A stretch of DNA of 64,000 nt, from contig JAFANP010000028.1 in NCBI GenBank assembly GCA_019232625.1, positions 62,001 through 126,000 on the forward strand. Direction: 5' to 3'. Of this stretch, positions 1-64,000 are shown piece by piece. Below the pieces are notes generated by a model that saw only the letters and a list, made by a program, of their open reading frames with translations, was not told where the DNA came from and searched no databases. The DNA is from Alphaproteobacteria bacterium. GTDB taxonomy: Bacteria > Pseudomonadota > Alphaproteobacteria > Sphingomonadales > Sphingomonadaceae. The stretch's first letter is position 1. Each line of letters opens with the position of its first letter. A program made the position numbers and the translations under genes.

Positions 1-193
1 CGGGGAAGCGGAGCCGCGCTAAGGCGCTCGGCGCGTGGCGGACTTCGAAGCGGGGCGGGACGGTCACCGGCACGCGCCCGCCACAGGGCCAGGCTCCATG
101 GAAGCCGCGTTTGGCGGAAGGAAAGGCTCTTCCGGGGGCGCTGGACTTTGCGGGCGCGGCCGGTACATCTTCGCGGCGGCGAGGGAGGGGGCC

Positions 194-1240
194 ATGGACG
201 AGAGAAGCGGGCGACGCGTCGCCCATGCCAGGCTCCGACGCTGGGCGGTCGTCGCCGCGGCGGCGCTGGCGCTGGCGGGGTGCGCGGTGGATCCCGCCTT
301 TCGGAACACGGTGGGGCAGTTCGGGGCCGTCACCAAGGAGGCGGTCGGGCAGCAGAACGACCAGCTGGCGACGATCGCCTCCAACGAGGCCGAGCGGATC
401 CGGGCCGATCTCGCCGCGAAGCGCGCCATATTGGTGCTCGATCCGCAATGCGCGGCGGTGCTGACCTTGCCGTCGGGCCCCGGCGACGCGGGAGCGCCGA
501 AGCCCGACTGCAAGCTTCAGGTCCAGGGCGGCCAGCTCGAGCAGGCGCCGACCTTCGAGAATGTCCTCGCGCTCAGCGCCGCCTTGTCGACCTATTCGGA
601 CGACCTCATCGCCCTGGCGGCCGATCCGTCGGACGACCAGCAGGCCTTCACCACGTCGATGTCCGGCCTGGCCGTCTCGCTGGGCAAGCTGGACGGAGCG
701 ATCCAGAACGCGACCGGGGCCAAGCCCGCCGACCGCTCGGCGAAGTTCGGCGCCGTCGCCGGCCTGCTCGCCGAGGCGGGAAATCTCTATTTCGCCCACA
801 AGCGCGACGAGGCCCTGAAGCGGATCATCCTCGCCGCCGATCCGCTCGTCCAGGAAGCGACGGCAATGCTCTCCGGGGTCGGCGCGGGCATCGACCTTTA
901 CGACCGCACCGCGCTCGGCCGGGCGCTGGTCGCCGCGCAGGATGCGGCCCAGGACACCGCGGCCGATCCGGGCCAGAGCGTCGCCGCGGTGCGGACCGCG
1001 CAGGACAATCTCTTCGCGGCGCTGGCGGCCTATAACGATTACGGCGCCGACCGCCGCCAGTTCGCGGAGATAGGCGCCGCCCACGCCAAGCTCGCCGACG
1101 CCGCCCGGAGCGGCGCTTCGCCGGCCCAGATCCGGGCGGCGATCGAAGCCGTCGTCAGGCTGGCCAGCACCACCGATTCGACGATCAAGGCCCTCAAGGA
1201 CAAGAGCGGGAGCAGCGCCAATGGCAACCCAGGTCAATAG
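194..1240 (+). CDS. hypothetical lipoprotein
   Basis: Encodes 348 residues. The N-terminus has basic residues, a hydrophobic stretch and a lipobox (LALAGC), so it should be exported and lipid-anchored. I chose the ATG at 194 because a GAGGGAGGGGG ribosome site lies just before it and the signal peptide follows directly; the frame is open further upstream but that part looks non-coding. The mature part is Ala/Asp-rich and probably helical, with no enzyme motif that I recognise. Its last 20 bases overlap the next gene, so the two are probably translated together. Function unknown. Confidence 0.8.
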   Translation: MDERSGRRVAHARLRRWAVVAAAALALAGCAVDPAFRNTVGQFGAVTKEAVGQQNDQLATIASNEAERIRADLAAKRAILVLDPQCAAVLTLPSGPGDAGAPKPDCKLQVQGGQLEQAPTFENVLALSAALSTYSDDLIALAADPSDDQQAFTTSMSGLAVSLGKLDGAIQNATGAKPADRSAKFGAVAGLLAEAGNLYFAHKRDEALKRIILAADPLVQEATAMLSGVGAGIDLYDRTALGRALVAAQDAAQDTAADPGQSVAAVRTAQDNLFAALAAYNDYGADRRQFAEIGAAHAKLADAARSGASPAQIRAAIEAVVRLASTTDSTIKALKDKSGSSANGNPGQ

Positions 1241-1595
1241 CCTCGATGCCTGGACCCAGGCGCGCAACGCGCTCGCCGAGGACCTGACCTCGACCCTGGA
1301 GCTGCTCGCCACCGAGCCGTTCTCGGCCGATCCGGACTCCGATTTCCAGAAGGCCCGGCAGCAGCGCAACCGGATCCTCGACCAGCTGCAGACGCTCGCG
1401 GTGACCGGGATCAAGGAGGTCGACGCGGCGATCGCCGGCGGGACCTTGATCCAGCAGATCGAGGGCCTGGCGCAGGACGCCGAGGACGAGGCCAACCGGC
1501 TCAAGGCGGCGGCGAAGACGGTCGCCAACATCGCCGGCGCCGTCGACAAGGCGGCCGCGGTGGTGACGAAGATCGCCTCCCTCCCGTTCCTGTAG
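1221..1595 (+). CDS. hypothetical helical protein, partner of upstream lipoprotein
   Basis: Encodes 124 residues with no signal peptide or membrane segment. It is rich in Ala, Gln, Asp and Glu, and much of it looks like amphipathic helix (for example the Gln-rich stretch near residues 45-60 and the Ala/Lys-rich C-terminus). It starts inside the end of the lipoprotein gene (20-base overlap), which suggests the products act together. I do not recognise the family. Confidence 0.75.
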   Translation: MATQVNSLDAWTQARNALAEDLTSTLELLATEPFSADPDSDFQKARQQRNRILDQLQTLAVTGIKEVDAAIAGGTLIQQIEGLAQDAEDEANRLKAAAKTVANIAGAVDKAAAVVTKIASLPFL

Positions 1596-1623
1596 CGGGC
1601 GCGGGCTCCGCCCAAAGGGGGGA

Positions 1624-1821
1624 TCAGCGCAGGCCCGCCAGCGCCTCCCTCAGCGCGTCGGCGGCGCGGCGCATCTCGGCGAGGTTCGCCTCATGCTCCG
1701 CCTCCGCGGCGGCGAGGTCCGCGCCGCAGAACACGCAATCCTCGCGCCCGTCGAGGTTCACGAACCGGCGGCAGCCGCGGCAGAGGCGGAGAGGCACGGG
1801 GATCCGGCCCGTCTCAGCCAT
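1624..1821 (-). CDS. small zinc-ribbon protein of the peptide-maturase operon
   Basis: Encodes 65 residues with two CxxC knuckles (C14-x2-C17 and C29-x2-C32), a minimal zinc ribbon, followed by a Glu/Ala-rich helix of about 30 residues likely to be a coiled coil. The ATG at 1821 overlaps the end of the radical SAM gene by eight bases (ATGGCTGA), so it is the third gene of that operon. A role as accessory or peptide-binding subunit is inference from context only; it could also bind nucleic acid. Confidence 0.7.
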   Translation of the reverse strand: MAETGRIPVPLRLCRGCRRFVNLDGREDCVFCGADLAAAEAEHEANLAEMRRAADALREALAGLR

Positions 1822-3052
1822 TGACGGCGATCCGGTCCGGCACCCGCGTCGAGGCGGCGGGGGGCACCGGCTCGACGACGATCTCGAACTCGCCATTGTC
1901 GAACGAGCGGCCGGGGGCGTCCCTGACCTTGACGAGGCGTTCGCGAAGGCCACGCGCGTCCATCTCCAGGGCGCGGTGGTGGCACATCGGGTTGTTGCCG
2001 GCGCGGCCCATCAGCGCGTGGCTGGTCCAGGTGCAGCCGGCCATGCAGGTCTCGGCATAATAGCAGGTGCGGCAGAAGCCCCAGAGATCCTCGACGGTGC
2101 GGCGGCGGTTGAAGGCGATCGGCGCGCTATTCTCCCAAATGTCCTTCAGGCGCCGCTCGCGGACGTTGCCGCCGGCATAATCGGCGCCGAGGCCCGGGCA
2201 GCCCTTGATCGTCCCGTCCGCCTCGATCCCCATCACCGTGTCGCCGGCATTGCAGCCGTGGAAGAATATCTCCGGATCGAGGACGTTGCGGATCGTCGAT
2301 TCGTGGGGGCCGAAATAGCCGACGTTGCTGGCCGGCTGGAGGAACAGGCCGCGCTCCCGGCCCTCCACCGCCAGCTCGGCGAGGAGCGGCATCACCTCCA
2401 GCATCTGCCACGGCTGCAGCAGCATCTCGGGATGGTCGGCGGCATTGCCCATCGCGGTGGTGATGGCGAGCTGCCAGTTGGTCGCGCCGGCGTCGATGAT
2501 CACGTCCATCATCTCGCGCAGCTGGGGCAGGGTATAGGCGTTGATCTGGCTGTTGACCGCGGACGAGAGGCCGTGCGCGCGCACGCGGCGAAGCGCGGCG
2601 AGCGCCAGCTCGTAGGAGCCGGGGACGCCGCGCACCTTGTCGTGGGTGGCGCCGATGCCGTCGATCGAGATGCCGACTCCGCACAGGCCCGCGGCGGCGG
2701 CGGCGGCGACGCGCGCCTCGCTGAGGTTGCGCCCGCCGGTCTGGAGGTCGCAGCGCATGCCGGCGGCGCGGATGGCGGCGACGATCTCCAGCCAGTCCTT
2801 CCTGAGATAGGCCTCGCCGCCGATCAGGCCGACGTCGCGGGCGCCGAGCTCGGCGATCTGGCCGACGAGGTCGAGCGCCTCCGCGGTGCTCAGCTCGTCG
2901 CGGCGTCGGCGGCCGGCGCGCGAGCCGCAATGGCTGCAGGCGAGGTCGCAGGCGAGCGTGATCTCCCAGACCACGCTCACCGGCACCCGCTTCACGATGT
3001 CGTCGAGACCCGCATAGCGGACGGGCAGAGCCTCCGCCCGTCTGGCGTCCAT
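1814..3052 (-). CDS. radical SAM/SPASM peptide maturase (GDL-motif peptide-associated type)
   Basis: Encodes 412 residues. The radical SAM cluster motif CxxxCxxC is at C35, C39 and C42. A C-terminal SPASM domain carries seven cysteines (C267, C285, C327, C330, C336, C340, C357), as expected for an enzyme with auxiliary Fe-S clusters. SPASM enzymes next to short peptides usually install carbon-centred crosslinks or epimerise residues in a ribosomally made peptide. The start at 3052 lies one base after the stop of the 75-residue gene upstream, and the stop overlaps the zinc-ribbon gene. From memory it fits the family named for peptides with a GDL motif; that subfamily call needs an HMM search. 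Confidence 0.85.
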   Translation of the reverse strand: MDARRAEALPVRYAGLDDIVKRVPVSVVWEITLACDLACSHCGSRAGRRRRDELSTAEALDLVGQIAELGARDVGLIGGEAYLRKDWLEIVAAIRAAGMRCDLQTGGRNLSEARVAAAAAAGLCGVGISIDGIGATHDKVRGVPGSYELALAALRRVRAHGLSSAVNSQINAYTLPQLREMMDVIIDAGATNWQLAITTAMGNAADHPEMLLQPWQMLEVMPLLAELAVEGRERGLFLQPASNVGYFGPHESTIRNVLDPEIFFHGCNAGDTVMGIEADGTIKGCPGLGADYAGGNVRERRLKDIWENSAPIAFNRRRTVEDLWGFCRTCYYAETCMAGCTWTSHALMGRAGNNPMCHHRALEMDARGLRERLVKVRDAPGRSFDNGEFEIVVEPVPPAASTRVPDRIAVNG

Positions 3053-3053
3053 G

Positions 3054-3281
3054 TCAGCCTGCCTTCTTCGCGGCCGCCTCGAGATGCTGGATGAGCCCGT
3101 CGAGCCCGCCATATTGCGCCTTGACCTCCTTCGCGCCCTTGAGCAGCGCCTGGATCTCGGCGACTTCGCCGCGGTGCAGGATGTCGTCGACGGCCGGACG
3201 ATAGAAGACCCGGCCCGGGTCGAGCAGCCTGTGCAGCAAATCGAGCGTGAGCGGCTGCGTCCTGATAGGGGGTACGCCCAT
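3054..3281 (-). CDS. candidate precursor peptide of the radical SAM operon (DUF1843-like)
   Basis: Encodes 75 residues without cysteine or signal peptide. The ATG at 3281 has a strong ribosome site (GAGGAG) and is first in a three-gene operon, one base before the radical SAM start. Residues 34-70 follow the pattern (I/L)xxGxx..(M/I)xALL..A......GgLxxLIxxLEAA seen in DUF1843/GDL peptides, but the usual GDL is RGEV here (residues 37-40) and a second Gly-rich site, YGGLDGL, is at 57-63. Substrate status is inferred from position and size. It could instead be a recognition protein acting on a peptide encoded elsewhere. Confidence 0.7.
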   Translation of the reverse strand: MGVPPIRTQPLTLDLLHRLLDPGRVFYRPAVDDILHRGEVAEIQALLKGAKEVKAQYGGLDGLIQHLEAAAKKAG

Positions 3282-3693
3282 CTTCGTCTCCTCTCGGCGG
3301 TGAGTCGCCGTCGCAAGGCTGATCTCCAAGGCATGGGCCGCAAAGGCGAAGCTGGTCCCAAACGGACCGGATCGGCGCCGGGCGGAGCCGCCGGGCCCGT
3401 CCGTCTCGTCCGCCGCCCGACCGTACTTCCTAACGTAGATCAGTCGAATCAACGCTTTGGCGGCGGAGTGCCGACCGCCGGGAATTGGCAGCCAAAATGG
3501 ATACAAACCCGGCCGCTCGCGGGGCGGCCGAAGCCGCGCGGAGCCTTCTATCGGGGGCGCGAAAGGTGTAGGCTCGAACCTTCGCGCCATGCTGCGCGCG
3601 GCTGTCGGGGGGCAGCCGTTTCCTGCCCGAGGATGCCCCCTTCCAGCGGGCGCGGTGCGTCGTGCGATCCGGCATAGGGATGAGGGGATCAAC
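3282..3693. promoter_or_regulatory. divergent intergenic region between peptide operon and tyrosinase
   Basis: These 412 bases separate two divergently transcribed units and should hold both promoters. I see the ribosome site of the peptide gene at its left edge and GAGGGGATC just before the tyrosinase ATG at its right edge. There are GC-rich imperfect inverted repeats around 3455-3475, but no operator, RNA gene or promoter that I can name. Confidence 0.4.
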
Positions 3694-6108
3694 ATGCGCA
3701 TTCTCAAAGCTTCCGTGAGCCATGCGGCCTTGCTTGCAGGATTGTCTCTCGGTGCGACCTGCGCCGGCGCGGTCGAGGTTCCGGGCGTCGGCTGGGAAGG
3801 CCAGGGCGCCGACGTCGCCATCGCGCAGCTCGACGGCAATCCGCGGCCCGACATGATCCTCGTCGCCTACGACAATCCCGCGGGCGCCAACAGCTTCCGC
3901 TACAAGGTGGGCTTCAATCTCGACGCCAGCGGCCAGACCGGCAATTGGAGTGGGATGGTGCAGGTCCCCGGCCTCGGCTTCGAAGGCCAGGGCGCGGGCG
4001 CGGCGGTCGCGGACCTCGACGGCAACGGCCGGCCCGAGCTGATCCTGATGGCCTATGACAATCCCGCCGGCGCCAACAATTTCCGCTACACGATCGGCTG
4101 GAACCTCAACGCCCAGGGCATCGCCACCAACTGGTCGAGCCATGCCCAGGTGGCGGGCGTCGGCTGGGAAGGGCAGGGCGCCGCCGTCGTCATCGGCCAG
4201 GTCGACGCCAATCCGCGGCCGGACATGATCTTCATCGCCTACGACAATCCGGCGGGCGCCAACAGCTTCCGATACCGGGTCGGCTTCAACGTCGATACGG
4301 CCGGCAACGCCACCTGGTCGGCCACGGTGGGCCAGACGGCGGGCGTCGGCTTCGAGGGGCAGGGAGCGGGCGCTGCGCTCATCAACACCGACGGCAACCC
4401 GCGGCCGGACCTGGTGCTGATGGCCTATGACAATCCGGCCCAGGCCAACAGCTTCCGCTACAAGATCGGCCTCAACCTCGACACGGCGGGGCAGACGGCG
4501 AACTGGAGCGCGATGACGCAGCTCCCGGGGGTCGGCTGGGAGGGCCAGGGCGCCGGGCTCGCCGTCACCTGCCTCGACAACGATCCGCGCGCGGACTGGA
4601 TCGTGATGGCCTATGACAATCCCCCGCAGGCCAACAGCTTCCGCTACAACGTCCTCCCGAACCAGTCGCAGGCGCCCTGCCCGGCGCCTGTGGGCAGCGG
4701 CGGCGTCGCCGCGGCGCCGCAGCGCAAGTCGATCACCTCGCTGACCGCAGCCGAGCTGGCGAGCCTGAGGAAGGGCGTCGCGCAGATGATCGCGTGGAAC
4801 AGCGCGCCGCGGAACAGCGCCGATTTCCGCCGCAGCCTTCTCTACTGGGCCAACATGCATTCCTATTTCGGCACCAATTGCGAGGACGTGAGCGGCCTCT
4901 CGCAGCCGGGGATGGCGGGAGTCACGGCCCAGTCGATGCAGAATGCCAACGAGACGGCGACCTGGTGCAAGTGCGAGCACGGCACGCCGCAATTCCTCAC
5001 CTGGCACCGCATGTACCTCTATTATTTCGAGCGGGTGCTGCAGGCCGCGGCCGGCGATCCCAACCTCAGGCTCCCCTTCTGGGACTATGAGACGAACGGC
5101 CAGCTTCCGGCCGCCTATCGCGACCTCACCTGGGTGGTCCAGGGCGGCAACCAGCCCAATCCGCTGCGGGTGAACAGCCGCCGCACCAACCTCAACGACG
5201 GAAGCGGCGCGCTCGCCGCCAACGTCACCTCCACCGCCAGCGCGATGGCCCAGACCGGCTACGGCCTGTTCAACAGCCTTCTGGAGGGCACGCCGCACGG
5301 CGCGGTGCATTGCGCGACCGCGGTGCAGAGCTGCCCGACCGGCTATATGGGCGCGGTGCCGGCGGCCGGGCTCGACCCGATCTTCTACTCGCACCATGCC
5401 AATATCGACCGGCTCTACGAATGCTGGCTCAGGGTCAATCCGGCCGCGCGGCTGCCCAGCTCGCCGGCGATCCTCAACGCCACCTTCAGCTTCGTCGACG
5501 GAGACGGCAGCGTCGTGACCCGCAAGGTGGCGGACATGCTGACCGTTCAGCAGCTCGGCTACACCTATGCCGCCGGCGGCGGCTGCCCGGCCGGTTTCGA
5601 GGGCGTGCAGCCGGCCTCGGCGCCCAGCAACGCGCCGACGAAGAGCTTCGACGCGGCCGGGCCGATCCAGCTCAACCGCGGCGTCACCACCGTGCCGGTG
5701 AGGATCGACAGGCAGGTGACCGAGGCGGTGACGAGCGAGGCGCCGGGCGCGCCCCGCTCGCTGCTGATCATCGACGGCCTGACCTTCGACCGGGCGCCGG
5801 GCGTGCTCTACAACGTCTATCTCCAGGGCGCGAACGGACGGCGGGTGCTCGTCGGCGTGATCAACTTCTTCGGCCGGACCGGCATGAACCACAGCGGCCA
5901 TGGCGGCGCCGCCAACCCCGACCAGGTGGTGCTCGACGCGACCGAGGCGGTGCAGGCGCTGGGGCCGAACGCCGCGGCCCAGCCGCAGCTCGTCATCGAG
6001 CCGGCGACCGGCATTGCCGGCAGCTCGACCGAGGAGGCCGTTCAGCAGGTGAGCCCGCAGGCCAACGTCCGCTTCCGGAGCGTCAGGATCGTCCTCCAGC
6101 CGCAATGA
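3694..6108 (+). CDS. secreted tyrosinase with N-terminal FG-GAP/VCBS-like repeats
   Basis: Encodes 804 residues. A signal peptide (about 1-26) is followed by five tandem repeats of 62 residues (about 30-325), each with a PGxGxEGQGA motif, DxNPRPDxIxxAYDNPAxANSFRY-type core and a Trp-Ser end. The tyrosinase core follows: CuA histidines H389, H429 and H438 (in a WHRMYLYYFE context) and CuB histidines H535, H539 and H567/568 (DPIFYSHHANIDR). C427 sits two residues before H429, the CxH arrangement that forms a Cys-His thioether in many tyrosinases. A beta-rich C-terminal domain (about 650-804) resembles polyphenol oxidase tails. It should oxidise phenols or tyrosyl groups outside the cytoplasm. 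Confidence 0.9.
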   Translation: MRILKASVSHAALLAGLSLGATCAGAVEVPGVGWEGQGADVAIAQLDGNPRPDMILVAYDNPAGANSFRYKVGFNLDASGQTGNWSGMVQVPGLGFEGQGAGAAVADLDGNGRPELILMAYDNPAGANNFRYTIGWNLNAQGIATNWSSHAQVAGVGWEGQGAAVVIGQVDANPRPDMIFIAYDNPAGANSFRYRVGFNVDTAGNATWSATVGQTAGVGFEGQGAGAALINTDGNPRPDLVLMAYDNPAQANSFRYKIGLNLDTAGQTANWSAMTQLPGVGWEGQGAGLAVTCLDNDPRADWIVMAYDNPPQANSFRYNVLPNQSQAPCPAPVGSGGVAAAPQRKSITSLTAAELASLRKGVAQMIAWNSAPRNSADFRRSLLYWANMHSYFGTNCEDVSGLSQPGMAGVTAQSMQNANETATWCKCEHGTPQFLTWHRMYLYYFERVLQAAAGDPNLRLPFWDYETNGQLPAAYRDLTWVVQGGNQPNPLRVNSRRTNLNDGSGALAANVTSTASAMAQTGYGLFNSLLEGTPHGAVHCATAVQSCPTGYMGAVPAAGLDPIFYSHHANIDRLYECWLRVNPAARLPSSPAILNATFSFVDGDGSVVTRKVADMLTVQQLGYTYAAGGGCPAGFEGVQPASAPSNAPTKSFDAAGPIQLNRGVTTVPVRIDRQVTEAVTSEAPGAPRSLLIIDGLTFDRAPGVLYNVYLQGANGRRVLVGVINFFGRTGMNHSGHGGAANPDQVVLDATEAVQALGPNAAAQPQLVIEPATGIAGSSTEEAVQQVSPQANVRFRSVRIVLQPQ
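3781..4710 (+). repeat. five tandem 186-bp coding repeats
   Basis: Repeat units begin at 3781, 3967, 4153, 4339 and 4525, exactly 186 bases (62 codons) apart with no insertion or deletion. They encode the beta-propeller-like N-terminal part of the tyrosinase. The third and first units are most alike (GWEGQG), while the second and fourth share FEGQG, an alternating pattern that suggests duplication of a two-unit block. Confidence 0.85.
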
Positions 6109-6265
6109 TCCGGACGTTTCGGCCCGCCGCTTCCCACTCTCCCGGGGTTGAGGCTAGGAGCCGTTCGGCAGGATGAAACGGTGCTTTCGTCGCATCCGCC
6201 TTTGCGCCCGGGGCCGCTCATGCTCCGGGTCGGGGCGGCCGAACGGACGTGGAAGGGGAGGACGA

Positions 6266-7051
6266 ATGCGCAAGATGTTTGTGGCGATGCTGGCTCTGGC
6301 GAGCGCGGCGCCGATCGCGGACGCGGCCTATGCCCGGCCGCCCGCCAGGGCCGCGGCGCGGGCGCCGGCGGACGTGGCGGCGGCGGTCGCCGCCCCGGGC
6401 CGGCCCGAGGACCAGGTGAAGCTCGACGAAAGCCGCAAGCCCGCCCAGGTGCTCGCCTTCGAGGGGCTGAAGCGCGGCGACATGGCGCTCGATCTGTTCA
6501 CCGGCGGCGGCTATTATGCCGAGATCATGGCCAGGGCGGTCGGCCCCAAGGGGGGCGTTCTCGCCTGGGAGCCGGCCAATTTCCTCGACGACAAGGGCCG
6601 CAAGGCGTTCGCCGACCTGAAGGGACGCGCGCCCAATACCGGCCTGCTGGCGACTCCGGCGACGGCGCTGTCCCTGCCGGGCGCCGCCTTCGACTTCGTC
6701 ATGCTCCACCTCAACTATCACGACACTTATTGGGAAAGCGCCAAATACGGCTTCCCGCGGATGGATCCGGACGCCTTCCTGCGCACCGTCTTCCAGTCGA
6801 TGAAGCCGGGCGGGACGATGGCGGTGATCGACCATGTCGGGCCCGCCGGCGACACACGGGCGGTGGTCGAGAAGCTCCACCGCATCGACCCGGCGACTCT
6901 GCGCGCCGACTTCGAGCGGGCCGGCTTCGTCTTCGAGGCGGAATCGAACCTGCTGCGCAACCCCGCCGACGATCACAGCAAGAACGTCTTCGACCCGGCG
7001 ATACGCGGCAAGACGGACCGAATCGTCTACCGCTTCAGGAAGCCGCGCTAG
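6266..7051 (+). CDS. exported class I SAM-dependent methyltransferase-like protein
   Basis: Encodes 261 residues. The ATG at 6266 follows GGAAGGGGAGG and starts a signal peptide (Ala-rich, cleavage near ADAAYA). The mature part contains a SAM-binding motif I (LDLFTGGGYYAEIMA) and a Rossmann-type methyltransferase core with an IDH motif. This matches a family of predicted periplasmic methyltransferases, which is odd because SAM is cytoplasmic; the substrate is unknown. An intrinsic terminator follows 30 bases after the stop. Confidence 0.8.
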   Translation: MRKMFVAMLALASAAPIADAAYARPPARAAARAPADVAAAVAAPGRPEDQVKLDESRKPAQVLAFEGLKRGDMALDLFTGGGYYAEIMARAVGPKGGVLAWEPANFLDDKGRKAFADLKGRAPNTGLLATPATALSLPGAAFDFVMLHLNYHDTYWESAKYGFPRMDPDAFLRTVFQSMKPGGTMAVIDHVGPAGDTRAVVEKLHRIDPATLRADFERAGFVFEAESNLLRNPADDHSKNVFDPAIRGKTDRIVYRFRKPR

Positions 7052-7082
7052 CGGGATCGGGCCGAACCCTCTTCGTGGGGGA

Positions 7083-7121
7083 GCCGGGGGACGGCCGGAT
7101 CCGCCGTCCCCCGGCTTTTTT
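7083..7121 (+). terminator. intrinsic terminator after the methyltransferase gene
   Basis: A perfect 13-bp GC-rich stem (GCCGGGGGACGGC with its complement) and a 7-base loop (CGGATCC) are followed by six T residues. It isolates the methyltransferase gene from the BlaI-type operon. Confidence 0.9.
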
Positions 7122-7136
7122 CAGCTTGCGCCCGGC

Positions 7137-7164
7137 TACAAATGTGGCATGCTACAGACGTAGC
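7137..7164 (+). promoter_or_regulatory. candidate BlaI/MecI-type operator pair
   Basis: TACAAATGT at 7137-7145 matches the TACA/TGT(A) half-site arrangement of BlaI and MecI operators. A second palindrome, GCTACAGACGTAGC, is at 7151-7164. Both sit 20-50 bases before the regulator start at 7185, where self-repression would be expected. Confidence 0.55.
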
Positions 7165-7184
7165 AGCCATGAGGGCGAGTCGGC

Positions 7185-7559
7185 ATGATCGAATCCCTGC
7201 CGCGCCGCGAGCGCGAGATCTTCGAGATCGTGGCCAGCGCCGGCGAGGCGACCGCCGCCGCGGTCCGCGCCGCGATGAGCGACCCGCCCACCCATTCGGC
7301 CGTGCGCACCCTGCTGGCCCGGCTCGAAGGCCGCGGGCTGCTGCGCCACCGCCTGGTCGAGCAGAGCTACGTCTACCGGACGGTGCCCCAGCCGGCGAAG
7401 GTCAGGGAATCGGCGCTGAGGCAGGTCGTCAAAACCTTTTTCAACGGATCGGCGGCGAGCGCCGCGACGGCTCTGCTCGGACTGACCGAGGACCTGGAGC
7501 CGGACGAGATAGAGAAATTGCAGCGGGCGATCGACGAAGCGAGGGAGCGCGGATCATGA
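7185..7559 (+). CDS. BlaI/MecI/CopY-family transcriptional repressor
   Basis: Encodes 124 residues. Winged helix at the N-terminus (residues about 1-75: LPRREREIFEIV..., then a recognition helix with SAVRTLLARLEGRGLL) and a C-terminal dimerisation helix region ending in LEPDEIEKLQRAIDEA. Such repressors leave their operator after cleavage by, or a signal from, a membrane metallopeptidase, and the next gene encodes one with an ATGA overlap. The regulated target here is probably the operon itself and possibly the downstream amidohydrolase. Confidence 0.9.
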   Translation: MIESLPRREREIFEIVASAGEATAAAVRAAMSDPPTHSAVRTLLARLEGRGLLRHRLVEQSYVYRTVPQPAKVRESALRQVVKTFFNGSAASAATALLGLTEDLEPDEIEKLQRAIDEARERGS

Positions 7560-9229
7560 GCTTTCAGTTCCTGGTTGAGATGGCGTGGAAATCGGCGCTG
7601 ATCAGCGGCGCCGCCCTGGTCCTGGCGGGCCTGCTTAGGACCCGCAGCGCCGGGGAGCGCTCGGCCCTGCTCGGCACGGCGGTGGCGCTGATCGTGGCGC
7701 TGCCGGTCATCACCCTGCTGCTGCCCGCGCTCACGGTCGTCACCGGGACGGTGCGGGAGACGGCGCCGGCGACGCCGTCCGCCGGCGAGCTTGCGGCCCT
7801 CGCCGCCGCCGCGCCGGCGACTCGGCCGGGCGGGCTGGACGATCCGACGCCGCTGCTCGAATGGCTGTGGGCGGGGGGCGCGCTGATGGTGCTGGCGCGG
7901 CTGGGCGCCGGCCTGTGGACGCTGCGCCGCTGGACCCGCACCGGCAGCGAGGTCGCCTCGCCCGAATGGTCGGCGGCGCTGGAGCGGGCGAGCGCGCGGT
8001 GCGGGAACCGCCGCGCCATACGCCTGCTCGTTTCCGACGTGGCCTCGCCCTTGAGCTGGGGGGCGCTGCGGCCGGTCATCCTCCTCGACCGCGACACGGC
8101 GCGCGACGAGGGCGAGGCCGATGCGGTGCTGACCCACGAGGTGGCGCATGTCGCCCGCGGCGACTGGCTGGTGCTGATCCTCGCCCGAGTCGCGGTCGCC
8201 TTGTTCTGGTTCAACCCTCTGATGTGGCTGATCGAGCGGCGGATCGTCGGGGAGGCTGAGGAAGCGGCCGACGCCCGGGCGCTCGAGCATGTCGAGCCCT
8301 CCCGCTACGCCCAGACCCTGCTCAGCTGCGCGCAGCAGCAGGCGGCGGCGCGGCTGCCGGCGAGCGGCATGGCGGATGCGCGGCTCAGCCGGCGGGTGCG
8401 GGCGATCCTCGAGCGCCGGCTCCGCGCCGGCGCGCCCGAGCCGCGCTGGATCCGGGCGGCGGTGATGCTGGCCGCGCTCGTCGCCGCGCCGATCGCCGCG
8501 CTGAAGCCGGTCGTCGCGGTGGTGCGCAGCGAGGCGCCGCCGGCGCCGTCCGTCCCGGCCGCCGCTCCGCTGCCGCCGGCGCCGGCGCGCCCCCCCGCGG
8601 CGCCCCGTGCGCCGTCCGCGCCCGAGGCGATGGCGGTGCTCGCCGCCCGCGGCACGCCGCCGACGCCGCCGGGCGCCGCGCCCGCGCCGCCCGCTTTGCC
8701 GGCCGCTCCGGCGATACCCTATGGCGTCATGGCGCCGCCCGCGCCCCCGGCGCCCCCCGCACCGCCGGCGCGAATCCGCCCGCTGATCGACGGCGACGAG
8801 ATAGCGCGCGACGTCCAGGAAGCGATCGCCGAGGCGATGCGCGACAAGGACGAGGCGCTGCGCGAGGCGGCGAACGCCCGCGACGAGGCGATCCGTGAAG
8901 CCACCAGCGAGGCCATGCGCGAGAGCGGGCGGGTCGCGGCCGAGGCCGCCGCGGCGGCGCGCCGCGGCATGGCGGCGGGCGCGCGCGGGATGGCCGAGGG
9001 CGCCCGCGGGATGGAGGAAGGCGCCGACCATATGGACCGCGAGGCCGACAGGCTTCGCTCGCGCGACTATCGCGAGGAGCAGATCGCCCGCTCCGCCCGG
9101 GAAGGGAAGACGGTGACCCACCAGCAGCTGCTCGACATGATCCCGCGGCTCCACGAGGGCGCGCAGAGCATGCGCAAGGGCGCGGCGGAGATGCGCCGAA
9201 GCGCCGACCGGATGCGTCGGCAGGGCTAG
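7556..9229 (+). CDS. M56-family membrane metallopeptidase (BlaR1-like sensor protease)
   Basis: Encodes 557 residues. N-terminal membrane helices (about 10-65), further helices around 100-120, 205-225 and 300-320, and the zinc site HEVAH (H194, H198) in a cytoplasmic loop. The C-terminal half is unusual: a Pro/Ala-rich linker (about 330-410) and then a long charged, Arg/Glu/Ala-rich helical region to the end. There is no penicillin-binding sensor domain as in staphylococcal BlaR1. It presumably cleaves or inactivates the BlaI-type repressor encoded by the overlapping gene; the signal is unknown. Confidence 0.85.
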   Translation: MSFQFLVEMAWKSALISGAALVLAGLLRTRSAGERSALLGTAVALIVALPVITLLLPALTVVTGTVRETAPATPSAGELAALAAAAPATRPGGLDDPTPLLEWLWAGGALMVLARLGAGLWTLRRWTRTGSEVASPEWSAALERASARCGNRRAIRLLVSDVASPLSWGALRPVILLDRDTARDEGEADAVLTHEVAHVARGDWLVLILARVAVALFWFNPLMWLIERRIVGEAEEAADARALEHVEPSRYAQTLLSCAQQQAAARLPASGMADARLSRRVRAILERRLRAGAPEPRWIRAAVMLAALVAAPIAALKPVVAVVRSEAPPAPSVPAAAPLPPAPARPPAAPRAPSAPEAMAVLAARGTPPTPPGAAPAPPALPAAPAIPYGVMAPPAPPAPPAPPARIRPLIDGDEIARDVQEAIAEAMRDKDEALREAANARDEAIREATSEAMRESGRVAAEAAAAARRGMAAGARGMAEGARGMEEGADHMDREADRLRSRDYREEQIARSAREGKTVTHQQLLDMIPRLHEGAQSMRKGAAEMRRSADRMRRQG

Positions 9230-9326
9230 GGCCCGAAAGCGAGCAGTCCCGTCGCTTCCGGGCGGAAGGGACTCTCGCTGAATGCCGCCGCCGCCGCTAA
9301 GCTCCCTTTCAACAAGGAGGGAGCTT

Positions 9327-11021
9327 ATGCGTTTGAAGCTTTGGATCGGCCTCGCGGCGGCGTTGCTCGCCGGCTGCGCGACACCCGGCCGCGAGGCGCG
9401 GTACGACGTGGTGCTGCGCGGTGGCACGATCTACGACGGCAGCGGCGGCGCGCCGTTCACCGGCGACGTCGGAATCAAGGCGGATCGCATCGCCTATGTC
9501 GGCCCCCGCCTCGCCGGCCGGGGCGCGCGGGAGGTGGATGCGCGCGGCCTCGCCGTGGCGCCAGGCTTCGTCAACATGCTGAGCTGGGCCAACGAGGCGC
9601 TGATCGCCGACCCGAAAAGCCAGGGCGATATCCGGCAGGGCGTGACGCTGGAGGTGATGGGCGAGGGCGAGTCGATGGGCCCCTGGTCGGACGAGATGAA
9701 GCGGCTCGAGGCGCAGCGCCAGGGCGACATACGCTATCCGATCGAGTGGACGACGCTGGGCGAATATCTGGACCATCTGCAGCGCAAGGGCGTCTCGACC
9801 AACGTCGCGAGCTTCGTCGGCGCGACGACGGTGCGGGTGCACGAGCTCGGCGAGCGCGACGTCGATCCGACGCCGGCCCAGCTCGACCGGATGCGGCCGC
9901 TGGTGCGGGAGGCGATGAACGAGGGGGCGATGGGGGTCGGCTCCTCGCTCATCTATGCGCCCGCTTATTTCGCCGAGACGCCGGAGCTGACCGCGCTGGC
10001 GCGGGAGGCCGCCTCGTGCGGCGGGATGTATATCAGCCACATACGCGACGAGGGCCCCAAGCTGCTCGACGCGATCGACGAGCTCGTGACCATCTCCGCC
10101 GGGTCCGGCGCGCCGGCCGAGATCTACCATTTCAAGCAGTCCGGCAAATCGAACTGGGGAAAGCTGGAAGACGCGGTGGCGCGGGTCGAGGCGGCGCGCG
10201 CGCGCGGCCTCAGGATCACGGCCGACATGTACACCTATGCGGTGAGCTCGACCGGGCTCGACGCCGCCATGCCGCTTTGGATCCAGGAGGGCGGCATCGA
10301 GGCCTGGGTCGCGCGGCTGAAGGACCCGGCCCTGCGGCGCAAGGCTCTGGCCGAGATGCGCGAGGGGCGGGTGTCGGAGAATGGCGACCTCGTCGTCCGC
10401 GAGCCCTCCAAGGTCCTTCTGCTCGGCTTCAAGAACCCCGCCCTGAAGCCGCTCACCGGCAAGACGCTGGAGGAAGCCGCCCGCGAGCGGGGCAAGAGCC
10501 CGGAGGAAACGGCCGCCGACCTCATCGTCGAGGACAATAGCCGAATCCAGGTCGCCTATTTCTCCATGAGCGAGGACAATGTGCGGCGGGAGGTGGCGCT
10601 GCCGTGGATGAGCTTCGGCTCCGACGCCTCGAGCCAGGCGCCGGAGGGCGTCTTCCTGAAGTCCAGCACCCATCCGCGCGCCTACGGCAATTTCGCGCGG
10701 GTGCTGGGCCGCTTCGCGCGGGATGAAAGGGCGCTGACGCTGCAGGAGGCGGTGCGGCGGCTGGCGGCCCTGCCCGCCTCCAACCTCGGCCTTCGCGACC
10801 GCGGCATGCTGAAGGTGGGCAATTATGCCGACGTCGTCGCCTTCGACCCCGCGACGATCCGCGACAACGCCACCTTCGCGCGGCCGCAAGTCTATGCGAC
10901 CGGCATGCGCCACGTCTTCGTCAACGGAGTCCAGGTGCTGGAGGACGGCGAGCATACCGGCGCGACGCCGGGCCGGTTCGTGAGGGGGCCGGGGTGGAAC
11001 AGGTGCCCGGCCGCCCGCTGA
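9327..11021 (+). CDS. D-aminoacylase-like amidohydrolase lipoprotein
   Basis: Encodes 564 residues. ATG at 9327 after AAGGAGGG; signal peptide with lipobox (LLAGCA). Fold markers of the N-acyl-D-amino-acid deacylase group are clear: VLRGGTIYDGSGG at the start, VAPGF, YISHIRDE, a later SDAS, and a C-terminal YADVVAFDPATI. However, the place where the HxH metal pair is expected after VAPGF reads VNMLSWANEALI, so canonical ligands are missing. It may hydrolyse an acylated D-amino acid or dipeptide in the periplasm, or use a different metal site. It lies 97 bases after the M56 gene. Confidence 0.8.
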   Translation: MRLKLWIGLAAALLAGCATPGREARYDVVLRGGTIYDGSGGAPFTGDVGIKADRIAYVGPRLAGRGAREVDARGLAVAPGFVNMLSWANEALIADPKSQGDIRQGVTLEVMGEGESMGPWSDEMKRLEAQRQGDIRYPIEWTTLGEYLDHLQRKGVSTNVASFVGATTVRVHELGERDVDPTPAQLDRMRPLVREAMNEGAMGVGSSLIYAPAYFAETPELTALAREAASCGGMYISHIRDEGPKLLDAIDELVTISAGSGAPAEIYHFKQSGKSNWGKLEDAVARVEAARARGLRITADMYTYAVSSTGLDAAMPLWIQEGGIEAWVARLKDPALRRKALAEMREGRVSENGDLVVREPSKVLLLGFKNPALKPLTGKTLEEAARERGKSPEETAADLIVEDNSRIQVAYFSMSEDNVRREVALPWMSFGSDASSQAPEGVFLKSSTHPRAYGNFARVLGRFARDERALTLQEAVRRLAALPASNLGLRDRGMLKVGNYADVVAFDPATIRDNATFARPQVYATGMRHVFVNGVQVLEDGEHTGATPGRFVRGPGWNRCPAAR

Positions 11022-11028
11022 TAAGAAT

Positions 11029-11105
11029 GGGGACAGTAACTATTTTCCGAGGACGACGGCCCTGGCCGGTCGCGCAACCAGCGCCGGAAAATAGTTACTG
11101 TCCCC
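11029..11105. repeat. GGGGACA palindromic repeat pair, family I
   Basis: GGGGACAGTAACTATTTTCC at 11029-11048 and its exact reverse complement at 11086-11105 form a 20-bp inverted repeat with 37 bases between. Seven more perfect copies occur in this window. The right arm runs into the symporter gene on the minus strand and provides its last codons and stop. Confidence 0.9.
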
Positions 11106-12375
11106 AGTTACCTTCCTCCAGCAGCCGGTCCGCCTCGCCCGCTTCCCCGGCGTCGAAGCCGGCGCGGCGGGCGACGCTCGCAGTCGTCGCCACGTCCATG
11201 GCGACGTTGCCGGTGGTGCGGACGATGTCGGGGAGGGTCTCGACGGCGACGAGGAGGACGAGCGGCTCGATCGGCACGCCCATGGCGAGGCAGATGGGCG
11301 CGATCGAGCTGATGTAGCTGATCGAGCCGGGGAGGCTGATCGCGCCGAGCGTGGTCGTCGAGGCGACCGCGACGCCCGCGGCGAGCTGCAGCGGGCCGAG
11401 CGGTATGCCGTACCAATTGGCGACGTAGATGGCGACGGCGAGGTTCATCGCCGGCCCGGTGGCGCGGAACAGCGCGACGGCGAGCGGCAGGGTGACGCCC
11501 GAGGCGGCGACCGGCACGCCGAGCCGCTCCGAGCCGCGCAGCATGGCGGGAAGCGAGGCGAGCGAGGACTGGGTGCTGATCGCCACCGCATGCGCGGGCG
11601 CGACCGCCCGGGTGAAGGCGGCGAAGCCGAAGCGGCCGGCGATCATCGCCAGCGGCCAGGCGGCGAACCAGACGACGCAGCCGATGGCGGCGACGACCAG
11701 GATATAATGGAGGAGCGCTCCGAAAGCGGAGGCGCCGGCCTTGGCGCCGACCACATAGGCGAGGGCGAAGACGCCGACCGGGGCGAGCCACAGCACCCAG
11801 TTGACGACGACGAGCATCGCGTCGGCCAAGGCCTGGAAGAGGAGCGTCAGGTGCCGCCGCGGCTCCTCGGGCAGGCGGATTATCGCGAAGGCCAGCACGG
11901 TGGTGAAGAAGATGAGCGGCAGGATCGCGTCGTTGGCGGCCGCCGCGATCGGGTTGGTGGGAATGATCGAGCGCACGAACTGGCCGAAGGTGGGAATCTC
12001 CCCCACCTTGTCCGCGGACGCCGAGAGGGTGGCCTTGAGCGCGTCGGCGGCGCCGGCCGGCATAGGCCACAGATCGAGGAGGAGCGGCGTGAGGAAGGCC
12101 GCCATGATCGCTCCCGCCCAAAGGACGATCATGAACAGGATCACCGCGCGGCCGGCGAGACGGCCGGACCGCGCCGCCTCGGCGGAGGCGGCGATGCCGT
12201 TGACGAGGAGGGAGACGATGAGCGGGATGATCGTCATCCTGAGCGCGTCTAGCCACAGCCCGCCGACCGGTTCCGCGACCGACACGGCGGTCGGCGCCCA
12301 GGCGAGGTGGGCGCTGAGGATGCCGAGCAGGAGCCCGGCGGCGAGAGCGGCGAGGATGCGGGTGGCTTGCGACAT
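11095..12375 (-). CDS. dicarboxylate/amino acid:cation symporter (DAACS family)
   Basis: Encodes 426 residues with about eight membrane helices and the two re-entrant hairpin regions typical of GltP/DctA transporters: a Ser-rich HP1-like motif (AISTQSSLASLPAML), the TM7 region (LPLAVALFRATGPAMNLAVAIYVAN) and the HP2 region (GVAVASTTTLGAISLPGS). Likely imports a C4-dicarboxylate or acidic/neutral amino acid with sodium or protons. ATG at 12375 is followed by a basic start and a hydrophobic helix. The final residues Trp-Gly-Gln and the TAA are encoded by a GGGGACAGTAA repeat copy, so the native C-terminus may have been altered. Confidence 0.88.
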   Translation of the reverse strand: MSQATRILAALAAGLLLGILSAHLAWAPTAVSVAEPVGGLWLDALRMTIIPLIVSLLVNGIAASAEAARSGRLAGRAVILFMIVLWAGAIMAAFLTPLLLDLWPMPAGAADALKATLSASADKVGEIPTFGQFVRSIIPTNPIAAAANDAILPLIFFTTVLAFAIIRLPEEPRRHLTLLFQALADAMLVVVNWVLWLAPVGVFALAYVVGAKAGASAFGALLHYILVVAAIGCVVWFAAWPLAMIAGRFGFAAFTRAVAPAHAVAISTQSSLASLPAMLRGSERLGVPVAASGVTLPLAVALFRATGPAMNLAVAIYVANWYGIPLGPLQLAAGVAVASTTTLGAISLPGSISYISSIAPICLAMGVPIEPLVLLVAVETLPDIVRTTGNVAMDVATTASVARRAGFDAGEAGEADRLLEEGNWGQ

Positions 12376-12511
12376 GGCACGGGTGTAGCGGCCTCTCCGC
12401 CGCGCTGGGAAGAGCGGAATGCGGGCGGCCCGCCCGGCTCCTCCCGCCGGGGGGGAGGACAAGGGGCCCGGTCCGCGCTATCTGCGTGCCGAACAACACG
12501 CAAAGGCTTCC

Positions 12512-13846
12512 ATGACGCGCAGATTCTTCGGCACCGACGGGATCAGGGGCCGGACCAACCAGCATCCGCTGACCGCGGCCATGGCGCAGCGGGTCGGGCA
12601 GGCGGCGGGCGCCCATTTCCTGCGCGGCGACCATCGCCACCGGGTGGTGATCGGCAAGGACACCCGCCTCTCGGGCTACATGATGGAGACGGCGCTCATC
12701 TCCGGCTTCACCAGCGTCGGCATGGACGTGGTGATGGTCGGCCCGGTGCCGACTCCGGCGGTGGCGATGCTGACCCGCTCGATGCGCGCCGACCTCGGCG
12801 TGATGATCTCCGCCAGCCACAACCCCTATGTCGACAACGGCATCAAGCTGTTCGGCCCCGACGGCTACAAGCTCTCCGACAAGGACGAGGCGGCGATCGA
12901 GCGGCGGCTGGAGAAGGAGCCGACGCTGGTCGAGCCGCCGCTGATCGGCCGCGCCCGCAAGATCGAGGACGCCCGCGGCCGCTACATCCATTTCGCCAAG
13001 AGCACCTTTCCCGAGGAGCTGCGGCTCGACGGCCTCAAGATCGTCGTGGATTGCGCCCACGGCGCCGCCTACCAGGTGGCGCCCTCGGCCCTGTGGGAGC
13101 TCGGCGCCGAGGTGGTGGCGATGGGGGTCTCCCCGGACGGCACCAACATCAACGACGGTTGCGGCTCGACCGCGCCGGCCGCGCTGCAGGCGCGGGTGGT
13201 GGAGGAGCAGGCCCATATCGGCATCGCCCTCGACGGCGACGCGGACCGGCTGATCGTGGTCGACGAGCAGGGCCGCATCGTCGACGGCGACCAGCTGATG
13301 GCGGTGATCGCGATCAGCTGGGCGCGCCGCGGCATGTTGGAGGGGGACGGGATCGTCGCCACGGTGATGTCGAACCTGGGGCTGGAGCGCTTCCTCGAGT
13401 CGAACGGGCTCGAGCTCGTGCGCACCCAGGTCGGCGACCGCTACGTGCTCGAGGCGATGCGGGAGCGGGGCTTCAACGTCGGCGGGGAGCAGTCGGGGCA
13501 CATCATCCTCAGCGATTATTCGACGACCGGGGACGGGCTCGTCGCGGCCCTCCAGATCCTGGCCTGCCTGGTGGAGGAGGGGCGGCCGGCGAGCGAACTG
13601 CTCCACCAGTTCGACCCGCTGCCGCAGCTCCTGAAGAACGTCCGCTTCGGCGGCGGCGCCCCGCTCGAGACCGACGGCGTCCGCAAGGCGATCGAAGCGG
13701 GCCAGGCGCGGCTCGAGGGCACGGGCCGGCTCGTCATCCGCAAGTCGGGCACCGAGCCGGTCATCCGGGTGATGGCGGAAGGCGAGGACGAGTCGCTCGT
13801 CGAGGCCGTCGTCGACAGCATCTGCGAGGCCGTGAAGGCGGCGTGA
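12512..13846 (+). CDS. glmM: phosphoglucosamine mutase
   Basis: Encodes 444 residues, the normal family length. Converts glucosamine-6-phosphate to glucosamine-1-phosphate for peptidoglycan and LPS. Visible: start [13 protein letters not shown], active-site ISASHNP with phospho-acceptor S102 (same number as the E. coli enzyme), metal loop DGDADR, sugar-binding GEQSGH and phosphate-binding [12 protein letters not shown]. It heads a tight run with the DUF1272 gene (GTGA overlap) and thiD. Confidence 0.97.
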
Positions 13847-14073
13847 CGCTGGAGCTGCGCCCGGACTGCGAGCGGTGTGGGCGAGACCTGCCGCCCGAGA
13901 GCCCCGACGCCCGCATCTGCAGCTTCGAATGCACCTTTTGCGCCGCCTGCGCGGAAGGGGCGCTCGACGGCGTCTGCCCCAATTGCGGCGGCAATTTCGA
14001 AAGGCGGCCGATCAGGCCCGCTGAGCTGCTGGAGCGGAGCCCCGCCTCGACGATACGCAAGGGGCCGGCGTGA
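13843..14073 (+). CDS. DUF1272 zinc-ribbon protein
   Basis: Encodes 76 residues from a GTG that overlaps the glmM stop (GTGA). Eight cysteines in paired arrangement ([20 protein letters not shown]) with the family phrase [14 protein letters not shown]. Probably binds two zinc ions; function unknown. The stop again overlaps the GTG of the next gene, so three genes are translationally coupled. Confidence 0.85.
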
Positions 14074-15230
14074 AGCCGCCCCGAGTCCTGGTGATCGCCG
14101 GCTCCGACAGCGGCGGCGGCGCGGGCATCCAGGCCGACATCAAGACCATCGCCGCGCTCGGGGGCTTCGCGACGACCGCCGTCACCGCGCTGACCGCCCA
14201 GAACACGCTCGGCGTCGCCGGAGTGATGGCCGTTCCGGCGCCCTTCGTCCTGGCGCAGGTGGATTCGGTGATCTCCGACCTCGGCGCGGACGCCATCAAG
14301 ATCGGCATGATCGGCTCGGCGGCCACCGCCTCCGCCCTGGCGGAGCGGCTGCCGCGCAACGTCCCCATCGTCTTCGACCCGGTGATGGTGGCGACAAGCG
14401 GCGCCGCCCTGGCCGACGGGGAGACTATCGCCGCCTTCGAGCGGCTGATGGGGCTGGCCGCCGTGGTGACTCCGAACCTGCCGGAGCTCGAGGCGCTGGC
14501 CGGCCGAAGCCTCGGCTCGGCGGCGGCGGCGGAAGGCGCCGCCCGCGACCTCGCGTTGCGCACCAAGGCCGTGGTGCTGGCGAAAGGCGGCCACGGCGAG
14601 GGGGCGGTCGTCACCGACATGCTCGTCTCTCCCCACGGCCTCGTCCGCCGGTGGGAAGGCGCGCGGATCGACACGCCCCACACCCACGGCACCGGCTGCA
14701 CGCTGGCCAGCGCCATCGCCGTGCATTTGGGACGGGGACGCACCCTCGCCGATGCGGTTGAGCGGGCGCGCGGCTTCGTGCGACGGGCGATGCTCGCCGC
14801 CCCCGGCTTCGGCGCCGGCCACGGGCCGATGGGCCACGCCGAGGCGGGCACGGACGAGATGAACCTCGACCAGGTGACGCTGCCCGCGCGCGACTATGAA
14901 GCGTCGGTGGGCTTCTACCGGACGCTCGGGCTGACCCAGATCGTCGATTCGCCGGGCCGCTATGCGCGGTTCGAATGCCCGGGCGGGGCGACGCTCTCGA
15001 TCCACGTCGAGGAAGGCCTGGAAGCCGGCGGCGCGACCATCGGCTTCGAGAGCGCCGACCTCGATGCCTGGGTGGAGCGCCTGCAGGCGGCGGGACTAGC
15101 CTTCGAATCGCTGCCGCGGGATGAAAGGTGGCAGTGGCGGGAGGCGCACCTGCGCGACCCCGCGGGAAACCGGATCATGCTCTTTCGCGCCGGTGAGAAC
15201 CGCCGTTTCCCGCCCTGGCGGATCGGCTGA
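14070..15230 (+). CDS. thiD: HMP/HMP-P kinase ThiD fused to a VOC (glyoxalase-like) domain
   Basis: Encodes 386 residues from GTG at 14070. Residues 1-260 are a ribokinase-type hydroxymethylpyrimidine (phosphate) kinase: GSDSGGGAGIQADIKT (11-26), DPVMVATSG, VTPNLPELEAL, and the catalytic-loop HTHGTGC with C210. Residues about 265-386 are a VOC domain (LPARDYEASVGFYRTLGL, LRDPAGNRIMLF) normally found as a separate protein. ThiD phosphorylates the pyrimidine moiety for thiamine synthesis. The fusion is continuous with no frame break. The VOC half may have an unrelated or substrate-protecting role. Confidence 0.9.
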   Translation: MKPPRVLVIAGSDSGGGAGIQADIKTIAALGGFATTAVTALTAQNTLGVAGVMAVPAPFVLAQVDSVISDLGADAIKIGMIGSAATASALAERLPRNVPIVFDPVMVATSGAALADGETIAAFERLMGLAAVVTPNLPELEALAGRSLGSAAAAEGAARDLALRTKAVVLAKGGHGEGAVVTDMLVSPHGLVRRWEGARIDTPHTHGTGCTLASAIAVHLGRGRTLADAVERARGFVRRAMLAAPGFGAGHGPMGHAEAGTDEMNLDQVTLPARDYEASVGFYRTLGLTQIVDSPGRYARFECPGGATLSIHVEEGLEAGGATIGFESADLDAWVERLQAAGLAFESLPRDERWQWREAHLRDPAGNRIMLFRAGENRRFPPWRIG

Positions 15231-15301
15231 TCCACAGGAAAGTCAAGGACAAGTGGAGCTTTTGCTGGAACGGGGCGCGCTCGCGCCCTAGCCTTGGCGC
15301 C

Positions 15302-15902
15302 ATGGCGCGGCCCTGTTTCAAGCTCGAGAAGGCGCATCCCGAACCGCTGGCGGGCGTGGACGAGGCGGGCTGCGCGCCGCTCGCCGGTCCCGTCGTCGCC
15401 GCCGCCGTCGTCCTGGACCGCAGCCGCTTTCCGCGCGGGATCGACGATTCGAAGGTCGTGCCGGCAAAGGAGCGGGAGGCGATCTGCGCCAGGCTCTACA
15501 AGGTCGCCCGGGTCGGGGTCGGCGTCGCCAGCGTCGAGGAGATAGACCGGCTCAACATCTACTGGGCGCGGATGCTGGCGATGAGCCGCGCCGTCGACGC
15601 GCTCGGCTTCGATCCCGCGATGATCCTCGTCGACGGCAATCGCTGTCCGAAATGGGAGCGGCCGTCGGTGGCGATCGTCTCCGGCGACGCCAAGTGCCGG
15701 TCGATCGCCGCCGCCTCGATCGTGGCGAAGGTGACCCGCGACCGAATCATGGCCGATCATGCGCGAAGCCATCCGGGCTATGGATGGGAGCGCAACAAGG
15801 GCTACGGAACGCCCGAGCATCACGAGGCGCTGGAGCGGCTCGGGCCGACGCCGCTACACCGGCGCAGTTTCGCACCAGTGCGGCACTATATGCTGGACCT
15901 GT

Positions 15903-15904
<2 letters not shown>
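15302..15904 (+). CDS. rnhB: ribonuclease HII
   Basis: Encodes 200 residues. Removes RNA primers and misincorporated ribonucleotides from DNA. Catalytic GVDEAG near residues 18-23 (D20, E21), IDDSK, VDGN, an SIAAASIVAKVTRDR stretch and HPGYGWERNKGYGT are all present. ATG at 15302; the stop codon overlaps the first of five GANTC sites leading to ccrM. Confidence 0.95.
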
Positions 15905-17230
<1,326 letters not shown>

Positions 17231-17510
17231 CTCGGTTGCGCTTTGCCACTCGACACGCTGGCGAAACGGAGGCAAAAAGATCGTGGCGACCGTCCCGGAA
17301 CGGCCTAACGCCCGCGAGCCTTTGACCACGGGAGGCGCGTGGGAGCCCCTTTGGGCCGCCACCGGGTCAGGACCAAGTCATGCCCCACATGACGGTCCCG
17401 GCCTTCGGAGAACTCAGTTACCCTGCTGACCTTCGATCAAGAGGCGGTCGCCACCCTCCAGTCCACCGGTTTCCCGGGGCCCGCTCGCCCTCATTCCGCT
17501 AGGCGAACCC
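17231..17510 (+). promoter_or_regulatory. folP leader with a strong candidate RNA hairpin
   Basis: These 280 bases lie between ccrM and folP and are not coding as far as I can see. A two-part hairpin stands at 17370-17398: outer stem GGACC/GGTCC, a two-base AA bulge, inner stem GTCATG/CATGAC and loop CCCCA. It sits about 110 bases before folP. It could be part of a structured leader such as a folate-responsive element, but I cannot assign it to a known RNA class. Confidence 0.4.
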
Positions 17511-18605
17511 ATGGCCGCCCGATCCTATCTCCGCCCTACCGCCTTCGTCGACGCGCCGTTCGGCCTCGACGGTCGCGTCGCCCGGCTCGCCGGGGGCATG
17601 GCCTGGTTCTCCGCCGTCGAGGTGATGACGCTGGAGGACGGGCGCGTCGCCGGAACGGAGCTGGTGCCGGTGGAGCGGATCGAGGATCGGCTGGCGGCGC
17701 TGGGCGGCGAGACCGCCGAATCGTGGCGGCGGATCACCGCCGCCCGTCCGCCCCTGGCGCTCGGAGACCGGATCGTGCGGCTGGACCAGCCGCAGGTCGC
17801 GGGCATCCTCAACGTCACGCCCGATAGCTTTTCGGACGGCGGCCGCTTCCGGTCGGCGGAGGAGGCCGCCGAGGCGGGATTCGCGATGGCCGCGGCGGGC
17901 GCGGCGATGATCGACGTCGGCGGCGAATCGACCCGCCCCGGGGCAAAGCCGGTGTGGGAAGGCGACGAGGCGGAGCGCGTCGTCCCGGCGGTGCGGCAGC
18001 TGGCCGGGTCGGGAACCGCCGTCTCCGTCGACACCCGCAAGGCGGCAGTGATGGAGGCCGCGCTCGCCGCCGGCGCGGCGATGGTGAACGACGTCTCGGC
18101 GCTGACCTTCGACGAACGGGCCGCCGCGACGGTCGCCGCGGCGGGCTGCCCGATTGTCCTCATGCACCATCAGGGACCGCCCGAGACGATGCAGGCGGCG
18201 CCCCATTACGACCGGCCGGTGACGATCGCGGTCTACGACTGGCTCGAGGCGCGGATCCGCGACGCGGAGGCGGCGGGGATCCGGCGCGAGCGGATCGTCG
18301 TCGATCCGGGGATCGGCTTCGGCAAGACGGTCCAGCACAATCTCCAGCTGCTCAACAACCTGGCGCTGCTCCACGGCCTCGGCTGCCCCATCATGCTCGG
18401 CGCGAGCCGCAAGCGGATGATCGGAGCCCTTTCCGGCGAGGCCGCGCCGGACGCGCGGCTGGCGGGCTCGCTCGCCCTCGCCCTCAAGGGCGTGGAGCAG
18501 GGCGTCCACCTGCTGCGCGTCCACGACGTCCCCGAGACGGTGCAGGCGCTGCGCGTCTGGCGCGGCCTCAGGGACGCCGCGCTGACGCCGCCGGCGGCCG
18601 TCTAG
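17511..18605 (+). CDS. folP: dihydropteroate synthase
   Basis: Encodes 364 residues. Joins p-aminobenzoate and pterin pyrophosphate in folate synthesis. NVTPDSFSDGG at 101-111, IDVGGESTRPGA, SVDTRKA, VNDVSAL, DPGIGFGKT, and a C-terminal LGASRKR are all present. There is an N-terminal extension of about 95 residues before the core, as seen in alphaproteobacterial forms. The stop codon overlaps that of the opposite-strand HicB-like gene by four bases (CTAG). Confidence 0.95.
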   Translation: MAARSYLRPTAFVDAPFGLDGRVARLAGGMAWFSAVEVMTLEDGRVAGTELVPVERIEDRLAALGGETAESWRRITAARPPLALGDRIVRLDQPQVAGILNVTPDSFSDGGRFRSAEEAAEAGFAMAAAGAAMIDVGGESTRPGAKPVWEGDEAERVVPAVRQLAGSGTAVSVDTRKAAVMEAALAAGAAMVNDVSALTFDERAAATVAAAGCPIVLMHHQGPPETMQAAPHYDRPVTIAVYDWLEARIRDAEAAGIRRERIVVDPGIGFGKTVQHNLQLLNNLALLHGLGCPIMLGASRKRMIGALSGEAAPDARLAGSLALALKGVEQGVHLLRVHDVPETVQALRVWRGLRDAALTPPAAV

Positions 18606-18955
18606 CCGCGCGGGAGGCGGGTCCGGCGCCGGCTGAACAGGCGGCGGCGGACGGGCGGCTTGGAAGGCGGATCCGCCGAGACCCGGACGTGGGGCGCGCC
18701 GGCGGCGTCGAAGTCGACGATCAGGCTGTGCTCGCCCCGCTCCTCTCCGGCCTCGGGCAACGGCTCGCCGCGGAGCAGCCGTTCCTCCAGCGCATGCTCG
18801 AGGCTGGTGCGCGCCCGCGCCAGCGCCTCCTCCGCCGTGGCGGCGAAGGTGAAGGCTTCCGGCACGTCGGGGACCAGCACGAAATAGCCGCCGAACCCGT
18901 CGGAGACGAGGCTCACGGAAAAGGCGCGTCCGCTCGGGAGGACGCGGCTCATCAT
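18602..18955 (-). CDS. HicB-like antitoxin-fold protein without a HicA partner
   Basis: Encodes 117 residues. Residues about 10-60 fit the HicB-like fold: an N-terminal beta strand, GGYFVLVPDVPEAFTFAATAEEALARA and a following helix. The C-terminus is basic (VRRRLFSRRRTRL). No HicA-type toxin gene is adjacent, so it is an orphan. It starts MM, so 18952 is an alternative start. Convergent with folP. Function uncertain; such domains also occur as stand-alone regulators. Confidence 0.65.
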   Translation of the reverse strand: MMSRVLPSGRAFSVSLVSDGFGGYFVLVPDVPEAFTFAATAEEALARARTSLEHALEERLLRGEPLPEAGEERGEHSLIVDFDAAGAPHVRVSADPPSKPPVRRRLFSRRRTRLPRG

Positions 18956-19117
18956 CTCTGCGGCTCCTGCACCATGACCGTCGCGTAGGTCGCGCCGGTT
19001 AGCGGCCGCTTGGCTCCGGACACCGTGGATTCACGGTATCGGCGGGACGAAGCGGCGGGGGCTTCCATTCCCCGCGGCCAGCGCACACATGGCGGCTCCC
19101 ACAACCAGGGTCTTCCG

Positions 19118-20038
19118 ATGACTCCCGATCTGGCGGTGCTCTACGAGCACCCGAAATGGTTCGAGCCGCTCTTCGCCGCGCTGGTGCGGCACGGAATCGC
19201 GTTCGAGGCCATCCGTCTGTCCGACCATCGCTTCGATCCCGCCCGCCGCGAGGCGCCCGCGCCGGTGGTGCTGAGCCGCGTCGCCATGTCGAGCTTCCTG
19301 AGGGAGAGGGAGCACGGCATCTTCTACGCCGAGGCGCTGTTCGACCATTGGGCGGGGGCGGGCGCGCGCGTTCTGAACGGCGCCGCCGTCGTCGCGGTCG
19401 ATTCGTCCAAGGCGCGCCAGCTCTCGCTGATCGCGCGGCTCGGCTACGCCGCGCCCGAGACGCGCGTCGTCCACCGGCGGGAGGACCTCCTCGCCGCGGC
19501 CGGCGGGATGCGCTGGCCGCTGATGGTCAAGGCCAATATCGGCGGCTCGGGCGCGGGGATCGTCCGCTACGCCGACGCCGCCGAGCTGGCGCGCTCGATC
19601 GCGGACGGAAGCGTGCCGGAAAGCGTCGATGCCGTTCTCCTCGTCCAGGATTACGTTCCCGCCCGCGGCGGGGTCATCACCCGGGTCGAGACCCTGGGCG
19701 GGAAGTTCCTCTACGCGATCGAGGTGGAGACGGGCGGCGACAGCTTCGACCTGTGCCCGGCCGACGCCTGCCTCGCCCGGCCTGGACGTCGGGCGGTGAC
19801 GATGCGGGCGGTGCAGCCGCCTCCCGCCATCGTCGAGGCGGCGGAGCGGATCGCCCGGGCCGCGGGGCTCGACGTCGGGGGCGTCGAATATCTCGTCGAC
19901 GACCGGGACGGCCTCCCCCGCTTCTACGACATCAACGCCTTGTCGAATTTCGTCGCCAAGCCGCTGGACGTCCTCGGCTGGGATCCCCACGACCGGCTGG
20001 TCGACTTCCTCAAGGACGAGATCGGAAGGGCAAGATGA
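19118..20038 (+). CDS. ATP-grasp (RimK-like) ligase
   Basis: Encodes 306 residues. Shows the ATP-grasp order: an N-terminal Rossmann-like part (LAVLYEHPKWFEPLFAAL), a lysine-bearing nucleotide loop (LMVKANIGGSGAGIVRY), VQDYVPARGGVITRVETLGG and a Mg-binding FYDINALSNF near residue 280. Such enzymes join a carboxylate to an amine through an acyl phosphate. ATG at 19118 after CAGGGTCTTCCG. Its stop overlaps the flavin oxidoreductase start (ATGA), and a GNAT gene follows, so the three probably serve one small-molecule or peptide-modifying pathway. Substrate unknown. Confidence 0.8.
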   Translation: MTPDLAVLYEHPKWFEPLFAALVRHGIAFEAIRLSDHRFDPARREAPAPVVLSRVAMSSFLREREHGIFYAEALFDHWAGAGARVLNGAAVVAVDSSKARQLSLIARLGYAAPETRVVHRREDLLAAAGGMRWPLMVKANIGGSGAGIVRYADAAELARSIADGSVPESVDAVLLVQDYVPARGGVITRVETLGGKFLYAIEVETGGDSFDLCPADACLARPGRRAVTMRAVQPPPAIVEAAERIARAAGLDVGGVEYLVDDRDGLPRFYDINALSNFVAKPLDVLGWDPHDRLVDFLKDEIGRAR

Positions 20039-21072
20039 GGTTCGGATATTGGATGCCGGTCTTCGGCGGCTGGCTGCGCAACGTCGAGGACGAGGGGATG
20101 GAGGCGAGCTGGGACTATGTGCGCCGGCTCACCCTCAGGAGCGAGGAGACCGGCTGGGACCTGAGCCTGATCGCCGAGCTCAACCTCAACGACATCAAGG
20201 GGATCGAGGCGCCCGCGCTCGACGCCTGGTCGACGGCGGCGGCGCTCGCCGCGGTGACCGAGCGGCTGGAGCTGATGGTCGCGGTGCGCCCCAATTTCCA
20301 CCAGCCGGCCCTGTTCGCCAAGCAGGCGGCCAATATCGACAATATCAGCGGCGGACGCCTGGCGCTCAACGTCGTCTCCTCCTGGTGGGCGGACGAGGCG
20401 ACGCAATACGGCCTGCAGTTCGACCAGCATGACGACCGCTACGCCCGCACCCGCGAATGGCTGCGGGTGGTGGACGGCCTGTGGACTCAGAAGCGCTTCA
20501 CCTACGAGGGCGAGCGCTACCGGCTGCAGGAGGCGATCTGCGAGCCTAAGCCGGCGAGCAGGCCGCGCCCGACCCTCTATGCCGGCGGCGAAAGCGAGGC
20601 GGCGAAGACGATGATCGCCGAGCAGTGCGACGCCTATGTGATGCACGGCGACCCGGTCGAGGCGATCGCGCCCAGGATCGCCGACATGGCGCGGCGGCGC
20701 GAGGCGGCGGGACAGGGGCCGATGCGCTACGGCATGGCGGCCTATGCGATCGTCCGCGATTCGGAGGAAGAGGCGCGCAGGGAGCTGGAGCGGATCACGC
20801 AGCTGCCGCCCGAGCCGCCCAAGGGCTTCGACAATTTCGAGCAATGGCTGTCGGGCACGGAGCTGGAGCGGGAGCTCAAGCTGCAGGAATATTCGGTCTC
20901 GAACCGCGGCCTGCGGCCCAACCTCGTCGGCACGCCGGAGCAGGTGCGCGAGCGGATCGAGGACTATGAGGCGGCGGGCCTGGACCTGCTCCTCCTCCAG
21001 ATGAGCCCGCAAGCCGAGGAGATGGACCGTTTCGCCGAGCAGGTGATCCGGCCGATGAAGGAGGCCCCGTGA
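20035..21072 (+). CDS. LLM-class flavin-dependent oxidoreductase
   Basis: Encodes 345 residues with a luciferase-like TIM barrel: MRFGYWMPVFGGWLRN, SLIAELN, TERLELMVAVRPNFHQPALFAKQAANIDNISGGRLALNVVSSWW and a C-terminal VGTPEQVRERIEDYEAAGLDLLLLQ. The GGRLALNVV stretch is the usual FMN-phosphate region of SsuD-type monooxygenases. Uses reduced FMN (or F420) from a partner. Starts inside the ATP-grasp stop (ATGA) and ends in the GNAT start. Substrate unknown. Confidence 0.88.
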   Translation: MRFGYWMPVFGGWLRNVEDEGMEASWDYVRRLTLRSEETGWDLSLIAELNLNDIKGIEAPALDAWSTAAALAAVTERLELMVAVRPNFHQPALFAKQAANIDNISGGRLALNVVSSWWADEATQYGLQFDQHDDRYARTREWLRVVDGLWTQKRFTYEGERYRLQEAICEPKPASRPRPTLYAGGESEAAKTMIAEQCDAYVMHGDPVEAIAPRIADMARRREAAGQGPMRYGMAAYAIVRDSEEEARRELERITQLPPEPPKGFDNFEQWLSGTELERELKLQEYSVSNRGLRPNLVGTPEQVRERIEDYEAAGLDLLLLQMSPQAEEMDRFAEQVIRPMKEAP

Positions 21073-21341
21073 TGGACGTGCGCAACGACGAGGGACGGCA
21101 CCGCTACGTCCTCGAGCTGGACGGCGAGACCGCCTTCGCCGCCTACCGGCTGGAGGGGGACAGGATCGTCTTCCACCACACGGTGGTGCCGGAGGCGCTC
21201 GAGGGCCGCGGGGTGGGCAGCGCCCTGGTGAAGGCGGCGCTCGACCACGTGCGGGCGAAGGGGCTGAAGGTGGTCCCGCTCTGCTCGTTCGTCAAAGGCT
21301 GGATCGAGCGTCACCCGGAGGCGCAGGACCTGCTCGCCTGA
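21072..21341 (+). CDS. small GNAT-family N-acetyltransferase (YjdJ-like)
   Basis: Encodes 89 residues, a minimal GNAT of the Gcn5-related type: VFHHTVVPEALEGRGVGSALVKAALDHVRAKGLKVVPLCSFV, with the acetyl-CoA loop RGVGSA. The ATG at 21072 overlaps the upstream stop (TGATG); a GTG three bases earlier is also possible. Third gene of the ATP-grasp/LLM operon. Confidence 0.85.
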   Translation: MDVRNDEGRHRYVLELDGETAFAAYRLEGDRIVFHHTVVPEALEGRGVGSALVKAALDHVRAKGLKVVPLCSFVKGWIERHPEAQDLLA

Positions 21342-21357
21342 CGTGCAGTGGGAAAAT

Positions 21358-21499
21358 GGGGACAGTAACTATTTTCCGTTCACCGTCGAATGGGGACAGT
21401 AACTATTTTCCCCCCGTCGGCGATGAAAATGGGGACAGTAACTATTTTCCCCACAGCCGGCATCGCTCGAAGACAGAGCGGAAAATAGTTACTGTCCCC
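21358..21499. repeat. cluster of four GGGGACA family I repeats
   Basis: Three direct copies of GGGGACAGTAACTATTTTCC (21358-21377, 21392-21411, 21431-21450) and one inverted copy (21480-21499) fill the gap between convergent genes. Spacers are 14, 19 and 29 bases. The pairing of the last two would form a 20-bp stem, as at 11029-11105. Confidence 0.92.
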
Positions 21500-21503
21500 G
21501 CGG

Positions 21504-22274
21504 CTAGTCGCCCCAATAGGCGTTCAGGCCGGCGACGACGCTCTTCGCCTCCGGATCGTCGCCGGCGGCGCGGGTGAGTCGGGCGGTGCGGCCGAGGTCG
21601 CGGGACCAGCTGACGCCCAGATAGGGGGCGAAATGCTTGCCGAGCCGGTAGCGCAGGCGCAGGCCGAGCTCGGCGTAGGAAAGGCCGCGACCGAGGCCGA
21701 GCTCCGGCACGTCCGCGGCGTTGGCGTCGAGCTCGAACGAGGGCTGGAGGACGAGCGGCCCGGTGACCGGAAGATTGTAATAGCCGGCGAGCCGCGCGCT
21801 CGCCTCGCCCCTGTGCGAGAAATAGGCCCAGGCGCCGAGCCAAAGCTTGCCGTCGTCATATTGACCGCCGAGCGCGGCATAGGCCCGGCTCGGGCGGGGG
21901 CGGATATCGTAGCGGATGCCGAGATTCAGATCGATGTCGCCGCCGAGATAGCGGCTGTAGAGGGCGTCCAGCTCGGCATAGTCCAGACGGCCCGACGCGC
22001 CCCCCTCGCCGGACGTGGCCAGGTAGACGCGGTTCTTCTCGCCTCCGACGAGGGTCGAGAAATCCCAGCCAAAGCCGTCCTCGCCGCTCGCGACGTTCCA
22101 TTCGAAGCGGTCGAGGAGGGCGTAGCGCAGCCAGGTCGGAGCGGCGGCGGGCGAGTCGCCGGCCCCAGCCCCGGCCGAGGCGACGCCCGCTTCGGCGACG
22201 TCGGCATAAGCGAGCTGCTGCGCCTCCGCCGGTGCGGCGGCGGCGAGGCCGAGTGCGAGCGGGAGCGAGCGCAT
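21504..22274 (-). CDS. copB: CopB-family outer-membrane copper resistance protein
   Basis: Encodes 256 residues. Signal peptide (MRSLPLALGLAAAAPAEA), then a beta-barrel-like sequence with family phrases: DGFGWDFSTLVGGEKNRVYLATSGEG, LDALYSRYLGGDIDLNLGIRYDIRPRPSRAYAALGGQ, LQPSFELDANAADVPELGLGRGLSYAELGLRLRYRLGKHFAPYLGVSW. CopB usually accompanies a multicopper oxidase CopA, but no copA is adjacent, and the Met/His-rich N-terminal segment of classical CopB is missing, so a copper role here is less certain. Confidence 0.8.
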   Translation of the reverse strand: MRSLPLALGLAAAAPAEAQQLAYADVAEAGVASAGAGAGDSPAAAPTWLRYALLDRFEWNVASGEDGFGWDFSTLVGGEKNRVYLATSGEGGASGRLDYAELDALYSRYLGGDIDLNLGIRYDIRPRPSRAYAALGGQYDDGKLWLGAWAYFSHRGEASARLAGYYNLPVTGPLVLQPSFELDANAADVPELGLGRGLSYAELGLRLRYRLGKHFAPYLGVSWSRDLGRTARLTRAAGDDPEAKSVVAGLNAYWGD

Positions 22275-22322
22275 GGCGCCCTATGGGGCAGGGGCGGTTA
22301 AGGCGCCGTTATGCCTGGCGGC

Positions 22323-23078
22323 TCAGAGGGAATAGCCGCCGTCGGTGACGAAGCAGCTGCCGGTGACGTAGCTCGTCTCGTCGGAGAGGAGGAAGGCGAT
22401 CTGGCCGGCGACCTCCTCGGGCTTGGCAAAGCGGTTGAGGAGGGTGCCGGCCCCGCCCATCGCCTTGAACGCCGCCGCCTCGCTGCCGGTCGTCTCGACG
22501 AGCTGGTGGAAGAAGGGAACGCTGTGCCAGATCGGCGTCTCAACCCCGCCCGGGGCGACCGCGTTGACGCGGATCCCGAGCGGCCCGCCTTCCTTGGCGG
22601 CGATGCGGGCGAGCTGGATGACGGCGGCCTTGGAGGCGCCGTAGGCGGCGATGCCCGGCTCCGCCTTGATCCCGGCGACGGAGGCGGTGAGGACGATCGA
22701 GCCGCCGCGGCCCTGCATCGCCCGCATCGCCGCCTGGAGGGTGAGGAAGGCGCCGTCGAGGTTGACCGACATCACGCGCCGCCAATCCTCGAAGCTCGAC
22801 TCGAGGATCGGCGTGCCGAGGCCGATTCCGGCATTGACCACGGCATGGGTGAGGCCGGTGAGGTCGGCCGCGGCCCACAGGTCGGGATCGGCGACGTCGC
22901 CGATGATCGGCTGGCGCTCGCACGGCAGAGTGAAGCCGAAATCGCGCAGCTTCTCCTCGTTGGTGTCGACGAGGATCAGCTTCTTGGCGCCGCCCTGGGC
23001 GAGGCGCGCGGCGGTCGCCGCGCCGATGCCCGAAGCGGCGCCGGTGATGAGGGCGATCGCGTTGCTGAAATCGGTCAT
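22323..23078 (-). CDS. SDR-family NAD(P)-dependent oxidoreductase
   Basis: Encodes 251 residues. Cofactor motif TGAASGIGAATA near the N-terminus, NAGIG, catalytic Ser in VLTASVAGIKA and YGASK (Tyr-Lys pair), and a C-terminal SYVTGSCFVTDGGYSL. Classical SDR length. I chose MTDFSNAIALITG at 23078; upstream codons look non-coding. Substrate cannot be deduced. Confidence 0.9.
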   Translation of the reverse strand: MTDFSNAIALITGAASGIGAATAARLAQGGAKKLILVDTNEEKLRDFGFTLPCERQPIIGDVADPDLWAAADLTGLTHAVVNAGIGLGTPILESSFEDWRRVMSVNLDGAFLTLQAAMRAMQGRGGSIVLTASVAGIKAEPGIAAYGASKAAVIQLARIAAKEGGPLGIRVNAVAPGGVETPIWHSVPFFHQLVETTGSEAAAFKAMGGAGTLLNRFAKPEEVAGQIAFLLSDETSYVTGSCFVTDGGYSL

Positions 23079-23189
23079 TGCCACGGGTGTAGCGCGCGGA
23101 ACCCGTCGCGTCATCCCGGCGCGAGCGGAGATGTTCGCAGAAGGGCCGTCAAGCTTCGCTCCGGGACCCCGCCCGCTCCGGGAGGAGGC

Positions 23190-24647
<1,458 letters not shown>

Positions 24648-24778
24648 TCAGGTCCCCTCTTCGGCTCAAGCGGCTTCGGGCTAGCAGGCGGGGGTAAAGT
24701 TCGGCTTAATCGGGGCTTCAGTATCCGCATTCCGGTTGTTACAAGGCGCCCCGACACGAGGCCCGCGAGAGGATCGAA

Positions 24779-24916
24779 ATGGCTGCCGAAGGCGAGATGG
24801 ACCAGGAGATTGTCGTCCACCGTAAGGGCTATGAGGGCTTCCTCACCTTCTTCAAGGTGGGGGCGGCGATCAGCTTCGTCATCGCCTTCATCGTCATCCT
24901 GATCATCTCCAACTAG
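24779..24916 (+). CDS. aa3-type cytochrome c oxidase subunit IV-like small membrane protein
   Basis: Encodes 45 residues: a short charged N-terminus (AEGEMDQEIVVHRKGYEGF) followed by one membrane helix (about residues 24-44). This matches the bacterial aa3 oxidase subunit IV family. The ribosome site is GAGAGG. It lies six bases before the pntAA start, a linkage I recall from related alphaproteobacteria, so it may be co-transcribed with the transhydrogenase even though the oxidase genes are elsewhere. Confidence 0.85.
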   Translation: MAAEGEMDQEIVVHRKGYEGFLTFFKVGAAISFVIAFIVILIISN

Positions 24917-24922
24917 CGCCCG

Positions 24923-26041
24923 GTGAAGCTCGCCGTCCTCAAGGAGACAGCGCAGGGCGAGCGGCGCGTCGCCGCCACTCCCGAGACGGTGAGGAAGTTC
25001 GTCGCGCTCGGCGCCACAATGGCGGTCGAGGCGGGCGCGGGGCTGGCGGCCTCGATCGCCGATAGCGACTATGAGGCGGCCGGCGCGTCGGTGGCGGCGC
25101 GCGGCGAGGCCCTCGGCGGGGCCGACGCCCTGCTCGGCGTGCAGGGGCCGGATCCGGCGGCGCTGGCGGGCGCGAAGGCCGGCGCTCTCATCGTCGCGAC
25201 GCTCGATCCGTTCCGGCAGCGGGAGCGGGTGGACGCCTATGCCGCGGCGGGGCTGGAGGCGCTGGCGCTCGAGTTCATGCCCCGCATCACCCGCGCCCAG
25301 TCGATGGACGTGCTCTCCTCGCAGGCCAACCTCGCCGGCTACAAGGCGGTGCTCGACGCGGCCGCCGAATATGGCCGCGCCTTTCCGATGATGATGACCG
25401 CCGCCGGCACCATCCCGGCGGCGCGGGTGTTCGTGATGGGCGTCGGCGTCGCCGGCCTGCAGGCGATCGCCACCGCCCGGCGGCTCGGAGCGATCGTCTC
25501 GGCGACCGACGTCAGGCCGGAGACCCGCGAGCAGATCGAGAGCCTCGGCGCCAAGGCGGTGTTCGCCGAGGGGCTCGCCGCCGTCGGCGCCGGGGGCTAC
25601 GCCGCGGAGCTGACCGATGAGCAGAAGGCGCAGCAGGCGGAGCTCGTCTCGGGCCACATCGCCAAGCAGGACATCGTCATCACCACCGCCCTCATTCCCG
25701 GGCGTCCGGCGCCGCGGCTGATCTCCGACGCGCAGGTCGCCAGCATGAGGCCGGGCAGCGTCATCGTCGACCTCGCCGTCGAGCAGGGCGGCAACGTCGA
25801 GGGCTCCGTGGCGGGCGAGATGGCCGAGCGGCACGGCGTGCGGATCGTCGGCCACCGCAACGTGCCGAGCCGCCTCGCCGCCGACGCCTCCGCGCTCTAC
25901 GCCCGCAACGTCTACAACTTCCTCTCCGCCTTCTGGGACAAGGAAGCGGGCCGGGTGGTGCTCCCCGACGACGACGAAATCGTGAGGGGCGTGCGGCTGA
26001 CGCAAGGCGGCCAGGTGGTGAGCGAGAGGCTGAAGGGGTGA
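24923..26041 (+). CDS. pntAA: NAD(P) transhydrogenase subunit alpha part 1
   Basis: Encodes 372 residues from GTG. This is the soluble NAD(H)-binding domain I of proton-translocating transhydrogenase: VLKETAQGERRVAATPETV at the start, SQANLAGYKAV, the Rossmann loop VMGVGVAGLQAIATARRLGAIV, and AEQ-type DLAVEQGGNVEGS. With pntAB and pntB it makes NADPH at the expense of the proton gradient. The downstream subunit is displaced by about 660 bases containing an endonuclease-like gene. Confidence 0.96.
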   Translation: MKLAVLKETAQGERRVAATPETVRKFVALGATMAVEAGAGLAASIADSDYEAAGASVAARGEALGGADALLGVQGPDPAALAGAKAGALIVATLDPFRQRERVDAYAAAGLEALALEFMPRITRAQSMDVLSSQANLAGYKAVLDAAAEYGRAFPMMMTAAGTIPAARVFVMGVGVAGLQAIATARRLGAIVSATDVRPETREQIESLGAKAVFAEGLAAVGAGGYAAELTDEQKAQQAELVSGHIAKQDIVITTALIPGRPAPRLISDAQVASMRPGSVIVDLAVEQGGNVEGSVAGEMAERHGVRIVGHRNVPSRLAADASALYARNVYNFLSAFWDKEAGRVVLPDDDEIVRGVRLTQGGQVVSERLKG

Positions 26042-26062
26042 TCGGGACCCCTCCCTCCAAAT

Positions 26063-26106
26063 CCTCCCCTGAAAGGGGAGGGGGACCGGGCGGAGCCCGG
26101 TGGAGG
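26063..26106. repeat. CCTCCCC/GGGGAGG hairpin upstream of DUF559 gene 1
   Basis: CCTCCCCT (26063-26070) and AGGGGAGG (26074-26081) form a tight stem with loop GAA; a second stem CCGGGC/GCCCGG follows at about 26086-26100. This composite palindrome resembles intergenic elements common in alphaproteobacteria and marks the left border of the insertion in the pnt operon. Confidence 0.75.
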
Positions 26107-26177
26107 GGTATCGGCGTCGGCGGCAACGCAGCGCAAGCGGGCAGGCTGACACCCATCCGTCGCGCTGGCGGGCGCCA

Positions 26178-26196
26178 CCTCCCCTCGGTGGGGAGG
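26178..26196. repeat. CCTCCCC/GGGGAGG hairpin at DUF559 gene 1 start
   Basis: CCTCCCC (26178-26184), a five-base loop, and GGGGAGG (26190-26196). The right arm lies eight bases before the DUF559 ATG and can act as its ribosome binding site. Confidence 0.75.
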
Positions 26197-26204
26197 ATCG
26201 GTTG

Positions 26205-26696
26205 ATGCTCACGGGGCCACCCCCGACGATCCAGCGGTCACGCAGGTTGCGCCGGGCGATGTCCCTTCCTGAGGTTCTGCTCTGGCGGGAACTCAAGCAG
26301 CGCCCGGGCGGGCTTAAGTTTCGGAGGCAACATCCCGCCGGCCCTTATACGGCGGACTTCTTCTGTCATGAGGCTCGGCTGATCGTGGAAGTCGACGGCG
26401 AGGCTCATCAACGCGGCGACCGGCCGCACCGCGACATGCGTCGCGACGCGTGGTTCGAGGCGCGGCGGTTCAGGGTCCTGCGTATAGCCGCCGTGGAGGT
26501 GCTGTCCGACATCGAGGCGGCCATCCTGGGCATCGTCGCCGCCGCCGATCCTTCCCTGCAAGGGGAGCGGAACCACGCACATCGTGAAGGCGACGTGTTA
26601 CAGGGCTTGCCGTCCGTTGCCTCGCCAGGACGGACGCCGCCACCCCTCCGTCAGGCTTCGCCTGCCACCTCCCCTCGAGGGGGAGGATTGGAGTAG
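26205..26696 (+). CDS. DUF559 (Vsr-like) endonuclease-domain protein inside the pnt operon
   Basis: Encodes 163 residues. The first 110 residues carry the DUF559 pattern: SRRLRRAMSLPEVLLWRELKQRPGGLKFRRQHPAGPYTADFFCHEARLIVEVDGEAHQ, with the acidic and Gln residues of a PD-(D/E)xK-type nuclease, then RFRVLRI. The last 45 residues are low-complexity sequence encoded by a hairpin repeat and are probably not functional. It splits pntAA from pntAB and is bordered by CCTCCCC/GGGGAGG hairpins, which points to insertion as a unit. Activity is unproven. Confidence 0.8.
   Translation: MLTGPPPTIQRSRRLRRAMSLPEVLLWRELKQRPGGLKFRRQHPAGPYTADFFCHEARLIVEVDGEAHQRGDRPHRDMRRDAWFEARRFRVLRIAAVEVLSDIEAAILGIVAAADPSLQGERNHAHREGDVLQGLPSVASPGRTPPPLRQASPATSPRGGGLE
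26668..26686. repeat. CCTCCCC/GGGGAGG hairpin before pntAB
   Basis: CCTCCCC (26668-26674) and GGGGAGG (26680-26686), right border of the DUF559 unit. Its GGGGGAGG arm and the following GGAG lie just upstream of the pntAB ATG and probably serve as its ribosome site. Confidence 0.75.
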
Positions 26697-26698
26697 AA

Positions 26699-26983
26699 AT
26701 GGATTTCATCTCGATCCTGTCGATCTTCGTGCTGGCCTGCTTCGTGGGCTATTACGTCGTCTGGTCGGTGACTCCGGCGCTGCACACGCCGCTGATGGCG
26801 GTGACCAACGCGATCTCGTCGGTGATCGTCGTCGGTGCGCTGATCGCCGCGGCGGCGATGGGGGCGGTGACGGCGAAGTGGCTGGGGCTGCTGGCGGTGG
26901 TGCTGGCGAGCGTCAACATCTTCGGCGGCTTCGCGGTGACGGCGCGGATGCTCGCCATGTACAAGAAGAAGGAGCGGCGCTGA
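26699..26983 (+). CDS. pntAB: NAD(P) transhydrogenase subunit alpha part 2
   Basis: Encodes 94 residues with three membrane helices (about 5-25, 36-58, 61-84): the small membrane subunit of three-gene transhydrogenases. The family-typical N-terminus and VTPALHTPLMAVTNAISSVIVVGAL are present. The stop overlaps the pntB ATG (TGATG). Expression must pass through, or restart after, the DUF559 unit. Confidence 0.95.
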   Translation: MDFISILSIFVLACFVGYYVVWSVTPALHTPLMAVTNAISSVIVVGALIAAAAMGAVTAKWLGLLAVVLASVNIFGGFAVTARMLAMYKKKERR

Positions 26984-28428
26984 TGCACGGGGCCGCCTTG
27001 CCGAGCTGGGTCGCGCTCGCCTACCTCCTCGCCGGCGGCTGCTTCATCCTGGCGCTGAGAGGGCTGTCGAGCCCGGAGAGCAGCCGGCGCGGGAACCGGA
27101 TCGGCATGGCCGGCATGGCGATCGCCGTGGCGACGACCCTGCTCTACTACCACCCCCGCCCCTCGGGCGAGAATCCGTTCAAGCTTCTCAACATGGGCAC
27201 CGCCGCCGAGATACTTGGCGCGATCGCGATCGGCGCCGCGATCGGCATCGTCACTGCACGGCGCATCGCGATGACGGCGATGCCGCAGCTGGTCGCCGCC
27301 TTCCATTCGCTGGTCGGCATGGCGGCGGTGCTCGTGGCCGCGGCCGCCTATCTCAACCCGGACGCGTTCGGAATCGCCGTCGCCGGCCAGATCCACCAGG
27401 TCAGCCGGATCGAGATGAGCCTCGGCGCGGCGATCGGCGCGATCACCTTCTCGGGCTCGGTGATCGCCTTCCTCAAGCTCAACGGCAACATGTCGGGCAA
27501 GCCGATCCTGCTGCCGGCGAGGCACGTCATCAACCTCGGCACGCTCGCCGTCATCCTCGGCCTCATCGCCTATTTCGTCACCGACCAGAGCGCCTGGGTG
27601 TTCTTCACCCTGACCGCGCTCGCCTTCCTGATCGGCTTCCTGCTCATCATCCCGATCGGCGGGGCGGACATGCCGGTGGTCGTGAGCATGCTCAACAGCT
27701 ATTCCGGCTGGGCCGCCGCGGCGATGGGCTTCACGCTCCAGAACACGGCGATGATCATCACCGGCGCGCTGGTCGGCAGCTCGGGCGCGATCCTTTCCTA
27801 CATCATGTGCCGGGCGATGAACCGCAGCTTCGTCTCGGTCATCGCCGGCGGCTTCGGCGGCGATGCCGTGGCCGGCGGGGCCGCGGGGGCGATCGACCGG
27901 CCGTTCAAGCGCGGCTCGGCGGAGGACGCGGCCTTCCTGATGAGCCAGGCGGAGCAGGTGATCATCGTCCCGGGCTACGGCATGGCCGTCGCCCAGGCCC
28001 AGCATGCGCTGCGGGAGATGGCCGATCTCCTCAAGAAGGAGGGGGTGAGCGTCAAATATGCGATCCACCCCGTCGCGGGCCGAATGCCCGGGCACATGAA
28101 CGTGCTGCTGGCGGAGGCGAACGTCCCTTATGACGAGGTGTTCGAGCTCGAGGACATCAACTCCGAGTTCGCCCGCACCGACGTCGCCTTCGTCATCGGC
28201 GCCAACGACGTCACCAACCCGGCCGCGAAGACCGACAAGTCCTCGCCCATCTACGGCATGCCGGTGCTCGACGTGGAGAAGGCCAAGACGGTGCTGTTCA
28301 TCAAGCGGTCGATGGGCGGCGCGGGCTATGCCGGCGTCGACAACGAGCTTTTCTATCGCGACAATACGATGATGCTGCTGGCCGACGCCAAGAAGATGGT
28401 GGAGGAAATCGTCAAGGCCTTGGGCTGA
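26983..28428 (+). CDS. pntB: NAD(P) transhydrogenase subunit beta
   Basis: Encodes 481 residues. An N-terminal membrane part with about nine helices (to about residue 270) and a C-terminal NADP(H)-binding domain III (VIIVPGYGMAVAQAQHALREMADLLKKEGVSVKYAIHPVAGRMPGHMNVLLAEANVPYDEV in pieces, ending GADDVT-like GANDVTNPAA and RSMGGAGYAGVDN). All hallmark motifs of PntB are intact. Confidence 0.96.
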   Translation: MHGAALPSWVALAYLLAGGCFILALRGLSSPESSRRGNRIGMAGMAIAVATTLLYYHPRPSGENPFKLLNMGTAAEILGAIAIGAAIGIVTARRIAMTAMPQLVAAFHSLVGMAAVLVAAAAYLNPDAFGIAVAGQIHQVSRIEMSLGAAIGAITFSGSVIAFLKLNGNMSGKPILLPARHVINLGTLAVILGLIAYFVTDQSAWVFFTLTALAFLIGFLLIIPIGGADMPVVVSMLNSYSGWAAAAMGFTLQNTAMIITGALVGSSGAILSYIMCRAMNRSFVSVIAGGFGGDAVAGGAAGAIDRPFKRGSAEDAAFLMSQAEQVIIVPGYGMAVAQAQHALREMADLLKKEGVSVKYAIHPVAGRMPGHMNVLLAEANVPYDEVFELEDINSEFARTDVAFVIGANDVTNPAAKTDKSSPIYGMPVLDVEKAKTVLFIKRSMGGAGYAGVDNELFYRDNTMMLLADAKKMVEEIVKALG

Positions 28429-28553
28429 CGCTGTTTCCTTCGCGCAACACCATGTCCCGATAAGCCTTCGCCCGGACCGAAGCCGCCTTGCCAAGCGGCG
28501 CCGAACGGCCTTCCACGAGGAGAGGGCCAAGGCCGGATTCGAAGAGACGTGAG

Positions 28554-29243
28554 TTGCGCAAGCTGGGGATGATCGGCGGGACGAGCTGGTACTCGACCGC
28601 CATGTATTACGAGCAGATCAACAAGGGCGTGGCGCGCAAGGTCGGCGGCCTGGCCTCGGCGCCGCTCGCGATCGAGAGCCTCAACCTCGCCGAGGTGGCG
28701 CCGCTGCAGCTCGCCGGCGAGTGGGCGAAGGTGGCGGCCATCCTCGTCGGCGCGGCGCGCCGGCTCGAGCAGGCCGGGGCCGAGGGGCTCATCATCTGCT
28801 CCAACACCGGCCACAAGGTCGCCGCCGAGGTGGAGGCGGCGGTCGCCGTGCCCCTCATCCACATGGGCGACGTTGTGGGCGACCGGCTGGCCGCCGACGG
28901 AGTCCGGCGCGCCGGCTTCCTCGGCACCCGCTTCACCATGGACGAGCCGTTCGTGCGCGAGCGGATCGAGAGGCGCGGCGTCGCCCTGGCCTCGCCGCCT
29001 CCGGCGACGGCCGCCGAGATCGACCGGATCATCTTCGAGGAGCTCGCCAGGGGCCAGGTGACTCGCAATTCGCAGCGCCGCCTCAAGACCTGCCTCACCG
29101 AGATGGCGCAGGCGCGCCAGCAGGCCGTGGTGCTCGCCTGCACCGAGCTGGTGCTGCTCGTCGATGCCGGCGCCAACGTGCTGCCGGTCTACGACACCAC
29201 CGCCTTGCACGCCAAGGCGGCGGTGGAGTGGATCACGCGCTGA
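28554..29243 (+). CDS. aspartate/glutamate racemase family protein
   Basis: Encodes 229 residues from a TTG chosen because it gives the normal MRKLGMIGGTSWYST start. The first catalytic region is ICSNTGHK rather than the usual C(A/S)NTMH, and the second is VVLACTELVLL with the expected Cys. Both cysteines of the two-base racemase mechanism can be placed. Probably racemises an amino acid; substrate not determined. Confidence 0.85.
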   Translation: MRKLGMIGGTSWYSTAMYYEQINKGVARKVGGLASAPLAIESLNLAEVAPLQLAGEWAKVAAILVGAARRLEQAGAEGLIICSNTGHKVAAEVEAAVAVPLIHMGDVVGDRLAADGVRRAGFLGTRFTMDEPFVRERIERRGVALASPPPATAAEIDRIIFEELARGQVTRNSQRRLKTCLTEMAQARQQAVVLACTELVLLVDAGANVLPVYDTTALHAKAAVEWITR

Positions 29244-29293
29244 ACGGGCCGGAGGCGCAAGAACACTGAGGATTCCGGGTGAATCAGTGATCA

Positions 29294-29401
29294 CGCTCAT
29301 CCTGAGGAGCCGGTGAGCTTGTCGAACCGGCGTCTCGAAGGACGGTTCGTGGGTCTTTCGAGACGGGCCTTCGCCGAGCTCAGTCCCTCCTCAGGATGAG
29401 C
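29294..29401. repeat. long intergenic inverted repeat (CTCATCCTGAGGAG type)
   Basis: GCTCATCCTGAGGAG at 29295-29309 pairs with CTCCTCAGGATGAGC at 29387-29401; inside, GTCTCGAAGGAC and GTCTTTCGAGAC form a second near-perfect stem. This is the layout of widespread alphaproteobacterial REP-like elements. It lies between convergent genes and may also end transcription. Confidence 0.8.
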
Positions 29402-29425
29402 GGGTCGAGCTAGGATCATCGGGCC

Positions 29426-30145
29426 CTAGCGGCAGACGCGCCAGCCGGCGGCGCCGCGGCCGGCCTCGTCGAGGTGGAGATGGTCGCGGTGCGCCGCGTT
29501 ATAGTCCGGCGACAGGGTCGTCGCGAAGAGGCGGCAGGCGCCGTCGCGGACATCGCGAAGGAAGGCGCCGTCGGCCCCCGGATCCCGCCAGCCGTCCAGG
29601 ACCGGGATGCGCCGTCCTCCCTCGAGGCGGAAGGCGGCGATGTCGACCGCATTGGCGCGGGCGTGCTCGCTCCACTGGCCGGTGCGGCGCCCATAGAGGC
29701 GGCGGCAGGAATAGCTGCCGAACGTCTCGACCCGCTCGACGCGGCGCCCGAAGCGGCGAAGCGCGGCCGGCTGCACGACGTGCCACTCCCAGAGGGCGAG
29801 CGCCGCGGCGACCGGGCAGCTCGTGCCGAGGGAGGCGGGCGCATAGCCGATCGTCGCCGCCCCGCCGCGCAGGCGGACCGCGCCCTGGTAGCCGCATTCC
29901 GGCCCATCGCTCCGGTCGGGAAGGGCGGCGAAGCGGATTCCGGCCCGCCGCAGCAGCGCCCGGCACTGCGCCGGCTCCAGCTCGGCCAGCTTGGCGCGGG
30001 TGAAGGCGCCGACCGGCTGGGCGAGGTCGAGCGGCGCCCAGGGCACGTCCTGCGGATGGTTGCGCCCGTAGCCCCAGGCGAGGAAGCCGGCGAAGCCGAG
30101 CAGCGCCAAGAGGAGCGTCCGCTTCGTCAAGCGAAGCCAGCGCAT
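29426..30145 (-). CDS. extensin-like C-terminal domain protein
   Basis: Encodes 239 residues. N-terminal membrane anchor (about 9-27), then the extensin-like domain with conserved cysteines and the motif pattern ECGYQGAVRL, GTSCPVAAALALWEWHVVQPAALRRFG, FGSYSCRR, HARANAVDIAAFRL, DGWRD and a C-terminal HRDHLHLDEAGRGAAGWRVC. The His/Asp set resembles peptidoglycan peptidases of the D-Ala-D-Ala carboxypeptidase fold, so a cell-wall role is likely. Start overlaps the NUDIX stop (TGATG). Confidence 0.88.
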   Translation of the reverse strand: MRWLRLTKRTLLLALLGFAGFLAWGYGRNHPQDVPWAPLDLAQPVGAFTRAKLAELEPAQCRALLRRAGIRFAALPDRSDGPECGYQGAVRLRGGAATIGYAPASLGTSCPVAAALALWEWHVVQPAALRRFGRRVERVETFGSYSCRRLYGRRTGQWSEHARANAVDIAAFRLEGGRRIPVLDGWRDPGADGAFLRDVRDGACRLFATTLSPDYNAAHRDHLHLDEAGRGAAGWRVCR

Positions 30146-30894
30146 CAGCGCCGCCGCGCCGTCTCGTAGCGCTCGGCCGTCACCGGATAGCCGATCCCTT
30201 CGGGGATGCAGACCCATCGCCCGCCCCCGCGCTCCTCCACCCAGGGGGTGATGAGGCGGACCGGGTGGCGGCGCGCGTCCTCGCGTGCCTCCTCGATCGA
30301 GGCGAAGCGGGCGAGCCGTTCGAGGTTGCGGCGGGTCGGGAAGATCGCGTGGGCGCGCCGGGCGGCGATCTCCGCCAGCGTCGCCTCGGCGGTGGACCAG
30401 AAGGCGCGCACCGCCTCCGCCTCGTCGGCCGCGGCGGCGTCGGCGGCGTCCGGCGCCTCGGCCAGGTAGAAGAGGGTGTCGAAGCGCCGCGCCTCGCGGA
30501 AGTTCGGGCACCAGCGGGCGAAGGGGGTGAGCGCCTCGAGGTCGGGCGCCAGGTTTTGGCCGGCCAGCAGGTCCGCCAGCGGCTCGCCGGCCGCGAGGCC
30601 GCGGCGCAGGCGTGAGGAATTGGCGGCCGGAAGCGCCGGCGCGATTCCGGTCTCCTCGATCGTCTCGCGCAGCGCCGCGAGGCGCGCCGCCGCGTCGGGG
30701 AGGGAAGGGGCGAGCGCCGCGGCGGCTTCATGGTCCTGCGGGTCGATCCGGCCGCCGGGGAAGACGAGCGCGCCGGCCGCGAAGGCCATGTTCGCGGATC
30801 GCTCCATCATCAATATCTCCGGCGGCCCGCTTATCGCGCGACGCATCAGAATGAGCGTGGCGGCGGGAATCGCGGGGGGAAGATCTTCATCCAC
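30145..30894 (-). CDS. NUDIX hydrolase
   Basis: Encodes 249 residues. The NUDIX box is present as a GGRIDPQDHE...RETIEETGI arrangement with the REuxEExGu core; the segment between Gly and REx is longer than canonical, as in the NUDT19-like/CoA-type group. Likely hydrolyses a nucleoside diphosphate derivative. Translationally coupled to the extensin-like gene. Confidence 0.85.
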   Translation of the reverse strand: MDEDLPPAIPAATLILMRRAISGPPEILMMERSANMAFAAGALVFPGGRIDPQDHEAAAALAPSLPDAAARLAALRETIEETGIAPALPAANSSRLRRGLAAGEPLADLLAGQNLAPDLEALTPFARWCPNFREARRFDTLFYLAEAPDAADAAAADEAEAVRAFWSTAEATLAEIAARRAHAIFPTRRNLERLARFASIEEAREDARRHPVRLITPWVEERGGGRWVCIPEGIGYPVTAERYETARRR

Positions 30895-30933
30895 GAGGCG
30901 CCGCTTAGGCGCAGGACGGACGGGAGGAAAGGC

Positions 30934-31009
30934 TGGTGGAGCTGAGGGGAATCGAACCCCTGACCTCTGCAGTGCGATTGCAGCGCTCTCCCATCTGAGC
31001 TACAGCCCC
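30934..31009 (-). tRNA. tRNA-Ala(CGC), CCA encoded
   Basis: The minus strand from 31009 folds as a full cloverleaf: acceptor GGGGCTG/CAGCTCC, D arm GCTC..GAGC, anticodon stem CTGCA/TGCAG with loop ATCGCAC (anticodon CGC, codon GCG) and T arm AGGGG-TTCGATT-CCCCT. Discriminator A at 30937 is followed by an encoded CCA (30934-30936). Confidence 0.96.
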
Positions 31010-31260
31010 GCGCCCGCCTGAGGCCATCCAGATGGGGCTGGATGGGGACCCGAGAAGGCGCCCAGATAGCGAGGCGCGGCGGCTTTCGCAATGCGGCATT
31101 TCGGCCCGCCGGAGCGGGCGGATTCCGTTCGGCGAAGGGCTCGAACGTCCCGGCTCGGCACGAGGAACGCCGCCCCTTCCGCTCCGTTCTAGCTGCCGAG
31201 GCCCGCCCGCGCGGAATGGCTGCGCTTGTGCCGCGGGTCGATACCGGAAGGAGAGTTTGG

Positions 31261-32502
31261 ATGGGCTATCATGGCGACGACCGCCAAGGCGGCGGTGACC
31301 GTTGGCGCGACCGTGACCAGAACCAGAATTGGCACCGCGACCGCGACTATGGACGCGAGCAGGGTCGCGGCGGCTATGGCGGCCGGGGCGACGACGATGA
31401 TCGCGGCTTCCTCGACCGGGCCGGCGACGAGGTCCGCTCCTGGTTCGGCGACGACGAGGCGCAGAGGCGGCGCGAGGCGGACCAGCGGCGCTGGGAGCAG
31501 GAGCAGCGCATGACCGGCCGGCGCGACAATGATTCCGGGCCGGGCGCGGCGGGCGGCTTCGGCGGCGGCTGGGGCAACCAGCGCGGCGAGAGCTGGAACC
31601 GCGACCGGCCGGGCGAGCGCGGCTGGGGCGGCGGCTCCGATCGCGACGAGCGTTCGTCACACGGCGAGCGGGAGGGATGGTTCTCCGACTCGAACGGCGG
31701 CGAGCGGGGCTATCGCCGCGGCGGCGCCGGCACGGGCTACGGGTCCGGCTACGGCATTCGGGAACCCGAGCAGTTCGAGGGCGGCGGCTTCGGCGGCGAC
31801 TATGACCGCGGGCGCCGGTTCGACCGGATCGATGCCGGAAGCACCGGGACTCACGGCGCGCATCCGATGTCCGCGCCGACCGGCGGCGGCTTCGGCGTCG
31901 ACTTCGGCCCCACCGGCTATGGCTCGGGCGGCTCGTCGCGCTACGCCGCGGTGATGCGCGAGCAGCAGGGGCAAGGCGGCTCCGGCGGTCAGCACGATCC
32001 GCATTATTCGGAATGGCGGCGGCGCCAGATCGAGGATCTCGACCGCGACTATGACGAATATCGCCGCGAGCATCAGTCGAAGTTCGAGACCGAGTTCGGC
32101 GGTTGGCGCGAGAAGCGCCAGGGCCAGCGCCAGGCGCTGAACAAGGTGATGCCCCACATGGAGGTCGCAGGTTCCGACGGGAGCCATGTCGGCACCGTCG
32201 ACAAGGTCGCCGGCGACCGAATCATCCTCACCAAGTCCGACGAGAATGCGGGCGGCATCCACCATTCGATTCCGTGCGGATGGGTGGAGAGCGTCGACCA
32301 GAAGGTGACGCTCAACAAGAGCGCCGAGGAAGCGATGACGGCGTGGCGGAGCGAGGAGCGCAGCCGCGCCCTGTTCGAGCGCGAGGATTCGGGCAGCGAA
32401 GGCCCGCACGCGCTCAACCGCAGCTTCTCCGGCACCTATAGCGATCGCGAGGACGGCGACCGCGACCGCGACCGCGGGGACGGCGGACGCGACAAGTCGT
32501 AG
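31261..32502 (+). CDS. SWFGD/DUF2171-type glycine-rich stress protein
   Basis: Encodes 413 residues. ATG at 31261 after AAGGAG. The N-terminal 230 residues are Gly/Arg/Asp/Trp-rich and disordered, containing one RSWFGDDEAQRRREAD motif. After residue about 300 comes a DUF2171 domain (VMPHMEVAGSDGSHVGTVDKVAGDRIILTK, IPCGWVESVDQKVTLNKSAEEA). Proteins of this type are thought to belong to general stress responses, but the biochemical role is unknown. A GC-rich terminator follows. Confidence 0.85.
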   Translation: MGYHGDDRQGGGDRWRDRDQNQNWHRDRDYGREQGRGGYGGRGDDDDRGFLDRAGDEVRSWFGDDEAQRRREADQRRWEQEQRMTGRRDNDSGPGAAGGFGGGWGNQRGESWNRDRPGERGWGGGSDRDERSSHGEREGWFSDSNGGERGYRRGGAGTGYGSGYGIREPEQFEGGGFGGDYDRGRRFDRIDAGSTGTHGAHPMSAPTGGGFGVDFGPTGYGSGGSSRYAAVMREQQGQGGSGGQHDPHYSEWRRRQIEDLDRDYDEYRREHQSKFETEFGGWREKRQGQRQALNKVMPHMEVAGSDGSHVGTVDKVAGDRIILTKSDENAGGIHHSIPCGWVESVDQKVTLNKSAEEAMTAWRSEERSRALFEREDSGSEGPHALNRSFSGTYSDREDGDRDRDRGDGGRDKS

Positions 32503-32525
32503 CCGCGGCCTCACGCATGCATCGG

Positions 32526-32560
32526 CGGCCCGGCCTTCCCGAGGGAGGCCGGGCCGCTTT
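32526..32560 (+). terminator. intrinsic terminator after the DUF2171 gene
   Basis: Perfect 11-bp stem CGGCCCGGCCT (32526-32536) with AGGCCGGGCCG (32546-32556), nine-base loop, then CTTTGACT. The T tract is short, so termination may be partial. Confidence 0.7.
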
Positions 32561-32573
32561 GACTCTCCCCGTC

Positions 32574-32592
32574 ATTCCGGCGAAAGCCGGAA
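32574..32592. repeat. REP-like CCGGC-GAAA-GCCGG palindrome
   Basis: ATTCCGGCGAAAGCCGGAA is a short GNRA-loop palindrome of the type scattered through alphaproteobacterial genomes; related copies are at 44515-44534 and 58339-58358. Confidence 0.75.
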
Positions 32593-32645
32593 CCTGGTTG
32601 AGACACGCTGAGCCCCCGGCCTGAAGCGGGGCGACGGAGGAGCGC

Positions 32646-33635
32646 ATGACGAACCGCGCCTGGCATCTCAAATCGCGGCCGCAGGGCCTGCCGACCGAGG
32701 ACAATTTCGAGCTGAAGGAGCTGCCGCGCGAGGATCTGCCGGACGGCTGGGTGCGGGTGGAGAATCGCTGGCTGTCGGTCGATCCCTACATGCGCGGGCG
32801 GATGAACGACGTGAAGAGCTACGTCCCGCCCTTCCAGGTCGGGGCGCCGCTGGAGGGGGGCGCCGTGGGCGTGGTGGTCGAGAGCCGCTCGCCCGACTTA
32901 GCCGAGGGCGAGACGGTGTTCCACATGCTCGGCTGGCGCGAGACCGCGACGGGCGCGGCGGAGAAGTTCAACAAGCTGCCGCCGCTCGGCGTCGAGGACC
33001 ATCAGTGGCTCGGCAATCTCGGCCTCACCGGCGGCACCGCCTATTTCGGGCTGCTCCGCGCGGCGCAGGCGAAGGAGGGGGACATCGTCTTCGTCTCCGC
33101 CGCGGCCGGCGGGGTCGGCTCTGCGGTGGTGCAGATCGCAAAGGCCAAGGGCATGACCGTCATCGGCTCGGCGGGCGGCGCGGAGAAATGCGCGTGGGTG
33201 AAGGAACTCGGCGCCGATGCGGTGATCGACTACAAGGCGGAGCCGCTGCTCGCCGCGCTGCAGCGCGAGGCGCCCAAGGGCATCGACGTCTATTTCGACA
33301 ATGTCGGGGGCGACCATCTCGACGCGGCGCTGGCGACGGCGCGGCAGAATGCGCGCTTCGCCATCTGCGGCATGATCGAGGGCTATAACGGCGCCCCGCC
33401 TCACGCCTTCCGCTACATCATGCGGGTGATCGCGGCGCGCATCATGATGAAGGGCTTCATCTACACCGACTATCTGGCGGAGATGGGCGACTTCTACCGC
33501 GACATGGGCGGCTGGATCGCCTCCGGACGGGTGAAGGGCCGGGAGACGGTGCGCGAGGGGATCGAGGCGACGCCGGACGCCTTCCGCGACCTCTTCAGCG
33601 GCGGGAATATAGGCAAGATGCTGGTCAGGCTCTGA
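32646..33635 (+). CDS. NADP-dependent MDR-family oxidoreductase (CurA-like)
   Basis: Encodes 329 residues of the zinc-independent medium-chain dehydrogenase group: NRAWHLKSRPQGLP start, SVDPYMRGRM, LGLTGGTAYFGLL, nucleotide motif AAAGGVGSAVVQIAKAKGMTVIGSAGG and YFDNVGGDHLDAAL. These are features of 2-alkenal/leukotriene B4 12-hydroxy-type and curcumin reductases (CurA). Reduces alpha,beta-unsaturated carbonyls using NADPH. Confidence 0.92.
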   Translation: MTNRAWHLKSRPQGLPTEDNFELKELPREDLPDGWVRVENRWLSVDPYMRGRMNDVKSYVPPFQVGAPLEGGAVGVVVESRSPDLAEGETVFHMLGWRETATGAAEKFNKLPPLGVEDHQWLGNLGLTGGTAYFGLLRAAQAKEGDIVFVSAAAGGVGSAVVQIAKAKGMTVIGSAGGAEKCAWVKELGADAVIDYKAEPLLAALQREAPKGIDVYFDNVGGDHLDAALATARQNARFAICGMIEGYNGAPPHAFRYIMRVIAARIMMKGFIYTDYLAEMGDFYRDMGGWIASGRVKGRETVREGIEATPDAFRDLFSGGNIGKMLVRL

Positions 33636-33649
33636 CGAGAGCCGCCGCC

Positions 33650-34345
33650 GTGCCGACCCGCGTCGCCTTCCTCGTCTATCCGGACATGACGCAGCTGGAC
33701 TTCACGGCGCCGGCGCAGCTGCTCGCCTTCGGCGGCTGCACGATCGAGACGGCGTGGAAGAGCCGGGAGCCGATCGCCACCGACAGCGGCTTCGCGGTGG
33801 TGCCGAGCACGACGATCGACGCCTGCCGCGAGGCGGACGTCGTGTGCATTCCGGGCGGGATCGGCTGCCACGACGTGATGGACGACGACGAGCTGCTCTG
33901 CTGGGTGCGGCGGGTGGCGCGGACCGCCTCTCATGTCACGAGCGTCTGCACCGGCTCGCTGATCCTCGGCGCGGCGGGTCTGCTGGACGGCTACCGGGCG
34001 ACCAGCCACTGGCGGTTTCGCGACTATATCCGGCTGTTCGGAGCCGTGCCGACGCACGAGCGGGTGGTGTTCGACCGAAACCGGATCACCGGCGGCGGGG
34101 TGACGGCGGGGCTCGACTTCGGGCTGGCGCTGCTAGAGGCGCTGCAGGGCAGGGTTCCGGCGGAGCTGGCCCAGCTCGGCGCGGAATATGATCCCCATCC
34201 GCCGCTCCACGCCGGATCGCCCGAGGAGGCCGGGCCCGCGCTGGTCGCTCGGCTCGAGAAGGGAAGCGCGAAGCAGTTCGCGGCGCGGGTGGCGCGGATC
34301 GAGGCGACGGCGGCGCGGCTTAAGGCCCATCCGCTGACCTGCTGA
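33650..34345 (+). CDS. DJ-1/PfpI-family protein (isocyanide hydratase-like)
   Basis: Encodes 231 residues from GTG, 14 bases after the oxidoreductase stop. Nucleophile elbow SVCTGSLILGAAGLLDGYRATSHW, N-terminal VAFLVYPDMTQLDF with the assisting acidic residue and IPGGIG loop. The layout is closest to isocyanide hydratase (InhA) and the GATase1 domains of AraC-type regulators, but there is no DNA-binding domain. Confidence 0.88.
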   Translation: MPTRVAFLVYPDMTQLDFTAPAQLLAFGGCTIETAWKSREPIATDSGFAVVPSTTIDACREADVVCIPGGIGCHDVMDDDELLCWVRRVARTASHVTSVCTGSLILGAAGLLDGYRATSHWRFRDYIRLFGAVPTHERVVFDRNRITGGGVTAGLDFGLALLEALQGRVPAELAQLGAEYDPHPPLHAGSPEEAGPALVARLEKGSAKQFAARVARIEATAARLKAHPLTC

Positions 34346-34441
34346 GCGTTGGGCGTAGAGGCGCCGACCGCCTCTGTCATGCCGGATCAAGTCCGGGATG
34401 ACGATCCGTTCGGCACGGCCGATGCCCGGCCTTCCTTCCCG

Positions 34442-35827
34442 TCAGGCGAGCGCCTCGGCGCGCTCGCCGATGCGGCGCAGATCGTCGACGAAGCGCGCAT
34501 ATTCGGCTTCCTTGTTGTCCTGGACGCGGAGCAGGAAGCTGGGATGCACGGTCACCCAGGCCTCGCCGCCGTCGGGGAGCGGGTGGACGCGGCCGCGCAT
34601 CGCCCCGATCGTCACCGCCTTGCCGAAGATGGAGCGGGCGGCGGTGGCTCCGAGGGCCACGGTCAGCGGCGGACGGATGAGCAGCCGCTCCTGCTCCAGC
34701 CACCAGCGGCAGGCCTCGATCTCGCCCGCGTCGGGCTTGGAATGGATGCGGCGCTTGCCGCGGCGCTCGAACTTGAAGTGCTTGACCGCGTTGGTGACGT
34801 AGGCGGCCTTTCGGTCGACCCCCGCCTCCTCGAGCGCCCGGTCGAGCAGCTGGCCGGCCGGGCCGATGAAGGGGCGGCCGGCAAGGTCCTCCTGGTCGCC
34901 CGGCTGCTCGCCGACGAACAGGATGCGGGCGTCGAGCGGGCCTTCGCCGAACACCGTCTGGGTCCCGCATCTGTAGAGGGGGCAGCGGGTGCAGGCCATC
35001 GCCTCCGCCCGCACCGACTCCCAGGCGGCGCGGACGTTGCCGCCCATCCCGCCTCTCGCGCCTGCCTCGACCATCTTCGCCTCGCGTGCCTGGGCGCCTG
35101 CCACAAGCTCGCCCACCAACGCCGTTTCGGGCATGTTTTTCCAATATTTGCGCGGCATTTCCTTGAGCATTGCGCCGACCTTGAGCCGGGCCGGGTTGAA
35201 GATGGAGGCGTAATAGGTCTTCCACACCGCCTCCAGCGGATCGCCCTGGGGCGCATCGGCGCGGGCGGCGCCCGGGCCCTCGCTCAGCGCGTGCCCATCC
35301 CAGTGGAGCGACAGCTCGGGGGTGAGGATGGACCATCGCATCGCGGCGAAGCGGCGGACGAAGAAGCCGGCATTGGTGCGGACGATATGGTGCTCGGGCT
35401 CGAACCAGGCGACGAAGCGCGGCCCCTCCGGCGTCTCGACCTCGCGGAAGCGCAGGAAGGCGCGCATCTTGTGGATGTCGCGGCGCACCGCCTTCGCCAT
35501 CCGCTCGAGCCTCTGGACGAGCGGATCGGCCGCGTCGGCGAGGAGGCCCGGCCGGTCGCGAAGGCGCAGGAGGAGCGCGTAGAGGAGGGCGAAGCGCTCC
35601 GGATCGGCATGGCAGATCACCGTCTCGGCGAGGGTCAGGAAGGCGCGCGGCACCGAGAAGCCGGGTCCCGGCGGCGGCAACGGCGCCTCCGCCGCGAACA
35701 GGCCTTGGGCGGCGTCCCCCACCTGCCACGCCACCTCGCCGGCGGGCACGCCCGCCCCCGCCAGCGCCCGCGCAGCATCGCGCCACCCGTCGAGATCGTC
35801 CTCGGCGGAGAGTGAAACCCCGAGCAT
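34442..35827 (-). CDS. udgX: UdgX-family uracil-DNA glycosylase with N-terminal DUF4130 domain
   Basis: Encodes 461 residues from the ATG at 35827. N-terminal DUF4130 domain (about 1-235: CHADPERFALLYALLLRLR, MAKAVRRDIHKMRAFLRFRE, RWSILTPELSLHWDG). The C-terminal UDG domain has CTRCPLY for the Fe-S cluster, GEQPGDQEDLAGRPFIGPAGQLLD, and the KRRIH loop at 358-362 followed by SKP. In UdgX the histidine of this loop (here H362) is known to bond covalently to uracil-containing DNA. The frame continues upstream into a DUF559 sequence without a stop. The partner radical SAM gene lies next to it. Confidence 0.92.
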   Translation of the reverse strand: MLGVSLSAEDDLDGWRDAARALAGAGVPAGEVAWQVGDAAQGLFAAEAPLPPPGPGFSVPRAFLTLAETVICHADPERFALLYALLLRLRDRPGLLADAADPLVQRLERMAKAVRRDIHKMRAFLRFREVETPEGPRFVAWFEPEHHIVRTNAGFFVRRFAAMRWSILTPELSLHWDGHALSEGPGAARADAPQGDPLEAVWKTYYASIFNPARLKVGAMLKEMPRKYWKNMPETALVGELVAGAQAREAKMVEAGARGGMGGNVRAAWESVRAEAMACTRCPLYRCGTQTVFGEGPLDARILFVGEQPGDQEDLAGRPFIGPAGQLLDRALEEAGVDRKAAYVTNAVKHFKFERRGKRRIHSKPDAGEIEACRWWLEQERLLIRPPLTVALGATAARSIFGKAVTIGAMRGRVHPLPDGGEAWVTVHPSFLLRVQDNKEAEYARFVDDLRRIGERAEALA

Positions 35828-36232
35828 CAACCCCTCTCCCGCTCGGGGAGAGGGACACGCGGGCGGCGAAGCCGCTCGCGAGGGTGAGGGCAGAGCGGCT
35901 GCGATGCTTGCAAGGACACCATCCAGATTCTCGGTAATCTCGTTGTTCCAGAACCGCAGCGTCCGCCAGCCGAGCCGCGCGAACGCCGCGCCTCGGCGCG
36001 CGTCGTAAACGGCTTCGTTGGCATGTTGGCTCCCGTCGGCTTCGACGACGAGCCTGGCGTCGGGACACGCGAAATCGGCGATGTATCCTGCCAGCCACAT
36101 CTGCTTGCGAAACTTCGCCCCGGCGAGCCGGCGGGCCCGAAGGTGGGTCCAAAGCCTTCGTTCCTGCGGCGTCATCGCTCGACGAAGCTCGCGGGCGCGC
36201 TCGATCATCGCACGACCTGGGGGGCGCTTCAC
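35828..36232 (-). CDS. DUF559 endonuclease-like domain in frame with udgX
   Basis: This 135-codon stretch (start at 36232, alternative ATG at 36208) reads without a stop into udgX. It shows DUF559 features: ELRRAMTPQERRLWTHLRARRLAGAKFRKQMWLAGYIADFACPDARLVVEADGSQHANE and LGWRTLRFWNNEI. The last 25 codons are encoded by a hairpin repeat. Either the cell makes a 596-residue DUF559-UdgX fusion, or the endonuclease is translated to the udgX end only by accident and udgX restarts at 35827, where the hairpin supplies GGGAGAGGGG as ribosome site. The end given here is the junction, not a stop codon. Confidence 0.7.
35832..35853. repeat. CCCTCTCCC/GGGAGAGGG hairpin at the DUF559-udgX junction
   Basis: CCCTCTCCC and GGGGAGAGGG with loop GCTC, directly upstream of the udgX ATG on the minus strand. 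The same kind of hairpin borders the other side of this DUF559 sequence at 36268-36299. Confidence 0.75.
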
Positions 36233-36267
36233 GCCCTCACCCTCCCACGATGCTTCGCATCGCGGGC

Positions 36268-36299
36268 CCCTCCCTCTCCCCCGAAGGGGAGAGGGGAGG
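36268..36299. repeat. CCTCCCTCTCCCC/GGGGAGAGGGGAGG hairpin upstream of DUF559 sequence 2
   Basis: A stem of about 13 bp with loop CGAA lies between the radical SAM stop and the DUF559 start. It marks the outer border of the second DUF559 unit. Confidence 0.75.
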
Positions 36300-37541
36300 T
36301 CACGCGAACAATTCCAGCTGCTCCGTCTTCAGCTTGAGCCAGTCGCCGAGCGCCGCCCGCTCGGTGAGCAAGGTCGGCCGCCAGCCCTCGGCTTCGATGA
36401 ACGGGCGGACCTTGGCGATGGAGGCGGTGAGGCGGGCGACGTCTTCCAGGCGGAGGCGGCGCCAGCGGCGGCTGGCGAGGAGCTTGTCCACCGCCTTGAC
36501 GCCGAGCCCGGGGACCCGGAGCAGCGCCTCGCGGGGGGCGCGGTTGACATCGACCGGGAATCGGTCGCGGAACTTGAGTGCCCAGGCGAGCTTCGGGTCG
36601 ATGTCGAGCGGCAGCATGCCGGAAGGCTCGGCCGCGTCGGTCACGTCGGCGGGCGAGAAGCCGTAGAAGCGCATCAGCCAGTCCGACTGGTACAGGCGAT
36701 GCTCGCGCATCAGCGGCGGCCGGCGCAGCGGCAGAACCGCGGAGGCGTCCGGGATCGGCGAGAAAGCGGAATAATAGACGCGGCGAAGGCGGAAGCGGTC
36801 GTAGAGGCCGCTCGCCCGCCGGACGATGTCGGCGTCGCTCGCCGCGTCGGCGCCGACGATCATCTGGGTGGACTGGCCCGCGGGCGCGAAGGCCGGCGCC
36901 GACTTGTAGCGCCGGCCGGCGTCGGCCCGGTCGTCGATCGCGGTCCGCACGTCCTTCATCGCCGCCTCGATGCGCGCGCCGTCCTTTTCCGGGGCGAGGC
37001 GGGTGAGGCCCGCCTCGGTCGGCAGCTCGACGTTGATCGAGACTCGGTCGGCATGGACGCCGGCGAGGCGGACGAGCTCGGGATCCGCATCGGGGATCGT
37101 CTTCAAATGGATGTAGCCGCGGAAATGATGATCCTCGCGGAGCGAGCGCGCGACCTCGACGATCTGCTCCATCGTATAATCCGAGGAGCGGATGATGCCG
37201 GAGGAAAGGAACAGCCCCTCGATGTAGTTGCGCTTGTAGAAGGCGAGGGTGAGTCGGACGACCTCCTCAGCGGTGAAGCGGGCGCGGCGGACGTTCGAGC
37301 TCTTGCGGTTGATGCAATAGGCGCAGTCGAAGATGCAGCTGTTTGTCAGCAAAATCTTCAGGAGCGAGATGCAGCGGCCGTCCGGCGCATAGGCATGGCA
37401 GATGCCCATCCCCTCGGTCGAGCCGATGCCCTTCCCGCTTCGGCTGTCGCGCTTCGACGTGCCCGAAGACGCGCAGGACGCGTCATATTTGGCCGCGTCG
37501 GCGAGGATGGCGAGCTTTTCCTGGAGATCGAGCTGCGGCAT
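36300..37541 (-). CDS. putative DNA modification/repair radical SAM protein
   Basis: Encodes 413 residues. Radical SAM motif CxxxCxxC at C69, C73 and C76 (SCIFDCAYCINR), an N-terminal AILADAAKYDASCASSGTS typical of this family, and a C-terminal helix-hairpin-helix DNA-binding region (LLRVPGLGVKAVDKLLASRRWRRL). Families of this protein and UdgX/DUF4130 are found side by side in many genomes, as here, so a joint DNA repair function is expected. The chemistry is not established. Confidence 0.92.
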   Translation of the reverse strand: MPQLDLQEKLAILADAAKYDASCASSGTSKRDSRSGKGIGSTEGMGICHAYAPDGRCISLLKILLTNSCIFDCAYCINRKSSNVRRARFTAEEVVRLTLAFYKRNYIEGLFLSSGIIRSSDYTMEQIVEVARSLREDHHFRGYIHLKTIPDADPELVRLAGVHADRVSINVELPTEAGLTRLAPEKDGARIEAAMKDVRTAIDDRADAGRRYKSAPAFAPAGQSTQMIVGADAASDADIVRRASGLYDRFRLRRVYYSAFSPIPDASAVLPLRRPPLMREHRLYQSDWLMRFYGFSPADVTDAAEPSGMLPLDIDPKLAWALKFRDRFPVDVNRAPREALLRVPGLGVKAVDKLLASRRWRRLRLEDVARLTASIAKVRPFIEAEGWRPTLLTERAALGDWLKLKTEQLELFA

Positions 37542-37609
37542 GTGTTCGAGATATGTTCCGCGGGCGCCTTTGTCCAGCGGAAGCGGCGGGCAAACCTGCC
37601 TTCAGACCG

Positions 37610-38176
37610 TCAGCCGCCGCTCCACTGGGGCATGTCGGCGATGGGCATGGAAAGGGCGTTGTTCGTTTCGTCCAGCTCCACGACGCAGCCATGCTCCGGC
37701 GTGCAGGGATTCTTTTCCGGGTTCGGGACGGGCGGCAAAGCCGAGCCCCAGGCGGTGCCGGAGGCGACATAGCCGTCCACCTCGGCCGACACCGTCTCCC
37801 AGTCCGCGAGCGTCGGCGCCGGCTTGCCCGGATAGGAGGATTCGCTGCGATCGACGAACGCGGCGAAGGTGACCCAACGGGATTCTCCCGCCGCGAGCGG
37901 CGGCACGACGGCGTCCATCGCGTAGCCGTGGCGAGACCGGAAGGATGCCGAGGCTTCGACGCGCGCCCAGGCGGTCGAAGGACCGGTGCCCTGGTTGAGG
38001 ACGAGGACGTGGACCGCTCCGGGGGCTTCCTTGCGCATCTCCTTGATGACGAGGTCGGGCTTGAGGTTGGCGGCGAGCGCCTCGCCGGCGGGGCGCGCCG
38101 CGGGCGGGATGCGGCGGATCATCACCGGCGCCGAGGCGGGAGGGGCGGCGAGGGCGAGGAGGAGGATGGAGAGCAT
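37610..38176 (-). CDS. hypothetical secreted protein, CARDB-like
   Basis: Encodes 188 residues. Short signal peptide (MLSILLLALAAPPASA), then a beta-rich domain with LKPDLVIKEMR...VHVLVLNQGTGPS..., which is how CARDB-type adhesion modules begin, and a C-terminal Cys pair (NPCTPEHGCVVELDETNNALS). LDETNN-type ends are also typical of CARDB repeats. No enzymatic motif. Confidence 0.7.
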   Translation of the reverse strand: MLSILLLALAAPPASAPVMIRRIPPAARPAGEALAANLKPDLVIKEMRKEAPGAVHVLVLNQGTGPSTAWARVEASASFRSRHGYAMDAVVPPLAAGESRWVTFAAFVDRSESSYPGKPAPTLADWETVSAEVDGYVASGTAWGSALPPVPNPEKNPCTPEHGCVVELDETNNALSMPIADMPQWSGG

Positions 38177-38224
38177 GAAGCCGACTCCCTTCGCGTCTTT
38201 CCATACGCCCCGCCCGGGCCTGCC

Positions 38225-39940
38225 TCAATGCTCCGCCGCCCGCGCCGCGCCGATGCCGGTCTCCGAGCGCACCCGCTGGTCGGCATAGCCTTCGCGGTCG
38301 ATCGCGGCGCGGGGGCTGCGATCGAGGCGGGAGACGGCCCAGATCACCAGGAAGGCGAGCGGCATGGAGAAGAGGGTGGGCGAGGAGAAAGGATAGAGGG
38401 CCGTCTCGTGGCCGAGGATGGTCACCCAGATGGCGGGGGAAAGGATGGTGAGGAGCAGAGCGAGGAGCACGCCGGCCGTCCCGCCCGCCACGACGCCGCG
38501 GGTGGTGCAGTCCTTCCAGAGCAGGGAGAGGATCAGCACCGGGAAGTTGCCCGAGGCGGCCAGCGCGAAGGCGAGGCTGACCATGAAGGCGACGTTCTGC
38601 TTTTCGAACAGGATGCCGAGCAGGATCGCGACCAAAGCGAGGAGGACGACGGTGACGCGCGAGACGCGCAGCTCGTCCCTCGCCTGCGCCCGGCCGCGTC
38701 GCAGGACGGTGGCGTAGAGATCGTGGCTGACCGCCGAGGCGCCGGACAGAGTGAGCCCGGCGACGACGGCGAGGATCGTCGCGAACGCGACCGCCGAGAC
38801 GAAGCCGAGGAAGAGGTTGCCGCCGATCGCGTCGGCGAGGTGGACCGCGGCCATGTTTCCGCCGCCCCTCAGCGCTCCGGCGGGATCGAGGAAGGCCGGG
38901 TCGGTGGCGACGAGGACGATCGCGCCGAAGCCGATGACGAAGGTCAGGATGTAGAAATAGCCGATCCAGCCCGTCGCCCACAGCACCGAGGTGCGCGCCT
39001 GCCGGGCGTCGGGCACGGTGAAGAAGCGCATCAATATGTGCGGAAGGCCGGCGGTGCCGAACATCAGGGCCATGCCGAAGGACAGAGCGGAGACCGGATC
39101 CTTGATGAAGTTGCCGGGGCCCATGATCGAGGCGCCCTTGGCGGCCGCCTCGGAGGCGCCCGCGCCGGCGGCGGAGGCGAGGCCGGTCTTCACCCGCACC
39201 GCGGCGGCGAACAGGGCCTCGGGCGAGAAGCCGAAGCGCCAGAGGACGGCGAGCGCCATGAAGGTCGCGCAGCCGAGAAGCAGCACCGCCTTGACGATCT
39301 GCACCCAGGTGGTGGCGATCATCCCTCCGAACAGGACGTAGAGGGTCATCAGCAGGCCGACGATCACGACGGCATAGGGGTAGGGAAGGCCGAACAGCAA
39401 TTTGATGAGCTGCCCGGCGCCCACTATCTGCGCGATCAGGTAGAAGAGGACGACGGAGAGGGTGCTGAGCGCCGCGAAGCTGCGCACCGGCGGCTGGGCG
39501 AAGCGGAAGGAGGCGACGTCGGCGAAGGTGTAGCGCCCCAGGTTGCGCAGCCGCTCCGCCATCAGGAAGAGAATGATCGGCCAGCCGACGAGGAAGCCGA
39601 TCGAGTAGACGAGGCCGTCATAGCCGTCGGCGAAGATCTGCGCCGAGATGCCGAGGAACGAGGCGGCGGACATATAGTCGCCGGCGATGGCGAGGCCGTT
39701 CTGGAAGCCGGTGATGCCGCCGCCCGCGGTATAAAAATCGGCGCGGCTGCGGGTGCGCTTCGCCGCCCAGCGGGTGATGCCGAGGGTGAGGAGGACGAAG
39801 GCGGCGAACATCAGGATCGCCGGCCAGTTGGTCGCCTGACGCTGCGCCTCGCCGCCGAGAGAGTCGGCGGCGGCGGGCGAGGCGGCGAAAAAGGCGAGGG
39901 CGGCGGCGGGGACGGCGGCGGCCGGGACGGGCCGAGTCAT
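38225..39940 (-). CDS. actP: cation/acetate symporter ActP
   Basis: Encodes 571 residues, a sodium:solute symporter with 13-14 membrane helices and a cleavable N-terminal signal. Family features: [46 protein letters not shown] in pieces, [46 protein letters not shown]. Takes up acetate and other short-chain acids. The ATG overlaps the DUF485 stop (ATGA), the usual yjcH-actP pairing. Confidence 0.94.
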
Positions 39941-40245
39941 TCCCCCGCCTCGGCGCGCAGCGCGGCGGTGACGGCGTCGTAGTCGCGGTTGGCGCGGCGC
40001 ACGTAGAGGCCGGTCAGCGCCACCGCGAGGAGGATGATGCCGACGCCGAGCGGGATGCCGAGCGAGGTCACGCCGTGCCCGATCGGCCGGGCGAGCAGGG
40101 GCTTGTCGAACGCGATGAGGAGGACGTAGCCGAAATAGGCGGCGAGCATGACGAGCGTCAGCCCTGCCGCGAAGCGGCCGCGGCGGCGCACCAGCGCCCG
40201 GTAGCGCGGATCCTGCGCGGCGCGCGCGAGACGCTCGTCCCTCAT
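39937..40245 (-). CDS. DUF485 membrane protein (YjcH-like)
   Basis: Encodes 102 residues with two membrane helices (about 27-47 and 61-82) and the family start [28 protein letters not shown]-type ribosome site (AGGAGGAAATTAAAA) before the ATG. First gene of the actP operon; probably an accessory subunit of the symporter. Confidence 0.92.
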
Positions 40246-40381
40246 TTTTAATTTCCTCCTGCCCGGTCCGCGCCAGCATGGCGCGCGGCGGCGGCAGGGA
40301 CAAGGTGGCTGGAGCGAGGCCGGCGGAAGGTCCGAAGTTCACGAAAGTCACGCGAGTCGCCGGAGAAAATCCTTTGCCGGG

Positions 40382-40888
40382 TCAGTAGGCGTCCGGGTCC
40401 CGGCCCGGATGGAGCGCATCGAGCAGGCGGCGATATTCGGCGAGCTCCTCCTCATAGGGGATCGCCGGCGGCTCCGGCATCGCCCTCATGGCCGCCATGA
40501 GCAGGCGGTTGTCGTGGCGCACCTCGACGCCGACCTTGCGGCCGCGATAATAGATGCCGCGGACCTCGCCCAGGATAGCCCGCTCCGTGCCGATGTCGGA
40601 GGCCCGCGACTGGCCCCATCCCTGCGCCCTGTCCCACGCGGCGGCGAAGCTCGCCGCGCCGGAATGGCCGCGCAGCCGGTAGGCGCTCTCCCGGCTCTTG
40701 CCGACTCCGCGCGCCGCCGCTGCGACGCCGCCGAGAAGGGCGAGGCGGAGGATGAATCCCTGCTGTCGCGGCGTTGTCCAGCCGTCGCGCCGCGCCTTCA
40801 CCGGCACGGGGACGAAGGCGAGCTCGTGCAGCGGCAGATCCTCGAGGATCGCCGCGAGGCGAGGCGGGAGAAGGCGCGAATCGGCCAT
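40382..40888 (-). CDS. hypothetical protein with helix-turn-helix-like segment
   Basis: Encodes 168 residues, no signal or membrane segment. Residues 40-90 (TPRQQGFILRLALLGGVAAAARGVGKSRESAYRLRGHSGAASFAAAWDRA) look like the DNA-binding part of small terminase-type or MerR-like proteins: a helix, AAARGVGKSRESAYRLR, then a Trp-ending helix. The C-terminus contains a predicted strand pair (GIYYRGRKVGVEVRHDNRLLMAAMRA). I know this only as a lineage-specific uncharacterised type. Confidence 0.65.
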   Translation of the reverse strand: MADSRLLPPRLAAILEDLPLHELAFVPVPVKARRDGWTTPRQQGFILRLALLGGVAAAARGVGKSRESAYRLRGHSGAASFAAAWDRAQGWGQSRASDIGTERAILGEVRGIYYRGRKVGVEVRHDNRLLMAAMRAMPEPPAIPYEEELAEYRRLLDALHPGRDPDAY

Positions 40889-40980
40889 GCCGATAGCAGA
40901 GCATGAATAGGAAAGGATTTGGAAGTTCTTTTTCTGTTCTTCTTCGACCCCCAGGGCGCGCAGGCGCGTAGGATGGGAAT

Positions 40981-42375
40981 TCAGGTCAGCGGGTCGCTTG
41001 CGGGCGCCGTCTCCAGCCGCTTTCCCAGCACCAGCTTGAACAAGGCGAAGGCGACGAGGCCGAGTGCGGCGCTGGCGACGTGGATCAGCCAGAAGGTGGT
41101 GGTGGGCAGCGAGGAATAGAGGCCGCCGACCTTGCCGACGATCGCATTGGCGGCGAAGAAGGCGAGATAATAGAGGCCGATGACCGTCGCGTTGATCGCC
41201 TTGGGCGCGATCTTCGAGAAGAGCGCCAGGCTGATCGGCAGGATGTGGGCGAAGCCGATGCTGTTCAGGAGGTGGAAGAGGAGCGGCCAGGCGAGGCTGA
41301 TCTTCTCGCCCGGCGCCTGGAAGAAGGCGGCGGCGAACAGGCACAGGCCGCCGGCGACGGTGAAGACGCTGCCGATGATCATCTTGCCGAGCTCGTCCGG
41401 CTCCCAATGCCTCTTGCCCCGGAAGTTCCAGAAGGCGGCGACCGCGACCAGCATGGCGAAGGAGAGGGTCGCGTCGACGGTGATCAGCCAGCTGGTCGGC
41501 GCCTCGAAGCCGAGGAAGGTCTTGTTGAACTGCGCGTCGCCCCAGACGAGATAGGCGTTGAATATCTCCTGGTTGGTGAGGAGGGCGACGGCGAGCACCG
41601 GGATGAGGAGGATGAGGGCCGCGACCGCCGGATAGTCGGCGCGGTCGATCTTCGGCCGCGCGGCGCCCGGCGCCCTGGCGCGCACCTCGTCGGCGGGTAG
41701 CCAGCGGCGGCCCGACAGATAGAGGGCGAGGCCGAGCACCATCACCACCCCGGCGGTGCCGAAGCCCCAATGCCAGCCGACCTTCTCGCCGAGCGTTCCG
41801 GCGACGAGCGGGGCGACGATGACGCTGACGTTGATGAAGATGTAGAAGATCTGGAAGGCCATTGCGCGCCGGACGTCGCTCGGGCCGTAGAGGCCTCCGA
41901 CCTGGCTTGCGATATTGCCCTTGAAGCAGCCGACTCCGAGCACCAGGCAGAGCAAGGCGAGCAGGAAGCTCTGCTCGAACGCCATCAGGAAGTGGCCGAG
42001 CGACATCAGCACCCCGCCGACGATCATGGTTCGGCGGCGGCCGAGCAGGCGGTCGGCGAGGAGGCCGCCGAGGATCGGCGTGCCGTAGACCAGCGAGGTG
42101 TAGGTGCCGAAGACCGCCGAGGCGAGCGGCTGGCCCTGGAGGCCGCCGTAGACGTGGCTGCGCAGCCACTCGAAGCCGACGATGTTCTCGACGTGGCCGG
42201 GCAGCAGCAATTGCTTGACCATGTAGAGGACGAGCAGCGTCTGCATCGAATAATAAGAGAAACGCTCGCACGCCTCGGTGAAGCCGAGATAGCCCAGGCC
42301 CTTGGGGTGGCCGAGGAAGGCGCGGTCGCTCGGGTGGCTGGTGTCGAATTCGGGCGTGGCGTCGGCGACGGTCAT
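40981..42375 (-). CDS. POT/PTR-family proton-dependent oligopeptide transporter
   Basis: Encodes 464 residues, MFS fold with about 12-14 membrane helices. Substrate/proton motif region (FTEACERFSYYSMQTLLVLYM, an ExxERFxYY motif), GTYTSLVYGTPILGGLLADRLLGRRR and CFKGNIASQVGGLYG. Imports di/tripeptides with protons. Upstream in-frame codons come from a repeat region, so the ATG at 42375 is preferred. A GGGGACA repeat cluster lies behind it. Confidence 0.92.
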   Translation of the reverse strand: MTVADATPEFDTSHPSDRAFLGHPKGLGYLGFTEACERFSYYSMQTLLVLYMVKQLLLPGHVENIVGFEWLRSHVYGGLQGQPLASAVFGTYTSLVYGTPILGGLLADRLLGRRRTMIVGGVLMSLGHFLMAFEQSFLLALLCLVLGVGCFKGNIASQVGGLYGPSDVRRAMAFQIFYIFINVSVIVAPLVAGTLGEKVGWHWGFGTAGVVMVLGLALYLSGRRWLPADEVRARAPGAARPKIDRADYPAVAALILLIPVLAVALLTNQEIFNAYLVWGDAQFNKTFLGFEAPTSWLITVDATLSFAMLVAVAAFWNFRGKRHWEPDELGKMIIGSVFTVAGGLCLFAAAFFQAPGEKISLAWPLLFHLLNSIGFAHILPISLALFSKIAPKAINATVIGLYYLAFFAANAIVGKVGGLYSSLPTTTFWLIHVASAALGLVAFALFKLVLGKRLETAPASDPLT

Positions 42376-42430
42376 GGACGTACCTCTCGCGGGAAGCGCG
42401 GAGGCTAGCGGATCGTCACGGCGGCGCAAA

Positions 42431-42572
42431 TGGGGACAGCGCCAAATGGGGACCGCCAAATGGGGACAGTAACTATTTTCCCCACCTGCCGGTCGGGCTC
42501 GGACCGCCGGCCCGGAAAATAGTTACTGTCCCCATTCCCGCGCCACCGGTCCGGAAAATAGTTACTGTCCCC
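42431..42572. repeat. cluster of GGGGACA family I repeats
   Basis: Perfect 20-bp units at 42462-42481 (direct), 42514-42533 and 42553-42572 (inverted), plus partial starts TGGGGACAG at 42431 and TGGGGAC at 42447. Located between divergently transcribed transporter and peptidase-like genes, within their promoter region. Confidence 0.92.
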
Positions 42573-42623
42573 ATTCCCCCTAGCGCCGCTAGAGAGGAGC
42601 GAGGACGCTTGGGGAGACATGAG

Positions 42624-44378
42624 ATGCGCCTGTTCCTGCCGATCGCGGCCCTGCTCCTGGCCGGCGCCGCACCGGCCGCGGCGGCGCCCGCCGACGACCT
42701 TTCCGCGCTGATGGCGGACTATTACGCCTGGTCGCTGCGCGAGAGCCCGGTCTACGCGACGTCGCTCGGGGTCCGCGACTATGACGACCGGATCGACGAC
42801 CTCAGCCTCGCCGCGGCCGACCGCCGCGCCAGGGAGTCGGCGGCGTTCCTGGCGCGGCTCGAGACCATACCGGAGGCCGCGCTGACCGCCGCCGACCGCG
42901 CCAATCGCGGCATCCTCAAGCGCAGCCTCGAAGCGACGGTCGAGGCCAATCGCTACCCTCAGCGGGTGATGCTGTTCACCACCTATTACGGCTGGCACCA
43001 GGGCTTCGCCGGAATGGCGGACAACCTGCCCTTCCGCACCAAGGCGGATTACGAGAGCTATCTCGCCCGCATCGCGCAATATCCGCAGCAAAACGACACC
43101 GCGCTCGCCATCACCGCCCAGGCGGTGAAGGGCGGCTACGTGCTGCCCTGCTCGGTGCTCGGCAGCTACGAGAAGACCATATCCGGCGTCATCGCCGACG
43201 ACCCCGCCAAGTCGCGCTTCTACGAGCCCTTCGCCCGCCCGCGGCCCGAGGGGGTGAGCGAGGCGGAGTGGGCGGCGATGCAGGCCCGGGCCAAGCGCCT
43301 CGTCGCCGATGTGCTCAACCCCGCTTATGCCAAGCATCTCGCCTTCTTCCGCACCGGCTACCTGCCCCATTGCGCGAAGTCGGACAGCATCTCCGCCCAG
43401 CCGGGCGGGCGGGCCTATTACGCCTTCCGGGTGCGGCAGGAGACGACCACCGACCTCACGCCCGAGCGGATCCACGAGATCGGCCTCAGGGAGGCGGCGC
43501 GGATCCGCGGCGAGATGGACAAGGTGGCGAAGGCGGCGGGGTTCGCGACCCGCGAGGCGTTCATCCGCGAGCTCAAGACCGACCCGCGCTACTACGCGAA
43601 GACGCCGGAAGAGCTGATGGCGGCGGCGGCGCTCACCGCCAAGACGATCGACGGCAAGCTTCCGGCGCTGTTCGGCACGCTGCCGCGGCTCCCCTACGGC
43701 ATCCGTCCGATCCCGGCGGAGACGGCGGAGGGGACGACGACCGCCTATTACGGCGCCGGGGCGCCGGCGAGCGGCATCGCCGGCACCTTCTACGTCAACA
43801 CCTCGAAGCTCGACCAGCGGCCCTTGTGGGAGCTGCCGGCGCTGACCGCGCACGAGGCGGTGCCGGGCCATCACAACCAGATCGCGCTCCAGCAGGAGCT
43901 GTCGCTTCCGCCCTTCCGGCGCGACTTCTCCTCCTTCACCGCCTTCACCGAGGGCTGGGCGCTCTACGCCGAGAGCCTGGGCGAGGAGATGGGCCTCTAC
44001 GACACGCCGGCCAAGAAGATGGGCCAGCTTTCCTACCAGGCCTGGCGGGCGGCGCGGCTGGTGGTCGACACCGGCATCCATGCAAAGGGCTGGACGAAGG
44101 CGCAGGCGGTGGCCTTCATGCGCGAGAACACCGCGCTGACCGACGCCAATATCGACGCGGAGGTCAATCGCTACATCAGCTGGCCGGGGCAGGCGCTGGC
44201 CTACAAATTGGGCGAGCTGAAGATAAGGGAATTGCGGGCGCGCGCGCAGCGGGCGCTGGGGACGAGGTTCGACCTCAGGCGCTTCCACGACGCGGTGCTC
44301 GGCCAGGGCTCGGTGCCGCTCGACGTGCTCGACGCTCAGATCGCCGCCTGGATCGAGGCGGAAAAGGCGCGGCCGTAG
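42624..44378 (+). CDS. DUF885-family secreted metallopeptidase-like protein
   Basis: Encodes 584 residues. Signal peptide (about 1-20), all-helical DUF885 domain. The zinc-type motif HEAVPGHH and the downstream FTEGWALYAESLGEEMG supply His and Glu ligands as in M2/M32-like peptidases, with later NRYISWPGQALAYKLGELKIRELR. Presumably a periplasmic carboxypeptidase-like enzyme, plausible partner of the neighbouring peptide transporter. A TTG at 42609 in frame is possible but the ATG gives a cleaner signal peptide. Confidence 0.9.
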   Translation: MRLFLPIAALLLAGAAPAAAAPADDLSALMADYYAWSLRESPVYATSLGVRDYDDRIDDLSLAAADRRARESAAFLARLETIPEAALTAADRANRGILKRSLEATVEANRYPQRVMLFTTYYGWHQGFAGMADNLPFRTKADYESYLARIAQYPQQNDTALAITAQAVKGGYVLPCSVLGSYEKTISGVIADDPAKSRFYEPFARPRPEGVSEAEWAAMQARAKRLVADVLNPAYAKHLAFFRTGYLPHCAKSDSISAQPGGRAYYAFRVRQETTTDLTPERIHEIGLREAARIRGEMDKVAKAAGFATREAFIRELKTDPRYYAKTPEELMAAAALTAKTIDGKLPALFGTLPRLPYGIRPIPAETAEGTTTAYYGAGAPASGIAGTFYVNTSKLDQRPLWELPALTAHEAVPGHHNQIALQQELSLPPFRRDFSSFTAFTEGWALYAESLGEEMGLYDTPAKKMGQLSYQAWRAARLVVDTGIHAKGWTKAQAVAFMRENTALTDANIDAEVNRYISWPGQALAYKLGELKIRELRARAQRALGTRFDLRRFHDAVLGQGSVPLDVLDAQIAAWIEAEKARP

Positions 44379-44426
44379 CGCGCCTCGCTTCGCCCGCGGG
44401 CTTTTGGGAGCCTGTCCGGAGCGGCG

Positions 44427-44481
44427 GGGGGACACTCTGGTGACACTCTGGTGACAGTCACCGGACTGTCACCAGAGTGTC
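44427..44481. repeat. GGGGACA family II palindrome (GGGACACTCTGGTGACAGTC)
   Basis: GACACTCTGGTGACAGTC at 44442-44459 is perfectly complementary to 44464-44481 with loop ACCG. An extra direct half unit (GGGGGGACACTCTGG) precedes it from 44427. The strand ends in TGTCCC, as in family I. Confidence 0.9.
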
Positions 44482-44514
44482 CCTTCGAGCTGCCGTCCGG
44501 GTGAGGGAGAAGGG

Positions 44515-44534
44515 ATCCCGGCTTTCGCCGGGAT
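44515..44534. repeat. REP-like palindrome ATCCCGGCTTTCGCCGGGAT
   Basis: This 20-base palindrome is identical to the copy at 58339-58358. Related to the GTCATTCC/CCGGCGAAAGCCGG elements common in alphaproteobacteria. Confidence 0.8.
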
Positions 44535-44580
44535 GGCGGGGTGGGAGCGCCTGCCGGGGGCTGCCGATGCCTGCGGCACT

Positions 44581-44636
44581 GGGGACACTCTGGGGACAGT
44601 CTGGTGACTGTCACGTGACTGTCACCAGAGTGTCCC
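44581..44636. repeat. GGGGACA family II palindrome, imperfect copy
   Basis: GGGGACACTC followed by an imperfect hairpin: the left arm (from 44593) and the right arm ending at 44636 (TGTCCC) match over 22 bases with two mismatches. Same family as 44427-44481. Confidence 0.85.
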
Positions 44637-44717
44637 TCGGGAGAGGGAAAGGGATCGCGGCTTTCGTGGGGATGACGGTGGGGGGTGGCGGCCTTGGCTT
44701 GGCGGGAAGCGGGTCGG

Positions 44718-45083
44718 CTAGCGGGCGCGGGCGCGTTCGCGGCGGGCGGTGCGCATCAATTGCTCCCAGCAGCCGGTGAAGCCGCCGGGGCCCACGGTCG
44801 AGCAGCTCTGGGTGCCGGTCCGGCCGACATATTCGAGGCTCTCGGCGCGCTGCGCCCAGCTTTGGCTGGCCGGGTCGTCGGCATTGCTCCTGAGCTCCTC
44901 GGGGATGCGGTAGCGCTCCTGGTTCGGCCGGCGCGCGCAGACGACGATCTCCGTCTCGCTGACCGGGCAGGGATCGTTGCCGTAGACGGTGATCCGGGTG
45001 ATGCGCTCGCGCGGCGCCGCCTGCGCCGCGGCGGAGACGGCGAGCAGGGCCGCGGCGAGGACGGGAAGGAAAGCAGCTTTCAT
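44718..45083 (-). CDS. hypothetical secreted protein, paralogue of the adjacent gene
   Basis: Encodes 121 residues. Signal peptide (1-22), then ITRITVYGNDPCPVSETEIVVCARRPNQERYRIPEELR, a middle SLEYVGRTGTQSCSTVGPGGFTGCWEQLMRTAR. Four Cys probably form two disulfides. The upstream gene encodes the same layout. Family unknown; it lies downstream of dsbB and may need disulfide formation. Confidence 0.75.
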   Translation of the reverse strand: MKAAFLPVLAAALLAVSAAAQAAPRERITRITVYGNDPCPVSETEIVVCARRPNQERYRIPEELRSNADDPASQSWAQRAESLEYVGRTGTQSCSTVGPGGFTGCWEQLMRTARRERARAR

Positions 45084-45187
45084 GACGGGCTCCTCGCCCT
45101 CATCAAGCCGCGGGACGGCTGATCGTTCCCGGCCGGGGAGCGACGGAAAGGCGAGGGGACACCTGCTCTCGGAGGAGGGGGAGGAAT

Positions 45188-45247
45188 GGGGACACGTGCT
45201 TTTTCGAGAAAAAGTACGTGTCCCCGAGCGTGAAAGTACGTGTCCCC
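45188..45247. repeat. GGGGACA family III repeats (GGGGACACGTGCTTTTT)
   Basis: GGGGACACGTGCTTTTT-CGAG-AAAAAGTACGTGTCCCC at 45188-45225 is a 17-bp inverted repeat with one mismatch; a further half unit GAAAGTACGTGTCCCC is at 45232-45247. A diverged half unit is at 63408-63424. Confidence 0.9.
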
Positions 45248-45268
45248 GGGTGTCTTGTCCTTCCCCTC

Positions 45269-45781
45269 TCAGCGCGGCGGGGGCGCGGCGGCGTCCTCGG
45301 CGGCGGCCTCGGCGTCGATCTTGCCGAGCCGCTCGCGCCGCGCCGTCTCGATGAGCGCGTTCCAGTTGATCTCGTCGCGTCCCGCCCGCTCGGCCCGCGC
45401 CTCGCGCACCAGCTGGTTGAAGCAGCCCGACGCGCCGCCCGGCCCGACCGGCGAGCAGCTGCCGATGCCGTTGCGGCCGACATATTGGAGCTCGCTGGCG
45501 CGGTTGCTCCAGGCCTGGTTCTTGGGATCGCCCGGATCGCCGCGAAGCCGCTCGGGAATTCGGTAGCGCTCGCTCTCCGGCTTCCTCGCGCAGACGACGA
45601 TCTCGTCGGCGCTGCCGGGCGGGCAGGGGTCGTCGCCATAGACGATGAGCTGGCTGACCTTGGCATCGTCGGCGGCGGGAGCCGCCGCGGCGGCCGTCGC
45701 CGGCGCCTGGGCGAGTGCGGGAGCGGCGAAGGCGGCCGCGGCCGCGGCCGCGGTCGCCAGGAGGAGAAGGCGCACGATCAT
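45269..45781 (-). CDS. hypothetical secreted protein, paralogue of 44718-45083
   Basis: Encodes 170 residues. Signal peptide (1-24), Ala-rich spacer, then LIVYGDDPCPPGSADEIVVCARKPESERYRIPERLR and ELQYVGRNGIGSCSPVGPGGASGCFNQLVREAR, closely matching the next gene, plus a charged C-terminal tail of about 40 residues. The ATG overlaps the coq7 stop (ATGA), so it belongs to that operon. Confidence 0.78.
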   Translation of the reverse strand: MIVRLLLLATAAAAAAAFAAPALAQAPATAAAAAPAADDAKVSQLIVYGDDPCPPGSADEIVVCARKPESERYRIPERLRGDPGDPKNQAWSNRASELQYVGRNGIGSCSPVGPGGASGCFNQLVREARAERAGRDEINWNALIETARRERLGKIDAEAAAEDAAAPPPR

Positions 45782-46347
45782 ATCCTTTTCGAAAGGGCGA
45801 TGGCGAGGCGGCAGCCGGCGCGGATGAAGGCCGACAGGACGGGATAGCCGAAGGCGCTCTCGGCCCCGGACTCGATCGCCGTGTCGCGATGCTCCAACTC
45901 CTCGCGCTGGAAGCGGGTGATGGTCGCGGCGAGGTCTCCCTCCTCGGCGCCGAGCGCCTGGACCTGCTGGCCGTAATGCTTGTCGATCTCCGTCTCGACC
46001 GCCGCGGTGCAGGCCATTGCGGCGCTGGGGCCCATCAGGGCGGTGACGGCGCCGAGGGCGTGGCCGGCGACGTTCCAGACCGGCTGCAGCAGGGTGGGCC
46101 GGACGCCCCGCTCCACCATCATCGCATCGAAGGTCTTGAGGTGGCGCTCCTCCTGCCCCTGCATGCGGGCGATGACGCGCGCCGCGGGATGGCGCGCGCC
46201 GAGCACTTCCAGCTGGCCGCAATAGATGCGCGTCGCGCCATATTCGCCGGCCTGGTCGACCCGGATCATCGAGGCGACGTCGGCCCGCTCGTCGCCCGGG
46301 CGCCACGCCGGGGCGGCCGGGGCGGGGGCGGGATCGGCGACGGTCAT
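45778..46347 (-). CDS. coq7: demethoxyubiquinone hydroxylase COQ7
   Basis: Encodes 189 residues. Ferritin-like di-iron monooxygenase of ubiquinone synthesis; iron ligands sit in RVDQAGEYGATRIY, QEERHLKTFD, ETEIDKHYGQQ and REELEHRDTAI. Family-typical length. Starts within the dsbB stop and ends within the next start (both ATGA), showing tight coupling. Confidence 0.95.
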   Translation of the reverse strand: MTVADPAPAPAAPAWRPGDERADVASMIRVDQAGEYGATRIYCGQLEVLGARHPAARVIARMQGQEERHLKTFDAMMVERGVRPTLLQPVWNVAGHALGAVTALMGPSAAMACTAAVETEIDKHYGQQVQALGAEEGDLAATITRFQREELEHRDTAIESGAESAFGYPVLSAFIRAGCRLAIALSKRI

Positions 46348-46832
46348 GCGGCCGTCCGGGGGCGTCTGAGGCTCAGCCATAGGATCAGGAGCGCCGACAA
46401 AGTGGAGAGGATAAAGTTCCAGCCCGCCATCGAGATGCCGAGGAACGACCATTGGATCGTGTCGCAGCGGACCAAGGGCGCGTCGAGTATCTGGTTCATC
46501 AGGTCGGCCGTGGAGGTGGCGTGGACCCGGGCGGTGCACCGGGTGAAGCCTTCGAAGATCTTGGCCTCCACCCCGGCATGGTAGAAGCCGATCAGCCCGC
46601 TGGTCAGGATGGCGAGCGCCGCCAGCCAGACGAAGCTGCGCCCTCGGTCCGGCAGCCGGCTGAGCGCCAGGGCGAGCAAGGCGAAGGCGAGCGCGGCGAA
46701 ATGGGCGTAACGCTGCCACCAGCACATCTCGCACGGGACGAGCCCGGCGAAGACCTGCGAGCCGTAGGCGCCGGCGAGAAGGGCCGCGGGGACGAGCAGG
46801 GCGAGGGCTTTCGCCTTGGCGAGGCTGGTCAT
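46344..46832 (-). CDS. dsbB: disulfide bond formation protein B
   Basis: Encodes 162 residues, four membrane helices. Redox pairs: C34 and C37 in VPCEMCWWQRYAH, and the second periplasmic loop FTRCTAR...LVRCDTIQWSFLG. Passes electrons from DsbA to quinone; coq7 next to it makes ubiquinone precursors. The stop overlaps coq7. Confidence 0.93.
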   Translation of the reverse strand: MTSLAKAKALALLVPAALLAGAYGSQVFAGLVPCEMCWWQRYAHFAALAFALLALALSRLPDRGRSFVWLAALAILTSGLIGFYHAGVEAKIFEGFTRCTARVHATSTADLMNQILDAPLVRCDTIQWSFLGISMAGWNFILSTLSALLILWLSLRRPRTAA

Positions 46833-46902
46833 CTGGGGCTCGCTCCGTCATCCCGGCGGAGGCCGGAACGGCGGCAAGGGGCGGACTTGCCGTGCAGTCC
46901 CG

Positions 46903-48243
46903 TCAACGCTTCGCCCCGGTGCGGGCGGGGCCGCCCGCGGGGGGCGCGGTGCGCGCGAGGCGGGTGAGGGCCTGGACGGCGTAGGTGAGCTGGAAGTCCT
47001 CGACGCCCTTCTTCTTGAGGTCCTCGGCGGTCATCGCGAAGCGCGGGTCCGGCTTGCCGTCGTCCTTGACGATGTCGTCGCTGACCGACGCCTCGTTGAC
47101 GAGGTGGCGGCGCAGGTCCGCCTCGCGCAACCGCGGCCGGCTCTTGTAATCGGGGTCGGTGAGCTGCGGCACCTCGATGTCGGGGGTGATGCCGCCTTCC
47201 TGCACCGAGCGGCCCGAGGGCGTGTAGTAGCGCGCCGTGGTGAGCCTGATCGCGGTGTTCTGCGACAGCGGAAGCAGCGTCTGGACCGAGCCCTTGCCGA
47301 AGCTGCGCTCGCCCATGACGATGGCGCGATGCTGGTCCTGCAGCGCGGCGGCGACGATCTCGGCCGCCGACGCGCTTCCCGCGTCGATGAGGACGATCAC
47401 CGGCGCGCCGCCCGTGGCGTCGCCCGGCTGGGCGTAATAGCGCTCGATGTCGCCCTTGCGGCGGCCCCGCTGGCTGACCACCTCGCCCCGCTCGAGGAAG
47501 ACGTCGGAAAGGCCGACCGCCTGGTCGAGCAGGCCGCCGGGATTGGCGCGCAGGTCGAGGATGTAGCCGACCGGCCGGTGGCCGAGCGTCTTCTCGATCT
47601 GCGAGATGGCGGCGAGCGTCTCCGACGTGGTGGTGCGGCTGAAGGTGTTGACGTTGAGCACGCCGACGCCGTCCTTCACCTCCCACTTGACCGCCGGCAG
47701 GTTGACGATGGCGCGGGTCAGCGTGACGTCGAACGGCTTGTCGCGGCCGGGCCGGAAGACGGTGAGCTTGATCGCCGTGCCCGGCGGGCCGCGCATCGCG
47801 TCGACCGCCTCGTCGAGCGTTCCGCCGACGATGAACTTGCCGTTCAGGTGGGTGATGTAGTCGCCGGCCTTGAGCCCCGCCTTGAAGGCCGGGCTGTCCT
47901 CGATCGGGGTGACGACCTTCACCGTGCCGTCCTCCATCGTCACGTTGAGGCCGAGGCCGCCGTAATTGCCCTCGGTCGTCGTCATCAGCGACTGGTAGCC
48001 GCGCTCGTCGAGATAGGAGCTGTGCGGGTCGAGCGAGTTCAGCATGCCGTCGATGGCGCCGCGGATCAGGGTCTTGTCGTCGACCTGGTCGACATAGTCG
48101 GCGCGGACCCGGTTGAACACGTTCATGAACTCGTCGAACTCGCGGATCGAGCTGACGTCGGCCGCGGCGAAGGAGGCGGTGGCGGCGGGGATCAGCGCGA
48201 GGGCGCTGACGAGGCCGAGGGAGCGGAGGAGGTTGCTGGCCAT
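46903..48243 (-). CDS. ctpA: S41-family carboxy-terminal processing peptidase
   Basis: Encodes 446 residues. Signal peptide, PDZ domain (about 75-165: YGGLGLNVTMEDGTVKVVTPIEDSPAFKAGLKAGDYITHLNG in pieces), then the tail-specific protease core with the catalytic Ser in DAGSASAAEI and Lys in GERSFGKGSVQ. Cleaves periplasmic protein C-termini, often cell-wall enzymes; it directly follows the EnvC-like gene. Confidence 0.94.
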   Translation of the reverse strand: MASNLLRSLGLVSALALIPAATASFAAADVSSIREFDEFMNVFNRVRADYVDQVDDKTLIRGAIDGMLNSLDPHSSYLDERGYQSLMTTTEGNYGGLGLNVTMEDGTVKVVTPIEDSPAFKAGLKAGDYITHLNGKFIVGGTLDEAVDAMRGPPGTAIKLTVFRPGRDKPFDVTLTRAIVNLPAVKWEVKDGVGVLNVNTFSRTTTSETLAAISQIEKTLGHRPVGYILDLRANPGGLLDQAVGLSDVFLERGEVVSQRGRRKGDIERYYAQPGDATGGAPVIVLIDAGSASAAEIVAAALQDQHRAIVMGERSFGKGSVQTLLPLSQNTAIRLTTARYYTPSGRSVQEGGITPDIEVPQLTDPDYKSRPRLREADLRRHLVNEASVSDDIVKDDGKPDPRFAMTAEDLKKKGVEDFQLTYAVQALTRLARTAPPAGGPARTGAKR

Positions 48244-48332
48244 GACTGTCCTGGATGTCGCGAATGTGGCGGGAGTCTATCCGCTTTTCTAGCCGGGGAA
48301 AAGCAACGAGAGGTGAACGGCCCCGGCGCCGC

Positions 48333-49514
48333 TCAGTCGATCAGCGCGGCGACGGGGACCGGGCGGCCGTCCTTGCGGAGCTCGACGAGGACCCGCGTGC
48401 CGGTGGTGCCGAGCAGGGCGCCTCGGCGCACCGTCTCGCCCCGCGAGACGGCGAGCGAGGCGAGATCGGTGAGCGTCGTCACCCAGCCGCCGCCATGATC
48501 GAGGATGACGACGTTGCCGTAGCTCCTGAAGCGGGCCGCATAGACGATGCGGCCCGGCGCCGGCGCGCGGGCCGGGGACCCGGCGGCGGTGGCGAAGCTG
48601 AGGCCGCGCGCATGGACTCCGGCGTCGGACAGCTCGCCGGTGCCGGCGAGCAGCCGGCCCTCGACCGGCACGAGATAGCGGCCGGCGGACGGCGACGCGG
48701 ACGGCCGATTGACCGGGCGCGGGACCGGGCCGGGAAGCGCCGCCAGGCGGCCGCGCAGCTGGGCCTGATAGGCCTGGGTGCCCTGCCTCTCGGCGAGGCT
48801 GCGCGCCTCCTCGCCCAAGGCCAGCGCCCGGTCGGATTCGTCGAGCGCGGTCTCGGTCAGGCCCTCGGACAGCGAGCGCTGCCGCGCCTCGAAGGCGGCG
48901 AGGGCGAGCCGGCGGCGGCGAAGGTCCTCGCGGCTTCCGCGCAGAGCGGCGACGGCGAGATCGGCCTGGCGGCGCAGCGCGTTGCCGCGGGCGACCTCGC
49001 TGCGCAGGCCGGCGGTGCGCGCGCGGATCTGCGGCAGGGTGGAGGCGAGCAGCGCGCGGACGTGGACCACCTCGCCGACCGAGCCCGGCTGGATGAGGGC
49101 GAGGGCGGGGGGGCGGCGGCCCATGGTCTGAAGGGCGGCGGTGAGACGGACGAGCGGCCCCTGCTCGCGGGCAAGGCGGGCGCGCTGCTCGGCACGGAGC
49201 TGCTCGATCAGGCGGACGCGAGTCTCGGCGGCGGTGATGTCCGCTTCGGCCGCCTCGATCGCCGCCGCCAGCGCCGCCGCCTGGGTGCGGGCCCGCTCCG
49301 CCTTCCCGCGGGCGCCGGCCGCCTGCGCCGCGAGCGTGTCGGAGCGGCGGCGGGCGTCGTCGGCCTGGCGCTTGGCGGCGACCAGCTCCGCGGGCGCGGG
49401 AGGCGCGTCCCGCGCGGCGGCGGAGGCGGCCGCCGCGAGGCAGAGGAGGAGGGCGGCGACCCGCCTCGCGGCGCCGCCATGCAGGGCGGTTTGCAGAGGC
49501 GGCGTCCCTTCCAT
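48333..49514 (-). CDS. envC: EnvC-like murein hydrolase activator (degenerate M23)
   Basis: Encodes 393 residues. Signal peptide, long coiled coil (about 40-260) and a LytM/M23 C-terminal domain (LSDAGVHARGLSFATAAGSPARAPAPGRIVYAARFRSYGNVVILDHGGGW in pieces). The final HxH ligand site reads VLVELR and the first His context is changed, so it should be catalytically inactive and activate N-acetylmuramoyl amidases at division. ATG at 49514; GTG at 49517 is an alternative. Two bases separate it from rlmH, and ctpA follows. Confidence 0.88.
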   Translation of the reverse strand: MEGTPPLQTALHGGAARRVAALLLCLAAAASAAARDAPPAPAELVAAKRQADDARRRSDTLAAQAAGARGKAERARTQAAALAAAIEAAEADITAAETRVRLIEQLRAEQRARLAREQGPLVRLTAALQTMGRRPPALALIQPGSVGEVVHVRALLASTLPQIRARTAGLRSEVARGNALRRQADLAVAALRGSREDLRRRRLALAAFEARQRSLSEGLTETALDESDRALALGEEARSLAERQGTQAYQAQLRGRLAALPGPVPRPVNRPSASPSAGRYLVPVEGRLLAGTGELSDAGVHARGLSFATAAGSPARAPAPGRIVYAARFRSYGNVVILDHGGGWVTTLTDLASLAVSRGETVRRGALLGTTGTRVLVELRKDGRPVPVAALID

Positions 49515-49518
49515 CACC

Positions 49519-49941
49519 CTAACCTTCGCGATGATAGGGGTGGTTCGCAAGGATGGATGTGGCGCGCCACAGCTGCTCGGCGAGGAGGGCGCGGGCGAGG
49601 AGGTGCGGCCAGGTGACCCTTCCGAAGGCGAGGAGCAGGTCGGCGGCGGCGCGCGCCTCCTCGCCGAAGCCGTCGGCGCCGCCGATCAGGAAGCGCGCCT
49701 CGCGCCGACCCGCGTCGCGCCAGCGCTCGAGGCGGCGGGACAATTCCGTGCTGGAAAGTTGCTCGCCTTTCTCGTCGAGAAGGATGGTGACGCCCTGTTC
49801 GGGCGGGGGAGGCACCCTGCCGCCGCTTTCCGGAAGCTCGGTCACCCGAGTCGGCCAAGCGATGCGCTTCAGATAGCGCTCGACCAGTTCCGCCTCGGGG
49901 CTCCTGCCGATCCGTCCGCGGGCGACGATGTGGAGGAGCAA
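49519..49941 (-). CDS. rlmH: 23S rRNA (pseudouridine1915-N3)-methyltransferase RlmH
   Basis: Encodes 140 residues from TTG, slightly shorter than the usual 155. SPOUT-family knot motifs: LDEKGEQLSS, FLIGGADGFG, and the C-terminal LARALLAEQLWRATSILANHPYHR. Sits four bases after rsfS in the nadD operon. Confidence 0.94.
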   Translation of the reverse strand: MLLHIVARGRIGRSPEAELVERYLKRIAWPTRVTELPESGGRVPPPPEQGVTILLDEKGEQLSSTELSRRLERWRDAGRREARFLIGGADGFGEEARAAADLLLAFGRVTWPHLLARALLAEQLWRATSILANHPYHREG

Positions 49942-49945
49942 GGCC

Positions 49946-50335
49946 TCAATTCGCCGCGGAGGTCGCGCTCTCCTCGAAGCCCCACATGCGCTCGAGATTG
50001 TAGAAGCTGCGCACTTCCGGCCGGAAGAGGTGGATGATGACGTCCTCGGCGTCGATCAGGACCCAGTCGGCGACGGGGAGGCCTTCCACCCGAACGTTGC
50101 GGCCGAGATCCTGCTTGATCCGCTCGGTGAGCTTCTGCGCCATGGACGCGACCTGTCGGGTGGACCGCCCGGAGGCGATCACCATGTGGTCGGCGATGTT
50201 CGACTTTCCCGTGAGCGGGATGGTGACGACGTCCTGGGCCTGATCGTCGTCGAGCGATCGAAGCACGAGGCCGTGCAGGGCTTCGACCCGTTCGTTCGCT
50301 CCGTCCGATCTCGGAGCCGGCTGGATAGCGGGCAA
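49946..50335 (-). CDS. rsfS: ribosome silencing factor RsfS
   Basis: Encodes 129 residues. Binds ribosomal protein uL14 and blocks subunit joining in starvation. DQAQDVVTIPLTGKSNIADHMVIASGRSTRQV, LPVADWVLIDAEDVIIHLF and the final YNLERMW are typical. Start is TTG with a strong AAGGAGG that overlaps the nadD stop codon. Confidence 0.95.
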   Translation of the reverse strand: MPAIQPAPRSDGANERVEALHGLVLRSLDDDQAQDVVTIPLTGKSNIADHMVIASGRSTRQVASMAQKLTERIKQDLGRNVRVEGLPVADWVLIDAEDVIIHLFRPEVRSFYNLERMWGFEESATSAAN

Positions 50336-50344
50336 TGTGCCTCC

Positions 50345-50983
50345 TTACGTGATGGGCCGCCGCGTCACGCCGTCGCGGAGCGCCTTCGGTTTCAACGAAT
50401 AGCTCTTCTGTTGGTGCCAATCGGGGCGGGCAGCACGAATGCCGGTGGCGGAGGTCGGGTCGAGCGGCAATCTCAGGAACACGAGCGCCGGCGTTCTCCA
50501 CTCCGTCCAGGCCCTTGCCCCGGCTGCGGGCCGGACGAAGCGCCGCAGCCAGCCCATCGCGCGAGCCGCGTGGGCCGGGCCATCATATCCCGGACGCGAA
50601 ACGACTGCAATCGGAACGATTTGCGCGATCTTGCGCCACGCCCGCCAGCGGTGGAACTGGACGAGATTGTCGCCGCCCATGATCCAGACGAAGCGTCGAT
50701 GCGGGAAGCGGCGGACGAGGGCGCGAAGCGTATCCACCGTGTAGGCGCTGCCCAGCTCGGCCTCGATGGCGGTGACTCGGATGGGCAGCCGCCGCGCCGC
50801 CCGCCGCGCCGAGGCGAAGCGGGCGGGGAGCGCGGCCATCCCGGCCTTCTCCTTGAGCGGGTTTCCGGGCGAGACCAGCCACCACATCTCGTCCAGCCCC
50901 AGCGCGGCGATGGCGGCGGCGCTGATCCGCCGGTGCCCGCCATGCGCCGGGTTGAACGAGCCGCCGAGGAGGCCGGTCCTCAC
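50345..50983 (-). CDS. nadD: nicotinate-nucleotide adenylyltransferase
   Basis: Encodes 212 residues from GTG. Nucleotidyltransferase motif GSFNPAHGGH at 8-17, DEMWWLVSPGNPLK, and FVWIMGGDNLVQFHRWRAW. Makes deamido-NAD. The GTG overlaps the stop of the ParE-type toxin gene (GTGA), so nadD is coupled to a toxin-antitoxin pair. Confidence 0.94.
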   Translation of the reverse strand: MRTGLLGGSFNPAHGGHRRISAAAIAALGLDEMWWLVSPGNPLKEKAGMAALPARFASARRAARRLPIRVTAIEAELGSAYTVDTLRALVRRFPHRRFVWIMGGDNLVQFHRWRAWRKIAQIVPIAVVSRPGYDGPAHAARAMGWLRRFVRPAAGARAWTEWRTPALVFLRLPLDPTSATGIRAARPDWHQQKSYSLKPKALRDGVTRRPIT

Positions 50984-51264
50984 GACCGTGGCCGCCAATC
51001 GGAAGCGGCGTGGCGGACGCGCGCGATCTCGATATACGACCCACGCACGCGATAGATCAGGACGAAGGGCGTCCCTCGGACCGTCCACTTGCGATAGCGG
51101 CCTCTGCCGGCGGGAGTGCCGAGGTTCGGATGATCGAGCAGGATGAGCGGGGCTTCCGCGATCTTGTCAAGCAGCGAGTCCGCCAAGCCCGCCGCCACCG
51201 GCTCATAAAATTCTGCTATATCAATGATATCCTCTCGAGCGCGCAGCGCCCAGCGAAGATCCAT
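50980..51264 (-). CDS. ParE/RelE-superfamily toxin
   Basis: Encodes 94 residues: LRWALRAREDIIDIAEFYEP, LADSLLDKIAEAPLILLDHPNLGTPAGRGRYRKWTVRGTPFVLIYRVRGSYIEIARVRHAASDW, the ParE fold with its C-terminal RVRHxxxxW. ParE toxins poison gyrase. Overlaps the antitoxin stop (TGATG) upstream and the nadD GTG downstream. Confidence 0.9.
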   Translation of the reverse strand: MDLRWALRAREDIIDIAEFYEPVAAGLADSLLDKIAEAPLILLDHPNLGTPAGRGRYRKWTVRGTPFVLIYRVRGSYIEIARVRHAASDWRPRS

Positions 51265-51518
51265 CAGGCCGCTTTCCGCCCGGCGCGGCGCTCACGTATT
51301 TCTTCGACAAGCTGCTGATGGGTGATCCAGCGCCCATTTTCTAGATCGTCCTCGCCCTCCTGGACGAAGTCGATGAATTCCAATTCGTCGCTCACATAAC
51401 GTTCGACGGCATTAGCGACGATCCAGGCCCGCGACCGGTCCAGCTCCCTTGCCAACCGATCAAGCGCCTCCACCGTCTCGTCGTCGATGCGGGCGGTGAT
51501 GACGTGCTGCTTGCTCAT
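51264..51518 (-). CDS. ribbon-helix-helix antitoxin
   Basis: Encodes 84 residues. N-terminal RHH DNA-binding part (HVITARIDDETVEALDRLARELDRSRAWIVANAVERYV) and C-terminal toxin-binding segment with ITHQQLVEEIRERRA. First gene of a ParDE-like pair; probably represses its own promoter through the ACATGT sites at 51522-51539. Confidence 0.9.
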   Translation of the reverse strand: MSKQHVITARIDDETVEALDRLARELDRSRAWIVANAVERYVSDELEFIDFVQEGEDDLENGRWITHQQLVEEIRERRAGRKAA

Positions 51519-51521
51519 GCG

Positions 51522-51539
51522 ACATGTCGTAGCACATGT
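51522..51539. promoter_or_regulatory. candidate antitoxin operator (two ACATGT palindromes)
   Basis: ACATGT at 51522-51527 and 51534-51539, 12 bases apart and on the same helix side, directly upstream of the RHH antitoxin start. This spacing suits a ribbon-helix-helix repressor tetramer. A GTATAC lies just beyond and may belong to the promoter. Confidence 0.5.
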
Positions 51540-51587
51540 ATACAAATGCAGCAACGCGGCGTCTCGACGCGGAGTGTCGCATCGGCC

Positions 51588-52661
51588 ATGTTCGACGCCA
51601 TGGACTCGGGGGGAATGGAAGCGGTCGGCGAGGCCGTGACGGGCGCTGCGGCGGCTCGGGTGGTGGAGCCGTCGACCGGCGAGGTGCAGGAGGGGCGCGA
51701 AGGCGCCTGCCTCAATTGCGGCACGCCGCTGGCCGGGCCCTATTGCCACGCCTGCGGCCAGCCGGCCCACGTCCACCGCACGGTCGCCGCCTGGTGGCAC
51801 GACCTCGCCCACGGCGTGCTTCATTTCGAGGGCAAGGTCTGGCGGACGCTGCCCTTGCTCGCGTGGCGGCCGGGCGAGCTGACCCGGCGCTACATCGAGG
51901 GCGAGCGGGCGCGGTTCGTCTCGCCGCTGGCCCTCTTCCTCTTCTCCGTCTTCCTGATGTTCGCGGCGATGGGCAGCCTGGGCGGCGGCTTCAACCCCGA
52001 CACGAGCGGAGTGGAGCGGGGCCTCGGCGAGCAGGTCCGGGCGGAGGAGGCGGCGCTCGGCAGGATCGAGGCGGAGCGCAGCGCGGCGCTCGCCGCGCAC
52101 AGGCCCACGGCCGACATCGACCGGCGCCTGGAGGAAGCCCGCGAGGAATTGTCGCTGGTCAGGACGATGCGCGACCGCGGCCTCGTCCGGGGCAGCGGCA
52201 TCCGCGTCTCCGACGACGTGCCGGAGTGGATAGCGCAGGGTATCCGCAAGGCGTCCGCCAATCCTTCGCTGATGATCTACAAGCTGCAATCGAACGGCTA
52301 CAAATTCTCGTGGGCGCTGATCCCGTTGTCGGTCCCGTTCCTGTGGCTGCTCTTCCTCCATCGGCGCCGCTACCGCCGGCATTACAAGGCGTACGACCAC
52401 CTCGTCTTCGTCACCTACTCGATCGCCTTCATGAGCCTGGCGCTGGTCGGCATCGTGCTGCTGCGGGCGGTCGGGGTGAAGGGAGCGCCGCTGGCCTTCC
52501 TCATCTTCGCGCTGCCTCCGGCGCACATCTACCGGCAGCTGCGCGGCGCCTACCGGCTCTCCCGCCCGAGCGCCGCCTGGCGCACGGTCGCCTTGCTCTT
52601 CTTCGCGACCTGCGCGCTGAGCCTCTTCATGCTCCTCCTCGCCGCGAGCATCGCCCACTAG
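51588..52661 (+). CDS. DUF3667-type membrane protein with zinc ribbon
   Basis: Encodes 357 residues. Cytoplasmic zinc ribbon (CLNCGTPLAGPYCHACGQ, about 41-58) then HDLAHGVLHFEGKVWRTLPLLAWRPGELTRRYIEGERARFVSPLALFLFSVFLMF, the DUF3667 signature, a soluble helical insert (about 145-240) and four further membrane helices. Function unknown; divergent from the antitoxin gene. Confidence 0.85.
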   Translation: MFDAMDSGGMEAVGEAVTGAAAARVVEPSTGEVQEGREGACLNCGTPLAGPYCHACGQPAHVHRTVAAWWHDLAHGVLHFEGKVWRTLPLLAWRPGELTRRYIEGERARFVSPLALFLFSVFLMFAAMGSLGGGFNPDTSGVERGLGEQVRAEEAALGRIEAERSAALAAHRPTADIDRRLEEAREELSLVRTMRDRGLVRGSGIRVSDDVPEWIAQGIRKASANPSLMIYKLQSNGYKFSWALIPLSVPFLWLLFLHRRRYRRHYKAYDHLVFVTYSIAFMSLALVGIVLLRAVGVKGAPLAFLIFALPPAHIYRQLRGAYRLSRPSAAWRTVALLFFATCALSLFMLLLAASIAH

Positions 52662-52676
52662 AGCGAGGCGCCGGCT

Positions 52677-53051
52677 TCAGCCCCGGCAGGGATATTTCTT
52701 CGCGAGCAGCGCCCGCAGGGCATCCTTCACCTGCGCCCGCTCGCGCTGGGCCGGCGGAATGGCGCGGAACGAGGCGAGCAGCTCGCTGCTGTTGAGCGAC
52801 GCCTTGCCCGCGGGAGGGCAATAGGCCTGGGGCCGCCCCGCCGCCTTGGCGGCGATGCGCTCCTTCCTGAGCGCGTCGGTGGCGCGCTGCACCTCGGCCT
52901 TGAGGGCCTTATAGTCGCTCGAGAACAGCGCCATCATGCCTTTCGCCTGGAGCGCGTCGGCTTTCTGGAGGAAGACGGAGACGGGCATCGCCTCGGCACC
53001 AGACGCCGCGAGGGCGGCGATCAGCAAAGCGGCGACGATCTTGTTCTTCAT
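52677..53051 (-). CDS. small secreted protein, Rap1a/Tai-immunity-like
   Basis: Encodes 124 residues. Signal peptide (1-21), helical middle, then QAYCPPAGKASLNSSELLASFRAIPPAQRERAQVKDALRALLAKKYPC in pieces: the GYCxP...yPC pattern with two cysteines resembles Rap1a/Tai immunity-type proteins. No effector gene is adjacent, so an immunity role is not indicated. The ribosome site lies inside a hairpin (53055-53093). Confidence 0.65.
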   Translation of the reverse strand: MKNKIVAALLIAALAASGAEAMPVSVFLQKADALQAKGMMALFSSDYKALKAEVQRATDALRKERIAAKAAGRPQAYCPPAGKASLNSSELLASFRAIPPAQRERAQVKDALRALLAKKYPCRG

Positions 53052-53054
53052 ATG

Positions 53055-53093
53055 GAAAACCCCTCCCTCGGTCGCTTCGAGGGAAGGGTTTTC
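53055..53093 (-). terminator. hairpin between ftsH and the downstream gene, terminator or SD-sequestering
   Basis: A 16-bp stem with one mismatch (53055-53070 with 53078-53093), 7-base loop, A-rich left and T-rich right edges. On the minus strand it follows ftsH by 27 bases and its arm contains GGGAGGGG immediately before the next ATG (53051), so it could both terminate ftsH and hide that ribosome site. Confidence 0.7.
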
Positions 53094-53120
53094 ACGATGA
53101 ACCCGCGTTGAACGGAGCCC

Positions 53121-55091
<1,971 letters not shown>

Positions 55092-55407
55092 AAGAAATCC
55101 CATGAAAGTGGTACTTTCATGGGGCCCGGGTGGGGAGGGGCGCCCAGGGAGTACCGGTCGTTTCGCGTTCCTGCCCTAAATAGGGTCTGGGCGGCGCTTG
55201 GCAATGTAGCGGCGCGAGGTGAACGGGCGCTTACGCGCACGGCGGGGATGCGACGCGTGCGTCCAGGCGTTCGGCCGGTCCGAAATGGCTCAAATCCGGC
55301 TTGCCGGCGCCGCGCCTCCCGGGCAGATTCGGAAGGGGTCAGCGGCGCCCGGCCCGCGCCGACCCTGTAGGCGTCTCGGTTCCATGTGAGGGCCAGGGAG
55401 CGCCACC
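55092..55407. other. ftsH leader and divergent promoter region
   Basis: 316 bases without a gene between ftsH (minus) and the secreted repeat protein (plus). Apart from the hairpin at 55099-55123 and an AGGGAGCG ribosome site before 55408, nothing recognisable. ftsH promoter presumably lies here. Confidence 0.5.
55099..55123 (-). promoter_or_regulatory. 11-bp hairpin in the ftsH 5' leader
   Basis: CCCATGAAAGT and ACTTTCATGGG form a perfect stem with a 3-base loop, eight bases upstream of the preferred ftsH start and covering the alternative ATG at 55103. No other clear ribosome site is visible for ftsH, so folding here could control its translation. Confidence 0.5.
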
Positions 55408-56097
55408 ATGAACGAGGCACGACGGCACGCCTGGCTTCTCGTCTTCCTGCCCGCGGTCGCGATCGTCGGCGTCGCTCTGTCGCAGGGAACGTGGCCGGCG
55501 GCCGAGGCGCAGCCGCGAAGCGGCGCCGCCGCGGGATCGACGCTGCAGGCGCCGGCCGTGACCAGCGTCGACCAGGCCAAGGCGGGCGCGAGCCAAGCCG
55601 TGGCCGCCGCCGCGGGGCCGACCGGGGTCGCCGCCACGACCGGAACGAGCTGCGTCGCGGCCGTGTCCGGCTCCGGCGAAGCCAAGTTCCAGTCCACCGC
55701 GGAAACGCATGCCAAGGGCGATTGGCAGAACGTCGCCGCCGGGACCTATGGCGGCTCCTGGGATTGGACCCAGGCGGCCAACCCGTCGCTCAACTGCCAC
55801 CATAACGGCCTCGGGCCGATCCAGCGTCGCTGGACCTGCACCGCGACGGCCGAGCCCTGCCAGACCGTGCTGACGTGCAAGCCGTTCGTGGAGGTGGAAG
55901 GCGGGTCGGCCAAGCTTCAGAGCGGCGCCGAGACGAATGCCGAGAACCAGTGGCAGCACGACGCCGGCGACCTCTACGGCACCGCGTTCAAATATTGGGG
56001 ACAGGCGCAGAACAAGACGATGTCCTGCCACCATAACGGGCTCGGCCCGCTGCAGAGGCGCTGGCGCTGCACCGCCCGGGCGCGCCCCTGCGGATAG
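55408..56097 (+). CDS. secreted protein with a duplicated CHHNGLG domain
   Basis: Encodes 229 residues. Signal anchor (about 7-26), Ala-rich spacer, then two related domains (about 82-151 and 157-228). Each has four cysteines at near-equal spacing (C82, C130, C144, C151 and C157, C207, C221, C228) and the phrase CHHNGLGPxQRRWxCTA. A QSxAETxAxxxWQ motif is also shared. The pattern suggests a disulfide-stabilised extracytoplasmic fold. I do not recognise the family. Confidence 0.8.
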   Translation: MNEARRHAWLLVFLPAVAIVGVALSQGTWPAAEAQPRSGAAAGSTLQAPAVTSVDQAKAGASQAVAAAAGPTGVAATTGTSCVAAVSGSGEAKFQSTAETHAKGDWQNVAAGTYGGSWDWTQAANPSLNCHHNGLGPIQRRWTCTATAEPCQTVLTCKPFVEVEGGSAKLQSGAETNAENQWQHDAGDLYGTAFKYWGQAQNKTMSCHHNGLGPLQRRWRCTARARPCG

Positions 56098-56259
56098 CGC
56101 CCGCGCAGGCGAAACGGAACTCAGAATGGTACGCAGCGGGAGGGAGCTCTCCGCTGAAGGACGGCCCATTCTTCCGCTCCGCATCGGCCGGAAGCCACTT
56201 CAGCGCTTTTCGCTGCTACATAATTGCGCGCGGCCGTGCTATGGCCGCAGGCCGACGCC

Positions 56260-56532
56260 ATGGAGATCAGCTTCGATCCGGCCAAGCGCGAATGGACGCT
56301 CGAGCATCGCGGGCTCGACTTCCGTGACGCCGCCGCGCTTTTCGCCGGCCGGGCGGTTACCCTGGAGGACGATCGGTGGGACTATGGCGAGCCGCGCTAC
56401 CAGACGTTCGGCCTGCTCCGCGGGAGGCTGGTGGTTCTGATCTGGACGCCGCGCGGCGCCGCGCGCCACGTGATATCGATGAGGAAGGCCAATGAACGGG
56501 AAAGAAAGAGATACGACGCGCGGATGGAGTGA
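56260..56532 (+). CDS. brnT: BrnT-family toxin
   Basis: Encodes 90 residues: ISFDPAKREWTLEHRGLDFRDAAALFAGRAVTLEDDR...GEPRYQTFGLLRGRLVVLIWTPRGAARHVISMRKANERERKRYDA, the RelE-like BrnT fold that cleaves RNA. Toxin precedes antitoxin, as usual for brnTA, and overlaps it by 41 bases. Confidence 0.93.
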   Translation: MEISFDPAKREWTLEHRGLDFRDAAALFAGRAVTLEDDRWDYGEPRYQTFGLLRGRLVVLIWTPRGAARHVISMRKANERERKRYDARME

Positions 56533-56920
56533 CCCGGACGAGGCACCGGAGTGGACGGACGAGATGTTCGACCGGGCGCAGATCTCGTTCGGGGGCCATG
56601 TCATCCGCGAGGCGACCGGAACCCTGACCAGGCGCGGCCGGCCGCCGCTCGGCGCCCGCGCCAAAGTGCAGCAATCGCTTCGCCTCTCTCCCGAGGTGCT
56701 CGAGCATTTCAGGGCGACCGGGCAGGGCTGGCAGGCGCGGATCGACGACGTGCTCCGAATCCATGTCCGGATGGTGGAGGAGATGAAGCGGCACGTTGCG
56801 GAGGCCAGGGCCGGCGCGGTTGAAGCGCATGGGGTGGGCGCGCGCGCCGTCGAAGCCCGCGTGGCGGAGGAGCGGGCGCCTTATCGGGAGGACGATGGAA
56901 CGGAGGGCGGCGAGGCCTGA
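56492..56920 (+). CDS. brnA: BrnA-family antitoxin
   Basis: Encodes 142 residues. N-terminal toxin-binding region (DEAPEWTDEMFDRAQ) and RHH DNA-binding region GRPPLGARAKVQQSLRLSPEVLEHFRATGQGWQARIDDVLR. About 40 residues longer at the C-terminus than typical BrnA, an Arg/Glu-rich tail. Autorepressor of brnTA. Confidence 0.92.
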   Translation: MNGKERDTTRGWSDPDEAPEWTDEMFDRAQISFGGHVIREATGTLTRRGRPPLGARAKVQQSLRLSPEVLEHFRATGQGWQARIDDVLRIHVRMVEEMKRHVAEARAGAVEAHGVGARAVEARVAEERAPYREDDGTEGGEA

Positions 56921-57464
56921 GCCGGCTCGTGGGCGGTGCGCCGCTTCGATCCAAGCTTTGGTTCACGCAAAGGCGCGAAGGGGCGGGGAGCTTTCGCGGG
57001 CGGCGTCGGCGCTCCCCCCGTCCGGAGGTTTGGATCGCGGGGAGGCGGCGGCCTCGCGCAGGCCGGGGCCCTTTCGATCCGGCGGGCCGCTGGGGTCCGG
57101 CCGGGCGCGAAACGGTCCTTATCCGGACGTGGGAGCCGGCGTTCGTCCGGATTCTTGGACGCTTTGGTGCCTTGGGTGAACCGGTCGAGCGTTCGACCCC
57201 GGCGCGTGCAGGGTGGATTTTCACCCGAAGCACCAAAGCACCAAGGCGGTGCCGTCTGCGGAGCGAGGCGATCCTCATTCGGCGGGGAAGGCCGGCCTTC
57301 GCCGGCGGCTTGAGCGGGACCGGGTCGAGGCACAAGCGGGCGCCATGCGGCGGCGGCAAGGCGAACGCCGCGCGCCATGCGGGACCTGCCTGGATCCGGG
57401 GCCGGCGCAGCGGCAGTGGCCAAAGCGATTGGCCGTTCCCACCTGTTGGGGTATGGAGAAGGCG
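56921..57464. other. 544-base region without a supported gene
   Basis: Reading frames are open but have no plausible start or protein-like composition. Contains a GGTTCACGCAAAGGCGCGAAGG stretch (about 56960-56981) and AAGCACCAAAGCACCAAGGCGG (about 57227-57248), remnants that resemble short sequences repeated between sphingomonad genes. Several GC-rich inverted repeats. Nothing else identified. Confidence 0.45.
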
Positions 57465-57830
57465 ATGGACGACAAGGATTCCTCTCGGCCGAAGGGCGGG
57501 GCTTCGCCCGCCGCTCCCGCATCCGGCCGATCCGAGAAGGCGGTCGGGACGGTCAAGTTCTTCAACTCCGACAAGGGCTACGGGTTCATCCAGCCCGAAG
57601 GGCAGAGGGAGGCTTTCGTCCACATCTCCGGACTGGAGGCCGGGGCATCCTCCGCGAAGGGCCTCACGTCGTGGGACTTCTATCGCAAGCTCTGGGAGAC
57701 GGAGGCGCAGCCGAAGCTCGGCAGGAGCGGAGTCACCGGCTCGTTCGCTCTGCCCAACGGCGAGCGGATCGGCACGGTGCGCAGGGACGTCATGGACCGG
57801 GCGCTCGGCCGCTCGCCGGGCGAGCGTTGA
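57465..57830 (+). CDS. protein with a truncated cold-shock domain
   Basis: Encodes 121 residues (ATG at 57465 with GGAGAAGG before it; ATG at 57453 also possible). Residues about 22-62 carry the first half of a cold-shock domain with RNP1 and RNP2 (GTVKFFNSDKGYGFIQPEGQREAFVHISGLEAG). The remaining strands are absent; instead there is an unrelated C-terminus (GLTSWDFYRKLWETEAQPKLGRSGVTGSFALPNGERIG in pieces). It may be a remodelled small RNA-binding protein. The next gene starts two bases after its stop. Confidence 0.7.
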   Translation: MDDKDSSRPKGGASPAAPASGRSEKAVGTVKFFNSDKGYGFIQPEGQREAFVHISGLEAGASSAKGLTSWDFYRKLWETEAQPKLGRSGVTGSFALPNGERIGTVRRDVMDRALGRSPGER

Positions 57831-57831
57831 G

Positions 57832-58296
57832 GTGGCGGCGGGCGCCCAGGACCCGCCGAGCCATAGCCGCGCCTTCGAGAATTTCGTGGAGACGGGCAGC
57901 GACGAGAGGGACGTCGTCGGCCTGATCGCCTATGCGCTCTACAAGCAGGGGATCAGGGAGGAGGCGATCAGCGGAACCGCCGCGCCCGGCGCGCAGCGCA
58001 ACCCGCCGACGACGACGGTGACGACCTACCGCGCCGCCGCGACCCAGCTCCTCACCGAGATCGTCCAGCGGGCGATCGACGAGACGACCCCGGAGATCCA
58101 GCGCTCGGCCGTGCTCAACGCGGTCGAAACGGCCAAGGCCGAGATCAAGGGACATGTCACCGGCCGCACGAATTTCGGCCCGGCGCTGCTCACCAACATC
58201 ATTGCCTGGATCGTTACCCTCGCCATCGCCGTGCTGATCCTCCGGCTGGCCGGCAGCCCCGGCGTCGATCAGACCCTGGTCAACGCGGTGCGCTGA
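57832..58296 (+). CDS. hypothetical tail-anchored membrane protein
   Basis: Encodes 154 residues from GTG, two bases after the upstream stop. N-terminal FENFVETGSDERDVVGLIAYALYKQGIREEAI is a pattern seen in a family of small membrane proteins; the middle is helical, and one membrane helix (about 125-145) sits near the C-terminus. Function unknown. Confidence 0.7.
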   Translation: MAAGAQDPPSHSRAFENFVETGSDERDVVGLIAYALYKQGIREEAISGTAAPGAQRNPPTTTVTTYRAAATQLLTEIVQRAIDETTPEIQRSAVLNAVETAKAEIKGHVTGRTNFGPALLTNIIAWIVTLAIAVLILRLAGSPGVDQTLVNAVR

Positions 58297-58614
58297 GGCC
58301 CCGGGCCGGGAGTTCGGCTCGGGATGAAAGGAAGGGAGATCCCGGCTTTCGCCGGGATGACGGGTGGGCTGGCGGGCTGCTTCCCGGCGCTGGAGGACGA
58401 GCTGGCGGGGATGACGGCCATCCAGGGCTGTCAGGGGCCGGGGCGCTCGCCCGACCGGGCCGGCGCGATGGTCTGGGCGGTGACCGCGCCGGCGAGACCG
58501 CCGCGAGCGGAGCCGCGGGTGCGGCGGCTCTAGGGGGGCGCGGCGGGAACCCGGCGGCACGGCATCCGTTGCGGGGGCGATATCTTCAACTCCAGCCACG
58601 AAGAGGTGCCAACC
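58297..58614. other. 318-base region with a REP-like palindrome, no gene
   Basis: Short open frames here derive from the palindrome and look like chance. The only recognisable element is the copy of ATCCCGGCTTTCGCCGGGAT at 58339-58358. A ribosome site GAAGAGG lies at the right edge. Confidence 0.55.
58339..58358. repeat. REP-like palindrome ATCCCGGCTTTCGCCGGGAT
   Basis: Identical over 20 bases to 44515-44534; downstream of the tail-anchored protein gene, where it could act as a transcript end. Confidence 0.8.
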
Positions 58615-58974
58615 ATGTCGCACATCCCCAACAACGCCATGCCCCACGCCAAGCCGGCCGAGCCCGAGGCGCCGGCGGCGGGCCAGGAGGGCGGCGGAGT
58701 CGCCGGCAGCGTGATCGACGCGCTGGGCGGCGCGGTGGAGCGCGTCGTCGAGGCGGCCAAGGCCAACCCCAAGGCGGCGATCGCGGCGGGCGTTGCGGTG
58801 GCGGGCGCGGTCGCCGCGGCCGGAGTAGCGGCGGCGCGCGGGCGCGGCGGCAAGAGCTCGGGCGGCTCGGGATCAGGCGGCTCGGGCGCGGCCAAGCCCG
58901 CGGCGAAGCGCTCCGCGGCCGGCGCCGCCGGGGGCGCGGTGCGCAAGCCGCGCAAGGCGAAGAGCGAGGGCTGA
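58615..58974 (+). CDS. small Ala/Gly-rich membrane protein
   Basis: Encodes 119 residues. A helix with VIDALGGAVERVVEAAKANPKAAIAAGVAVAGAVAAAGVAAAR (about 38-80) contains one membrane-like segment, followed by a Gly/Ser linker and a basic Lys/Arg-rich tail (RKPRKAKSEG). Could bind nucleic acid or membrane surface. Lineage-specific hypothetical. Confidence 0.6.
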   Translation: MSHIPNNAMPHAKPAEPEAPAAGQEGGGVAGSVIDALGGAVERVVEAAKANPKAAIAAGVAVAGAVAAAGVAAARGRGGKSSGGSGSGGSGAAKPAAKRSAAGAAGGAVRKPRKAKSEG

Positions 58975-59006
58975 TCCCCGCTCGCGGCGCCGGGGAAGCG
59001 GGGATC

Positions 59007-59855
59007 GTGGCCGAGGAGGACGGCGACGCCGCATTGGGCGCCATGGCGCTCAACCGCGGCTGCAAGCTAGTCCGGTCGCGGCGGCGCAAGCCCGGCGCCG
59101 GCGACTATGGCCGCTACGGCCTCAAGGACTCGGCGAGCGGCGCCGAAATCCTCGGCTTCGGGCCCGACGGCCTGACCGCCACCGCCGAGGAGATAGAGCG
59201 CTTCCTGCGCGGCAGCCCGGCGGCGAGCTGGAAGCGCTCGCTGGCCGCGGCGGCGGACGCGCCGCAGCGCCCGGCCGCCGGGCCCAAGGGCAAGGCGGCG
59301 GCGCGGGGCCGGGCGCGCGCCGCTCCGCCGCCCCCTCCGCCTCCGCCCCCTCCGCCGCCGCCCCCTCCGCCGGCGCCCGTCCGGGCCGCTCCGGAGCCGA
59401 GCGCCGGCGCCGCCGCGAAGGTGCGCGAGGCGGCGCCGCGCGACGCGTCGGCGCTCGCCGACCTCGTCGCCGAGCTCGGCTTCCCGGCGAGCGAGATCGA
59501 GGTGGCGAAGCGGCTGGCGGCGCTCAGGAAGGCGGGGGAGCCGCCGCTCGTCGCCGAGGCGCGGGGCGAGGTGGCCGGGATCATCACCTGGCACGTCACG
59601 CCGGTGCTCCACCGCCCGCGGCCCGTCGGCCGGGTGACGATGCTGGTGGTGGCCGCGGCGGCGCGGGGGCGCGGCGTCGGCACCGCGCTCCTCGAGGCGG
59701 CGGAGGCGCGGCTGCGGGACGAAGGCTGCGGCCTCGTCGAGGTGACGAGCAACATCGCGCTGGGCGGCGCCCACGCTTTCTACCGCGCCAAGGGCTATGA
59801 GCGGACCAGCTACCGCTTCGCCAAGCGCCTCGGCGGCCCGCCGGACGGGGGCTGA
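59007..59855 (+). CDS. GNAT acetyltransferase with novel N-terminal domain and polyproline linker
   Basis: Encodes 282 residues from GTG (ATG at 59043 would remove 12). N-terminal domain of about 60 residues (KLVRSRRRKPGAGDYGRYGLKD, EILGFGPDGLTATAEEIERFLRG), an Ala-rich then polyproline linker of 16 consecutive prolines, and a C-terminal GNAT domain with the acetyl-CoA loop ARGRGVGTALLEAAE and AHAFYRAKGYERTSYRFAKRL. The N-terminal basic, tyrosine-containing domain could target DNA or ribosomes. Acetylation target unknown. Confidence 0.75.
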   Translation: MAEEDGDAALGAMALNRGCKLVRSRRRKPGAGDYGRYGLKDSASGAEILGFGPDGLTATAEEIERFLRGSPAASWKRSLAAAADAPQRPAAGPKGKAAARGRARAAPPPPPPPPPPPPPPPPAPVRAAPEPSAGAAAKVREAAPRDASALADLVAELGFPASEIEVAKRLAALRKAGEPPLVAEARGEVAGIITWHVTPVLHRPRPVGRVTMLVVAAAARGRGVGTALLEAAEARLRDEGCGLVEVTSNIALGGAHAFYRAKGYERTSYRFAKRLGGPPDGG

Positions 59856-59871
59856 GCGGCCGCCGCGCGGC

Positions 59872-60240
59872 TCAGAACCGGATGATGATCTCCAGCGGGC
59901 AGCACCGGATCGTGATCTCGATCCGCCGCGCCTGCGCCTTGCCGCCGCCCGGCTGGAGCTTCACCGCCACGCCGCGCAGCTGCTCGGGGGTGAAGCCGTT
60001 GCGCAGCAGGACGGCGCGCGCCTGGTCGGCGTCCCGCGCCGCGCGCAGGGCGGCCCGGGCGTCGGCCGAGGCGTTGATCCGCTCCTCGGCGGCGCGGGCG
60101 GTGGCCTTGAGCTCGCCGAGCCGGCGGGCGTCGGCCGAGACGGCGGCGCCGCGCTCGGGCGCAGCGGCGGCCTGGGCGAGCCCGCCGTCGAGCAAGGCGG
60201 ATCCGGCGGCGAGGACGAAAGTGAGGGTCAGACGTTTCAT
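59872..60240 (-). CDS. small secreted protein with C-terminal CC motif
   Basis: Encodes 122 residues. Signal peptide (1-24), helical middle with many Ala/Arg residues, then FTPEQLRGVAVKLQPGGGK and a hydrophobic beta-like C-terminus RIEITIRCCPLEIIIRF containing the only two Cys, adjacent to each other. Vicinal cysteines are unusual. Not recognised. Confidence 0.65.
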   Translation of the reverse strand: MKRLTLTFVLAAGSALLDGGLAQAAAAPERGAAVSADARRLGELKATARAAEERINASADARAALRAARDADQARAVLLRNGFTPEQLRGVAVKLQPGGGKAQARRIEITIRCCPLEIIIRF

Positions 60241-60425
60241 CTCGGTCTCCCCATGGGCGGCCGGGCCGGGGGACGTTTCCGCGAACCGGACATCGTGCGG
60301 GCCGGCGGCGACTCCCTTTCTACACCTTGCCGGCCCGTCCCGCCACGCCGGTTTGTCGTTACGTCCGCGTTTCTCACGCAACCTTGATCCAAGTTATGCG
60401 CTCTTGGCGACCGAGGAGGTGGGTC

Positions 60426-60656
60426 ATGCCGCTTTTCTATTTCAACGTGCGCGCCGCGACCTTCGAGACGCCGGACCTGACCGGGCGCCAGTGCGCGGAC
60501 GAGGCGGCGGCGCGGGCCGAGGCGGAGCGCATCGCCGCCGAGCTGATCGAGGCGGCCGCGGCGGCGGGGGAGCCGGCGCCCGAGGCGACGATCGAGGTCG
60601 ACGACGAGGAGATGCGGCCGGTGCTGGCGCTCCCACTCGGCGGCGGGGGAGGCTGA
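60426..60656 (+). CDS. DUF6894-type small protein
   Basis: Encodes 76 residues with the family start MPLFYFNVRAATFETPDLTGRQCADEAAARAEAERIAAELI, then VDDEEMRPVLALPL. Such proteins occur in multiple copies in alphaproteobacteria; function unknown. The HicB-like gene begins two bases after its stop. Confidence 0.82.
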   Translation: MPLFYFNVRAATFETPDLTGRQCADEAAARAEAERIAAELIEAAAAAGEPAPEATIEVDDEEMRPVLALPLGGGGG

Positions 60657-60657
60657 G

Positions 60658-60909
60658 GTGCTGAGCTACCCCGTGCGGCTGGTGCCGACCCGCGAGGGGC
60701 GGGTCCGCGCCGTCTTTCCCGACCTTCCCCAGGCGACGACGGAAGGAGCGGACGAGGAGGACGCCCTGTTCCGCGCCCGCTTCACCCTGGAGATGTGCCT
60801 CACCCATCTCCACGCCCACGGCCAGCGCCCGCCGCCGCCGTCGGACATTTGCGGCGCGCCGACGGTGCGGACCGACAAGTTCAGCGCGGTGCGCGAGGCG
60901 GCGCCCTAG
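60658..60909 (+). CDS. HicB-like antitoxin-fold protein
   Basis: Encodes 83 residues from GTG: YPVRLVPTREGRVRAVFPDLPQATTEGADEEDALFRARFTLEMCL, the partial RNase H-like HicB fold. No HicA toxin gene is adjacent. Its end overlaps tilS on the other strand by 29 bases. Second orphan of this type in the window. Confidence 0.7.
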   Translation: MLSYPVRLVPTREGRVRAVFPDLPQATTEGADEEDALFRARFTLEMCLTHLHAHGQRPPPPSDICGAPTVRTDKFSAVREAAP

Positions 60910-61864
60910 CGAAAAGGTAGGTGGCGCCGCCGGCGCAGCGGACTCCGGCAAGCGTCGCCGTGCCGCCGGCCGCGAGGCGCGCGAGGAGGCCGGCGAGCGC
61001 CGCGCCGCGCGGCGCCGCCTCGGGCTCGATCGCGCGCAGGGCGCGAAGAACGACGCGGCGGAGCAGCTCGGCGGGAAGGCCTGCGGGATCGAGCGCCAGC
61101 GTGCCGTCCGCCGCCACCGCCCGCGCCTCGAACAGCCGCGCCGCCGCCCAGTCCAGCGCGTCCTCCGCCTCGGCGAGCGCGGCCGCGCTTCGGGCGAGCG
61201 GCGGCGCCTCGATCCACGGGAGGGCGGCGAGCCGGCGGCGGAGGCGCGCGCGGTCATAGGCCTCGTTGGCGTTCGAGGGGTCGGCGGCGGCTTCGAGCCC
61301 GGCGGCGCGGACGATCCCTTCAAGCTCGGAGCGGCGCCAGCCGAGAAGCGGCCGGCCGAGCCGCGCCGCCGCGCCGGGGACGGGCAGGGGCGCAAGCGCG
61401 CGGATCCCGGCGAGCCCGGCGACTCCGGCGCCGCGGAGAAGGCGCATGAGGAGGGTCTCGGCCTGGTCGTCGGCATGGTGGGCGGTGAGGACCAGCGCCG
61501 CGCCCTGCGCGTCGGCCCATCCGGCGAGCGCGGCGTAGCGGGCCGCCCGCGCCGCCGCCTGAAGCCCCTCGCCGGCGCGGGCGACCTCGACCGGAAGGAT
61601 GCGGTGGGGGACCAGGAGGGCGCGGGCGGCCCCGGCCGCGATCGCCGCCTCGGCCGCGCTTTCCGCCCGCAGGCGGTGATCGACGGTGGCGGCGCGCACC
61701 CGCCCGGGCAGCGCGGCTGCGGCGAGGAGGAGGAGGGCGAGGCTGTCCGGCCCGCCGGAGACAGCGACTCCCACCGGCCCCGCCTCGCCCGCTTGGGGGT
61801 CGAGGGCGGCGAGATCGCGGCGGAAGCGCCGGACGAGCGCGGGATCGGGCGGGGCGGGCTCCAT
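60881..61864 (-). CDS. tilS: tRNA(Ile)-lysidine synthase
   Basis: Encodes 327 residues. PP-loop motif SGGPDS at 36-41, then DHRLRAESAAEA, EGLQAAARAARYAALAGWA, TAHHADDQAETLLMRLLRGAG and a DPSN motif. Converts cytidine-34 to lysidine in tRNA-Ile(CAU), essential. Shorter than the two-domain E. coli enzyme; the C-terminal domain is reduced. ATG at 61864 chosen by homology of the start region. Confidence 0.93.
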   Translation of the reverse strand: MEPAPPDPALVRRFRRDLAALDPQAGEAGPVGVAVSGGPDSLALLLLAAAALPGRVRAATVDHRLRAESAAEAAIAAGAARALLVPHRILPVEVARAGEGLQAAARAARYAALAGWADAQGAALVLTAHHADDQAETLLMRLLRGAGVAGLAGIRALAPLPVPGAAARLGRPLLGWRRSELEGIVRAAGLEAAADPSNANEAYDRARLRRRLAALPWIEAPPLARSAAALAEAEDALDWAAARLFEARAVAADGTLALDPAGLPAELLRRVVLRALRAIEPEAAPRGAALAGLLARLAAGGTATLAGVRCAGGATYLFARAPPRAPR

Positions 61865-62071
61865 CGCCGCCAGCCTAGGATCGACGGCCCCGCGCGGCAA
61901 CGCCGGGCCGGGGGAGGGGCGGGGGGCGGAAGACCGCAGGCGCGGCACGGGCCGACGCTACGGCAGGGAAACGGTGGCAACGCTGCCGGCGCATCGCGCG
62001 CTTGGCGCCCAGACGGATGGAGGAGCGCGCCGGCCGACCGGGAGGACAGGCCGGAGCGGGTCGAACGGCAG

Positions 62072-62239
62072 ATGAAGGACGACGCCGCCTTTCTGCGCGC
62101 CCAGGCGAAGAAATGCCGCTGGCTCGCGCAGCGGATCAACAGCCAGGACGTCATCGACGCGCTGCTGGAGATGGCGGGCGACTACGACCGCAGGGCAGCG
62201 GAGAAGGAGTCCGCGCCGCCGCAAACCCCTCCGTCCTGA
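62072..62239 (+). CDS. small helical hypothetical protein
   Basis: Encodes 55 residues: DAAFLRAQAKKCRWLAQRINSQDVIDALLEMAGDYDRRAAEKE. Small proteins with the pattern AxxCRxLAxxxxxxxxxxxLLxxAxDYxRxA are common in alphaproteobacteria. No known function. Confidence 0.65.
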   Translation: MKDDAAFLRAQAKKCRWLAQRINSQDVIDALLEMAGDYDRRAAEKESAPPQTPPS

Positions 62240-62430
62240 GGCGGCCGAGTTTCCGCCTTTCCGCGTGGGCGGGGAGGGGGCGTCCGGTCGTGCCGGGCTC
62301 GATCGGGCAGCCACCTGCCTTTCGCGCACTCTCGAGGAAGAAGGTGGACCCGGATCAAGTCCGGGGTGACGATCCTCCCGGAGGAGGTGGACCAGGGGGA
62401 CCGCGGCCGGTCGGGAGCGACGGTCGGAGG

Positions 62431-63144
62431 TCAGGGGCGGGTGAGGTGGCCGGCGACGGTGGTGGGGAAGCCTTCCCAGTCGCAGCGATAGGAGAAGCGG
62501 GCCTCGGCGCCGGTCGCCTGGAGGAAGTTGTAGAGGGCGCGGGCCTCGTGGCCGGCGAACTCGTCGAAGAAGAACAGGAAGCGCTTCAGCCGCTCGGTGA
62601 GGGTGAAGAGAAGATAGAGGGTCGAGGAATAGAGGTCGGCGTCGAAATGGACGACGACGGCGCGGCCCTCGGCGGCGCGTGCGATCTCGTCCATCATCGG
62701 CGGCAGGCTATCGCGGAACCAGCCCTTGACGAAGCGCACGCGCGGATCGTCGAGGGCGGGCGGCTCTCCGCCGGTGCTGAAATGGCCCGCCGCCATGCCG
62801 CGCCAGCCCTCGGGCAGGCCCTCGAAGCTGTCGAAGCCGTAGAAAAGCGAGCCGGGCGAAGGGAGGAGCTGGGCGAGGCGGCGGATCGAATCGCCCTGCC
62901 AGACTCCGAATTCGAGGACGAGGGCGTCGCCTACGCCGGCGTCGGCGAGGGCGCGCGACCAGACCGCCTCGCGGCCGCGCAGCACCACCGCGTCCCAGCC
63001 GCGGCCCGCCGGGGTGAGGTCGACGGCCTCGTCGAGACGGACCGGGCTGGCCTGCCGGTCGAGGGAATATTCGGTCAGCTTCTCCGCCAGGTCGATCGGC
63101 AGCAGCCTGCCGATCAGCCTCTTGGCGGAGCGCTTCAGGGTCAC
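62431..63144 (-). CDS. TylF/MacO-like SAM-dependent methyltransferase
   Basis: Encodes 237 residues from a GTG overlapping the stop of a putative 37-residue membrane peptide (GTGA). SAM-binding region VLEFGVWQGDSIRRLAQ, FYGFDSFEGLPEGWRG, RFVKGWFRDSLPP, and the Mg-type acidic stretch VVVHFDADLYSSTLYLL...FFFDEFAGHEARAL fit the TylF/MycF O-methyltransferase fold, which modifies sugars or polyketides. Substrate here unknown. Confidence 0.8.
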   Translation of the reverse strand: MTLKRSAKRLIGRLLPIDLAEKLTEYSLDRQASPVRLDEAVDLTPAGRGWDAVVLRGREAVWSRALADAGVGDALVLEFGVWQGDSIRRLAQLLPSPGSLFYGFDSFEGLPEGWRGMAAGHFSTGGEPPALDDPRVRFVKGWFRDSLPPMMDEIARAAEGRAVVVHFDADLYSSTLYLLFTLTERLKRFLFFFDEFAGHEARALYNFLQATGAEARFSYRCDWEGFPTTVAGHLTRP

Positions 63145-63254
63145 CGCCTGGCGCGCCTCGACAGCCGTCGCACCGCTCTCAGCAGCTCCGGAAGGAAGAG
63201 CGGCAAGGCGATGAGCGCGACCAGCGCAAGGGTGGCGAGCAGCGGGAGGAGCAT
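63141..63254 (-). CDS. possible 37-residue single-helix membrane peptide
   Basis: ATG at 63254 opens 37 codons: a very hydrophobic helix (MLLPLLATLALVALIALPLFL) followed by a basic tail (RAVRRLSRRARR). The stop overlaps the methyltransferase GTG (GTGA), the usual sign of coupling. There is no clear ribosome site, so it is tentative. Confidence 0.4.
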   Translation of the reverse strand: MLLPLLATLALVALIALPLFLPELLRAVRRLSRRARR

Positions 63255-63407
63255 CGGGCGGGGAGGCTATCATGCGCCGCGGGCGAGGTGCAACCGGGGG
63301 CGGGGCCGGGGGCGGGTGGCGGGGTCCGTTTCCGCTCGCTTCACGGGCGGGAAGAAGGGGGATGCCGGATCAAGTCCGGCATGACGGGACACGGCTCCCC
63401 ATTTACT

Positions 63408-63424
63408 GAAAAGTACGTGTTCCC
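63408..63424. repeat. diverged GGGGACA family III half unit
   Basis: GAAAAGTACGTGTTCCC matches the right arm of the repeat at 45188-45225 with one change. Lies just beyond the end of cpaF. An ATGCCGGATCAAGTCCGGCAT palindrome (63363-63383) precedes it. Confidence 0.75.
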
Positions 63425-63449
63425 ATTGCCCGCTGGCGGGAGAGGGTTC

Positions 63450-64000
63450 CTAGAGGCAGGCCTCGAGATAGGGGCCGTCGAAGCCGAACTGCTTGGCTTT
63501 CTCGAGCGTGTAGGGGCGAAGGCCCATGGAGCGATACTCGCCGATGATCTTGCCGTCGGCGGTTTCGTCCAGATATTCGAACTTGAACAATTCCTGGGTG
63601 ACGATGACGTCGCCCTCCATGCCGATCACCTCGGTGACGTTGGTGGTGCGGCGCGAGCCGTCGCGCAGGCGCTTGACCTGGACGATGAGATCGACCGAGT
63701 CGGCGATCTGGCGCGAGATCGCCTCCTTGGGCACCTTGATGTCGCTCATCATCACCATGTTCTCCATTCGGGCGAGGCATTCGCGCGGGGAGTTGGAGTG
63801 GAGCGTCGCCATCGAGCCGTCGTGCCCGGTGTTCATCGCGGCGAGGAGATCGAAACATTCGGAGCCGCGGATCTCGCCCAGGATGATCCGGTCGGGGCGC
63901 ATGCGCAGCGCGTTGATGACGAGGTCGCGGATGGTGATCGCGCCCTGGCCCTCGAGGTTGGGCGGGCGGGTCTCGAGCGGCAGCCAGTGCGGCTGCTGGA
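63450..64000 (-). CDS. cpaF: CpaF-family pilus assembly ATPase, 5' end outside window
   Basis: The last 183 codons are visible; the gene continues past base 64000. It carries the RPDRIILGEIRGSE Walker B/Asp-box region, AMNTGHDGSMATLHSNSPRECLARMENMV with the His box, and ISRQIADSVDLIVQVKRLRDGSRR, all of type II/IV secretion-like CpaF (TadA) ATPases that power Flp/tad pilus assembly. The C-terminus is complete. Confidence 0.93.
   Translation of the reverse strand, partial: QQPHWLPLETRPPNLEGQGAITIRDLVINALRMRPDRIILGEIRGSECFDLLAAMNTGHDGSMATLHSNSPRECLARMENMVMMSDIKVPKEAISRQIADSVDLIVQVKRLRDGSRRTTNVTEVIGMEGDVIVTQELFKFEYLDETADGKIIGEYRSMGLRPYTLEKAKQFGFDGPYLEACL

Follow-up and report, generated by a model that had tools for sequence, protein, structure and literature searches.

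A cassette of three genes lies on the minus strand at positions 3281-1624 of the window (the whole stretch of 64,000 nucleotides that was analysed, from a contig of the Sphingomonadaceae), where the initial annotation had placed a peptide, SPASM maturase and zinc-ribbon unit and where the reading of the open frames finds one. The first open frame (3054..3281, minus strand) encodes P0001, a cysteine-free precursor peptide of 75 amino acids whose predicted modified residue is Tyr27 in the motif V-F-Y-R-P; the ribosome-site stretch noted originally, Shine-Dalgarno-like GAGAGGAGA (3287..3295, minus strand), lies 5' of its ATG. The ATG of the maturase gene (1814..3052, minus strand) stands one base past the TGA of the peptide gene, and its product P0002, identified by NCBIfam and Pfam models, is a radical SAM/SPASM enzyme of 412 amino acids that comprises the catalytic part only, with CDLACSHC (CxxxCxxC) and seven cysteines in the SPASM region, CX2CX5CX3C among them. 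The third gene (1624..1821, minus strand), recognised by a match to the C-terminus of TIGR03913, by a profile of fused tails and from a structure model, encodes P0003, a zinc-ribbon/long-helix protein of 65 amino acids with two CxxC pairs in its sequence. The genes thus abut or overlap as first described, with a 1-base gap between peptide and maturase and an 8-nt stop/start overlap, ATGGCTGA (1814..1821, minus strand), between maturase and zinc ribbon. The identical order of peptide, maturase and ribbon recurs in the related loci L005-L008, likewise with the 8-nt overlap, and in L091. Comparison of the window with L005, L007, L008 and L091 gives pN/pS ratios of 0.38-0.55 for the peptide, 0.27-0.39 for the maturase and 0.30-0.61 for the zinc ribbon. 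The cassette is a real, conserved and selected three-gene unit, beyond chance.

With the own genome included in each count, maturase matches occur in 3 of 249 genomes at family level (E 1e-60), 3 of 396 at order level and 5 of 385 at class level (E 1e-90 for both), and the nearest named copies, among the best 80 of 221 relatives, belong to Sphingomonas. The six genes flanking the cassette in the window are unmatched by tblastn (E 1e-6) in 100 other loci, whose available flanks are mostly 8 kb or less and about 1.5 kb for loci from genome searches, and the cassette therefore seems to travel alone. One of the six, divergent from the cassette (3694-6108, plus strand), encodes a tyrosinase (PF00264, 109 bits) at whose N-terminus FG-GAP-like repeats score below cut-off; this gene was considered as a part of the system and rejected on this tblastn result, which the five other flanking genes share. 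Nothing directly adjoining the cassette in the window encodes a transporter or protease, as noted originally; about 4 kb off (7185-9229, plus strand) lies a BlaI/BlaR1-type pair in which a Penicillinase_R repressor is followed by an M56 (BlaR1-type) peptidase whose long tail is rich in Pro and Ala. Likewise set aside was the idea of a TonB receptor or an ABC transporter as a conserved neighbour: a TonB gene lies upstream in L005 and L007, and L007 and L091 have a downstream gene for an ABC ATPase, neither being seen in all; so was double-glycine export, since the genome has three C39 peptidase-domain matches elsewhere but Gly-Gly 58-59 of the peptide is not conserved.

Among 71 NCBIfam models P0002 is best matched by TIGR03913 (GDL motif peptide-associated maturase), at 544.3 bits and under the cut-off of 591.75 bits, and next by TIGR04103 (nif11-class maturase 3), at 442.5 bits and far under the cut-off of 725; the third-ranked model reaches only 158.9 bits. 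Each of the seven relatives scanned (L002, L003, L005, L048, L078, L087 and L088) likewise has these two models on top, with a wide gap below them. We take TIGR04103 to be the PlpX splicease type, and IPR026482 presumably corresponds to it. Pfam cut-offs are exceeded for Radical_SAM (PF04055, 72.1 bits) and SPASM (PF13186, 35 bits), and the solved structures that match P0002 at E 1e-5 represent four distinct sequences: SkfB, PqqE and two of cytosylglucuronate decarboxylase. The family check proposed for the enzyme thus places it nearest to the GDL maturases, though below their cut-off. When 35 catalytic cores are placed in a tree with the PlpX-type row as root, P0002 falls among the GDL-type rows, with support of 96/88 and 96/75 on the branches above it and of 100/99 for a clade of sphingomonad loci with split genes; L002, L003 and L087-L089 have long branches. 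In an earlier quick tree, from which eight ORF rows were absent, the PlpX-type row and the split rows of Myxococcota grouped together. In the literature searched we found no characterised GDL-type maturase, no mention of TIGR03913, and no paper in which radical SAM, zinc ribbon, SPASM and precursor peptide occur together.

The zinc ribbon, regarded in the initial annotation as an undescribed partner, is the usual C-terminal domain of the maturase carried as a gene of its own. P0003 itself matches positions 419-469 of the 477 of TIGR03913 (31.9 bits, E 4.4e-08) and hence corresponds to the C-terminal end of that model. The neighbourhood survey suggested for the ribbon covered 84 loci, four from genome searches and the best 80 of 221 relatives from one contig scan, and its counts are not independent because many of these loci are Pseudomonas near-copies. 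Within this set 70 loci have ribbon and enzyme fused, in 13 the ribbon forms a separate downstream gene and in one (L079) it would lie past the contig end; it is absent from none of the 83 loci with sequence there, in all of which it is fused or the next gene. A profile of the 70 fused tails matches P0003 with an E value of 8.9e-15; in the ribbon alignment three rows, as set by their row coordinates, lack the first CxxC. An 8-nt ATG..TGA overlap joins the two genes in the window, L005-L008 and L030, and a 4-nt NTGA overlap joins them in seven other split loci (L003, L004, one of Rhodospirillales and four of Myxococcota), and on the tree of 35 cores the fused or split label changes at least three times. 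A programmed frameshift joining maturase and ribbon was considered and is disfavoured, because the frame offset differs between the 8-nt and 4-nt split groups and no common slippery site was seen.

The structure model of P0003 (pLDDT 90.8) consists of a small ribbon and a long C-terminal helix (residues 36-64). Its 114 Foldseek matches against the PDB at E 10, among which are weak ones to ribosomal, RanBP2-type and rubrerythrin chains, include none at E <=0.001, and the sequence has no Pfam match over cut-off. The ribbon profile has no match in L087 or L099; in the latter relative, for which no ribbon was detected, the open frame upstream (2408-2890, minus strand) shows G-Y-G and I-Y-G near its end by eye. 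The profile also misses a CxxC/CxxC ribbon that is seen by eye at the N-terminus of the enzyme of Tropicibacter L088 (Zn_Ribbon_TF, 16.2 bits, below the Pfam cut-off). This splicease-like enzyme (3725-5347) is encoded on a plasmid, with a second radical SAM gene, a phosphotransferase and trypsin-like and M23 peptidases nearby.

The precursor was originally compared with DUF1843. By Pfam this comparison fails, since P0001 has no match to DUF1843 (PF08898, gathering cut-off 23.3 bits), nor any NCBIfam match, and the L006 ortholog also lacks a Pfam DUF1843 match; L004 and L003 continue the gradient with 20.8 and 36.6 bits. A profile of the module trained with the sphingomonad clade left out matches P0001 at E 4.9e-4 over residues 25-73, Tyr27 included. 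The E value of 8.9e-12 obtained for P0001 from a clade-seeded profile is circular. The same clade-out profile gives E values of 5.4e-12 for L003, 1.4e-6 for L004, 0.0064 for L006, about 0.08 for L005 and L007, 1 for L091 and 21 for L008, and in the last five the match starts after Tyr27. The DUF1843 tie of the clade peptides accordingly rests in part on the bridge formed by L003 and L004 and on gene position, and the placing of Tyr27 in the core clade on P0001, on that bridge and on the same gene position. P0001, which is 52-57% identical to its orthologs in L005-L008 and L091, appears on this basis to be a far-diverged substrate of DUF1843 type. The earlier proposal that a ribosomal peptide is paired with a SPASM maturase of its own is supported, as is the kinship to DUF1843/GDL systems.

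In an alignment of 45 precursor sequences, some rows of which extend 5' of the start codon, Tyr27 is the sole invariant column. The replacement of GDL by GEV was read correctly at the aligned column, and the YGGLDGL near the peptide end is present; the tyrosine in it (Tyr57) is not conserved, whereas Tyr27 is. An iterated module profile, with clade members among its seeds and at most one module counted per open frame, detects a precursor in 80 of the 84 loci (best 80 of 221 relatives included), or in 78 after three weak matches are dropped, so that peptide and enzyme are kept together. Four loci have no profile match: the sequence of L030 starts within the maturase gene, and the proteins encoded upstream in L035, L077 and L083 have 202-242 amino acids from the first possible start and two M/L-Y-G copies each. 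More generally, the precursors of the Myxococcota loci L035, L077, L078 and L083 have about 176-242 amino acids with two such copies each, and the profile matched that of L078 only; in Chromobacterium L048 two modules form the tails of DUF1842 proteins of 212 and 215 amino acids. For DUF1842 the own genome gave 0 matches, as did the controls. The column of Tyr27 is tyrosine in 203 of the 203 modules kept, from 78 loci of the set that includes the best 80 of 221 relatives. Circularity was controlled for with a profile that begins only after the tyrosine. Of the matches extending to its first position in these loci, 201 of 201 have tyrosine where it is expected, as do 15 of 15 in loci added afterwards. 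In the model of P0001, which is of low confidence (pLDDT 69.5), Tyr27 lies in a loop right before the helix of residues 28-37.

The surroundings of this tyrosine are peculiar to the sphingomonad clade. Among the 203 modules, from the set that includes the best 80 of 221 relatives, the following residue is Gly in 95, Ala in 97 and Met in 2 at fused loci, and Arg in 5, Gly in 2, Asp in 1 and His in 1 at split loci. Relatives outside the clade mostly have [L/P/M]-Y-[G/A]; the clade keeps the tyrosine and not the Gly/Ala, with Y-R as its form and Y-D and Y-H in two relatives. The preceding residue is Phe in the window, Tyr in L005-L008 and L091, and Val in L003 and L004. The core clade conserves a stretch LDPGRV[FY]YRP, and L091, a further copy of the clade, reads V-Y-Y-R-P. 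Seven columns of P0002 that are fixed outside the clade are changed in 6 of 6 core members (E73, Q196, V199, G241, N242, W264 and S287, given as the outside residues), and four of the seven are changed throughout when L003 is counted in the clade. Three other clades with several rows show no such change; the single long lineages L087 and L089, in contrast, change 6 otherwise-fixed columns each, so that the seven of the clade need not mean a new specificity. Since the clade has Arg, Asp or His after the tyrosine, enzyme and substrate may have shifted together, and the changes fit a shift in site specificity without proving one.

Compared with GDL/DUF1843 systems at large, the window has in common the order of precursor and maturase, the SPASM enzyme, the zinc-ribbon tail and the tyrosine at the start of the module. 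It differs in that the ribbon is a separate gene, the enzyme falls under the TIGR03913 cut-off, the peptide is unmatched by Pfam DUF1843, Y-R-P replaces Y-G/A within the clade-specific LDPGRV[FY]YRP, and a single precursor stands where many relatives have two to four. A second GDL system in the same genome (L002, G000:C52:67532-69360) is alike in having a GDL-type maturase, also under the TIGR03913 cut-off (459.4 bits), with DUF1843 peptides; unlike the window it has a fused ribbon and three precursors, with P-Y-G, L-Y-G and P-Y-G, and its enzyme is 47% identical to that of the window. The cassette is best read as a variant of a recognised maturase family in which the gene is split and the site has shifted.

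The chemistry to be expected is suggested by the second model. PlpXY of Pleurocapsa removes the equivalent of tyramine at X-Y-G, the natural sites being MYG and LYG (PMC10533398); PlpX belongs to IPR026482 and its partner PlpY is a truncated RRE (PMC11002830, PMC10373908), and the spliceotide products are cited as protease inhibitors (PMC11117315). The comparison was made through a TIGR04103 enzyme of a Nostoc plasmid, which scores 853 bits, over the cut-off, and is 46.8% identical to P0002. It has 75 of the 83 columns that are invariant over 83 GDL-type rows, and a remoter radical SAM enzyme has 52 of the 83. A Nif11 precursor ending in ...IALYGLPPELF, with L-Y-G near its end, is encoded 5' of the Nostoc gene, and a gene for 71 amino acids directly 3' overlaps it by 4 nt. 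Likeness to the PlpXY type thus consists in close sequence kinship with common invariant columns, a substrate motif centred on tyrosine, and a small protein encoded directly downstream with overlapping stop and start. The window differs in its enzyme score against TIGR04103 (442 bits, cut-off 725), in a precursor with neither a Nif11 nor a nitrile-hydratase leader, in an Arg after the conserved tyrosine (F-Y27-R, no X-Y-G), and in a small protein that is a zinc ribbon and not a truncated RRE such as PlpY. Kinship of the zinc ribbon to PlpY was considered and rejected, as the Nostoc 71-residue protein has no cysteine and no Pfam or NCBIfam match. Kinship to the PlpX type together with the invariant tyrosine leads to a prediction of tyramine excision (C8H9NO, about -135 Da), and the loss of 2 Da or deuterium uptake proposed originally as the readout is for the same reasons not the best prediction.

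It thus appears somewhat more probable than its negation, at about 0.55, that a splicease-like maturase acts on Tyr27 with an altered site specificity and with the ribbon as a detached subunit. On this reading the precursor would be translated first, and maturase and ribbon subunit would follow by coupled translation from the same message, the three genes presumably being transcribed as an operon. The ribbon would dock on the maturase, to which it is fused in relatives, and probably helps to hold the precursor; its gene occupies the position that the small partner has in a cyanobacterial PlpX-type system. The enzyme would then act on Tyr27, with splicease chemistry as the presumed reaction, to give an electrophilic ketoamide, perhaps used as a protease inhibitor, which may be kept in the cell or exported by means of other genes. 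A more specific proposal is held tentatively, the odds being somewhat against it: that this is a two-subunit splicease in which the ribbon replaces PlpY and which excises tyramine at X-Y-R/D/H, and that DUF1843, until now examined for a possible part in self-assembly, is a module on which spliceases act, built around one invariant tyrosine.

The altered residues themselves could point to another outcome, in which an enzyme of the same family carries out a different reaction at Tyr27, such as side-chain or backbone crosslinking, C-alpha/C-beta cleavage or epimerisation, now that the Gly/Ala and several fixed enzyme residues have changed. Of the clade rows, 7 of 7 have Q196A, G241A/S and S287G and 6 of 7 have V199T, N242S and W264F; all 78 other rows, the PlpX-type row among them, are fixed at these columns, and the substrates of the clade carry Y-R, Y-D or Y-H. 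Such a change of reaction is nevertheless doubtful, since the clade conforms at all 83 columns that do not vary among the 83 GDL-type rows, including the cysteines of the radical SAM and SPASM motifs, and the tyrosine itself is retained. That the enzyme instead targets the literal X-Y-G of the peptide (Q56-Y57-G58), Tyr27 being conserved for structure or recognition, draws on the agreement of Q-Y-G with the published motif and on E-Y-G at that place in L006, L007 and L008; it is quite improbable in view of E-Y-K in L005, E-T-G in L003 and E-F-G in L004 and L091, and of a column that is tyrosine in 16 of 194 module rows with a residue there as against 203 of 203 for Tyr27 (set including the best 80 of 221 relatives).

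The ribbon, for its part, might be an independent regulator or redox partner that does not handle substrate. Zinc ribbons are generic, P0003 has neither a Pfam nor a close PDB counterpart at the thresholds given, and L087 and L099 escape the ribbon profile; fusion in 70 of 84 loci, separation in 13 and absence in 0 of 83 with sequence (best 80 of 221 relatives included), and the N-terminal ribbon on the Tropicibacter enzyme (by eye, below cut-off), make such independence rather unlikely. Decay of the cassette to a remnant whose substrate motif has drifted would account for its rarity among close kin and for the maturase of L004, which is interrupted by an in-frame TAG while its precursor and zinc ribbon are still open; it is very improbable against pN/pS ratios of 0.27-0.61 over all three genes and complete cassettes in the window, L005-L008 and L091.

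Action of a splicease-like maturase on Tyr27 would bear on a wider set of proteins. Strong induction of DUF1842/DUF1843 genes is reported for stationary-phase cells of Burkholderia thailandensis (PMC12322963), and in Chromobacterium subtsugae such genes are reported to be up, together with a GDL maturase, under quorum sensing (PMC12114271); a DUF1842-DUF1843 protein has been crystallised, in a report whose main text does not contain the word "radical" (PMC10994174). If the reading is true, the window clade would show splice sites beyond X-Y-G, in that tyramine loss at X-Y-R/D/H would put an aromatic alpha-keto-beta-residue before Arg and the splice motif would be wider than X-Y-G, and would show that a zinc ribbon can serve as a separate splicease subunit, which would be useful for ketoamide-based protein labelling (PMC10533398). 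Should the invariant tyrosine be the splice site, the DUF1842/DUF1843 proteins would be backbone-edited, electrophilic proteins.
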